Shown: piece by piece, positions 1 to 40,428 of the stretch
How the letters are laid out: each line of letters opens with the position of its first letter
Numbering within the stretch: the stretch's first letter is position 1
Origin: Elusimicrobiota bacterium
GTDB taxonomy: Bacteria > Elusimicrobiota > Elusimicrobia > UBA1565
Reading direction: 5' to 3'
Assembly (NCBI GenBank): GCA_016218495.1
Contig: JACRDU010000056.1
Location: 1 to 40,428, forward strand
DNA length: 40,428 nucleotides
Translations under genes and position numbers: made by a program
Notes under the pieces: model-generated
What the model was told of the DNA's origin: nothing
Seen by the model: the letters and a program-made list of their open reading frames with translations, nothing else
Database searches by the model: none

Positions 1-144
1 CAACACGCTCTGCGTCCGTGGAGCGTCATTGTTCTGGAATCTCAACGGACAACGGCAACAGAAACGGAGGCAAGACCCAGCAAACTACGGCAACGGACCC
101 TCAACGCTCTTCAGGCTCATTCCCGGATTGGAAAATGCTCCCCT

Positions 145-163
145 GGCCCGCTCGGGGCGGGCC
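145..163 (+). other. GC hairpin just before the first gene
   Basis: A perfect 7-bp stem (GGCCCGC/GCGGGCC) with a 5-nt loop lies 8 nt before the purine-rich ribosome binding site of the rhomboid-like gene. It could end transcription from an upstream gene or shape the leader. No T-tract follows, so it is not a convincing intrinsic terminator. Positions 1-144 show no gene that I can support. Confidence 0.4.
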
Positions 164-179
164 TGCTATAAAGGGAAGG

Positions 180-2075
180 ATGTTCCTGCCCATCCCCTAC
201 ATGGACGACAACCCCCTGGAGGGGGACAAGGCGCCCGTCCTGGCGCTGATGATAGCCAACGCCTGCGCGGCCGTGTTCTGGAAGCCGGAATGGTACGCCG
301 CCCTGGGCTTCGTGCCGGCTGCGCCGCACTGGTGGACCTTCCTCACCGCGCAGTTCCTGCATATCGGCGGGCTCCATCTGTGCGCGGCCATGTGGCTGCT
401 ATGGCTCTTCGGCGACAACGTGTCGAAATACCTGGGCTGGCGCTTCTGGCCGCTGTACTTCCTCTGCGGCGCCGCTGGTTTCGGGGCCCATTGGGCGCTC
501 AACCCGGGCTCGGCCGTCCCGGTGGTGGGCTCGGGCGGGGGCGTGGCGGGGGTGGCGGCCGCCTATGTCGTCTTCTTCCCGAAGGCGCGCCTGCGCTGCC
601 TCTTCCTGGCCCGCCGTTCGCGCGGCACCTTCTCGATCAGCGCGTTGTTCTTCGGGCTCATCGTCCTGGCGGCCAGCGTCCTGTTCATGGCGGGAACCCC
701 CGACTGGGGGCTTGCGTGGTCGGCTCAGGCCGGCGGGCTGGTGGCCGGCCTGGCCGCGGCGGCGGCGCTGCTGCGTCCGGCCGGCACGGGCGGGACGGCG
801 GTCGCGCTCTCCGGAGGGGCCGGGGTCCGGCCGCTGGCGGGCGTGGCCACCGTCGGAGCCGGGGCGGCGATCGAGGCCGCCATCCGGGAGGGCCGCGACT
901 CGGACGCTCTAGACGCCTTCGCCGCGGCCCTGCGGCGCAACCCCGCCTTCGAGCTGTCCGCTCCGGCCCAACTCTGGGCCGCCGACCGCCTGGCCCGGGC
1001 CGGCCACCCGCACATGGCGCGCAGCGCGCTCGAGCGCTTCCTCGCCAGGCATCCCCAGGACCCCAACCTGCCGCATGCGCTGAGCCTGCTGGGGTTCGTC
1101 CATCAGAACTTCCTGGGAGACCTGGATTCGGCGCTGGCGGCCTGGCGGCGGGCCCTGTCCCACCCCGCCGCTTCGGGGGCCCTCCTCAAGGACCTGGACG
1201 CGCGCATCAAGCCTGCCGAGGCCCGGCTCAAGCGCACCTTCACGGAGGCCCCGCGCGAGGACCTTACCTATGCCGTCGTGATGGAGGGCGGCGCGCCTCC
1301 GTCCCAGGACCAGGCCCGCATCATCGCGGAGTCCTCCGGCGACACGCCTGAGCATGTCGTCGAGCGGCTCAAGAAGGTCCCGGGTTTCGTGCTGCGCTGG
1401 GTGAGCGTCCGGGAGGCCTGGGACCTTTCCGAGAAGCTGGAGGCGGCGGGCTTCCCGGTCGTCGTCGTCGCGGAGCCCTCCCTGCTCAAGCTGGCCCCGC
1501 CCGAGGCCTCCGGGCCTCCGGAGGCGTCCTCCAACGGCCTGCGCCTGCGCCTGTCGGGGGGGCTGGAGGCGATGCTCCCCTGGGACGACTGCCTGTTCAT
1601 CGCCGCCGGCGCGGTGGGCTTCCCGAAATCATCCGAGAAGCAGCGCGGCCTCTTCGAATTGTCCGACCTGGACGCGGTGTTCCTGGGCCCCCGGTTCCGC
1701 CGCCGTCGGCGCGGCTGGGGTCTGGGGTCGATGGCCTTCGAGAAGCGCTACGGCTCCCTCGGTCATGCGCCGGAGCGGGAGTACGAGACCTCGCTCGTCC
1801 ACCTCCCCGTCCTGGAGCTGCTGCGGCGGGACGGCGGGCGCTACCGTTGGACCCCGAGCGAGGACCTCCAGGTCGATGAGGGGAGGCTGCAGGTCTACTT
1901 CGACGCGCTCCAGGAGCTGCTGACGGCCGCGCCGGGCATCCCGGTCGAACGCGGCGCGCTGGCGGCCTTCGAGCGCGCCTTCCCGGAGGGCAGCGTGTTC
2001 CCCTCGGTGGCGGAGTGGGACGCCCACCTGTTCTGGCAGGCCCAGCTGGCCGCGCTCAAGCGGGGCTCGGCCTGA
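180..2075 (+). CDS. Rhomboid-like pseudoprotease with TPR-like and L7/L12-like domains
   Basis: This 631-residue protein has a six-helix rhomboid-type membrane domain at residues ~15-200. The family landmarks are recognisable, but all three active-site positions are changed. The HLxxN helix reads HLCAAM, so Asn becomes Ala70. The GxSG motif reads GSGG, so the Ser position is Gly119. The AHxGG motif reads AQAGG, so His becomes Gln183. It should therefore bind or scaffold membrane proteins rather than cleave them (inference). Residues ~225-345 look like TPR helices. Residues ~362-432 resemble the ribosomal L7/L12 C-terminal fold, and 450-631 are unassigned. I chose the ATG at 180 because AAGGGAAGG stands directly before it and the rhomboid domain begins right after; an in-frame ATG at 18 would add 54 low-complexity residues. 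It converges on the next gene with 2 nt between stops. Confidence 0.8.
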   Translation: MFLPIPYMDDNPLEGDKAPVLALMIANACAAVFWKPEWYAALGFVPAAPHWWTFLTAQFLHIGGLHLCAAMWLLWLFGDNVSKYLGWRFWPLYFLCGAAGFGAHWALNPGSAVPVVGSGGGVAGVAAAYVVFFPKARLRCLFLARRSRGTFSISALFFGLIVLAASVLFMAGTPDWGLAWSAQAGGLVAGLAAAAALLRPAGTGGTAVALSGGAGVRPLAGVATVGAGAAIEAAIREGRDSDALDAFAAALRRNPAFELSAPAQLWAADRLARAGHPHMARSALERFLARHPQDPNLPHALSLLGFVHQNFLGDLDSALAAWRRALSHPAASGALLKDLDARIKPAEARLKRTFTEAPREDLTYAVVMEGGAPPSQDQARIIAESSGDTPEHVVERLKKVPGFVLRWVSVREAWDLSEKLEAAGFPVVVVAEPSLLKLAPPEASGPPEASSNGLRLRLSGGLEAMLPWDDCLFIAAGAVGFPKSSEKQRGLFELSDLDAVFLGPRFRRRRRGWGLGSMAFEKRYGSLGHAPEREYETSLVHLPVLELLRRDGGRYRWTPSEDLQVDEGRLQVYFDALQELLTAAPGIPVERGALAAFERAFPEGSVFPSVAEWDAHLFWQAQLAALKRGSA

Positions 2076-2077
2076 GC

Positions 2078-2500
2078 CTACTGGAGGCCGCCTTCCACGG
2101 CGTCGGCCACCATCGCGGAGAGCTTCGCCGCGGGAGAGGCGCTCAGGTTCGACCAGATCTCGCGTCTGAGCTTGGCGCCGAGCTGGCGCTCGAAGAGCGT
2201 GCGCTTGGACTTCGTGTCCTCGAGGACGACCTGGAGCTGGAGCTCGGTGAGCCCGCCGGCCGTCCCGGTTGGGGTGGCGGTGATGGACAGGGTCAGCTCG
2301 TCGGACAGGCTGGTCAGGGCGTGGGCGCTGGTGCCGTCCTGGCAGAGGATGCTCTCCTCGTACGACCTGCCGGCGTAGAACAGCTTGACCGAGACCGCGA
2401 ACTGGCCGGCGACCTTGGCGGGCGGCGGGGGCGTCTTCTCCTCCTCGGCGGCGAAGGCGGGCGCGGCGGCGAGCAGGACGGCGGCGAGCAGGGTCTTCAT
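2078..2500 (-). CDS. Secreted protein of unknown function
   Basis: A 140-residue protein starting MKTLLAAVLLAAAPAFA, a clear signal peptide with an AxA cleavage site, followed by a short acidic and Pro-rich linker and one small mixed domain (~110 residues). I recognise no family. The central part alternates hydrophobic and polar residues as in a beta sandwich, and a single Cys lies near the middle, so exported and probably periplasmic is the most that can be said. The start at 2500 is set by TGGAGG about 5 nt upstream; an in-frame ATG at 2521 would put seven residues before the signal peptide. Divergent from the esterase gene. Confidence 0.7.
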   Translation of the reverse strand: MKTLLAAVLLAAAPAFAAEEEKTPPPPAKVAGQFAVSVKLFYAGRSYEESILCQDGTSAHALTSLSDELTLSITATPTGTAGGLTELQLQVVLEDTKSKRTLFERQLGAKLRREIWSNLSASPAAKLSAMVADAVEGGLQ

Positions 2501-2520
2501 GGGGCCTCCAGGACATGTCA

Positions 2521-2526
2521 ATCATA
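2521..2526 (-). promoter_or_regulatory. -10 element of the secreted protein gene
   Basis: TATGAT on the minus strand, 20 nt before the ATG at 2500, leaves room for the GGAGG site in a short leader. I see no good -35. Confidence 0.35.
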
Positions 2527-2557
2527 GCCGGATGACGCTTGTCGCGCCAGACCTTGA

Positions 2558-2563
2558 TAGAAT
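2558..2563 (+). promoter_or_regulatory. -10-like element next to the esterase start
   Basis: TAGAAT ends 7 nt before the ATG at 2571 and no Shine-Dalgarno lies between, so the transcript would begin at or very near the start codon. No -35 at good spacing. Confidence 0.4.
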
Positions 2564-2570
2564 CAGTGGC

Positions 2571-3269
2571 ATGAAAAGCCTCGCACAGCCCCGCGTCGTC
2601 CGGTTCGGTCCGCTCGAGGCCGTCGAGTTCCCGGCCTCCGAGGCGGCTCCGGTCGTCGTCTGCATGCACGGCTACGGGGCCGACATGCGCGACCTGGCCG
2701 CCTTCGCCCTGGAGCTCGACCTCTGTGCCCCGCTGCGCTGGTACTTCCCGAACGGCCCGCTGGAGCTGCCCTGGGGCGGGCGGGCCTGGTTCCCCATAAG
2801 CGCGGACCGCCTCGCCGCCTACGAGCGGGGGGAGGGGGCCTTCGACCTTTCCTCTATAAGGCCCGAGGGGATGGACGAGGCCCGGGACGCCGTCCTCGCG
2901 ACCGTGAAGGACCTGGGCGTGCCTTGGGACAGGCTCATCATCGGCGGGTTTTCCCAGGGCGCCATGCTGTCGGTGGAGCTGGCCCTGGCCGCGCCCGAGC
3001 CGCCGCGCGGCGTCTTCCTGATGTCGGGGAACCTGGTCGACGCGGCGGGGCTCTCGGCGCGGGCGGCCGCGCGCAAAGGCCTGCGCTTCTTCCAGAGCCA
3101 CGGCACCCTCGACCCCGTGCTGGGCTACGACGGCGCGGTGAAGCTCAACGCCGCGCTCAACGCCGCGGGCTGGGAGGGGGAGCTCCTCTCCTTCGAAGGA
3201 CCCCACGCCGTGCCGCGCGAGGTCCTGGAAGGCCTCGGCGCCTACCTCGACCCCCTGCTCACATCCTAG
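2571..3269 (+). CDS. Alpha/beta hydrolase, carboxylesterase/phospholipase family
   Basis: A 232-residue cytosolic serine esterase of the Abhydrolase_2 type (YpfH/carboxylesterase-like), which hydrolyses carboxyl or thioester bonds of small or lipid substrates. The catalytic machinery is complete: the oxyanion-loop motif HGYGAD near residue 33, the nucleophile Ser128 in GGFSQG, Asp181 in GTLDPV and His212 in GPHAV. Length is normal for the family and there is no signal peptide. The ATG at 2571 is preferred over upstream in-frame codons because homologous sequence begins there and the opposite-strand promoter region lies before it. The substrate cannot be read from sequence. Confidence 0.88.
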   Translation: MKSLAQPRVVRFGPLEAVEFPASEAAPVVVCMHGYGADMRDLAAFALELDLCAPLRWYFPNGPLELPWGGRAWFPISADRLAAYERGEGAFDLSSIRPEGMDEARDAVLATVKDLGVPWDRLIIGGFSQGAMLSVELALAAPEPPRGVFLMSGNLVDAAGLSARAAARKGLRFFQSHGTLDPVLGYDGAVKLNAALNAAGWEGELLSFEGPHAVPREVLEGLGAYLDPLLTS

Positions 3270-3329
3270 GCCCGGGGCCCTATGCGCGGCTGGGCCTTAC
3301 GAGCGTGGTCAATGACCTCCCTTGGCTGG

Positions 3330-3335
3330 TAACCT
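3330..3335 (+). promoter_or_regulatory. -10-like element next to an HExxH gene start
   Basis: TAACCT ends 6 nt before the ATG at 3342 with no Shine-Dalgarno between. Same geometry as other starts in the window; no clear -35. Confidence 0.3.
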
Positions 3336-3341
3336 CCTCGG

Positions 3342-4208
3342 ATGACCGTCTTAGCCGCCGCCCTGGCCCTGGCCATCCCCGCCGGAGCCCAGGGCTTCTC
3401 CGAGGGCATGACCGTCGAGGACATGGCTTCCGGCCTCAAGGAGGCCGAGTCCCTGCTCAAGCAGAAGGAGGGGGCGCTCAAGCGCGCCGGCATCCTCCTG
3501 CCCAGCGCCTCGGTGGCGGGCGAGACGGCCCGGGTGGCGGACCTGGCCGAGTCCGTGCGCGACGGGCGCCCGCCCAAGGCCCCGCCGGCCGACGAGCGCC
3601 TCGGCTTCGGTTCCCGGGCCCCGGGAGCGGCCCTCGACCAGCTGGCCGGCTCGCCCGGCGCCAAGGCCCGCCGCCCCGGCGACGTCCCCGCCGGGCCTCT
3701 CAACGCCGAGCGCCCCCTCACCGACGACGAGCTCATGTCCCTGCGCATCGACCGCATCGCCGAGAAGAAGGTCCATACCGAGACGGCGCGCGAGGCCTTC
3801 AAGCGCATGCTATGGACGGCCTACAAGGCCCCCGTCGGGGCGGGCAGCACCGACGAGGTGAAGGGCCTGCTGGCCTTCCTGAAGGCCCAGCTCGACGAGA
3901 AAGTCGAGGGCGCCGACATCTGGCCGCTGTATTGGGACTCCGAGATGGCGCCCAACATCCTGGCCACCTACAGCGGCGTCATCAAGGTGGGGCCCAGCTT
4001 CTCCAAGCTCGGGCCCTTGGGCAAGATGACGGTGCTGTTCCACGAGATGATGCACGGCCACGACGACGGCGGCGACCACTCCGCCATCGAGGTCAACCGC
4101 ATGTCGGGCAAGTACGACTACAGCCCGAAGCACCCGGTGCCGGCCATGCAGAACGCCGCCGAGATGCTGGCCTACACCGACATGGCGAAGTGGGTCGAAG
4201 CCCTATAA
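3342..4208 (+). CDS. Secreted orphan metallopeptidase-like protein (HExxH)
   Basis: A 288-residue protein with a signal peptide (residues 1-16, ending AGA) and a long Ala/Pro-rich, partly helical region to ~125. The compact C-terminal domain carries HEMMH at 234-238 followed by EMLAYT at 274-279. The HExxH helix plus a downstream Glu is the gluzincin pattern, so Glu274 is a likely third zinc ligand (inference). I cannot assign a named peptidase family. The membrane-anchored protein at 9708-10784 shows the same HExxH...E(M/L)xAY arrangement and may be a distant relative. The downstream exporter starts 9 nt after the stop, so the two may be co-transcribed, although a -10-like hexamer overlaps this stop codon. 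Confidence 0.7.
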   Translation: MTVLAAALALAIPAGAQGFSEGMTVEDMASGLKEAESLLKQKEGALKRAGILLPSASVAGETARVADLAESVRDGRPPKAPPADERLGFGSRAPGAALDQLAGSPGAKARRPGDVPAGPLNAERPLTDDELMSLRIDRIAEKKVHTETAREAFKRMLWTAYKAPVGAGSTDEVKGLLAFLKAQLDEKVEGADIWPLYWDSEMAPNILATYSGVIKVGPSFSKLGPLGKMTVLFHEMMHGHDDGGDHSAIEVNRMSGKYDYSPKHPVPAMQNAAEMLAYTDMAKWVEAL

Positions 4209-4209
4209 G
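4204..4209 (+). promoter_or_regulatory. -10-like element overlapping the upstream stop
   Basis: TATAAG, 8 nt before the GTG at 4218, overlaps the TAA of the preceding gene. AAAGGA abuts the GTG too closely for normal Shine-Dalgarno spacing. Confidence 0.35.
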
Positions 4210-4217
4210 ATAAAGGA

Positions 4218-4991
4218 GTGGAAGGCTTCTCGGCGCTCCAGCTCGGAGTCCTGGCCGTGCTCGTCTATCTGGCCGGCCTGCTCGACGCCTTGGCCGGCGG
4301 CGGCGGCCTCATCACCCTCCCCGCCTACCTGGCCGTAGGCCTCCCGCCCGGGCTCGTGTTGGGCACGAACAAGTGCGCGTCGAGCATCGGCACGACGGCC
4401 GCCGTCTTCCGCTACTTCCGGACCCTCGAGCTCGACTGGCGGCCGGTGCCGCCGATGGTGCTCGCCGCCCTGTTCGGTTCGGCGGCGGGGGCGGGCCTGG
4501 CCCTGCTCCTCGACCCGTGCTGGATCCGTCCGCTGATGCTGGCCATCCTCCCGGCCGTGGCCTGGTCGGTCCTTGCCAAGCACCACTTCGGGCTGGGCGA
4601 CCGCTCCGGTGAGCTGTCGCCGCGCAGCCTCATGCTGCGTTCGCTGGGCGTCGCCCTGCCGGTGGGGACCTACGACGGCTTCTTCGGCCCCGGCACCGGG
4701 ACCTTCCTGGCCCTGGGGCTGGCGCGCTTCTGCCGCTACGACCTGATGCGCTCGACGGGCTACGCCAAGGCCCTGAACCTGGCCTCCAACGTGGCGGCGC
4801 TGGTCTCCTTTCTGGCGGCGGGCCGCGTCCATGTCGGCCTCGGCGTCCTGATGGGCGTGGTCAGCGTCTTCGGCAACCTCACCGGCAGCAACCTCGGCCT
4901 CAAGCGCGGCGCCGCCGTCATCCGGCCCGCCATCGCGCTCATCTGCGCGGGGCTCTTCCTCAAGATCGCCTTCGACCTCGTGCGCGGCTGA
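4218..4991 (+). CDS. TauE/SafE (TSUP) family membrane exporter
   Basis: A 257-residue polytopic inner-membrane protein with about eight hydrophobic segments. The family hallmark is present in both halves: an N-terminal loop LLDALAGGGGLITLP and a second-half repeat VGTYDGFFGPGTGTFLAL. TSUP proteins move organosulfur compounds, sulfite or other small anions across the membrane; the substrate here is unknown. The start is GTG at 4218, since the first membrane helix begins within ten residues and the upstream stop is only 9 nt away. No sulfur-metabolism gene is nearby to hint at a substrate. Confidence 0.88.
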   Translation: MEGFSALQLGVLAVLVYLAGLLDALAGGGGLITLPAYLAVGLPPGLVLGTNKCASSIGTTAAVFRYFRTLELDWRPVPPMVLAALFGSAAGAGLALLLDPCWIRPLMLAILPAVAWSVLAKHHFGLGDRSGELSPRSLMLRSLGVALPVGTYDGFFGPGTGTFLALGLARFCRYDLMRSTGYAKALNLASNVAALVSFLAAGRVHVGLGVLMGVVSVFGNLTGSNLGLKRGAAVIRPAIALICAGLFLKIAFDLVRG

Positions 4992-5017
4992 GCCGGACGG
5001 CCTCCGTCGGAGCAAAG

Positions 5018-5035
5018 CCAACAACCTAGGTCCTT
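5018..5035 (+). repeat. 18-bp repeat, copy A (CCAACAACCTAGGTCCTT)
   Basis: Identical to 8219-8236. Both copies lie in the intergenic region before a gene for a signal-peptide protein. The sequence is mixed AT/GC in a GC-rich genome, so an exact second copy is unlikely by chance. The 3' end of copy A enters the first stem of the structured leader described next. Confidence 0.6.
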
Positions 5036-5140
5036 CGTCTCAATTTGGATTGGGCCCTTCGAGCCTTACGGGTAGGACCTTCGGGAGCAAGAATAGACCG
5101 AAGGGCCTAGGAGGGGTCCAGGTCCTTCAGAGACGGGGGG
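5031..5140 (+). ncRNA. Candidate structured leader RNA before the subtilase gene
   Basis: Two nested long-range helices can be drawn by hand. The outer one pairs 5031-5041 with 5130-5140 (11 pairs, some G-U). The inner one pairs 5050-5061 with 5099-5110 (12 pairs including two G-U, with GCCCTTCG against CGAAGGGC as its core). A CC-TTCG-GG tetraloop hairpin lies inside. The structure ends 2 nt before the GGAGGAG ribosome binding site at 5143-5149, placed to influence translation. I do not recognise a known riboswitch class. The folding is inferred, not computed. Confidence 0.45.
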
Positions 5141-5151
5141 ATGGAGGAGTG

Positions 5152-6399
5152 ATGATGATCCCGAGGTGGTCGAAGGTCTTCCTGGCGGCGGTGCTCATGG
5201 CCGCGGCCGGTGCCGCGAAGGCGGCGTCCAACGAAGTCTCGAAAGTCATCCTCTTCGACCCCGGCGTGTCCGCCGAACAGCGCGTGGCGGCCGTGGAGCG
5301 CTCCGGCGGCAAGGTCGTACGCCAGCTGGCCCTGGTGGACGGCGTCGAGGCCGTGTTCCCGGCTTTCCAGCTGGCCAGCTTGAAGGGCCCCGCCCTGGCC
5401 AAGGGCCGCTCCGGCATCAAGGCCATCGAGCTCAACGAGAAGCGCAACTGGCTGGTGGTCGCGGCCCCCTCGTTCGGCGCGATGCCTTCCATCGGCGACT
5501 TCCTCAAGAGGGGCGCGGCTCCGGCCCCCTCCGTCGGCCCCGGCACGGCGAAGGCCGACGCGGCCGCCGACCCCCGCCCCTGGGGCGTGCAGCGCGTGGG
5601 CGCCCAGGCGGCCTGGGGGCGCACGATGGGCGCGGGGGTGCGCGTCGCCGTGCTCGACACCGGCATCGACGCCACCCACCCGGCGCTGAAGGCCAACTAT
5701 AAGGGAGGCTTCAACTCCGCCGCGGAGGGCGGCGACGTGAAGGACGGCCACGGGCACGGCACGCACGTGGCGGGCACCATCGCGGCGGGCTCCAAGGACA
5801 TCGTCGGCGTGGCGCCGCAGGCCTCGCTGTACGCGGTGAAGGTCCTCGACGACGAGGGCAACGGCACCTACGCCAGCATCATCAAGGGGCTGGAGTGGGC
5901 GGTCGAGAACCGCATGCAGGTCGTCAACATGAGCCTGGGCGGTCCGGCCAGCGAGGCGCTCGAGGCCGCGGTCAAGAAGACCCTGGCGGCGGGCGTGGTC
6001 ATCGTGGCCGCGGCCGGCACCGACCCCGAGGCCCCGGTCTCGGCCCCGGCGCTCTACGACGGGGTCATCGCCGTCAGCGCCAGCGCCAAGGACGACTCCC
6101 TGGCGTTCTTCTCGACGACCGGCCCCGAGGTGGACTTCATCGCCCCGGGCCACCAGGTCACCTCGACCTGGCCGGGCGGCGGCACCAACAGCATCTCCGG
6201 CACCTCGATGGCCACCCCGCACGTGGCCGGCCTGGCCGTCCTGGCGGTGGCCATGGGCCACCGCGGCCCCGCCGGGGTCACCGCCGCGCTCCAGCGCGCG
6301 TCCAAGCCCATCGCCGGCCTCAAGCCCGAGCAGCAGGGCAGCGGGATGATCGACGCCGGCGCGCTGCGCCCGGCGGCCGTGAACATCGCGATGCGCTAG
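5152..6399 (+). CDS. Secreted subtilisin-like serine peptidase (S8) with I9-like propeptide
   Basis: A 415-residue exported protease with a signal peptide to ~residue 24, an inhibitor-I9-like propeptide (~28-100), a linker, then the subtilase domain (~145-405). The catalytic triad is intact: Asp169 in VLDTGID, His202 in GHGTHVAG and Ser352 in GTSMATPHVAG. The oxyanion-hole residue is unusual: where subtilisins have AAGN, this protein has AAGT (Thr290). That may lower or alter activity. GGAGGAG at 5143-5149 sets the start; ATG 5152 and ATG 5155 are adjacent alternatives. The gene sits alone between a structured leader and a strong terminator, so it is probably monocistronic. Confidence 0.92.
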   Translation: MMIPRWSKVFLAAVLMAAAGAAKAASNEVSKVILFDPGVSAEQRVAAVERSGGKVVRQLALVDGVEAVFPAFQLASLKGPALAKGRSGIKAIELNEKRNWLVVAAPSFGAMPSIGDFLKRGAAPAPSVGPGTAKADAAADPRPWGVQRVGAQAAWGRTMGAGVRVAVLDTGIDATHPALKANYKGGFNSAAEGGDVKDGHGHGTHVAGTIAAGSKDIVGVAPQASLYAVKVLDDEGNGTYASIIKGLEWAVENRMQVVNMSLGGPASEALEAAVKKTLAAGVVIVAAAGTDPEAPVSAPALYDGVIAVSASAKDDSLAFFSTTGPEVDFIAPGHQVTSTWPGGGTNSISGTSMATPHVAGLAVLAVAMGHRGPAGVTAALQRASKPIAGLKPEQQGSGMIDAGALRPAAVNIAMR

Positions 6400-6418
6400 G
6401 TCCGCGCCGCGCGCAATG

Positions 6419-6447
6419 GGACGGCCCTCCGATAAGGAGGGCCGTCC
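6419..6447 (+). terminator. Intrinsic terminator after the subtilase gene
   Basis: A perfect 12-bp stem (GGACGGCCCTCC/GGAGGGCCGTCC) with loop GATAA, followed by a short T-containing tail (TGTTT), lies 19 nt after the subtilase stop. It is the clearest terminator in the window. It rules out the in-frame ATG at 6416 as the start of the next gene. Confidence 0.75.
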
Positions 6448-6457
6448 TGTTTGGGCG

Positions 6458-6466
6458 TGGTATAAT
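6458..6466 (+). promoter_or_regulatory. Extended -10 promoter (TGG-TATAAT) of the SDR gene
   Basis: A consensus TATAAT at 6461-6466 is preceded by an extended TGn motif. It starts 13 nt after the terminator stem and ends 12 nt before the ATG at 6479. The transcript would have almost no leader. The -35 position falls inside the terminator stem, consistent with an extended -10 promoter. Confidence 0.65.
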
Positions 6467-6478
6467 GGTTCCTCGACG

Positions 6479-8035
6479 ATGGACGACGCCCCCTCCGTCG
6501 AGGCCGCGAAGGCCTCCAAAGAAAGACTGCTGGCCGCCGCCGAAGCCCTCGAGGCCCTGGTGGCGGACCGCTCCTTCATCGCCTCCCTATCCAACGCCGA
6601 GCGCATCCGGCTGCTCCAGGCCGCCGGGAAGTTCTCCCGGCCCTCGCGCCACGAGCTGATCCGCTTCTCGCGCGGCGTGCGCAAGCAGAAGCACAAGAAG
6701 CTCAAGGCCGCCGACCGCGAGACGGCCGCCTCCACCCACATCCGGCAGGCCCGCCGGGAGAAGGTCTTCGTCGAGCCCGGCTTCATCCCGCCCGGCGACC
6801 CGCGCCGCAGCTGGGGGAAGCTGGGCAATCCCCGCGCCTGCTACTGCTGCAAGGCCTCCTTCGACCGGGTGCACTTCTTCTACGACGCGCTCTGCCCGGA
6901 CTGCGCCGAGCTCAACTACGCCAAGCGCTTCCAGACCGCCGACCTCAAGGGCCGCGTGGCCCTCGTCACCGGCTCGCGCGTCAAGATCGGCTACCACATC
7001 GGCCTCAAGCTTCTGCGCGCCGGCGCCCGGCTGGTCGCCACCACGCGCTTCCCGCACGACGCCGCGGCGCGCTATGCGCGCGAGCCCGACTTCCCCGAGT
7101 GGAAGGACAGGCTCCAGGTCCACGGCCTCGACCTCCGGCACGCCCCGTCGGTGGAGCTGTTGGCCCGGCACCTCGAAGCCGCTTTGCCCCGCCTGGACTA
7201 TCTGGTCAACAACGCGGCCCAGACCGTGCGCCGTCCCCCGGGCTGGTACTCCCATCTGCAGGAGCTCGAGGCCCTGCCGTCCGCGTCCCTGCCGCCCGAG
7301 CAGCGGGGCCTGCTGCGCGACCGCGAGGCGCTCCTGGGCAGCCTGGGCGGCCGGCTGGCTCTGGCGGCCCCTAAGGGGGCCGACGGGGCCGTGCAGGTCT
7401 GGAGCGGGCACCGCACGGCGGTGGGCCTGCGCGCCAGTGCGGCGCTGTCCATGGTCCCTTACGCCCACGACGATGAGGAGTCCCTGGCCGCCGAGGCGTT
7501 CCCGGTCGGGGCGTTGGACGCCGACAGCCAGCAGGTGGACCTGCGCCGGCGCAACACCTGGCGCCTGACTTTGGCCGAGGTGGCCACCGCCGAGATGCTC
7601 GAGGTCCACCTGGTCAACGCCGTGGCCCCCTTCATCCTGAACGCCCGCCTCAAGCCCCTGATGCTGCGCTCGCCCGAGCGCGACAAGCATGTGGTGAACG
7701 TCTCGGCGATGGAAGGCGTCTTCTCGCGCGGCACCAAGACCGACAAGCACCCGCACACCAACATGGCCAAGGCGGCGCTCAACATGATGACCCTGACCGC
7801 GGCCCGCGAGTTCGTCCTGGACGGCATCCACATGAACGCGGTGGACACCGGCTGGGTCACCGACGAGGACCCTGCGCACCTCTCCAGCATGAAGCAGGAG
7901 GTCCACGACTTCCAGCCGCCGCTCGACATCGTCGACGGGGCGGCGCGCGTGCTGGACCCCGTCCTCCACGGGGCCAACACGGGAGAGCACGTCTGGGGCA
8001 AGTTCCTCAAGGACTATCGGCCCGCGGCCTGGTAG
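6479..8035 (+). CDS. Atypical SDR oxidoreductase with N-terminal zinc ribbon
   Basis: A 518-residue cytosolic protein. Residues 1-100 are helical and charged. Residues 121-142 hold a CxxC...CxxC zinc-binding pattern (CYCCK and CPDC), followed directly by a Rossmann domain starting at ~157 (GRVALVTGSRVKIG). NNAAQT marks the SDR fold. The usual catalytic YxxxK is not seen: the Lys is present in HPHTNMAKAALN, but the Tyr position is Thr. As far as I recall, this HTNMAK motif is typical of a long, poorly studied SDR subfamily, so the change may be ancestral. The substrate is unknown. The start at 6479 follows the promoter and excludes the terminator. Its 3' end overlaps a small gene on the other strand by 22 nt. 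Confidence 0.82.
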   Translation: MDDAPSVEAAKASKERLLAAAEALEALVADRSFIASLSNAERIRLLQAAGKFSRPSRHELIRFSRGVRKQKHKKLKAADRETAASTHIRQARREKVFVEPGFIPPGDPRRSWGKLGNPRACYCCKASFDRVHFFYDALCPDCAELNYAKRFQTADLKGRVALVTGSRVKIGYHIGLKLLRAGARLVATTRFPHDAAARYAREPDFPEWKDRLQVHGLDLRHAPSVELLARHLEAALPRLDYLVNNAAQTVRRPPGWYSHLQELEALPSASLPPEQRGLLRDREALLGSLGGRLALAAPKGADGAVQVWSGHRTAVGLRASAALSMVPYAHDDEESLAAEAFPVGALDADSQQVDLRRRNTWRLTLAEVATAEMLEVHLVNAVAPFILNARLKPLMLRSPERDKHVVNVSAMEGVFSRGTKTDKHPHTNMAKAALNMMTLTAAREFVLDGIHMNAVDTGWVTDEDPAHLSSMKQEVHDFQPPLDIVDGAARVLDPVLHGANTGEHVWGKFLKDYRPAAW

Positions 8036-8166
8036 CGCCTTTCCCGCCAGTCCAGGTCCAGGCGCAGCCGGGCCCGGCAGAACAGGTTGGCCATGTCGTG
8101 CGCCCAGCGGCTCTCGAACACCTTGCGCGGCGCGATGTCTATCCTGGCATGAAGTCCTATCGGCAT
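8014..8166 (-). CDS. Small 50-residue protein, unknown
   Basis: This short reading frame encodes a 50-residue basic protein (starts MPIGLHARID, ends RYQAAGR) with no signal peptide, rich in Arg, Trp and hydrophobics. Support for coding: a purine-rich ribosome site (GGAGAGGGG) just before ATG 8166, a -10-like AACTAT at 8187-8192, and GC-ending codons typical of the neighbouring genes through most of its length. It overlaps the last 22 nt of the SDR gene on the opposite strand. I recognise no family. It could be the 3' remnant of a longer gene, but the ribosome site argues for a complete small gene. Confidence 0.5.
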   Translation of the reverse strand: MPIGLHARIDIAPRKVFESRWAHDMANLFCRARLRLDLDWRERRYQAAGR

Positions 8167-8218
8167 ATCCCCTCTCCACTCCCCTGATAGTTAGTACGCC
8201 GGAGGGGGTGATTTTGTT

Positions 8219-8236
8219 CCAACAACCTAGGTCCTT
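8219..8236 (+). repeat. 18-bp repeat, copy B (CCAACAACCTAGGTCCTT)
   Basis: Exact copy of 5018-5035, located upstream of the promoter of the secreted protein at 8292 and also upstream of the small minus-strand gene. The flanks differ from copy A, so only the 18-mer itself is shared. Confidence 0.6.
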
Positions 8237-8254
8237 TTAGGGGGGGCTAGACCC

Positions 8255-8283
8255 TTGAAACCTCCTGAATTACAGGTAAAAAT
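8255..8283 (+). promoter_or_regulatory. Sigma70-type promoter of the A1 gene
   Basis: TTGAAA (8255-8260), a 16-17 nt spacer and TAAAAAT (8277-8283), ending 8 nt before the ATG at 8292. This is one of the few promoters here with both boxes. The GGGGGTGG between the -10 and the ATG is not a good ribosome site. Confidence 0.6.
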
Positions 8284-8291
8284 GGGGGTGG

Positions 8292-9692
8292 ATGACCCCT
8301 CGTCCCTTATGCCTGTTCGCCTTGAGCGCCGCCCTGGCGGCGCCGGCCGCCGCCGCCATGCGCCGGGCCCCGGTCATCCATGCCGACATGCCGGAGGCTC
8401 AGGACCGCGACTGGACCCGCGACCCGGCCAACAAGCACCTTCAGGCCCTGACCCTGCATCTGGGCGACCTCATCACCGACAAGAACCCCAGCAAGGACGA
8501 CGTGCCCGGGGTGGACCATTTCGTCGACCTGCTCCAGGAGGAGCTCAAGAAGGGCTCCGACGCCCCGCGCTGGCGGGTCCTGCGCAACGCCAAGGACGCC
8601 CGCGACCAGCTGCGCGACGCCTATGACGAGCTGCGGCGCGCCGTCGAGCCGCTGCTTGAGGCCCGCGCGCTGCTGGGCGACGCCGGGGAGATCCTGATTC
8701 CGGCCGTGGACGGGGAGGGTGAGGACGCGCCCAAGACCAAGGAGGCCGCCGATTCGGTGAAGCGCACGGCCGAGGGCATCGAGGCCGACTCGCCGAAGGC
8801 GCAGGGGCCCGACGCCGACGCCTCGGCCGTCGAGCCCATCAAGCCGCGCGAGAAGGACCTGGCTCCCGTCGGCGAGCTGCTCAAGCAGGTCGGCCAGAAG
8901 GTCAAGCTGGCCAAGCCCTGGGCGGTGAAGGCGAAGGGCCGGACCAAGACCGTCGACCAGTTCGCCCAGCGCGCCCGCGACATCGACAAGGAGATCGCCG
9001 ATTCGCTGGGCCAGCGCCGCACGGCCGGCCTGCCCCGCGACATCGACCCCACCTTCAACGCGGAGAAGGTCATCCGCAACGCCAACAAGTGGCTCAAAGA
9101 GGCCGCCAAGCGCGCCGACGCCGTCATCAAGGTCCTTGAGAAGCAGACCGTCCCCGACGCCGGGCTGGGCCTGGTCAACGCCAAGGCCGCGGCCGCCGAC
9201 GGCACGATCATGTTCGGCAAGGCGGCCGGCCTGCGCTCCGCGGCCAAGGCCAACGCCGAGGCGGCCAAGGTGCGCGAGAAGTACAGGCCGGAGTGGGAGG
9301 CCGCCGACAGGCTCCCCGACGACGACCCGGAGAAGGAGAAGCTCAAGCGCGAGGCGGTGGAGAAGGCGACGGCCTCCAAGGCCGCCGCCGACGACGCGGC
9401 GCAGAAGGCCTCGGACGCGGCGGACAAGGCCGAAGAGGCCGCCAAGCAGGCCGCGGACGCGCTGTCCAAGGCGGCCGAGGAGCTCAAGAAGCTCGACGAA
9501 TTGCTCGGCCCCGACGGCTTCGGCGACCTGCCGGACCTGCCCGAGCTGCTGCTCGACGCGCCCGAGCCCAAGGACATCGGCAAGAAGGGCGGGGCCGTCG
9601 GCCCCAAGGTGAACTCCAAGCCCCTGCGCTACCCCAAGGTGCTCGACGACGACGCCTCGCGCATCATGCTCGAGTACGGCGAAGGCCGTTAG
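8292..9692 (+). CDS. Secreted helical protein A1 (paralogue of 30504-31886)
   Basis: A 466-residue exported protein with a signal peptide to ~residue 21, mostly alpha-helical, and an Ala/Lys/Glu-rich probable coiled coil at ~320-405. No known family recognised. Several blocks match the protein at 30504: VDHFVDLLQEEL against IDQFLEMLERNL, RVLRNAKDAR against RILRNADQAR, IRNANKWLKEAA against ILNANKWLLKTI, and a C-terminal SKPLRYPKVLDDD against SKPIKIPHTLDVS. These mark a duplicated family with conserved ends and a variable middle. It is followed after 15 nt by an HExxH membrane protein, likely in the same operon. Confidence 0.7.
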   Translation: MTPRPLCLFALSAALAAPAAAAMRRAPVIHADMPEAQDRDWTRDPANKHLQALTLHLGDLITDKNPSKDDVPGVDHFVDLLQEELKKGSDAPRWRVLRNAKDARDQLRDAYDELRRAVEPLLEARALLGDAGEILIPAVDGEGEDAPKTKEAADSVKRTAEGIEADSPKAQGPDADASAVEPIKPREKDLAPVGELLKQVGQKVKLAKPWAVKAKGRTKTVDQFAQRARDIDKEIADSLGQRRTAGLPRDIDPTFNAEKVIRNANKWLKEAAKRADAVIKVLEKQTVPDAGLGLVNAKAAAADGTIMFGKAAGLRSAAKANAEAAKVREKYRPEWEAADRLPDDDPEKEKLKREAVEKATASKAAADDAAQKASDAADKAEEAAKQAADALSKAAEELKKLDELLGPDGFGDLPDLPELLLDAPEPKDIGKKGGAVGPKVNSKPLRYPKVLDDDASRIMLEYGEGR

Positions 9693-9707
9693 GCGGCGAG
9701 AACCCGA

Positions 9708-10784
9708 TTGCCGCCTCTCCCCTGGCCGGTCGTGTTCGCGGTCGCCGTCTCCCTGCCGTTTCTTGCCGGACCTGCTCGATCCCAAACGAAGGAAGAAGCC
9801 TTCGATGCGGGCTTCCGCGCGGCCCTGGCAGGATACCTTGCGGAGAGTTCTGAGAACCCGGAGGCGGCCGCCGCCTCGGCCTTCCTGGCCTCCGAGTCCG
9901 GGCTGAGATTCGAGTCCTCCCGGCTCTCCGGCGTCAGGACCGGCCTGGCCGAAGCCCTCTATGTCCCGACGAAGAGGGCCGTCGTCATCTCGGCGGAGAG
10001 CCTCGCGGCCTCGGGAATCGAGCCGACGCATTGGAACATCCCTCAGGAGACCTTGGTGCCGGCCATCTCCCGGATGGCGCCGCTCCTCATCCACGAGCTC
10101 TTCCACGCCCGGGTCCACCACGAGCTCGGATTCAGCGCGCCCGTGTTTGAGAACGAGCTCTGCGCCTATGCGGCGGAGGCCCGCTATGTCGCGGCGGAGC
10201 CCCGTCTGGCGACGCGCGAGAACTTCAGCGCGGGGTCTGCGTTCCTGGCCGAACAGGTTCCGCTCGTGCTGGAGCGGATGGCCCTGCTGCGTCGTCTGCC
10301 GGACCTCTACAAGGGTTCAAAGGCGGCCTTGGAGGCCGGTGACGCGGAGAAATCCCTGAGGCTATCTGGGGAGTTTATGGCCGTCGAGCGGCGCAAGGTG
10401 GAGGTCGAAGCCCGCATGGGGGAAAAACAGAAGGAACTCGCCGCGCGCTTCAGGCTGCCGCTCCAAAGCGTTGAAGGGCTGATGCTCTGGGTCGCGTATT
10501 CTAAGGATTGGGAGACCCTGCGGCAGGCCGTCTCCCACGTCCGTCTGCCGTCTTTGGAGACGGCGTCCTGGGGGGACGAGGCGCAGGCCCGGGCGGCGCG
10601 GGACTACTTCGCTCCCTTAGCGGCGCGCCTGGCCGCCGAGAGCGGGGGCGGGTTCCGGGAGCCAATGCGCCCCGCAGAGGCCGCGGCGGCCCCCGTCAAG
10701 ACGAATGGCGGGCTCCGCCTGGCTGTCGGAATCGGCGGGGTCGCCCTTTTCGGCTGGGGCCTGCTGTCGCTGCGCGGCCGTTGA
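9708..10784 (+). CDS. Membrane-anchored HExxH metallopeptidase-like protein
   Basis: A 358-residue protein with an N-terminal signal peptide (to ~25), a globular periplasmic domain with HELFH at 129-133 and ENELCAYA at 148-155, a helical region, and a C-terminal transmembrane helix (~335-352) followed by RGR. The topology is therefore an exported domain tethered to the membrane. HExxH plus a downstream Glu (Glu150) suggests a zinc-dependent hydrolase, family unassigned. The start codon is probably TTG at 9708; GTG at 9732 is an alternative that shortens the signal peptide. It lies 15 nt after A1 with no promoter seen, so co-expression with A1 is likely. Its 3' end faces the next gene with a 26-nt gap. 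Confidence 0.65.
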   Translation: MPPLPWPVVFAVAVSLPFLAGPARSQTKEEAFDAGFRAALAGYLAESSENPEAAAASAFLASESGLRFESSRLSGVRTGLAEALYVPTKRAVVISAESLAASGIEPTHWNIPQETLVPAISRMAPLLIHELFHARVHHELGFSAPVFENELCAYAAEARYVAAEPRLATRENFSAGSAFLAEQVPLVLERMALLRRLPDLYKGSKAALEAGDAEKSLRLSGEFMAVERRKVEVEARMGEKQKELAARFRLPLQSVEGLMLWVAYSKDWETLRQAVSHVRLPSLETASWGDEAQARAARDYFAPLAARLAAESGGGFREPMRPAEAAAAPVKTNGGLRLAVGIGGVALFGWGLLSLRGR

Positions 10785-10810
10785 GCGCCGCGCTGGACGC
10801 CGACCGAGCG

Positions 10811-12361
10811 TTAGCGGCCGTCCATGATGGCGGCTTCCCAGTACTTCTTGAAGGCCAGGGGCAGGTCCGTCTGTGCGATGGCGAAGCGGACCTCTTTGCG
10901 GGCCTCGGCGTCGAGGCCCGCGGTCAGCTTCCGGCCCAGGTCTTCGGCCTCTCCCGGTGCGGCCTGGCCGAGCAGCTCGGCGGCCGCCAATGTGCTCTCC
11001 TGGAAGTTCCCGTTGAGGCTGGCCACGACGGCCTTGAGGCTGTGCAGCTTCTTGACGCGGGAATAGTTGGTGATGGCCGGGGCCACCAGCGGCGTGCCCA
11101 GCTTCCAGGCCTGCCGAATCTCGTCGTCCGTGCGCACGAAGGTCCGGCCCCGGAAGACCTCGTCGGCGACGCGCTTGAGCTCGGGGTCGAGCAGGGATTT
11201 CCGGAACAGCCCCCAGGCCGCGCCCTTGCCGCCGTTGGCGGCGAACTCCCAGGCCTCGCTCTTGAGGGTGTCCTGCGTCCACTTGAGCAGGCTTTTGGCC
11301 TTGGGGATGCCCTGGGCCCTGAGCCCGCGGGCCTCTTCCCAGAGCGGCCTGTTGGTCTGAGCCCTTGACGCCCATTGGCGGGCGGCCGCCTCGTTGTCCA
11401 GGCGCCGGGTGTTATAGACGGTGAAAGCCGCGTCGGCCGAGCGCCGCGCCGCCGCGGCCCCCTCGGCCATCTTCTCGGCGAACTGCAGGCGGTCCTCGAC
11501 GCTGCCGCCGATGGAGGCAATGGCCCGGACCCGGGCCAGCGACAAGGCCGACAGCGAAGCGTCGATGGCGGCTTCCAGCGAGGGGTGGGGGAGGTAGCGG
11601 TCGTTGAGGTACCAGGGCTCCGCTTCGGCGGCCGCCGCCTCGGGAGGTTCCAGCGGCAAAGAGACGCTGCCGGCGGGCGTGGTGGATTCGACCTCGGAGG
11701 CGCTAAGCCCGCCCAGGTGGGCCGCCACGCGCAGCTTCGTCGTCAGGGCGGTCTCTTTGAGGAGGTCCGCCGCCTTGGCCAGGGAACGGTTGTCGTTGAC
11801 GAAGCTCCGGCGCACGGCCGCCAGGCGCCGGGTCTCGGCCTCGACGGCGGCGAGGCGGCCCTTCTCCGCGGCGAGGGAATCGCGCAGCTCGGGGACCAGG
11901 CCGTCGGAAACGTCGATCAGGGCGAAGCGGGGCATGAAGAAGTCCCGGTACTGGGCCCACTCCGCGTCGCCGCGGGCGTTGTAGACCCCGCGCGTGGCCT
12001 GCGAGACGAGCTGGCTCCGGCTCAGAGCCGCATAGAGCTCGCCCAGCGTCCGGGCGAACTCCGTGTCGGTGTCGACGGGGCTGGCCGCGAAGGCGGCGTC
12101 GTCGACCAGGCCTTTTGAAATCAGGGCGCGGTAGCGCTCCAGCTGAGCGGGGCGCGGGTCGACAGGCAGCGGCGGGGTGTAGCCTCCCCCCGTCTCGCAG
12201 CGTGCGGGGTTCGGATAGGGCGTGCCGCCCGAGCAGCGGCAGGCCCGCTCGTACTCGCTCCAATCGCGGCAGCAGCCGTCCCAGCAGCCGGCCCAGGCGG
12301 CGCGCGGCCCCGAGATGACGGCGGCGAGGACGAATACGGCTCCGGCCCACTTCGATGTCAT
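10811..12361 (-). CDS. Secreted Cys-rich N-terminus protein, unknown
   Basis: A 516-residue exported protein. The signal peptide (MTSKWAGAVFVL... to ~24) is followed by a short Cys-rich segment (~25-56) with seven Cys, including CWDGCC and CRC, likely disulfide-bonded or metal-binding. The remainder is largely alpha-helical, with many Ala, Glu and Arg and several stretches resembling TPR or coiled helices. No family recognised. The start at 12361 has GGAG 6 nt upstream and a TATACT -10 about 30 nt upstream. Confidence 0.7.
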   Translation of the reverse strand: MTSKWAGAVFVLAAVISGPRAAWAGCWDGCCRDWSEYERACRCSGGTPYPNPARCETGGGYTPPLPVDPRPAQLERYRALISKGLVDDAAFAASPVDTDTEFARTLGELYAALSRSQLVSQATRGVYNARGDAEWAQYRDFFMPRFALIDVSDGLVPELRDSLAAEKGRLAAVEAETRRLAAVRRSFVNDNRSLAKAADLLKETALTTKLRVAAHLGGLSASEVESTTPAGSVSLPLEPPEAAAAEAEPWYLNDRYLPHPSLEAAIDASLSALSLARVRAIASIGGSVEDRLQFAEKMAEGAAAARRSADAAFTVYNTRRLDNEAAARQWASRAQTNRPLWEEARGLRAQGIPKAKSLLKWTQDTLKSEAWEFAANGGKGAAWGLFRKSLLDPELKRVADEVFRGRTFVRTDDEIRQAWKLGTPLVAPAITNYSRVKKLHSLKAVVASLNGNFQESTLAAAELLGQAAPGEAEDLGRKLTAGLDAEARKEVRFAIAQTDLPLAFKKYWEAAIMDGR

Positions 12362-12390
12362 CGGGTCTCCGTGCGGCGCCTACTGGAGAG

Positions 12391-12396
12391 AGTATA
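12391..12396 (-). promoter_or_regulatory. -10 element of the Cys-rich secreted protein gene
   Basis: TATACT on the minus strand, about 29 nt before the ATG, leaving a short leader with a GGAG site. A contrast to the leaderless-type starts elsewhere in the window. Confidence 0.4.
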
Positions 12397-12460
12397 TCCC
12401 GGCCGCCTGGTACGGGAGTGGGTCCTTTGGGGATTCCGGCCCGGTATCGTGCCTACGGCG

Positions 12461-12979
12461 TCAGGCCGCCGCGGCCGTCTTCTCCTTCTCGCCGATGCCC
12501 TGCTTGTCGAACTCGACGAACTGCGTCTCCAGCTCGGCCTGGGCCAGGGGGGGGATGACCTGGTCGGCCATCTTGAAGAGGATGTTGTCCTCCTTGTAGA
12601 TGTGCTCGGTGAGGAAGGCGATGTAGTCGCGATAGGAGCCGACGACCTCGTTCTGCGCGGACGCATCGCCCTTCCGGGCGGCGGGGAGCGCCTCCGCCAC
12701 CGCCTTCAGCAGGCCCCGGCCCTGGTCGTGCTCGGAGAGCATGCAGGCCAGAGGCCCCGAGTCCAGCGGCATGCCGTGGCGGTTCATGGCGGGGAAGAGC
12801 TTGTCCTCCTCCTTGCCGTGATGGCGCTTGTCGGCGAACTCCCGGAAGAAGGCCAAAGAGACGGCGAACTCCTCGGCGTCGAAGGAGCCGGCGGCGGCCT
12901 TGTCGCAGGCCTTGCCGACGCGGGCCAGGACCTTCTCGATGATGCGGTGCTCGGACTTCAGGATATCGGTTGGTTTCAT
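12461..12979 (-). CDS. Hemerythrin HHE domain protein
   Basis: A 172-residue cytosolic four-helix protein of the hemerythrin family, which binds a di-iron centre for O2, NO or redox sensing or storage. Likely ligands are all present: His11 in KSEHRII, the HHxxxE pair at 53-58 (RHHGKEE), His84 in SEHDQGR and HIYKE at 126-130. Length is typical for a DUF438/HHE-like single-domain protein. I prefer the ATG at 12979, with GAGG 5 nt upstream, over 12994. A 10-bp palindrome (CGGATATCCG, 13021-13030) lies upstream and could be a regulatory site. The gene is isolated between two secreted-protein genes of the same strand. Confidence 0.88.
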   Translation of the reverse strand: MKPTDILKSEHRIIEKVLARVGKACDKAAAGSFDAEEFAVSLAFFREFADKRHHGKEEDKLFPAMNRHGMPLDSGPLACMLSEHDQGRGLLKAVAEALPAARKGDASAQNEVVGSYRDYIAFLTEHIYKEDNILFKMADQVIPPLAQAELETQFVEFDKQGIGEKEKTAAAA

Positions 12980-13069
12980 GGGGGCCTCTGCCAATCGATA
13001 AGCAACACTAATGCCGGATACGGATATCCGAAATAGCTTGAATTCGTTCCACTTCCCGGGACAGGCGGT

Positions 13070-15550
13070 CTACTCCGCGTCTCTGTTTGGAACGCTCAGG
13101 GCGGCGTCGAGGTAGCGCATGACGGCCAGGGTCTCCTCGTCGCGCGACAATGAACCCACGCCCATCCGCCGAGCCACCGAGGTGAAGACGCTCAGGGGAG
13201 GCCCCAGGAAGGTGTCCTTGGGGATGCCCACCATGCGCGGCAGGCGGCCTTCGTCGAAGTCGATGAAGATGGCCGTGGGGTTGCGGGCCAGGCCGGAGGC
13301 GAAGGCGTCTTTGAGGTACCGGGAATCGAGCCGGAAGAGGATGAGCACATTGCCCATGCGCGAGGAGACCAGGTTCGGGTGGCGCTCGTTCAAGACGTCG
13401 TAGAGGTTCACGCCCGAGGAGCGGAAGAAATAGACCTTGTAGTTGCGGTCCCCGTTCATCGTGTAGTTGAGGGCGATGTCCCCCATGGTGGCCTTGATGC
13501 CGCCGCCCTTCACATAATCCTCGGCCTGGCCGCCGTGGAGGTTGTAGTGGAAGCCGATCTCCGCCGTGCCGAAGCGCGCCTTGAGCCGCCCCACCACTTC
13601 GTCGCCCACCGCGCGCATGAAGGCGGCCCGCTGCGCCTTCGGCAGGGCCCTGAGCTTCGCCAGCTCCATCGGGAAGGCCGCCTTCACGGCGTCCCAGGCC
13701 GGGTCCGGGGCCGGCGTGGGGAAGAAGAATTCCTTGATGGACGAGAGCCAGCCTTTCTCCGTGCCTTTGACGGCGTTGGCGGGGGCGGGGGCCGGGGCGA
13801 ACAGGGCGTCGCGTCCGCGCAGCTCGGCGCCCAGGGCCGCGTAGCCCTTCTGCGGGGCGAGCTTCTCCGAGCCGAGGAACGGGGCCGAGAAGCCGGGATA
13901 TTCCGCCTCGCTCTTGCGCCAGGACACGCGCAGGCGCGTCTCGGCCACCCGCCACGGCGCCAGCGACAGCACCTCGGCTCCCGGTAGCTCGGCCTTCACC
14001 GTCTCCACCGAGGGGCCGGGCGCCATCACGAACATGTCCAGCCGCACGCCCGGTCGCTTGGCGGCGAGGAAGCGCCGGTAGTGCTCCTCGAAGGAGCGCG
14101 CCGCCTTGCCTCCCATGGCGAAATCGACTCCTACGATTCCACGCCCAGCCAATACCTCGGCCTTGGGAGTGAAGCGCTCGAAGTGCTCCCAGAGCCGGGC
14201 CGTCTCCTCGGCGCTGAGCGGCGGCTCGTAGCCGGGCTTGGCCTCGGGCGGGGAATAGAGCCCGGACAGGGGCAGGTTGGAGCCGGCCCCGGGCCGGAGC
14301 CCCTGGAGCATGACCATGAACAGGGTCGGGCTGCGGCCCACGCCGAGGAAGTAATGGCCGTCGGGCGGGAAGCGTTCCAGCGCCTTGTCCAGAATCTCCC
14401 TGGTCTCCTTGAACTCGAGCGCGTCGAGGTCGACCGGAGCGGCGGGGTTCGCCGCCGGCTTGGCCAGGCCGGAGCGGCTCAAGGCCCGCTTCAAGGGCGC
14501 GTAGGTGGCGTCGTCTACGGCCTCGCCCGGGCTGCGCAGGACCGGCTTGGTGGAGGCGTCGGCCAACGCCACGGCTTCGCCGAGCAGGGAGTTCTGGACC
14601 ACCGCCTCGGAGAGGTAGATGCGCGACACGTCGTACTTGGTCGTCTTCGCCGCGTCATGCTTCTGGAAAAGGGCCGAGAGCTCCCCCAGGGTCCCGACGA
14701 AGACCTGGGGTACGCCGGCCGGGGCGCGCTTGCCGCCGAAGAACTGCCGGATGGTGGGGTCGACGACCATGACCTGCCCGCCGGCCTCGCGCACGAGGAA
14801 GGTGTGGAACTCGGCCTGCACGGCGTCGACGGGAATCCCGGCCCGGCGCAGGAGCACGCCCATGACGGGGGCCGCTACGCCGCAGCAGGGGTCGTCCAGG
14901 GACATGGCCCGTCCCTGGAAGGTGCGCGCCGAGGCCGCCTCGGCGGCCACGGCCTGCGCGCCGACGACGGCCCGGCGCGTCTCCAGCCGCGCCGTCTCCA
15001 ATGCGGCCGCATCCGTCGCCGGTACCCCGACGCGCAGGCGCTCGCGCAGCGGCGTGCCGTCGCGCTCGAGCTCCAGCGGCAGTCCCGCCTTGCCGTCGAA
15101 GAGGGCGTCGAGGGCGTTCGGGGTGCTGGGGGCGGCGCCCCGGCCCTGCCTCTGTTGTCCGGGGACGATGAGGGCGGCGGCATCCTCGGTCCGTCTCAGG
15201 GGCCGCCCGTCGGGGCCGAGGATGCCCGGGGACTTCTCCGGCAGGATGCCGGAGGCCTGGGCGGCGGGGGCGGCCAGGGCGCGGGGCGCCGCCGCGACGG
15301 CCGGATGGGCCGCCACGGCCTGCGCCGCGGCCGCCGTCTTAGGGGTGAGGGCGGCGGGGAGAACGGGCGAGGTCAGGCTGGGCGCGGCCAGAGACGGGAC
15401 CCACAGGGTGGGAGAGAGGTTCGGGCTGACGGCCGGCACGGCAGTCACCCCGCCCGCCTCCGGGGCGGCGGTGCGTACGGTGTTCTGGGCTTGGGCAGGC
15501 CAAGCCAGAACAGCCGTCAGCAGGACGGCGGTCATGGACCGTGACGACAT
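13070..15550 (-). CDS. Large secreted multidomain protein with transglutaminase-like core
   Basis: An 826-residue exported protein with a signal peptide (~1-22) and a long Pro/Ala-rich linker to ~150. The domain at ~205-300 carries Cys222/223 (DDPCCG), His249 (EFHTFLV) and Asp264 (VVDPT), the order and spacing of a transglutaminase/papain-like Cys-His-Asp triad. A second region (~395-570) contains HYFLGVGRSP and GVDFAMGG, and a C-terminal domain (~640-800) begins GFHYNLHGGQAEDYV. The GVDFAMGG stretch might be phosphoribosyltransferase-like and the last domain ADP-ribosyltransferase-like, but both are weak guesses. I chose the second of two adjacent ATGs because TATCCT lies 6 nt before it. Confidence 0.7.
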   Translation of the reverse strand: MSSRSMTAVLLTAVLAWPAQAQNTVRTAAPEAGGVTAVPAVSPNLSPTLWVPSLAAPSLTSPVLPAALTPKTAAAAQAVAAHPAVAAAPRALAAPAAQASGILPEKSPGILGPDGRPLRRTEDAAALIVPGQQRQGRGAAPSTPNALDALFDGKAGLPLELERDGTPLRERLRVGVPATDAAALETARLETRRAVVGAQAVAAEAASARTFQGRAMSLDDPCCGVAAPVMGVLLRRAGIPVDAVQAEFHTFLVREAGGQVMVVDPTIRQFFGGKRAPAGVPQVFVGTLGELSALFQKHDAAKTTKYDVSRIYLSEAVVQNSLLGEAVALADASTKPVLRSPGEAVDDATYAPLKRALSRSGLAKPAANPAAPVDLDALEFKETREILDKALERFPPDGHYFLGVGRSPTLFMVMLQGLRPGAGSNLPLSGLYSPPEAKPGYEPPLSAEETARLWEHFERFTPKAEVLAGRGIVGVDFAMGGKAARSFEEHYRRFLAAKRPGVRLDMFVMAPGPSVETVKAELPGAEVLSLAPWRVAETRLRVSWRKSEAEYPGFSAPFLGSEKLAPQKGYAALGAELRGRDALFAPAPAPANAVKGTEKGWLSSIKEFFFPTPAPDPAWDAVKAAFPMELAKLRALPKAQRAAFMRAVGDEVVGRLKARFGTAEIGFHYNLHGGQAEDYVKGGGIKATMGDIALNYTMNGDRNYKVYFFRSSGVNLYDVLNERHPNLVSSRMGNVLILFRLDSRYLKDAFASGLARNPTAIFIDFDEGRLPRMVGIPKDTFLGPPLSVFTSVARRMGVGSLSRDEETLAVMRYLDAALSVPNRDAE

Positions 15551-15556
15551 CATTTA

Positions 15557-15562
15557 AGGATA
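15557..15562 (-). promoter_or_regulatory. -10-like element of the large secreted protein gene
   Basis: TATCCT on the minus strand, ending 6 nt before the ATG at 15550 with no ribosome site between. The same hexamer precedes the kinase gene at 28262. Confidence 0.4.
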
Positions 15563-15596
15563 GGGGGCAGGTGCCCGGGCGGCAAGGGCTGAAGGC

Positions 15597-16787
15597 CTAC
15601 GGGGAGGGGGGCCGAAGGGGGAGGGACCAGTAGGAGGCCAGGGCTTCCGAGATGCGCGGGTCGCCGGAAGCGTACTGCCTCCCAGCGTGCTCCAGATAGG
15701 CCGCCACGGCCTGGCGCTCCTCAGGGGAGAACGGGTCGAACTTCCTGCGGGCTATGGCGGCCCAGTCGAAGGTGTCGTCCTTCTCCTCGTCTTCCTTGGA
15801 CAAGCCGTGGGTGAGGGCGAAGACGGGGTCGCCGTTCCAGTCGGCGCCGGTGAGGTCGGCCAGCATGAAGGCGGGGATGAAGTAGCGCAAGGCCGCCGGC
15901 GAGAAGAAGGACAGGGCTGAGGAATGGTGGGACAGGAATCCGACGCCGAGGCTCTTCCAGTCCTTCCCGCGGAACTCGACGGCGTACTCGAAGGGCTCGT
16001 CTCCCTGTCTGGAATCGGTGAGGTCGTGGGGGCCGGGGGCGGGGGTCTTGGCGAAGGCCTGTCTGATGAGCACGGCGACGGCCTTCGCGCTGGGCAGCTT
16101 GGGGTCCGGGATGCCGCCTTCGCACAGGGCCTTGTACTCGGCCTGGGCCTTTTTGAGGGCGTCGGTCTCCACCGCGTTGAACCGCCACGCCAATGCCTGA
16201 GCGGCCATCCAGCGGTACTGGAACTCGGCGCCGTGCAGCTCCCTTTCGGCCATGCCGTAGGGCAGGGACTTGTCGGTCTCCCAGGTCAGGTTCCCCGGGG
16301 CGTCGAAGGCGAGCTCCAAGAAGGCGGCGACGGCCTTGTTCCCTTCCTCTCCCAATGCCTTGTCCTGGGGATGGGCGTCTTCCCCCTCGTATAGGGCGGC
16401 CCAGCGGGGTTGGAGCATGAAGAGGACGCTGTGGAGGAAGTCCCTCCTCCCGCCCGTGACGGCGGCCTTCAGGAATGCGGGGAGGTAGCGGGACCAGGCC
16501 TTATCCGAGAAGTAGACGGTCTGCGACCAATGTTCGCGCAGGAGCTGGGGCGGCAGGTCCATGGGAGGCTTCCCGCCGAACAGCTCCAAGGCCTTGGCGG
16601 ATTTCCCGGCGTACCTCTCCTTCAAGAGTTCTCCGGCGGGGAGCGGTTCCTTGTTGGGGAAAGCCCCGTCGAGAGCGGCTAGGAAGGCCTTGCTCTGGAC
16701 CTCAGGGAAGCGCAGGGCGGCCTTTTGGAGGGCGGCTAGGCTGCTGGCGATGGCCTGGTACTGCGGGTCGCCGTCGAGGGAGAACAT
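15597..16787 (-). CDS. Tandem-repeat protein resembling DUF6714
   Basis: A 396-residue protein without a signal peptide. It holds two related modules of ~110 residues. The first (~50-125) has W..TVYFSDKAWSRYLPAFLKAA and the second (~265-335) has ALSFFSPAALRYFIPAFMLA, both followed by a helical stretch. The motif (aromatic-rich segment, then R/Y-Y-(L/F)-PAF) resembles DUF6714, a family of unknown function. The gene starts 2 nt after the stop of the methyltransferase gene, so the two are almost certainly translated from one transcript. No ligand or catalytic residues can be proposed. Confidence 0.65.
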   Translation of the reverse strand: MFSLDGDPQYQAIASSLAALQKAALRFPEVQSKAFLAALDGAFPNKEPLPAGELLKERYAGKSAKALELFGGKPPMDLPPQLLREHWSQTVYFSDKAWSRYLPAFLKAAVTGGRRDFLHSVLFMLQPRWAALYEGEDAHPQDKALGEEGNKAVAAFLELAFDAPGNLTWETDKSLPYGMAERELHGAEFQYRWMAAQALAWRFNAVETDALKKAQAEYKALCEGGIPDPKLPSAKAVAVLIRQAFAKTPAPGPHDLTDSRQGDEPFEYAVEFRGKDWKSLGVGFLSHHSSALSFFSPAALRYFIPAFMLADLTGADWNGDPVFALTHGLSKEDEEKDDTFDWAAIARRKFDPFSPEERQAVAAYLEHAGRQYASGDPRISEALASYWSLPLRPPSP

Positions 16788-16789
16788 GC

Positions 16790-17572
16790 TCAGCCCGGCA
16801 CGCGGCCCTTCACGGCGTTGGCGCGGGCGGCGTAAGCGATGCGCCCGGCCCTGTCGGCTCTCAGGCGCGCCTTGAGCCGGGCTTTGAGCGTCTCCTTGTC
16901 ATCGGGCGCGAGTTCCCTGAGCTTGGGTCCTACGCTGGGGCCGCCCAAGACGATGTCCCAGTACTCCTCGAATCCGGCGAAGCTGCGCGTCACCTCTATT
17001 ACCCGTAGCTCGACCGCCTCCAGGCCGGCGTCGGACCAGAGCTTGGCCATCTCCTCGGGCTTCGAGGCGTCGTTGCTGGGGGGCTTGGGGACGGCGACGC
17101 CGAGGGCTTCGAGCTCCGTGCGCAGCGCCGCATAAGGGAAGCCGCCGTTGTGCATGTCCCAGGTGTAGGCGGTGACGCTCCCGCCGCGGCGGACGACCCG
17201 GGCCATCTCGGCGACGCCCTTGGCGGGGTCGGGGACGAAGAAGAGGACGAGGGGCATGACGGCCACGTCGAAGGACGCGTCGGGAAACGGCAGGGACATG
17301 GCGTCCCCCTTTTGGAACTCGGCGGGGAGGGAGCGCTTCCGGGCGAAGTCGAGCTGGGCTTCGGCCGGGTCGATGCCGTGCAGGGCGGAGGGGGAGCATT
17401 CCTTTGAGACGACTTCGGTGAAGGCCCCGTTGCCGCAGCCGACGTCGAGCCAGCGCAGGCCGGGCTCGGGGGAAAGCCAGTCGAGGAAGCCGCCGGCTAC
17501 GAGCCGGCTCCACTCGCCCATGTAGCGTTCATAGGCGGCTCCGTCGGTGAAGCGGATCTGGTCGGGGGGCAT
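16790..17572 (-). CDS. Class I SAM-dependent methyltransferase
   Basis: A 260-residue cytosolic enzyme with a Methyltransf_11-type Rossmann domain. Motif I is WLDVGCGNGAF (~41-51), the acidic motif II is GIDPAEAQ, motif post-II is GDAMSLPFPDASFDV, and VVRRGG is motif III. It transfers methyl from S-adenosylmethionine to a small molecule that cannot be named. C-terminal helices (~200-260) are rich in Arg and Lys. The next gene begins 2 nt after its stop. The start at 17572 is not backed by a clear ribosome site; a GATAAC hexamer lies ~16 nt upstream across the preceding stop codon. Confidence 0.88.
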   Translation of the reverse strand: MPPDQIRFTDGAAYERYMGEWSRLVAGGFLDWLSPEPGLRWLDVGCGNGAFTEVVSKECSPSALHGIDPAEAQLDFARKRSLPAEFQKGDAMSLPFPDASFDVAVMPLVLFFVPDPAKGVAEMARVVRRGGSVTAYTWDMHNGGFPYAALRTELEALGVAVPKPPSNDASKPEEMAKLWSDAGLEAVELRVIEVTRSFAGFEEYWDIVLGGPSVGPKLRELAPDDKETLKARLKARLRADRAGRIAYAARANAVKGRVPG

Positions 17573-17589
17573 TCGGCGTGCTGGTCTCG

Positions 17590-18591
17590 TTATCGCTTAT
17601 GGCAGAGCACCTGAGAGTAGATCCAGCCGCTCGCGCGGTGGGGATCGTACATCATCTCATTCTGGTCGCAGTCCTGCTTGCGGAGGCTCTCATTGAAGCC
17701 TTTCCAGTCCTTGTCCTTATGCATGCAGTGGACGAGGACCTCGCCGGTCTTCTTGGGCACGCAGGCCGACCAGTCGGGGTCGCAGCCCGGGGGGACCCGC
17801 GACCGCACCCCTTTGCAGGCTGGGTCGCCGAGCTTGGAACCCTGAAACGGCTTCTTGTCGACGAATATCTCCTTCTCCCGCCGCATTTCTTCCTTCCGCT
17901 GCTCCTTTAACTGGGACTCCTCGGTAGAGGGCACGAAGGTGAGCTTGGTGGTCAGGGCCATCTTGCCGGTGGCGGGGTCGAACTGGAATATCTGCGGTGG
18001 GAAGCGCATGGGCTTCCCCTCTGACACGAGGTCATAGATGATGACCTCGGATGCCCCGTCCCGGTTGAGGTCGCTGACCTCGATGTGGTTTATGAACGGG
18101 AAGGTGTCGTTGAAGTTCGCGTCGGGCCCCGGCCAGGCTAGGGTGAGCTTGCCGTTCCCGCAGCTGTAGAGGAAATAACCCGTGGAGGGGACGCCCTCCT
18201 CGGCGCTCACCTCGGTCGCCTCGAGCCAGAGCCCGTCTTCGCCTTTGCCTAACGGCAGGGGGTGGATTTTGACGAGGGTGTTTCCTTGCTCCTCGTCGGC
18301 ATCGTCTGAGTGGGAGATGCTCCACCAATCCTCTTCCTCGCTGATTGTCCCCCCGGGGATGACGAGGGGCTCTGCTCGGGTGTCGGCGACCTGGGTCTTG
18401 GATAGTTGGCGGCCGGCCTGGATGAGGGAGAGTTCGATGTGGCAGAAGTCGGATCCGTCGCATTTTTGGCGGGAGACTTCATAGACGATTTGCTTGGAGG
18501 TGTTGCAGGGGAAGCGGCCTAATAGGTCGCCGGCGTGGAGGTTTTGGGCGGAAAGGGGGAGGAGGGCGGAGAGGAAGAGATATCGGGTCAT
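17590..18591 (-). CDS. Secreted protein with FG-GAP-like segment, unknown
   Basis: A 333-residue exported protein with a signal peptide (MTRYLFLSALLPLSAQNLHA) and an otherwise polar sequence with many Asp, Glu and Lys and about ten Cys, several near the C-terminus. The segment IEVSDLNRDGASEVIIYDL (~172-190) is like one FG-GAP/calcium-binding repeat unit, a fold used in surface proteins. Base composition is visibly lower in GC, and codons are less GC-ending than in neighbours, which may indicate recent acquisition. No family assigned. GAGG 7 nt before the ATG and TATACT upstream support this start. Confidence 0.65.
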   Translation of the reverse strand: MTRYLFLSALLPLSAQNLHAGDLLGRFPCNTSKQIVYEVSRQKCDGSDFCHIELSLIQAGRQLSKTQVADTRAEPLVIPGGTISEEEDWWSISHSDDADEEQGNTLVKIHPLPLGKGEDGLWLEATEVSAEEGVPSTGYFLYSCGNGKLTLAWPGPDANFNDTFPFINHIEVSDLNRDGASEVIIYDLVSEGKPMRFPPQIFQFDPATGKMALTTKLTFVPSTEESQLKEQRKEEMRREKEIFVDKKPFQGSKLGDPACKGVRSRVPPGCDPDWSACVPKKTGEVLVHCMHKDKDWKGFNESLRKQDCDQNEMMYDPHRASGWIYSQVLCHKR

Positions 18592-18611
18592 TAGGTCGCC
18601 TCGCGTAAGGG

Positions 18612-18617
18612 AGTATA
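18612..18617 (-). promoter_or_regulatory. -10 element of the FG-GAP-like protein gene
   Basis: TATACT (minus strand) preceded by TTG, about 20 nt before the ATG, with a GAGG ribosome site in the short leader. Confidence 0.4.
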
Positions 18618-18774
18618 CAATCCGTTTCTCGGCCTAGCATCCACCCGGTCGCAAGGTCCGTCCCTCAAGGCCCACGCCCCAATAGGCACGCCGTCCTCCC
18701 TTCATTGGGCCCCCCGCTCCATGCGCCCGGAGCGGTCCTGGACCATCCTGTGGGACACGCAACGGAGGAACCCC

Positions 18775-19464
18775 ATGAAGAAACGCAACCACATCCTCGC
18801 CGCAATCCTCGCCGCGCCCCTCGGCCTTTCCGGCGCCGCCGAAGCCCAGGTCTACTCCGGGGAAATACCTTCCATCGGCGCCGCCGGCCCCCTGATCCCC
18901 GTTCAAAAGGTGCCCGAGTCCCTGGCCGCCTGCACCGCCGTCGGGCTCGATGGAGCCCAGATACGCGGCAGGGTCTTCTCCTCCACCATGGACATCAAGG
19001 ACGCCTCGGGAGCGCCCATGGGGACCCTGGAGACGGAGGGCGACGGCTGGGTGTTCAAGGACATGAACGGCGGTACTCTGGCCAAAGCGTCCGTGAGCGA
19101 GCGCGACGACGGCAAGACTCTTACCGTCACGGGCTGCGCCGGAGAGCCCGTGGGGCAGATTATCGAGACCAAGGCCGGCTGGCGCGGGGAGCGTGCCATC
19201 GAGGTGCGCGACGCCGGGGGCCGGGCCATAGCCCGCAGCGCCGTCATATCGTATCTCCAGTCCAGCTGGTCGCTGGAGGGCTCGGGCGGGAGCATCTCGT
19301 TCGAAGACGACCATTGGGCCTTGGACAGCTGGAGGATGAAGGGCGGCATCGACGGCCGCCTCGGCGCCTTCGCCGTCATGGCCAACAGCGGGGCCAACCG
19401 CAGGGAATCCCAATCGCGCAACCGCGAGCGCATCGGGGACCGGCCGCACCGCGGCGACCGCTAG
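18775..19464 (+). CDS. Secreted beta-rich protein, possibly LURP-one/tubby-like
   Basis: A 229-residue exported protein with a signal peptide to ~26, followed by a beta-rich domain (~60-205). The alternation of GxxMGTLET, VFKDMNGGTLAKAS and EVRDAGGRAIARS reads like the strand repeats of LURP-one-related/tubby C-terminal barrels. This is a fold guess at low confidence. The C-terminus is strongly basic and disordered (NRRESQSRNRERIGD). GGAGG 6 nt before the ATG at 18775 sets the start; an in-frame ATG at 18721 would precede the signal peptide. Its stop codon shares the CTAG tetranucleotide with the stop of the convergent M23 gene. Confidence 0.65.
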   Translation: MKKRNHILAAILAAPLGLSGAAEAQVYSGEIPSIGAAGPLIPVQKVPESLAACTAVGLDGAQIRGRVFSSTMDIKDASGAPMGTLETEGDGWVFKDMNGGTLAKASVSERDDGKTLTVTGCAGEPVGQIIETKAGWRGERAIEVRDAGGRAIARSAVISYLQSSWSLEGSGGSISFEDDHWALDSWRMKGGIDGRLGAFAVMANSGANRRESQSRNRERIGDRPHRGDR

Positions 19465-20687
19465 AGCGAGGCTACTTTAAGGGGGTCGACCGGCGCGCCG
19501 TTGCGGCGCACCTCGTAGTGCAGGTGGGGGCCCGTGGACTGCCCGGTCGAGCCCACCTGGCCGATGACGCGGCCCATGCTCACCTTCTGGCCTTTGACGA
19601 CGCCGATGGCGGAGAGGTGGCCGTAGAGGGTCTCGGTGCCCGACGGATGCCGGATGACGATGGCCTTGCCGTAGCCGCCCTTCCAGCCCGCCGACTCGAC
19701 CACGCCCTCTCCGGCGCTGAAGACCGCCGTGCCTTGCTTGGCGGCGAAGTCCACGCCGTCGTGGTGGCGCATGCGCTTCTTCGTCGGGTGGAAGCGCGAG
19801 CCGAACTCCGAACTGATGCGCGTATAGGCCGCCAGCGGGGCGTGCAGCAGCTTCTCCTTCACCCAGGCCGCGCCGCGGCCCCAGTACTCCGTCGCCGTCT
19901 TCCAGGAGGCGCCGGCGAAGTCCGCCGCATAGCCCACGCCCCGGTCCAGCGTCCGGGCCGCCGAGCGGCCGGTGCCGTAGAGCCAGCCCTCCGAGGCCGC
20001 GCTCCCCGCGGGGTTCGGCGGCGGGGCGCTGTTGGGGTTGAAGGAGGAGGGGAAGGCGGTGCCGTCCCGCCAGGTCGGCGCTTTGGGCCTGGGGGCGTCG
20101 ACGGGCGCCATCGAGAAGACCATGCCCTCGTAGGGATTGCCGGACGGGCCCGTCTCGGCCACGGCCAGAGGCGGCGCGCCCCCGTCGAAGAACTTCTCGA
20201 AGAAGCCCGGGCTGACCGACGCCTCTTTGAGGGGAAGGGCCTCCTCCACCCGGGCGACCTCTTCCCCGGCGCGCTTGGAGCCGGTCAGGACGAGGGCGCG
20301 GGTCTTGCCGTAGCGCGGGTCGACGATGCGCACCCGGCCGGGCATGTAGCCGCCCAGCTCGGTCAGGAGCTCTACGCACCGCTCGGGGGTCGTGTCCTCG
20401 CGCGTCCACTTGAGCTCGCGCACCCCGTCAGGCCCCGGCTTGTCCTTCATCTTGCCGCCAAGGAGCCTGGCCGTGCCCGCGGCCTCGTCCTTGAGGCTGG
20501 GCCGGGGTTCGGGGGATTCCGGCGCGGCGGGGTGGGGCAGGAGAGTGATGTCCAGCGCATCGCCCTGACAGGCGCGCTCCAGCGAGGGTTCTTCGTCCTT
20601 GGGCGGCGCGGGGCGCGCCTTGTCGCCGGGCGCTGCGGACGCGGCGGCGGCCAGGAGCAACAGGCAGAGGGGGGCCTGGGGCTTCAC
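19461..20687 (-). CDS. Secreted M23 (LytM-type) peptidase
   Basis: A 408-residue exported protein. It has a Leu/Ala-rich signal peptide, a Pro-rich region, a middle domain (~70-150) without known match, and a C-terminal peptidase_M23 domain (~295-405). The zinc ligands are complete: HDGVDF (HxxxD) and HLHYEV (HxH), with YGHLS between. M23 enzymes cut peptide cross-links of peptidoglycan, or activate amidases when inactive; this one should be active. The start is GTG at 20687, because the signal peptide begins there and CATAAT lies 6 nt before it. The gene follows the radical SAM gene after 41 nt, separated by a 5-bp GC hairpin, so it probably has its own promoter. Confidence 0.88.
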   Translation of the reverse strand: MKPQAPLCLLLLAAAASAAPGDKARPAPPKDEEPSLERACQGDALDITLLPHPAAPESPEPRPSLKDEAAGTARLLGGKMKDKPGPDGVRELKWTREDTTPERCVELLTELGGYMPGRVRIVDPRYGKTRALVLTGSKRAGEEVARVEEALPLKEASVSPGFFEKFFDGGAPPLAVAETGPSGNPYEGMVFSMAPVDAPRPKAPTWRDGTAFPSSFNPNSAPPPNPAGSAASEGWLYGTGRSAARTLDRGVGYAADFAGASWKTATEYWGRGAAWVKEKLLHAPLAAYTRISSEFGSRFHPTKKRMRHHDGVDFAAKQGTAVFSAGEGVVESAGWKGGYGKAIVIRHPSGTETLYGHLSAIGVVKGQKVSMGRVIGQVGSTGQSTGPHLHYEVRRNGAPVDPLKVASL

Positions 20688-20693
20688 CTCCGG

Positions 20694-20699
20694 ATTATG
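20694..20699 (-). promoter_or_regulatory. -10-like element next to the M23 GTG start
   Basis: CATAAT on the minus strand, 6 nt before GTG 20687. GGAG touches the GTG and is too close for usual spacing. Confidence 0.45.
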
Positions 20700-20728
20700 G
20701 GGCGCCAAGCGCCGGCGCGCCAGGGCCC

Positions 20729-22354
20729 TCAGGCCGGGGTGCGCGTAGGCTCGAGGTCGCGCCGGCGCAGGTACTCCTCCTCGCCGTCGCGCTCCAATTC
20801 GTCGATTTGCGACGAGGAGTGGCCGATGACGTGCGCCGTCTGCTTGCCGAGGTGCAGGTAGAACCAGGACAGGACGACGGCGACGGTGACGTGCTTGGGC
20901 CCCCGAGCCAGCGCCGCGGCCAGCGTCCGCAGATAAGGCCCCGCCAGGCTGGGCCGGATGAGGCAGTTGAAGGAGACGGACACCAGGGTCCAGGCCAGGC
21001 CGGGCCATTGGAGGGGGCCGGGGCGATGGCGCCCGTGGGGCTGGAACCATTCCAGGAAGGCCCGTATGCGGGCGAAGTAGTTCTCGGCGTCGTAGATGCG
21101 CGCCAGGGCGCGGCGGTACTCGTCGAGGATCTCGCTGCGCGGGCGCTTGGTGAGGAAGTTGAGGCCTCCCGTCATCTGGTCGGCTTCCCAAGGGCGCACC
21201 TCGGTGCGCTTGGAGCGAGTGAGCAGCCGACCTTCGGCCACCAGCCGGCGCTCCAGCTGGGTGTTGGGCAGGGAGGTCAGCAGGCCGGTCATCGCCGCGC
21301 CGATGCGGGTCTCCTCCACGCAGGCGGCCAGCGCGTCGCCCGCCCCGGCCTTCTCCCCGTCGAAGCCCAGGATGAACCCCCCATAGGCCATCATCCCCGC
21401 CTCGTAGATCTTGCGCATGGCGTCGGCCAGCGGGGCGAGGGTGTTCTGCTTCTTCTGCGTCTGGCGGAGCAGCTCGGGGTCCGGCGTCTCGATGCCGACG
21501 AAGATGAAGCGGAAGTCCGCATCGCGCATGAGCCCTAGGAGCTCCGCATCGGCGGCCAGGGTGATGGTGGCCTCGGTGGAGAAGTAGAACGGCCAGCCGC
21601 GCTCCTCGGACCAGGCGATGAGCCGGCGCAGGAACTCCTTGACCGCGCGCTTGTCCCCGATGAAATTGTCGTCGACGAAGTCGATATGGCCCCGGAAGCC
21701 CATGTCGTAGAGGGTCTGGAGCTCGCGCAGCATGCGCGCCGGAGACTTGAGGCGGGGAACGCGGCCGAACAGCTCGATGATGTCGCAGAACTCGCAGTTG
21801 TACGGGCAGCCGCGCGCCAGCTGGACGCCTATATAAAGGTAGTCCGAGAAGCGCAGCAACCCGAAGCGCGGCACCGGGCTGGCCTCCACGTCGGCGCGCG
21901 CCTCCCCGGGGTCGAAGCGGCCGGTGCGCTCCCCGCGCTCCCAGGCCTTTATGAAGGAGGGGACGGTCAGCTCGGCCTCGCCGAGGACCAGGAAGTCGGC
22001 CGCGGCGTAGACTTCGGGCTGCGAGGTGGCGTCGGGGCCTCCGACGACGACGGTCTTGCCGGCGGCCCGGGCGCGCTCTATCATGCGCAGCGTCTCGATC
22101 TACTGGGTGATCATCCCGCCGGTCATGACGAGGTCGGCCCAGGCCAGGTCGGCGGCCTCCAGCGTGCGGGTGTTGAGGTCGACGAGGCGGCATTCCCAGC
22201 CCTCCGGCAGCATGGCGGCCACGGTGATGAGGCCCAGGGGCTGGGTGATGTACTTGCGCCCCGCCATCGGCATGATGTCGGCGAAGTTCCAGAAGCTGGC
22301 GTCCGAAAATTTCGGATAGACGAGCAGGCACCGGGTGGGGCGGGGGGGCGGCAT
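20729..22354 (-). pseudogene. B12-binding radical SAM protein, interrupted by in-frame TAG
   Basis: Read through a single amber codon at 22100-22102, the frame gives 541 codons: an N-terminal B12-binding domain (~1-140), a radical SAM core with the cluster motif CPYNCEFC (~175-182), and a C-terminal region like DUF4070 (MTGGLNFLTKRPRSEILDEY). The class uses adenosylcobalamin or methylcobalamin and a 4Fe-4S cluster, often for methyl transfer in lipid or secondary metabolism. The TAG follows codon 84 (MITQ-stop-IETLR), in the same frame on both sides. The sequence after it is fully conserved-looking, so the lesion is recent, an assembly or base-call error, or recoded. Initiation at ATG 22084 would give only a fragment lacking most of the B12 domain. 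Confidence 0.75.
22100..22102 (-). other. In-frame amber codon in the radical SAM gene
   Basis: The codon order is ATC-ACC-CAG-TAG-ATC-GAG. A single C-to-T change of a Gln codon (CAG) would create it. Both flanks are in the same frame and show continuous protein similarity to the B12-binding domain. Confidence 0.85.
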
Positions 22355-22454
22355 GGCGGTGGGGTTAGGGTAAGGGGCAGGCCCCCCCGGGTCAAGGGAT
22401 GTTTCGACTCCGCCGCCTAGCCGTCTTTCAAGGCGGATTCAAGACGGGTCGGGC

Positions 22455-22498
22455 CAGTCAAGGATCAGCTTGTTTTATTGGATATTCTTCCTTGACTG
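22455..22498. promoter_or_regulatory. 10-bp inverted repeat around an AT-rich island
   Basis: CAGTCAAGGA (22455-22464) and TCCTTGACTG (22489-22498) are perfect inverted copies separated by 24 nt of unusually AT-rich DNA that contains TATTCT. It sits in the divergent region between the radical SAM gene and the C39-like peptidase gene, the normal position of an operator. As an RNA it would also form a 10-bp hairpin with a 24-nt loop. No known regulator motif is recognised. Confidence 0.45.
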
Positions 22499-22552
22499 AG
22501 GATTTCATGGGGGGTCCCCCGGCTTCCGGCTATCCATGGGGCGGAGGGTCCA

Positions 22553-24070
22553 ATGAAAACCATGATCGAAATCCTCGCCGCCCTGCTCCTGGCCGCGCCG
22601 GTCTGCGCGCAGGAGGTCGTCGACCGCTCGTTTAGTCCGGTCCGGCCGGAGCTGGCGGACGGACTCGCGCCGGTCTTCGAGCCGCGCCTGGCCGCCCTGG
22701 AGGCGCGCCTCGCCGCGTTGACCCCGGGCCTCTACCATCCGCCCCAGGAGGTGGGCGTCCTCTTGAGCGACTTCAAGGAGCTGGGGGACCAGGCCTACGG
22801 CGCCGGGGTGCGGGGACCGCTGATGGACCGCATCCTGAAGTCTATGGAGGCCTGCGACCAGCGCCTCGACGAGTCGCTGGACAAGGACGGGGTGGTCCTG
22901 GAGTATGCTCTGCGGGGACTCGACGCCGAGGTGCGCTCCTTCCTGGGCCAGGCCGAAGCGGCTTCGGCCGACGGTTCGCTGGAGGGCGCCCTGCCCGCGC
23001 TGCGCGAACGCTACCTGCGGCGCTACCACGGACAGGACGGCCTGCTGCTCGCCATGTACGTCTCGCTCTACCGGGGCTCTACCTCGGCGGGCTATTTCGG
23101 CGCCCAGGGTTCGACCAGGCGCTCGCTCGACACCAAGGTCAATCCGGCCGCCAAGCGCATGGCCGCGCTCGTCCCCAAGGTCAAGCGCCTCGAGGACCTG
23201 CTCGGCCTCGACCCGACGGCCGAGCCTTCCAGGCCGATGGAGCGGAGGATCGAGTCGCCCGAAGAGTCCATGGAACGGGCCAAGATGATGTTCGTCCCCG
23301 AGCGCGCCACCCTGCGCGCCCTGGGCGACGAGATCGGCGTCGCCGTCGAGGCCTACAAGCCGCGCCTGCCCAAAGGGCTCTCCGGGGTCAAGGAGGCCGC
23401 CCCGCCTGCCCCGGTCATCCTCCCGGCCGAGCAGGAGGCCCAGCGCTTCTTCAAGACCCCGCGCGGGCTCTATGAAGGAGGGACGGCCCTTGACGACGAG
23501 CTGGCCGACAGGCGGAAGGGATACGAAGCCCGCAAGAAGGGGGAGACCGCCAGGGTCGGCGACCCGTACGGACGCGCCCGGCTCGTGCACCGTCAGCAGG
23601 GCCAGACCTGCGCCGTCGTCGCCCAGCAGCAGGTGCTCCAGGAACTGGGGCTCCTGCCCAAGGGCTCTGCGTGGCGCGCCGAGCGCCTGCTCGCCCGGGA
23701 GGCCGGCCCACAAAACGACTATGAGGTGAACGGAGCCCCGTGGGAGAGCTGGGGGCGGCTGCTGACCGAGCGCGGCGTCCTGGTCCGCACGCGCGCCGAC
23801 GCGCCCAACTCCGAGCTCGAGGCCGCCGTGAAGACCGGCAAGCTCGTCATCGTCGACGTCGACGCCGGCCTGCTCTGGCGGTCTCCGCGCTTCTCCGGCG
23901 GGGGACACGCCGTCGTCGTCACCGGGGCCGAGGTCGGGCGCAAGGACGGGAAGGTCAAGGGGTACTACATCAACGACAGCGGGACGGGCGAGGCGGCGCG
24001 CTTTGTGAGCGCGGAGCTCATGCTGTCGTCCTTCCGCAAGCGCCGCGGGCGCTTCATCGCCGTGCAATAG
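22553..24070 (+). CDS. Secreted C39-like (papain-fold) cysteine peptidase
   Basis: A 505-residue exported protein. The signal peptide (to ~19) leads to a long helical region (~30-280), then a C-terminal papain-like domain (~300-500). The catalytic order fits the C39 family: Gln351 and Cys353 in QQGQTCAVV, His452 in GGHAVVVTG, then Asn474/Asp475 in YYINDSG. C39-like domains cleave peptides, often double-Gly leaders, but exported stand-alone versions have varied roles. The N-terminal region has no recognised family. GGAGG ~7 nt before ATG 22553 sets the start. The response regulator begins 8 nt after its stop, so the peptidase and receiver are likely co-transcribed. Confidence 0.75.
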   Translation: MKTMIEILAALLLAAPVCAQEVVDRSFSPVRPELADGLAPVFEPRLAALEARLAALTPGLYHPPQEVGVLLSDFKELGDQAYGAGVRGPLMDRILKSMEACDQRLDESLDKDGVVLEYALRGLDAEVRSFLGQAEAASADGSLEGALPALRERYLRRYHGQDGLLLAMYVSLYRGSTSAGYFGAQGSTRRSLDTKVNPAAKRMAALVPKVKRLEDLLGLDPTAEPSRPMERRIESPEESMERAKMMFVPERATLRALGDEIGVAVEAYKPRLPKGLSGVKEAAPPAPVILPAEQEAQRFFKTPRGLYEGGTALDDELADRRKGYEARKKGETARVGDPYGRARLVHRQQGQTCAVVAQQQVLQELGLLPKGSAWRAERLLAREAGPQNDYEVNGAPWESWGRLLTERGVLVRTRADAPNSELEAAVKTGKLVIVDVDAGLLWRSPRFSGGGHAVVVTGAEVGRKDGKVKGYYINDSGTGEAARFVSAELMLSSFRKRRGRFIAVQ

Positions 24071-24078
24071 GGGGAGCG

Positions 24079-24447
24079 ATGAAGAGACTAGCCGTCGTGA
24101 TCGATGACGACGCGGATTTACGGGACATCCTGGAGAGGACGCTGGAGGCCGACTTCGAGGTGCGAGCGGTCAAGGATGGGCCGGAGGGCCTGCGTGCCTG
24201 CTGGTCCGAGGCCCCCAGCGTCGTCCTGGTCGACATGCAGCTGCCCGGCATGGGCGGGCTGGAGGTGCTCCGAGCCCTGGGGGGCGACCCGCGCAGCCGG
24301 GGCGTGCCCATCGTGGCTTTTTCGGCGGCGCGCTTCGACTCGCCCGAGCGCGGGACCGTCCTGGGGCGGCCCGGCGTCAGGGCGCTGCTCGACAAGATAG
24401 ACGGCCCGCGCGCCTTCCTCGCCGCGGCACGGGCGGCCGCCGGTTGA
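24079..24447 (+). CDS. Single-domain response regulator (receiver only)
   Basis: A 122-residue CheY-like receiver without an output domain. The acidic pocket is Asp9-Asp11 (VIDDDAD), the phosphorylated Asp52 lies in LVDMQLPGMGG, the Ser/Thr switch is in VAFSAAR and the conserved Lys in LLDKIDG. Such proteins relay phosphate between kinases or act by protein binding. The next gene is a sensor kinase with its own promoter. GGGGAG lies a few nt before the ATG. The gene overlaps nothing and is 8 nt after the C39-like peptidase gene. Confidence 0.88.
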   Translation: MKRLAVVIDDDADLRDILERTLEADFEVRAVKDGPEGLRACWSEAPSVVLVDMQLPGMGGLEVLRALGGDPRSRGVPIVAFSAARFDSPERGTVLGRPGVRALLDKIDGPRAFLAAARAAAG

Positions 24448-24473
24448 CGGCGACGCGGGGGATGCGATGTAAT
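24444..24473 (+). promoter_or_regulatory. Sigma70-type promoter of the sensor kinase gene
   Basis: TTGACG (24444-24449), an 18-nt spacer and TGTAAT (24468-24473), ending 8 nt before GTG 24482. The -35 overlaps the stop codon of the receiver gene. There is no ribosome site, so the mRNA is probably leaderless with a GTG start. Confidence 0.6.
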
Positions 24474-24481
24474 CACCCCCG

Positions 24482-25909
24482 GTGAACATCCGCACCCAGC
24501 TGACCCTGCTCGCCTCGGGCCTCGTCGTCCTCACCGTCCTTCTGACCGGGGGCCTCCAGTTCGTCTCGGAGGGCCGGGCGGAACGCGCCGAGCAGCAGGA
24601 GCGTCTGGCGGGGCTGAGCGAGTCCCTGGCCGCGCGGGCGCGGGCGGCGGCGGGGGACCTGGATGCGCTCGAAGACCCCGCCCTGGAACTCGTCGAGTCG
24701 AGCGAAGCGGCCTACGTGTGGGTGCTCGACCCGCTGGGCAAGGTGCTCCTGGAGAGGCCCTTCGACTCGGCGACCCACGGCTCCCTGGAGCGCTCGATGA
24801 ACGCCGTGCTCGACGCGCTCAAGGCCGGCGGGCGCGTGGAGAACCGGCGCGAGTGGTCGTCCGTCGCCGTGGTCGAGCACGTGTATCCGCTGAGCGTGGG
24901 GGGGCGGCCGGCCGCCCTGGTCGTGGGCTTCGACCGCGCCGCCTCCGAGGCCCGCATGGCCGAGCGCCTGCGCGCCCGCCTGGGACGGGCGGCACGCCTC
25001 GCCGTCATCCCGCTCTTGTGCGGCGTGCTGGCGGCCTCCTGGATGGCCCGGCGCCTCACGCGCACCCTCGACAAGCTGGCGGCCGGAGCCGCGCGCATCG
25101 GGCAGGGCCATCTGTCCGCCCGCGTGCTCACCACGCGCGCCGACGAGCTCGGCGAGCTCTCCGAGGAGTTCAACGCCATGGGCCGCAAGCTCGAGGAGCT
25201 CGAGGAGCTCAAGGACCAGTTCCTGGCCAAGATCACCCACGACCTGCGCAGCCCGCTGAGCGCCGTGGTCGGCTACGCCGGGCTGCTCGAGATGGGCAAT
25301 GACGGCCCGGTGACGCCCAAGCAGCTGCGCTCGCTCAAGCTCATCGTGGAGAGCGCCAACTACCTGGCCGAGCTCATCGACAACATCCTGGACCTGACCA
25401 AGATGGAGGCCGGACGGATGACCTATGAGCCGGTCCCGGTCGACCTGGCCGCCTCGGCCGCGGCCGTGGCCGAGCAGCTGGGGGTCAAGGCGGCGGAGTA
25501 CGGCGTCCGGCTCGACGTCTCGGGCGTCCCGCGCCGGACGACGGTCGTCGCCGACGAGCAGGCCCTGCGCCGCGTGCTCGTCAACCTGCTCTCGAATTCG
25601 CTCAAGTTCACCCCGTCTGGCGGGGTCGTCGCGGTCGAGTGGTCCCGCACGCCGGAGGGGGCGGACCGCGTCGGGGTCCGGGACACCGGAATCGGCATCC
25701 CCGCCGACAAGACCGGCATGCTCTTCACCAAGTTCACCCAGGTGGCCGAGACGGCCAACAAGGTGCGTCCGGCGCGCGGAACCGGCCTGGGCCTGGCCAT
25801 CTGCAAGGAGATCGTCGAAGCCCACGGCGGGCGCATCTGGGCCGAGAGCGAATACGGGAAGGGTTCGGTCTTCTTCTTCACCCTGCCCCCGGCGGCGGCC
25901 GAGGGCTAG
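24482..25909 (+). CDS. Transmembrane sensor histidine kinase
   Basis: A 475-residue inner-membrane kinase: TM1 (~8-25), an extracytoplasmic sensor (~26-168), TM2 (~170-187), HAMP (~188-242), and a HisKA domain with the phospho-acceptor His253 in AKITHDLRSPLS. The HATPase domain has an N box (NLLSNSLKF), G1 (DTGIGIPADK) and G2 (RGTGLGLAICKEI). All kinase motifs are intact. The stimulus is unknown; the sensor has no recognised PAS or Cache signature. It is flanked by a receiver-only regulator upstream and an OmpR-type regulator on the opposite strand whose stop overlaps its own by 4 nt (CTAG). Either or both may be partners. Confidence 0.92.
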   Translation: MNIRTQLTLLASGLVVLTVLLTGGLQFVSEGRAERAEQQERLAGLSESLAARARAAAGDLDALEDPALELVESSEAAYVWVLDPLGKVLLERPFDSATHGSLERSMNAVLDALKAGGRVENRREWSSVAVVEHVYPLSVGGRPAALVVGFDRAASEARMAERLRARLGRAARLAVIPLLCGVLAASWMARRLTRTLDKLAAGAARIGQGHLSARVLTTRADELGELSEEFNAMGRKLEELEELKDQFLAKITHDLRSPLSAVVGYAGLLEMGNDGPVTPKQLRSLKLIVESANYLAELIDNILDLTKMEAGRMTYEPVPVDLAASAAAVAEQLGVKAAEYGVRLDVSGVPRRTTVVADEQALRRVLVNLLSNSLKFTPSGGVVAVEWSRTPEGADRVGVRDTGIGIPADKTGMLFTKFTQVAETANKVRPARGTGLGLAICKEIVEAHGGRIWAESEYGKGSVFFFTLPPAAAEG

Positions 25910-26592
25910 CCGAAGTAGCGGAAGCCCTTGCCGGGCACGTTCTGGATGCGGTCGGAGACCTCGGGGGGGAGCTTCTTGCGCAGGTTCCCGATGTGCGTGT
26001 CTATCACATGGTCGACGGTCACCGTCTTCCACAGGGTCGACAGGATGTACCTGCGGCTGAGGACCTGGGGGCGCTTGCGCACGAGGAAGAAGAGCAGCTC
26101 CACCTCTTTGGCCGTGAGCTTGGGCAGGGCCGCCCCTCTGTAGCGCACGACCAGGGCTTCGCGGTCGATGGAGAGCTCCCCGGCCTCCAGCGCCCCGCCC
26201 TCCTCCCGTTCCAGGCCCACGCGGCGCAGCAGGGACTCGACCCACATCAAGGCTTCGCGCGGGTGGACGGGCTTGACGAGGTAATGGTCCGCCCCGGCCT
26301 CGAAGCCCTCGCCTTTCTGCTCCAGGCCTCCGCGGCCCGTCATCATGATGACGGGGGTCTTCGCCATGCTCTTGTGGGCGCGCACGGCGCGGCAGAACTC
26401 CAGGCCGCTGCCGTCGGGCAGCTCGATGTCCAGCATGACCAGGTCGGGGGACTTGGTGCGGAACTCGTTGAGGCCCACGGAGGCCAGGTCGGCCTCCAGC
26501 ACGCGGTAGCCGGCGGTTTCCAGGACCGAGCGCAGCGGCTCCCGCACCAGGGCGTCGTCTTCGACGAGGAGGATGGTCTTGGCTTCCGCCAT
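25906..26592 (-). CDS. OmpR/PhoB-type response regulator
   Basis: A 228-residue DNA-binding regulator: a receiver (1-118) with acidic residues 11-13 (VEDD), phospho-site Asp55 in VMLDIELPDG, Thr85 and Lys107 (LVKPVHP), then a winged helix (~140-228) with DTHIGNLRKKL as the recognition-helix region and VPGKGFRYFG at the C-terminus. I prefer ATG 26592 (MAEAKTILL) because the -10 box TACGAT runs into the upstream in-frame ATG at 26604. It is convergent with the sensor kinase gene, its likely partner, which is an uncommon arrangement for a kinase-regulator pair. Confidence 0.92.
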   Translation of the reverse strand: MAEAKTILLVEDDALVREPLRSVLETAGYRVLEADLASVGLNEFRTKSPDLVMLDIELPDGSGLEFCRAVRAHKSMAKTPVIMMTGRGGLEQKGEGFEAGADHYLVKPVHPREALMWVESLLRRVGLEREEGGALEAGELSIDREALVVRYRGAALPKLTAKEVELLFFLVRKRPQVLSRRYILSTLWKTVTVDHVIDTHIGNLRKKLPPEVSDRIQNVPGKGFRYFG

Positions 26593-26602
26593 GGCGCAGT
26601 GC

Positions 26603-26631
26603 ATCGTAACAGAGATTCAAGGCGCCTTCAA
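26603..26631 (-). promoter_or_regulatory. Promoter of the OmpR-type regulator with AT-rich upstream tract
   Basis: On the minus strand: TTGAAG (26626-26631), exactly 17 nt, then TACGAT (26603-26608), ending 10 nt before ATG 26592. An AT-rich block at about 26646-26690 lies upstream of the -35 and could act as an UP element. This promoter decides the start choice. Confidence 0.6.
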
Positions 26632-26719
26632 GCCGTTCTGTCGCTGTGGAATAAATTCATTAAAAACAAACACTTTTCTCTTTCATGCGGAATTCATTCC
26701 GGGCCCGGGCGGATTCCGG

Positions 26720-26725
26720 CATCCT
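26720..26725 (+). promoter_or_regulatory. -10-like element next to the multi-TM protein start
   Basis: CATCCT, 6 nt before ATG 26732, with no ribosome site between. Confidence 0.3.
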
Positions 26726-26731
26726 GTGGGC

Positions 26732-28213
26732 ATGGAAATCCAAATCAGCCCCATCAAGCCGGTCTTCGACCACACGCGGCCGCAGCTGCCCATGCCGCTG
26801 CCGCCCATCCCGCTCCTTCCTCCGCATAAGCGTGACAGGCGGGAACGGCGCCGGAGCGTCCCTTATATGCCGCTCGCCGAAGCGCCCGCGCCGGTCTTCC
26901 TGTCCGGGGGCGCGCCGGCGGTGGCGACGGTTGCCGTGTCGCGCCAGGCCGCCTTCCTGCGCTCCGTGGCCCGCGCCTTGGAGGACGGCTTCCTGAGCAA
27001 GCTGGCGCTCCGGCTGGCCGCCCCGGCCTTCGCCGCCAGCGCCGTCTTCCTGGCCTTCCAGGTCATGTCCCTCACCGACGAGGGGGAGGCTCAGAAATAC
27101 GCGGCGGTGGTCATGCCGTCCGTCGCCGCCGAGCGCGCTCTGCGCCCGGCCGCCGCCCCCGAACCGGCTCCGGCCGACCCGCGCAGCCTCATCATCCCCG
27201 AGGAGCTGGGGGCGCCCTCGGCCCGGGTGACGGACGCCCCGGCCGCCGTCGGGCCCGCCGCTCCGGAGCCGGAGCAGGGGCCGCAGTCCGCCGAGGATGC
27301 GGGCGCCGCTGTGGCCCTCGCCGATGCCCTCAAGGACGACCCCCGCCTCGCGCGCCCCGGGGCCGCCGGACGCGAGCGCATCGCCTGGGGCGGCATCCGG
27401 TTCCAGAGCACGGCTCCCCTGGGCGGGGAGTTCCGCCAGCTGCGCGAGCCCAAGCCCGCGGCCGTTTTGGGGCGGGCGGCCGGCGCGCCCGCCGCGGGCG
27501 GGGCGTCCCGCCGCTCGGCCTTGTCGCGCTCGGCGCGCCGCCTGGCGGGAGGTTCCAAGGTCTTGCCCGGCTCCGCCCAGCGGGCGATGGGACAGCTCAA
27601 GCTGGCGCGGACCCTCTCGGTGGGAGGCGCGCAGTCCTCTTCCTTCGAGACGGCCCGGCAGGGCTCCGGGGACGCCTTCGAGCAGGCCAAGAGCATCGGC
27701 GGCGCGGGCCTGAGCGCCGACGCCATGCCCAACACCGGCCTTTCCGGCGGGGCTCCGGACGTCACCGCCGCCCCGTCCACCGGCCCCGGCGAGAACAAGA
27801 CCCCCTACCAGGACAAGGTCGACGACGCCAAGAAGAAGAACGGCATGACGAAGATGATGCTCATCCTCGGGGCCCTGCTGCTGGCGGCGGGCGCGGCGCT
27901 GCTCGTCATGGCCCAGGGCGACCTCGAGCCGGCCACGAAGACGATGCTGACGAACATCGGCTATGCCCTGCTCGGCGCCGGCGCGGCGATGGTCCTGGCG
28001 GGCTTCATGATGGGCCGGCAGGCCAAGGACGACGGCAAGGCGGTGGCCGACCAGTACGGCCAGACCGAGCAGGGAGCCGTCATCGAGGACTGCGCGGACC
28101 AGGCCCTGGGCAAGCGGGACTGCGCGCCGAAGGCGGTGGAACAGCCCAAGACGACGGTGGGCACGGCGGCGGCGGCCGAGCGGGAGGCCGGGAATTCGCT
28201 GGGGGGGCGGTGA
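26732..28213 (+). CDS. Membrane protein with Pro/Ala-rich linker, unknown
   Basis: A 493-residue protein. The N-terminus (1-50) is Pro-rich and cytosolic-looking (PMPLPPIPLLPPHKRDRRER), followed by one TM helix (~90-110), a long Ala/Pro/Gly-rich low-complexity segment (~125-370) and two closely spaced TM helices near the C-terminus (~372-430) around a short loop. A basic motif and a predicted disordered tail follow. I recognise no family. Its position just upstream of a Ser/Thr kinase gene (48 nt gap) suggests, but does not show, a link. The start at 26732 was chosen for the -10-like hexamer 6 nt before it and the Pro-rich N-terminus. Confidence 0.6.
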   Translation: MEIQISPIKPVFDHTRPQLPMPLPPIPLLPPHKRDRRERRRSVPYMPLAEAPAPVFLSGGAPAVATVAVSRQAAFLRSVARALEDGFLSKLALRLAAPAFAASAVFLAFQVMSLTDEGEAQKYAAVVMPSVAAERALRPAAAPEPAPADPRSLIIPEELGAPSARVTDAPAAVGPAAPEPEQGPQSAEDAGAAVALADALKDDPRLARPGAAGRERIAWGGIRFQSTAPLGGEFRQLREPKPAAVLGRAAGAPAAGGASRRSALSRSARRLAGGSKVLPGSAQRAMGQLKLARTLSVGGAQSSSFETARQGSGDAFEQAKSIGGAGLSADAMPNTGLSGGAPDVTAAPSTGPGENKTPYQDKVDDAKKKNGMTKMMLILGALLLAAGAALLVMAQGDLEPATKTMLTNIGYALLGAGAAMVLAGFMMGRQAKDDGKAVADQYGQTEQGAVIEDCADQALGKRDCAPKAVEQPKTTVGTAAAAEREAGNSLGGR

Positions 28214-28248
28214 GCCGGCTCCCTCTGGAAGGCCTCCGGCATCCCATG

Positions 28249-28254
28249 TATCCT
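28249..28254 (+). promoter_or_regulatory. -10-like element next to the Ser/Thr kinase GTG start
   Basis: TATCCT, 7 nt before GTG 28262, with a weak TGGAAG 17 nt upstream as a possible -35 and no ribosome site. Confidence 0.4.
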
Positions 28255-28261
28255 AGAGCCC

Positions 28262-29794
28262 GTGACCTCGCTGCTCCTGACCCTGTTCTTCTCCCTGCCC
28301 GCGCGGGCGGGAACGGAGAGCCGCGACACCAAGTCGGCCTTCGAGCTGGCGGGACCCGCGGTGAAGCTCATCGACGAGAGCAGCCTCTCCAGGGAGGAGC
28401 TGGCCGAGTTGGGCAAGCGCTACGCCCAGCGCGGCCTGACCCAGGGGGAGATCGACGAGGCTCCCCGCGAGACCCAGCGGCGGATGGACGCGGTGGATGC
28501 CAAGGGCGTCAAGCTGGCCGAGCTCAGCCGCGGCATCGACGCGGCGCTGGAGGCCGGCGACGATGGGGCTTTCCGGCGGCTGCTGGGCGAGCGCGAGGCG
28601 CTGCGCACGAGCCTCACCAAGGACCATGACGCCCTGGTCGAGCTCCAGAAGACCCTGCGTGCCATATGGAAGCGGGCCGAATACGAGGCGATGGCCGGCA
28701 TCCTGACCCGCAAGCCGTCGGGCAAGGACTTCCTCGAGATGGAGCGCGCCAAGGATTTCCACGGCAAGGTGACCAAGTACTATGAGCAGGCCCGGGCCGC
28801 GCTGGCCCGCGACGAGCAGTTCCATGCCGAGAGGCTGGCCGCGCGGGAGCGCCGCCGCCGGGCGCGCCTGCGCCTCGCGGTCGGGGCGGCGGCCGCGGCG
28901 CTGCTGGTGCCGGCCGGCATCTTCCTGTGGCGTTCGCGGCGCGCTGCCGCGCTGCCGTTCACGGCCACCGTCCCGGTCAACATGGCCGACGGCGCCCTGC
29001 TGGGCGGCATCTACCGCGTCGACCGCGAGGTGGGGCGCGGGGCGATGGGCGTCGTCTACGAAGCGATGGATATGGCGCTCAACCGCAAGGTGGCGCTCAA
29101 GCGCATGCGCGACGAGCTGCGTCAGAACCCCCGCGAGCTCCAGCTGCTGCTGACCGAGGCGCAGGCCGTGGCGGCGCTCAAGCATCCGAACATCGTCGCC
29201 ATCTTCAACGTCCTGCAGGACAGGGGGGAGGTCTACCTCGTCTTCGAGTTCGTCGAGGGGACTACCCTGGGGGAGGCGGTGGCCGCGCGGAGCCTCCTCT
29301 CCCCGGTCCAGACCGTGGGCGTGGCGGCCCAGGTCGCGGCGGCGGTGGATTACGCGCATTCCCAGCGCGTCATCCACCGGGACCTCAAGCCCGCCAACGT
29401 CATGGTGTCGCCGGACGGACGGGCCAAGGTCATGGACTTCGGCATCGCCCACCAGGCGCAAGCGACCGTGGCGCGCCTCACCCGGGCGCAGAACTGGGGG
29501 ACCCCTGCCTACATGGCCCCGGAGCAGGAGCTGGGTCAGGTCTCCAAGGCCGCCGACATCTACAGCTTCGCCGCCTGCTGCTACGAGATGCTGACGGGGC
29601 GCCTGCCTTTCCCCGGCCCGAACTTCCTCGCCCAGAAGCAGCGGCTGGTCTTCGCCCCCCCCAGCTCCCTCGTCCCGACCCTCCCGAAGGCGGTCGACGA
29701 GGTCCTCGCCCGCGGCCTGGCCCCGGCCCCGCAGTCCCGCTTCGTCACGGCCTCGGCGCTGGTCTCGGCGCTGCAAGGGGCGCTGGGGACCTAG
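28262..29794 (+). CDS. Membrane Ser/Thr protein kinase (Hanks type)
   Basis: A 510-residue kinase. An N-terminal hydrophobic signal (1-16) is followed by a ~185-residue helical, charged extracytoplasmic region, a TM helix (~205-223) and a C-terminal Hanks kinase domain (~250-508). All catalytic elements are present: Gly loop VGRGAMGVVYE, Lys280 in VALK, Asp374 in HRDLKPANV, DFG at 392-394 and APE-type MAPEQ. The reversed layout (sensor before the TM, kinase after) differs from the common PknB order. The start is GTG at 28262. Two genes downstream on the same strand, a zinc-ribbon protein and a secreted helical protein, follow at 41 and 80 nt. Confidence 0.9.
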   Translation: MTSLLLTLFFSLPARAGTESRDTKSAFELAGPAVKLIDESSLSREELAELGKRYAQRGLTQGEIDEAPRETQRRMDAVDAKGVKLAELSRGIDAALEAGDDGAFRRLLGEREALRTSLTKDHDALVELQKTLRAIWKRAEYEAMAGILTRKPSGKDFLEMERAKDFHGKVTKYYEQARAALARDEQFHAERLAARERRRRARLRLAVGAAAAALLVPAGIFLWRSRRAAALPFTATVPVNMADGALLGGIYRVDREVGRGAMGVVYEAMDMALNRKVALKRMRDELRQNPRELQLLLTEAQAVAALKHPNIVAIFNVLQDRGEVYLVFEFVEGTTLGEAVAARSLLSPVQTVGVAAQVAAAVDYAHSQRVIHRDLKPANVMVSPDGRAKVMDFGIAHQAQATVARLTRAQNWGTPAYMAPEQELGQVSKAADIYSFAACCYEMLTGRLPFPGPNFLAQKQRLVFAPPSSLVPTLPKAVDEVLARGLAPAPQSRFVTASALVSALQGALGT

Positions 29795-29823
29795 GCACCC
29801 TGGCGCGCCGCGCATCCCGGGGT

Positions 29824-29829
29824 TATGCT
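29824..29829 (+). promoter_or_regulatory. -10-like element next to the zinc-ribbon gene start
   Basis: TATGCT, 6 nt before ATG 29836, no ribosome site. Confidence 0.35.
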
Positions 29830-29835
29830 TCGGAC

Positions 29836-30423
29836 ATGGGCGTCCCCGCCTGCCCGTCCTGCTCCCGGCCGGTCCAGCTCGGCAAGCCCACCTGCCTCTA
29901 CTGCGGCGCCCCGGTCTCGGGCGCGGCGCCGGCGGTGCCGCCGCCGCCTTCGCCCGAGCCGGCTACGGTGGCCTCCGCCGACGACCTGCAGACCCTGCTC
30001 AAGCTGGCCATGGACCACGCCGTGCAGGGGCGGCCGGCCGAGTCCCAGCGCATCATGGGCAAGGTCTTCATCGAAATCTCCGGCAAGGACATCAAAGACC
30101 TCTTCGACTTCGCCCTCCCGGTGTGGAGCCAGTCCCTCCAGGGAAGCCGGCACGCCGCCGCCCTGCCGGCCTTCGAGGCGTCCATCCGGGCGGCGGTGGC
30201 CTTGGCCGTCGGCGGGGGTTTCGCGGAGGCGTTCCAGAAGGTCCTGCCCATCCTCCAGCTCGTGGGCGCGGACCCCGCCCAGCACGCCATGCTGCCCCTG
30301 CTCTGCATCGGCCTCAAGGGCGCCGCGGCCGCCCCGCGGCCGGCGCCCGCCGCCCCGGCCCAGGACCCGACGCGCATCGTCGAACCGGGCGGCGCGGGGC
30401 ACAATTGGAACTTTGGCAAGTAG
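29836..30423 (+). CDS. Zinc-ribbon protein with helical domain, unknown
   Basis: A 195-residue cytosolic protein. Residues 1-27 form a rubredoxin-like zinc ribbon (CPSC and CLYC, four Cys). A Pro-rich linker and a helical domain (~48-160) follow. The C-terminus ends DPTRIVEPGG...NWNFGK; an exposed Thr in a basic-hydrophobic context could be a phosphorylation site for the adjacent kinase (inference). No family assigned. The gene begins 41 nt after the kinase gene. A 5-bp GC hairpin (GGCCC/GGGCC) lies in the intergenic region after it and is weak as a terminator. Confidence 0.65.
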   Translation: MGVPACPSCSRPVQLGKPTCLYCGAPVSGAAPAVPPPPSPEPATVASADDLQTLLKLAMDHAVQGRPAESQRIMGKVFIEISGKDIKDLFDFALPVWSQSLQGSRHAAALPAFEASIRAAVALAVGGGFAEAFQKVLPILQLVGADPAQHAMLPLLCIGLKGAAAAPRPAPAAPAQDPTRIVEPGGAGHNWNFGK

Positions 30424-30503
30424 GCCGTATGGGTCCAAAGGCCTATGTCGCGTGGGCCCTCCGGGCCATTGTCCTGAACCGTCCCCCAGGCTTTACTATG
30501 GGC

Positions 30504-31886
30504 ATGGTGGTGCGGTTCCTCGCTCTGGCGCTCATCCTCGGTCCGGCCGCGACGGCGGCGGCCGGGGAGGCCCGCCAGTTCTTCGTCCCCAAAGGCAGCG
30601 TGCGCCAGGAGGAGACGCCTCCGGAGTTCAAGAAGGACCCCACCCGCCAGGACCTGCAGGCCCTGGTCCGCCACTTCGAGAGCTGCATCAGCAACCCTCC
30701 CACCCCCGTCGAGGGGATGGCCAGCATCGACCAGTTCCTCGAGATGCTCGAGCGCAACCTGCGCATGGGCAACGACATCCCGCGCGACCGCATCCTGCGC
30801 AACGCCGACCAGGCCCGGGAGGGCTTCCGGCGCGCCTTCAACGACCTGGCCGAGGCCACCTCGCCGGGCCTCATGCAGGAGACGCGCGACGCCCTGCTGG
30901 AGGTGGCCGAGGAGCTCAAGCCGCTCGACGAGAAGAACGCCGAGTCGGTCCTGCGCCTGGGCCAGGTGGCCGATTCCGCCCGGGGAACGGTGAGCATGAT
31001 GGTCCTGCAGCCCCCGGAATCGCCGGGGCGGCCGGTGCCGGTGGAGAACCTCTCCTTCGTCGTCACGCTCCGCCCCGAGATCCTGCCCCTGCGCGAGAAG
31101 CTCAAGAAGGTCTACCCCAAGCTCAAGCGCGCCAAAGCGCTCATCGAGCGCGCCAAGCAGCGCTCGGTGACCTTGGCCAAATTCGCCGAGAAGGCCGGCA
31201 AGCTCGACGAGGACGCGCTGGGGCACCTCAGCGAGCGCCGCACCCGGGGGCGCAAGGCCAACTACGAGACCCGGATGCTCTCGCGCGAGATCATCCTCAA
31301 CGCCAACAAGTGGCTGCTCAAGACCATCGAGAAGTCGGACCAGGTCATCAAGCTGATGGAGGAGCAGATGGACCCCAAGAAGGAGGGGGTCCATAAGGCC
31401 GTCAACGAGCTCCTGATAGCCGACCGCGTGACCATGGACTCCAAGGAGCTCATCACGCGCTCGGGCAACCGCATCAACTTCAACCACAAGAAGCGGCTCA
31501 ACGGCGTCATCCGGCACGGCTGGGAGACCGCTTCGGAGAACCGCCGGCCCTGGTGGGTGGGCCGCTCGCAGATGGCGCGCAACGAAGGCGTCGTCGACAG
31601 CGGCAAGATGGACGAGGCGAAGGGCCAGGCCGAGGAGTCCGGGCGCACGGCCGACGGCACGATCCAGGAGACGATGGCCTCCATCAAGCGCCTCGACGAG
31701 GCGCTGGGCCGCTCCGAGGAGCGCCCGCCCGAGATCGCGCGCCGCGTGCTCGACGTCCCCGCGCCCAGCGACCCCGAGGGCGCGCCGATCGCCGCCGACG
31801 AGCGGGTCAAGTCCAAGCCCATCAAGATCCCGCACACCCTCGACGTCTCCGACGCCGAGATCATCTCCTCCTACGACAACCGCTGA
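30504..31886 (+). CDS. Secreted helical protein A2 (paralogue of 8292-9692)
   Basis: A 460-residue exported protein with a signal peptide (MVVRFLALALILGPAATAAA) and a largely helical body. It shares with A1 the blocks around IDQFLEMLERNL, RILRNADQAR, ILNANKWLLKTI and a C-terminal SKPIKIPHTLDVS, at similar order and spacing. Unlike A1 it lacks the long Ala-rich coiled coil. No function known. ATG 30498 or 30504 are both in frame; 30504 is preferred because TACTAT (30494-30499) lies just upstream. Its stop abuts the stop of the convergent DUF1684 gene at TGATCA. Confidence 0.7.
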   Translation: MVVRFLALALILGPAATAAAGEARQFFVPKGSVRQEETPPEFKKDPTRQDLQALVRHFESCISNPPTPVEGMASIDQFLEMLERNLRMGNDIPRDRILRNADQAREGFRRAFNDLAEATSPGLMQETRDALLEVAEELKPLDEKNAESVLRLGQVADSARGTVSMMVLQPPESPGRPVPVENLSFVVTLRPEILPLREKLKKVYPKLKRAKALIERAKQRSVTLAKFAEKAGKLDEDALGHLSERRTRGRKANYETRMLSREIILNANKWLLKTIEKSDQVIKLMEEQMDPKKEGVHKAVNELLIADRVTMDSKELITRSGNRINFNHKKRLNGVIRHGWETASENRRPWWVGRSQMARNEGVVDSGKMDEAKGQAEESGRTADGTIQETMASIKRLDEALGRSEERPPEIARRVLDVPAPSDPEGAPIAADERVKSKPIKIPHTLDVSDAEIISSYDNR

Positions 31887-32780
31887 TCAGTGCTGGTAGT
31901 GCGGGTCCCGCTCGCCCGCGCGCACCGCTACGGGCAGCTGGTTCTCCTTGGGGGGGATGGGGCAGTTGTAGAAGCCGCTGTAGGCGCAGGCCGGGTTGTA
32001 GGCCATGTTGAAGTCCAGGATATAGGAGCCGTCCCCCTGCTTCTCCGGCTCCACATAGCGCCCCACCATGTAGCTCTCCTTGCCCGTCGTGGCGTCGCGG
32101 AAGAAGACGCTCACGTCGTCGTCGCCCGAACCGGGCTCGAGCAGGCGGTGGGCGGCCAGGCGCAGGGCCGTCTTGCCCAGGGTGAACTCCAGCCAGCCCA
32201 CCCTCTGGGCGCGCCGGTCACCGCTGTTGGAGGAGGCCAGGGCCACGGTCTCGGCCTTGGGGTCCGGCACCAGGCGCGCGCGGACCCGGCGCGAGAGGTC
32301 GATGGGGAAATAGGGGATGCCCTTGTATTCCTTGAAGCGCGGGCTCTTGGGGTCGAAGACGATGACGGCGGGGTAGCCCTGGTGCGAGAGGCGCAGGTGG
32401 AAGCGCCCCGCGCTCAGGCGCGTCGGGCCGCCGCCCGCCTCGCGCACGGGCGCGGTGCCCTTGCCCACCGTGAAGAACGCGCCCGCGTCGAGCGCGCGGA
32501 CCGCGAAGCCGTCCGCCCCGGCCGTCACGCGCAGATGGCGCGGCTCCAGGCCGGGCAGGACCAGGTCGCAGGCCGGGTCCGAGCCCACGACGAGCTCGGC
32601 CTTGTCCCCGAAGGAGACCCGCTTGACCGCGGCCAGGTACGAGGTCGGGTCGGAGCGCAGCCAGCGCATGGTGTCGGCCCGGTCGGCCTCGATCTTCTTG
32701 CGGGCGGCGGCGTCCTCGGAGGGACCGGCCGCGGCGGCGAGGGGGAGGAGGGCGGCCAGCAGCGCCGTGTATCGTCTCAC
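31887..32780 (-). CDS. Secreted DUF1684 protein
   Basis: A 297-residue exported protein with a signal peptide (to ~18). The C-terminal signature YNPACAYSGFYNCPIPPKEN is diagnostic of DUF1684, with other family features (SGDRR, VGWLEF) in order. The family has no established function; its conserved polar core suggests binding or hydrolysis. The start is GTG at 32780. It shares a 26-nt divergent intergenic region with the DMT exporter gene, with overlapping -10-like elements on both strands. Confidence 0.88.
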   Translation of the reverse strand: MRRYTALLAALLPLAAAAGPSEDAAARKKIEADRADTMRWLRSDPTSYLAAVKRVSFGDKAELVVGSDPACDLVLPGLEPRHLRVTAGADGFAVRALDAGAFFTVGKGTAPVREAGGGPTRLSAGRFHLRLSHQGYPAVIVFDPKSPRFKEYKGIPYFPIDLSRRVRARLVPDPKAETVALASSNSGDRRAQRVGWLEFTLGKTALRLAAHRLLEPGSGDDDVSVFFRDATTGKESYMVGRYVEPEKQGDGSYILDFNMAYNPACAYSGFYNCPIPPKENQLPVAVRAGERDPHYQH

Positions 32781-32787
32781 GGCGCTA

Positions 32788-32797
32788 ATGATAACAT
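32788..32797. promoter_or_regulatory. Overlapping divergent -10-like elements
   Basis: In ATGATAACAT, the minus strand reads TATCAT 7 nt before GTG 32780 and the plus strand reads TAACAT 9 nt before ATG 32807. The 26-nt region leaves no room for leaders or ribosome sites. The two polymerases would compete for the same DNA. Confidence 0.5.
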
Positions 32798-32806
32798 GCC
32801 TACCCC

Positions 32807-33697
32807 ATGAAGAACGGACTGCTCTTCGGCCTGCTCGCGCTGTTCTGGGGCGGCTCCTTCATCGCCATCAAGTTCGTCGTGGCCGAGCTCCCGCCGCTGA
32901 CCGGGGCCTCGATGCGCGTGCTGGTGGGGCTGGCGGCGCTGTTCTTGCTCCTCAAGGCCTGGGGCAAGAAGACGGCCGTGCCCCTGCGCGCCCGCACGGG
33001 GCTGTGGCTGACCGGGCTGTTCTCCCAGGCCTTCCCTTTCGCCCTGCTCTTCTGGGGGGAACGCCACATCTCGGCGGGGCTGGCCGGCCTCATAAACGGC
33101 ACGGTGCCGCTGTGGACCTTCCTGATGGGAGCGGCCCTGGGCCGCGAGCCCGCGGCCCGCTCCCCGCGCGCCTGGGCCGGCATCGGCCTGGGCCTGACGG
33201 GGACCATCCTCATCTTCGCTCCCGTGCTCACCTACTCGGGGTCGCGGATGGAGGTGTGGGGCGCGGCCGCCTGCTTGGGGATGGCCGTCTGCTACGCTGT
33301 CGGCTCGCTGTTGGCCCGGACCATGCTGGTCGGCGAGAAGGCCGTCGACGTCTACGCCGGGGCGCTGCACCAGCAGGTGGCGGCCACGGTCTTCCTGGGC
33401 CTGCTCTCCGTGTTCGCCTCGGGGGGGGAGCCGCGGCCTTACGCCTCGCCGGCGGCGCTGGGGGCCGTCCTCTACCTGGGCGTCTGCTCCACGGCGGTGG
33501 CCTTCCTCATCTTCTTCCGCCTCATCCGCGATTGGGGCTCGCTTAGGGCCAGCGCCGTCACCTATGTGATGCCCGTCGTGGCCCTGGTCCTGGACCGGCT
33601 GTTCTTCGGGCGCTGGCCCCGGCCCGCCGAAGCGGCGGGGGCGGCGGTGGTCCTGAGCGGCGTCTTGCTGCTGCACTCGGGCAAAGCCCGGGCCTGA
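32807..33697 (+). CDS. DMT superfamily (EamA) transporter
   Basis: A 296-residue polytopic membrane protein with ten predicted helices in two EamA repeats; the N-terminal signature ALFWGGSFIAIKF and the second-half FLIFFRLIRDWGS are typical. Such proteins export amino acids, metabolites or drugs; the substrate cannot be told. Positive residues between helices fit the positive-inside rule. The ATG at 32807 has a -10-like hexamer 9 nt upstream. Its stop abuts the stop of the convergent PrcB-like gene (TGATCA). Confidence 0.88.
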   Translation: MKNGLLFGLLALFWGGSFIAIKFVVAELPPLTGASMRVLVGLAALFLLLKAWGKKTAVPLRARTGLWLTGLFSQAFPFALLFWGERHISAGLAGLINGTVPLWTFLMGAALGREPAARSPRAWAGIGLGLTGTILIFAPVLTYSGSRMEVWGAAACLGMAVCYAVGSLLARTMLVGEKAVDVYAGALHQQVAATVFLGLLSVFASGGEPRPYASPAALGAVLYLGVCSTAVAFLIFFRLIRDWGSLRASAVTYVMPVVALVLDRLFFGRWPRPAEAAGAAVVLSGVLLLHSGKARA

Positions 33698-34306
33698 TCA
33701 GCGGACTTCCTTGGCCGTCGGCGCCGCGGCCTGGAGCGGGAAGAGCAGGACCTTGAAGGGGTTCGCCGTCCCGGGCTCGGGGGTCTTGGGCGCAGCCGCC
33801 TTCCAGAGCACGGCGAAGCCCTTGCTCCCCTTCTTGGCCTCGAGCACGGCGACCTTGGTCCCGGCCGGCCGCTGACCCGCGAAGATGGCCAGGCCGATGT
33901 AGCGGTCGAATTCCACCACCGGCATGTCGTGGCCGCCGACCTCCTTCCACAGGGCGTCCCATTGGGCCTTCGAGCGGATGAGGCGGGTTCCCGCTCGGGC
34001 TGGGCCCCTGTCGCCGTCGTAGACCAGCGGCGGTTCGGGCCGCGAGTTGGCCATCGGGCCGCGCACCGCCACGCCGGAATAGTCCTCGGGGAGCTTGACC
34101 ATGCCCAGGCTGCCCTCGGGCGGGGCCTGCGGTTCTTCCTTGCGCGCCGCTCCGGGGAGGCCCTCGGGACGGGAAAGGGCGACGGCGGGGCCGGCCGCCG
34201 GCTCGGGCTCGGGGGGCGGCGCGGTGCGCGCCTTCCAGTACTGCAGGCCGAAGAACGACCCGCCGATGAGGACGGCGGCGACGAGGAGGGTCCCGAGGTC
34301 TTTCAT
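33698..34306 (-). CDS. PrcB-like membrane-anchored protein
   Basis: A 202-residue protein with an N-terminal membrane anchor (residues 5-25), a Pro-rich linker, and a C-terminal domain (~105-195) like the PrcB C-terminal family: IRSKAQWDALWKEV, VVEFDRYIGLAIFAGQRPAG and a final NPFKVLLFPL segment. PrcB is known as a subunit of the PrcA-PrcB protease complex in Treponema; here no PrcA-like gene is adjacent, though a subtilase lies elsewhere in the window. Start 34306 with TAATAT 6 nt upstream. Confidence 0.7.
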   Translation of the reverse strand: MKDLGTLLVAAVLIGGSFFGLQYWKARTAPPPEPEPAAGPAVALSRPEGLPGAARKEEPQAPPEGSLGMVKLPEDYSGVAVRGPMANSRPEPPLVYDGDRGPARAGTRLIRSKAQWDALWKEVGGHDMPVVEFDRYIGLAIFAGQRPAGTKVAVLEAKKGSKGFAVLWKAAAPKTPEPGTANPFKVLLFPLQAAAPTAKEVR

Positions 34307-34312
34307 GCCCGG

Positions 34313-34318
34313 ATATTA
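34313..34318 (-). promoter_or_regulatory. -10-like element of the PrcB-like gene
   Basis: TAATAT on the minus strand, 6 nt before ATG 34306, and no ribosome site. Confidence 0.45.
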
Positions 34319-34344
34319 CTTAATCGGAGGGCCTGACCCCTTGC

Positions 34345-36414
34345 TCAAGCGGAGGGGGAGAGCCAGCGCAGGAAGGCGTCTTCGGAGGGCTCGCGGCCGA
34401 GGAAGTCGCGCAGGGAGTCGGCCTCGTCGCGGCTGGAGCCGCGCTCGAGGACGGCCTCGCGCCAGCGCCGGCCGGTCTCCGGGGAGACGATGCCGGCCCG
34501 CTCGAAGACCGAGAAGACGTCCTGGGCGAAGACCCGGGACCAGAGGTAGCCGTAATAGCCGGCGGCATAGCCGCCCATGATGTGCCCGAAGCGGGCCGGG
34601 AAGTTCGTGCCCCGGGCCGGCTTCTTGCCGAGGAAGGCCTTCACCACGCGCGCGTACACCGCCAGGGCGTCGGCGTGCCCGGTGGAATGGACGGCCAGGT
34701 CGAAGGCCGCCAGGACGGCCTGCCCCAGGGCGTCCGAGGCCGGGCTGAAGAACTTGTCGGCCACGATGCGCTCGGCCGTGGCGGCGGGGAGGGACTCCCC
34801 GGGGGCGTCCCAGCGGCTGGAGAGGCGCACCAGCATGTCGGCGTTCCAGACGAAGTTCTCCATCATCTGCGAGGGCGCCTCGACGAAGTCCCGCGCCGTG
34901 GCCGAGCCGGACTGGCTCCAGTGCGGGGCGGTGGTCAGCAGCTGGTGCATGATGTGCCCGAGCTCGTGGAACAGGGTCTTCACCTCGCCGGGCCGGAGCA
35001 GGGAGGGACGCCCGCCGCCCGGGCGGGTGAAGTTCCCCACCAGAGCGGAGAGCGGCTCGCGGTAGGTCCCGTCCGGCAGGGCGCGGCCTTTCACCAAGGT
35101 GAAGGCCGCCATGTGGCCGTACTTGCCTTCGCGCGGGAACAGGTCCAGGTAGAAGCGCCCCAGGCGCGCGCCGGAGGCGGCGTCGTGGACCTCGACGAGC
35201 CGGACCTCGGGATGCCAGGCTTCGCCCGCGTCGGCTTCGACGAAGCGCACCCCCAGCAGGCGTTCGTAGACCCGGAAGGCCTTGTCCAGCACGCTGTCCA
35301 TCGGGAAGTACTGCCGGGCCTCCTCGGGGTCGTAGCCCAGGCGTTCGCGCTTGAGCCGGGCCTCCCACCAGCCGGCGTCCCAGGGGCGCATGGCCCCGGC
35401 GGTGCCGTGCTCGCGCGCGTAGCTGCGCAGCGTCTCGCGCTCGGCGTCGGCGCGCCCCCGCAGCGAGGCGCGCAGGCGGTTGAGGAATTCCCAGACCCGG
35501 CGCGGCGTCTTGGCCATGCGCCCGGCCAGGGCCATCGTCGCATAGTTCCTGTAGCCGAGCAGGCGCGCCGTCTCGTGGCGCAGGGCCAGGGCCTCGGCCA
35601 GGACCGGGGCGTTCTCGACGGCGGCCGCGTTGCCGTGCTTGAAGTAGGCCGCGCGCCGGAGCTTCCTGTCCTCGGCCCGCTCCATCACCAGGCCGTAGGT
35701 GGGCGCGTCCAGGCGCAGGCGCCGGCGCCCGTCGCCCAGGCGCGGCAGGGCCTCCACCGCGGCGCGGGGCAGGCCGGCCAGGCGGGACTCCGACACGTCG
35801 AGGGTGAGGTCGGCGTCGCGCAGGTTCCGGCTGAAGGCCTGGCCGAGCTCCGAGAGGCGGCGCTCGGCCGCGCCCAGGCGCTCGCGCGCGGCCGCGTCGA
35901 GGCCCAGGCCCGCGTGCTTGAAGCCCGACAGGCTCTTCTCGAGCAGGCGCCTGTCCTCGGGCGCGAGGTCCTCGGACAGGGCGGCCGCGTCGCGCACGGC
36001 CTCGTAGAGGTCCTCGCGCTGGCCGAGGTAGACCATCAGGCGGTCGGTCTCCTTGTCGAGCGCCTCCGCGGCCGCCCGCACGGCCGGGTCGGGGGAGACG
36101 GAGGCGAGGAAGACGGCGGGCTGGACGGCCTCGTGGTATTCGGCGTAGGCCCGCTCGATGGCCAGGGCCGTAGCGGCGAAGCTGCGCTGGGCCTTGGGCA
36201 GGGCGGCCACGGCGTCGAGGCTGCGCGTCAGCAGCGCGGCCTTCTCCGCCCCGAGCCCGGAGAGGGACTCCGGCGTGTGGGAGAAGCCCAGGTTCCCCAG
36301 CGGGACGCGCGGGGCCGACTGCGCGGCCCGGCCGGCGGTCTGGGCGACGAACTGGGCCGAGGCGGGGGGGACGCAGAGGAGGAGGGAGACGAGCAGGGCC
36401 CCGGTCTTGAGCAT
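34345..36414 (-). CDS. Secreted M3 family oligopeptidase
   Basis: A 689-residue thimet-type metallopeptidase with a signal peptide (MLKTGALLVSLLLCVPPASA), so it is exported although most M3 enzymes are cytosolic. The zinc site is complete: HELGH at 483-487 and Glu512 in FVEAPSQMMENF. The N-terminal helical half and substrate-channel motifs (GHMAAFTL, NFTRPGGGRPSLL) are in the usual order and length. It would digest short peptides in the periplasm or outside. Start 36414 with TAAAGT 7 nt upstream. Confidence 0.9.
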   Translation of the reverse strand: MLKTGALLVSLLLCVPPASAQFVAQTAGRAAQSAPRVPLGNLGFSHTPESLSGLGAEKAALLTRSLDAVAALPKAQRSFAATALAIERAYAEYHEAVQPAVFLASVSPDPAVRAAAEALDKETDRLMVYLGQREDLYEAVRDAAALSEDLAPEDRRLLEKSLSGFKHAGLGLDAAARERLGAAERRLSELGQAFSRNLRDADLTLDVSESRLAGLPRAAVEALPRLGDGRRRLRLDAPTYGLVMERAEDRKLRRAAYFKHGNAAAVENAPVLAEALALRHETARLLGYRNYATMALAGRMAKTPRRVWEFLNRLRASLRGRADAERETLRSYAREHGTAGAMRPWDAGWWEARLKRERLGYDPEEARQYFPMDSVLDKAFRVYERLLGVRFVEADAGEAWHPEVRLVEVHDAASGARLGRFYLDLFPREGKYGHMAAFTLVKGRALPDGTYREPLSALVGNFTRPGGGRPSLLRPGEVKTLFHELGHIMHQLLTTAPHWSQSGSATARDFVEAPSQMMENFVWNADMLVRLSSRWDAPGESLPAATAERIVADKFFSPASDALGQAVLAAFDLAVHSTGHADALAVYARVVKAFLGKKPARGTNFPARFGHIMGGYAAGYYGYLWSRVFAQDVFSVFERAGIVSPETGRRWREAVLERGSSRDEADSLRDFLGREPSEDAFLRWLSPSA

Positions 36415-36421
36415 GGGGGCG

Positions 36422-36427
36422 ACTTTA
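36422..36427 (-). promoter_or_regulatory. -10-like element of the M3 peptidase gene
   Basis: TAAAGT on the minus strand, 7 nt before ATG 36414, no ribosome site. Confidence 0.4.
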
Positions 36428-36494
36428 GCATGGCGGGCGGGGGCGGCAGAGGAGGCGAAGGGCCTAGGGCGCGGGCGGAATTCGGCCTAGTGTC

Positions 36495-37764
36495 CTACTT
36501 CCCAAAATAGCGTTCCCAGAAGCCCTTGAGGATTCCGCCGGCGCCGTCTTGTTCCACGGCCCCCGCCAGCTCGCCGAGCTTGAGGGTCTTCGAAGTGCCG
36601 GCCAGGACGTTGACCTTGTTCGGGTTGGGCAAGGTCGAGGCCCAGCCGGCCGCGGCCGACTCGGTCACCAGGGACTTGTTCATCGTCTCGCCCCAATAGT
36701 TCCCGGCGGGCGGCGTCGGCCCCTGGCCGCGCAGGGCCCGGTAGCTCCTAACGAGCTGGCTCTTGGTGATGCTGAAGGTGTTCCAGGCCAACGAGGCCCC
36801 AAGCGCGGCGGGCGGGCCGGCCCAGGAACCCAGGTTGTAGGTGCCGGCGCTGATCTCCCCCCAGTGTTCGGCCGTGCGGGTCACCGTCCCGGCTTCGCGC
36901 CCGTTGAGGAGGGTGTTCTGGAAGGCGTTGACGGCCTGGGGATAGTCGATGGTCCCGTCCGGGGAGGTGTGCTTCGTCAGCGCCTCCTTCCACGCCCCGA
37001 CGATCTGGGCCTTGTCCGCGGCGCTCATGTAGCCGGCGAGGTCGGGGGAATCGAGCGTGCGTCCCAGCGACTCGACCTGTCCGGCCACGGCCGACTCGCG
37101 CGTCCCGGGCGCGGCGGCGGAGACGGGCGGAGGGGCCCCTTGGACTATCTTCGGCCCGGCCATGGCCGGCGCAGCCTTGTAGCGGGAGATGGCCTCCGCC
37201 GTCCCGGCGGCGGGCGGCGGGCGGCGCCGGGTCGCCGGGCGCGACGGCGGGCCCCAGGGCCGCGGCCTGCCCGAAGAGCCTGGCCACCCGGGCCCTGTCC
37301 TCGGGGCGCAGGCGGCCGGCATGCTCCTTCCAGGACGCGCCGGAGACGGACTGGTCCCCGGAACGGAAATCCCCGGTCTTGGGGTCGAGCGCGGCGCCGC
37401 CCGCGCGCAGCGACCGGCGCAGGGCCTCGTAGCGCGCGGCCAGAGCGGCGCAGGCCTCGGCGGCTACGGCCAGCGGAGCGCAGGCGCCGTCCACCGCGGC
37501 CTTGAGCGCGGCGGGGTCCTCTCCCGCCAACGCCTCCCGGACCCGGCCCAAGGCCTTCGCCGCCGCGGCCGCCTTCTCCCACGACGGGTCCGGCGCGCCC
37601 TCGGCGCGGCGCCCCTCGAACGGGGTCAGGTCGAAGGGCCGGCGCAGGTCCGCCTGGATGAAGCGTCCGCGCGCGGCCTCCAGGGCCGCCTCGCCCGGGG
37701 CAGGTCCCTGGGCCGAGGCCGCCAGGCCGACGACGGCCGCCAATGCGCAGGCGAGGGGGGCCAT
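36495..37764 (-). pseudogene. Secreted protein B2, frameshifted (paralogue of 39042-40244)
   Basis: Two overlapping frames together give one ~420-residue protein. The N-terminal part (signal peptide, then RFIQADLRRPFDL to ALGPAVAPGD) is in one frame. The C-terminal part (AEAISRYKAAP to the end, KGFWERYFGK) is in another. The switch falls in a CGCC-rich tract at about 37205-37245. Both halves align with the intact paralogue B1, including the YEALRRSLRAGGA helix, the TGPDG/SPDG loop and the C-terminal AAGWASTLPNPNK. This is either a true frameshift, a repeat-length change that could switch expression, or an assembly error. The promoter upstream is intact. Function unknown. Confidence 0.65.
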
Positions 37765-37770
37765 ACCCCA

Positions 37771-37798
37771 ATTTAGACCCGGAAGCGCGGCATTTCAA
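37771..37798 (-). promoter_or_regulatory. Sigma70-type promoter of the B2 gene
   Basis: On the minus strand TTGAAA (37793-37798), a 16-nt spacer and CTAAAT (37771-37776), ending 6 nt before ATG 37764. The same TTGAAA-16-TAAAAA layout occurs at the A1 gene. Confidence 0.6.
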
Positions 37799-37859
37799 GG
37801 GCGGTCAGACTCCCGATTCCCGGGGTTATTCAGGCCCGTGGCGTTCGCATCGGGCATTC

Positions 37860-37877
37860 ACATTCGCCGGCGAATGT
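37860..37877. promoter_or_regulatory. 18-bp perfect palindrome
   Basis: ACATTCGCCGGCGAATGT is fully self-complementary and lies 62 nt upstream of the -35 of the B2 promoter. It has operator-like size and symmetry for a dimeric regulator. I do not recognise it as a known LexA, Fur or other box. Confidence 0.45.
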
Positions 37878-37919
37878 CAGGCTTGTCCCTGCTACGGATC
37901 GAGAACCCTCCCCGTCGGT

Positions 37920-37991
37920 GGGGCGAGTGGCCGAAAACCCCAGGAATTGGGAGCAAACAAACCCCCGATGAGGAGTCTCATGCGTCGCCCC
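37920..37991 (+). ncRNA. Candidate structured RNA, three-way junction
   Basis: GGGGCGA (37920-37926) pairs with TCGCCCC (37985-37991), enclosing two hairpins: CCCA-GGAAT-TGGG (37939-37951) and ATGAG-GAGT-CTCAT (37968-37981), joined by A-rich linkers. An upstream CCCC (37910-37913) can pair with the same GGGG, giving a competing hairpin. The strand is uncertain; the helices also form on the complement. I could not match it to GEMM, hammerhead or other classes I know. The folding is by hand. Confidence 0.35.
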
Positions 37992-38075
37992 CTTCGGTCG
38001 AACTTATCCCAGGCTAAGCTCGAACGCCGGCATCGCGCTGCAAGGCCCTGAGCTGCAACGCTCCTTGTTCGCCGG

Positions 38076-39032
38076 CTAGCGGCGCGGACGCGGCTCGGCG
38101 GGAGCTCGAGCGGCGGCGAGCCTGGAGCTGAAGACGGCGGCGTCCTCCGTCAGCCCGATGCGGTCCAGGAACGCGGCGATGTCTTCGTGGAGGGAGATGA
38201 CGTCGACCCCGGCTCCCCACGCGACCTTCCTCAAACAAATGGGGCACAGGGCAAGAGTACCGCGGTCCAGCTCGGCGAGGCTGTTGAATCCGTTCATGAG
38301 GCATCTGCGATGGACGCAATGGAGCAGCCCGAACGAGTGCCCCGCCTCGTGGCCGGCCACCCCCAGCAGGCGGCGCCGGCGCACCTTCCCGTCCGCGCTC
38401 CCCAGGCGCGCGACGCTGTGGACGCCTACGCGGCCGTCGACCGAGGCCAGCCCGAAGACGAAGTTCCAAGACTCCAGGGGGTAAAGGTCGTGCGCGGTGA
38501 AGCCCAAGAGGCAGGCGGTCCCGGCGGGCAGCGCGGGCCGGAGGCGTTCGAGGACCTCGCTGGCCAGCAGCTGGCGGCGGCCGGAATTCACGCGTTCCTT
38601 GACTCCCGCCGCATCCGGGAGCGGCACGGCCCGTACGGTGGTTTGGAAGAGGAGCGCGAGGAAGCGGTTGGCGGCGACGGCCTCTTGGGCCCATTCGGGG
38701 GGCGCATCGCCGACCCAGCCGTAGGCTATCGGCCGGAGCCCCGGCCGGCGCTGGCGCGGTTGTCGGGACGCATAGGCGTCGAACGGCTGCCCTGGCTCGC
38801 TGTGTTCGGCCAGCCAGTCCCCGCGCGCAGGCGGCCCGAGGGGAGCGGCATCGGCGGCGGCCCGCAGAAGGCTCCGTGCCGGGTCATCGTCGACGTCGCC
38901 CAGAGCGGCCTCGAGCGCGCGCGAATCGGGAGGGTGGAACCGGGCGGCATCGCGCAGGGTCAGCCATCCGCTGAGCAATGCGGCGGCCAGCAATCCGGCG
39001 ACCCGGAGCGACCGGCGCCGAGGGCCGCTCAT
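38076..39032 (-). CDS. Archaemetzincin-like M54 metallopeptidase
   Basis: A 318-residue protein with an N-terminal hydrophobic helix (~11-25) that anchors or exports it. The archaemetzincin signature is complete: HEAGHSFGLLHC at 228-239 (three His, catalytic Glu229), a second Cys (244), Met246 as the met-turn, and CPIC at 263-266, so both the catalytic and the structural zinc sites are present. Archaemetzincins are common in archaea and some bacteria and have poorly defined substrates. It starts 9 nt after the stop of B1 and lacks its own promoter, so it is co-transcribed with that secreted protein. Confidence 0.88.
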   Translation of the reverse strand: MSGPRRRSLRVAGLLAAALLSGWLTLRDAARFHPPDSRALEAALGDVDDDPARSLLRAAADAAPLGPPARGDWLAEHSEPGQPFDAYASRQPRQRRPGLRPIAYGWVGDAPPEWAQEAVAANRFLALLFQTTVRAVPLPDAAGVKERVNSGRRQLLASEVLERLRPALPAGTACLLGFTAHDLYPLESWNFVFGLASVDGRVGVHSVARLGSADGKVRRRRLLGVAGHEAGHSFGLLHCVHRRCLMNGFNSLAELDRGTLALCPICLRKVAWGAGVDVISLHEDIAAFLDRIGLTEDAAVFSSRLAAARAPAEPRPRR

Positions 39033-39041
39033 GGGAGCCCG

Positions 39042-40244
39042 TCAAAACCCCAGATAGCCGCGGAGTTTGTTGACGGTCCCCTCCAGCTTGAAGGTCTTGA
39101 CCGTGCCGTCGATGGGGTTGGCCTTGCGCGCGTTGGGCAGGGCCCCCGCCCAGCCGGCGGCGGCCGTGTCCAGGGCCATGGCCTGGTTGAAGGCGGCCCC
39201 GAAGGCGGGCTGGTCCTTGGGTCTGGCGGCGGCTCCGGTCAGGGCCATGGCCTCGGACATCAGGCGCTGCGCCCCCAGCACGGCCCCCTTCTGGGCGAAG
39301 GCGGCGGCCAGGGCGGCCTTGGGGCCGAGGTCGGAGCCGAGGTGGTAGGCGGCCGCCGCCGTGGCGGCCCAGCGGCCGGCGGGCGTGGAAGCCGCGCAGA
39401 GCTCGCGCAGGGCGTTGACCGCCGCAGGGTGGTTGATGGCGCCGTCCGGCCCGGTGTTCCCGTTCAAGGCCTTCTCCCAGGCGGCCAGGACGGCCTCCTT
39501 GTCGGCTTCCTTCAAGGACGCGGCCAGGGCGGGGGCGTCCAGGGCGGTGCGCAGGGACTTGATGGACTTGGTCATGGCCTCGGACTTCGGCCCGGCGGGG
39601 GCGGCCTTGGCCTCCGGGGCCGGGGCCTTGCGCGCCGGTTTGGGAGCGGGGGCCGCTTTAGGCTTGGCCGCCTCGGCGGGCGGGCGCACGCGCGGGGGCT
39701 TGGGCACGACGGCCAGCAGGTCCTTGGGCGGCTCGGCGGAGAGGCCGGAGGCGGCCCCGAAGGAGGCCACCAAGGACTTGCGCACCGGCAGCGGCACGGC
39801 CTCGAGGTGGGCCTTCCAGTCGCTCTCGTAGACCGGTGCCCCGTCGGGGCGGCGCAGGCGCTCCGTCTCCGGCTCGAGGCTGGCGCCGGCGGCGTGGAGC
39901 GCGGCGCGCAGGGCCGCGTAGCGGCTGACCAAGGCCGCCGTCCCGGCCGGGTCCAGGCCCAAGGCCTCGCCCAGCGCCGCGGCTCCCTCCTCCACCGCCT
40001 CCTCGTCTGGCCCCACCAGGGCGGCGCGCAGGGCCCGCAGACCGTCGGCGGCCCCCTTGGCGGGAAGCCAGGCGGGGTCGGACACCGGCCAGGCCGCGGC
40101 GGCCTCGTCCCACTTCGCCGTGTCGAGCGGCTCGAGCAGGTCGGCCGCCACGAAGCGGCGCTCCACCAGGCGCGCCAGGCCCGTGCCCGGCGTCTCGGCG
40201 GCGCGCGCGGGGAGGGCCAGGAGCAGGAGCAGCGCCCAGGTCAT
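39042..40244 (-). CDS. Secreted protein B1, unknown (paralogue of the B2 gene)
   Basis: A 400-residue exported protein with a signal peptide (MTWALLLLLALPARAAE), an N-terminal helical domain (~25-165), an Ala/Pro/Lys-rich linker (~170-230) and a C-terminal helical domain (~235-400) containing NGNTGPDGAINHPAAVNAL and AAGWAGALPNARK. The same architecture is found in the frameshifted gene at 36495-37764, so this is a duplicated family with a conserved two-domain layout. No family recognised. The archaemetzincin gene follows at 9 nt. The ATG at 40244 is set by the signal peptide; CACTAT lies 3 nt before it, an imperfect fit to the leaderless pattern. Confidence 0.7.
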   Translation of the reverse strand: MTWALLLLLALPARAAETPGTGLARLVERRFVAADLLEPLDTAKWDEAAAAWPVSDPAWLPAKGAADGLRALRAALVGPDEEAVEEGAAALGEALGLDPAGTAALVSRYAALRAALHAAGASLEPETERLRRPDGAPVYESDWKAHLEAVPLPVRKSLVASFGAASGLSAEPPKDLLAVVPKPPRVRPPAEAAKPKAAPAPKPARKAPAPEAKAAPAGPKSEAMTKSIKSLRTALDAPALAASLKEADKEAVLAAWEKALNGNTGPDGAINHPAAVNALRELCAASTPAGRWAATAAAAYHLGSDLGPKAALAAAFAQKGAVLGAQRLMSEAMALTGAAARPKDQPAFGAAFNQAMALDTAAAGWAGALPNARKANPIDGTVKTFKLEGTVNKLRGYLGF

Positions 40245-40357
40245 GCCATAGTGTTGCGGCCAGGCGCGGCGTTGGCAAGGGGGAGCCCCTCCAAGTTCAC
40301 ACACTTTGCGAAGTAGGCCCCCGACGGATTGCTCAGGCCCCGCGGGGGCCCTCGCGG

Positions 40358-40398
40358 GCTCGGGGCTACCCGCCCCGAGCGGGAGGCTTGAACGCCTC
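40358..40398. other. Two GC hairpins near the window end
   Basis: GCTCGGGG/CCCCGAGC (40358-40380, 8 bp, 7-nt loop) and GAGGC/GCCTC (40383-40398, 5 bp, 6-nt loop). They lie upstream of the B1 gene on the minus strand or at the end of a gene beyond the window. I see no T-tract and no tRNA fold. No gene is seen from 40245 to the end. Confidence 0.3.
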
Positions 40399-40428
40399 AC
40401 GTCAGCACCTCGAACCGTCCAGGACTGG

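Follow-up and report, generated by a model that had tools for sequence, protein, structure and literature searches.

The open reading frame at positions 180..2075 (+ strand) of the window, by which is meant the whole 40,428-nucleotide stretch of DNA that was analysed, encodes a 631-residue protein (P0001) in which a rhomboid domain, a TPR domain, and a C-terminal orphan module are fused, and in which the three catalytic residues of the rhomboid are all replaced. Judging from its sequence, this protein is almost certainly catalytically dead, the loss of catalysis being as certain as a sequence can make it, and it would probably either bind other proteins without cutting them or be en route to loss. 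The probability that the pseudo-rhomboid has a selected role as an adaptor or scaffold is put at about 0.5, the main and serious rival being decay under relaxed selection. The gene is defined by the ORF call, by its translation, and by the orthologue from G005, a genome of the same family and another genus, whose start coincides with that of the window ORF. Its 631 codons begin with an ATG directly preceded by a purine-rich, putatively Shine-Dalgarno-like stretch (AAAGGGAAGG; 170..179, + strand), and the G+C content at codon positions 1/2/3 (0.73/0.53/0.93) gives the signature typical of a coding frame in this genome. The window opens at a contig end (C17), only 179 bp lying 5' of the gene.

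A first, sequence-only reading of this DNA had recognized a rhomboid with the landmarks of its fold intact, followed by a TPR-like domain, and both assignments hold. In the six-transmembrane (TM) rhomboid domain (residues 1-200; 180..779, + strand), the Pfam family Rhomboid (PF01694) matches residues 50-199, over the six-TM core, with an E-value of 6.7e-20 and a score of 72.2 bits (cut-off 22.6). An AlphaFold2 (AF2) model of the full protein was built on a 34-sequence alignment, and its rhomboid core is matched by Foldseek to GlpG (2xow) with a TM-score of 0.70 by target length, which together with the Pfam match places the protein in the rhomboid superfamily. The TPR domain (residues 227-350; 858..1229, + strand) is indicated by a TPR_14 match at residues 263-296 (E=1.2e-5), by the AF2 helices at 227-350, and by a Foldseek match to the YbgF TPR (2xev; TMt 0.73). 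The model is confident for the rhomboid core and the TPR domain (block pLDDT mostly >85, and mostly 75-96 over residues 1-200), less sure for a beta-alpha-alpha-beta-alpha-beta unit at residues 364-431 (pLDDT about 60-73), and poor over the final 190 residues. From the six core TMs and the GlpG topology, the C-terminal tail is predicted to lie on the cytosolic side; the loops 'PKARLR...ARRSR' and 'SKYLGWR' carry positive charge.

The replacement of the catalytic Asn, Ser, and His, also proposed in the sequence-only reading, is borne out by aligning 79 rhomboids that come from the same order and from a wide range of phyla: 76 of them carry Asn/Ser/His at window positions 70, 119, and 183. On the + strand, the TM2 Asn (GlpG N154 position) is replaced by Ala70 (387..389), the nucleophile Ser (GlpG S201 position) by Gly119 (534..536), turning the GASG motif into GSGG, and the general-base His (GlpG H254 position) by Gln183 (726..728). 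The three exceptions are the window protein (Ala/Gly/Gln), the protein of its congener G002 (Thr/Asp/Val), and one row that ends before the His. Since the Ser and His positions fell outside both peptide patterns used to scan for homologues, and one of the two accepted Ala or Thr besides the Asn, the collection carries no strong bias towards intact copies. Both features that mark a rhomboid protease, the Ser in GxSG of TM4 and the His in TM6, are thus missing, and the oxyanion/TM2 pair is only half present: H66, equivalent to GlpG His150, is retained together with the other TM2 histidine, H61, whereas the Asn154 equivalent is Ala70. An intact Ser-His dyad at another place, which had been envisaged at the outset, was not seen and can be ruled out, since no His occurs in residues 105-230, TM4-TM6 included (H104 is the last before the soluble part), and the motif holds no indel; Ser118, one place before the usual Ser position, is left without a base. 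A single sequencing or assembly error is unlikely, because three separate codons are altered in one open frame and the congener lost the same three positions to other residues.

Full-length relatives with the domain order of the window protein were found in G005 (40% identity over residues 2-630), in G020 from another family (33-34%), in an Omnitrophota genome (L034, 25%), and in an uncultured bacterium (L064, 22%); unlike the window protein, all of them keep Asn/Ser/His and are predicted proteases. As these fused relatives in another genus, in another family, and elsewhere are intact, the fusion preceded inactivation: it is old, and the catalytic loss is younger. The large C-terminal extension, which had been presented as rarely described in bacterial pseudorhomboids, is not specific to a pseudoprotease, the same rhomboid-TPR-module architecture being found in the intact relatives. 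Among the relatives compared, all three catalytic residues are lost only in the window and in G002. These two are sisters in the tree (support 100/95), followed by G005 (97/76), and while their long branches make attraction possible, the grouping is backed by the E82S replacement common to window and G002, by the shared domain layout, and by taxonomy, all of which agree. The simplest account is one loss in the common ancestor of the two, followed by drift. The one-off decay among intact homologues that the sequence-only reading had foreseen is accordingly half right: the homologues are intact, but a loss common to two species of the genus, with the fold spared, is not a one-off. In the same way, a homologue altered at the same three positions does exist, but its replacements differ from those of the window, so that there is no conservation at the old active site. 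Contamination of the genome bin was considered and rejected, the tree placing the window gene with its own family.

The main rival holds that this genus no longer needed the ancestral active protease, which lost its site, drifted fast, and has already been deleted in a third congener, G001; this course of events is a substantial possibility, if short of an even chance. In its favour, constraint on the pseudo-rhomboid is clearly relaxed. Between the window genome (G000) and G002, dN reaches 0.54 for the pseudo-rhomboid, versus 0.21 for the neighbouring esterase and 0.15 for the active rhomboid of the genus, so that the dead copies evolve at about 3.7 times the rate of the latter; only dN is compared here, since synonymous sites are near saturation (most pairs have a pS of about 0.45-0.50) and absolute dN/dS is unusable. 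Likewise, the tree branches of the pseudo copies are long, at 1.5 and 2.42, while those of the active rhomboid in these species measure 0.21 and 0.31, and the differing replacements in the window and G002 also fit decay. Against it, the 22 non-catalytic columns conserved in at least 95% of sequences are kept at 20 positions in the window and at 18 in G002, which argues that constraint has not vanished. The losses are concentrated at the active site (hypergeometric P=0.004 for the window and 0.015 for G002, with E82S among the losses in both), the window value being inflated because the gene was chosen for that loss, so that the G002 value is the fairer test. Besides, no stop or frameshift occurs in the 631 codons of the window or in the 263 compared codons of the G002 copy; in so G+C-rich a genome, however, little can be concluded from an open frame by itself, since 263 codons remain stop-free in 37-59% of runs of neutral drift simulated at 92% G+C. 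The codon-position signature is also kept in both pseudo copies, with a G+C content of 0.53-0.55 at second versus about 0.93-0.97 at third positions, which speaks against decay as well.

The genomic context adds to the case for decay, as the fused gene was not found in G001, a genome of the same genus rated 100% complete, while the neighbour genes are intact there: the gene block that precedes the pseudo-rhomboid in G002 directly adjoins the esterase that in the window lies downstream of the pseudo-rhomboid. At least one species can do without the gene, and the slot that holds it is variable. Lying between an outer-membrane-like gene and an Abhydrolase_2 esterase, this slot (window 2078-3269; L213:10715-12007; L201:7081-8495; L214:1-1179) differs across all three congeners. 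It holds the pseudo-rhomboid and a small secreted protein in the window, the pseudo-rhomboid in G002, where the end of a C1-peptidase-like gene stands beside the esterase on another contig, and nothing in G001. In the G005 genome, the active fused gene and the end of the DUF6901 gene upstream of it overlap (L005:797-1501), which suggests that the two are co-expressed. No conserved neighbourhood was found for the fused genes or for the standalone form of the module (18 module regions had no common neighbours beyond close relatives), and, the window starting 179 bp upstream, no partner gene emerges, which counts against the adaptor reading.

Both dead copies keep the six-TM fold and the TM2 histidines despite the catalytic loss, and the window protein also keeps its TPR/module architecture. 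According to the adaptor reading, which is the favoured one, an active rhomboid-TPR-module ancestor gave rise to a pseudoprotease within one genus. The rhomboid groove would still bind transmembrane clients without cleaving them, a partner, for instance FtsH or another AAA protease, or else an active rhomboid, would be docked by the TPR domain and the orphan module, and the pseudo-rhomboid could thereby work as an adaptor or a sequestering scaffold. In this context, YqgP (GluP) of Bacillus subtilis, in which TPRs likewise follow the rhomboid core at the C-terminus, is both a protease and an FtsH adaptor with a documented proteolysis-independent adaptor role, its catalytically dead S288A form still presenting MgtE to FtsH, and its N-terminal cytosolic domain is required for both roles (PMC7231995). 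This precedent counts for a binding-only protein, whereas the fast evolution of the dead copies, the differing replacements at the old active site, and the absence from G001 count against an adaptor. The two proteins also differ: YqgP is active, with an N-terminal metal-sensing domain and an extracellular TPR domain, while the window protein has no N-terminal domain, a tail predicted to be cytosolic, an extra orphan module, and no catalysis, so that its proposed role would correspond to the non-catalytic half of YqgP function. The fuller proposal, in which a recent, natural bacterial pseudoprotease from an active family would be dedicated to bringing membrane proteins to a cytosolic partner through the TPR domain and an undescribed module, is tentative and, taken as a whole, somewhat unlikely.

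Another explanation, which is improbable, would make the pseudo-rhomboid a dominant-negative or regulatory partner that competes for substrates with the active rhomboids of the cell, L001 and L002, as proposed for iRhoms. Both are encoded in the same genome with intact Asn/Ser/His, and iRhoms are reported to inhibit rhomboid-dependent signalling (PMC3149277); yet no linkage or co-occurrence with active rhomboid genes was seen beyond their universality, and G001 has an active rhomboid (L009) without a pseudo copy. That the protein has remained a protease whose site is shifted or unconventional, Ser118 of the GSGG motif acting with another base, is hardly credible, as there is neither an indel in the motif nor a His anywhere in TM4-TM6, and the G002 motif has an Asp and no Ser.

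With iRhoms and Derlins, the window protein shares a rhomboid fold devoid of the catalytic dyad, but it differs in its independent origin, in a bacterial genus and from an intact fused ancestor. The long N-terminal tail and the iRhom homology domain are absent from it, about 19 residues preceding TM1 and about 17 separating TM1 from the next helix in the AF2 model. The iRhom motif is GPxG, from which the GSGGG of the window differs. While rhomboid pseudoproteases are well studied in eukaryotes, the bacterial evidence found concerns YqgP, an active enzyme that serves as an adaptor on the side, and a search of the literature available without subscription turned up no description of a natural bacterial rhomboid whose entire active site is lost. 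The fused relatives that are still active, the two congeners with dead copies, and the one that lacks the gene form a matched set in which it can be asked when and why catalysis was dropped and binding kept; if the fuller proposal is true, it would provide a bacterial counterpart to a possible origin of Derlins.

Residues 361-436 (1260..1487, + strand), with which the orphan module begins, are delimited by the AF2 model, alignments, and a profile, and contain the beta-alpha-alpha-beta-alpha-beta unit, which the sequence-only reading had called L7/L12-like. This likeness is confined to the order of secondary-structure elements at residues 364-431 in a low-confidence model, whereas similarity in sequence and profile is absent: PF00542 gives no match at E<=1 in the window protein, and hhalign of the segment against seven L12 C-terminal domains from relatives (drawn from thirteen loci) gives probabilities of 0.5-3.9%, a comparison limited by the shallowness of the L12 profile (Neff 1.6). 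The G005 orthologue is without the two middle helices of the unit. Homology to L7/L12 was therefore rejected at an hhalign probability below 4%, and the docking argument built on it falls, although a docking platform rather than a protease is still the most likely function. As for ribosomal protein L12 itself (PF00542), it was not found in G000, G001, or G002, one of which is rated 100% complete, and it is detected in relatives outside the genus at E about 1e-30; the L12 of the window genus may be missing from the assemblies or very divergent.

The second part of the module, beta-rich and followed by a C-terminal helix (residues 440-631; 1497..2072, + strand), is defined by an alignment with the standalone family and a low-confidence model; modelled on its own with AF2, the C-terminal module reaches a mean pLDDT of 49. 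Over its approximately 265 residues, the module also occurs across the phylum as a standalone protein, in 93 of 336 genomes and 37 of 99 genera, without a convincing match in Pfam (L118) or NCBIfam (L118, L120, L127). A profile made from standalone proteins only, the window being excluded, detects the window C-terminus at E=5e-6 (Z=1000) and the G005 tail at E=4e-9, shuffled tails giving 37 or worse, so that the window tail belongs to this family. Contig C313 of G002, considered as the missing C-terminal half of the G002 pseudo-rhomboid, was rejected as such and encodes a standalone module protein. The analysis thereby also exposes an undescribed, unnamed protein family that is common in the phylum, with examples at window 1260-2072 (+), L118:1396-2202, L120:1369-2169, and L127:1393-2142 (-).
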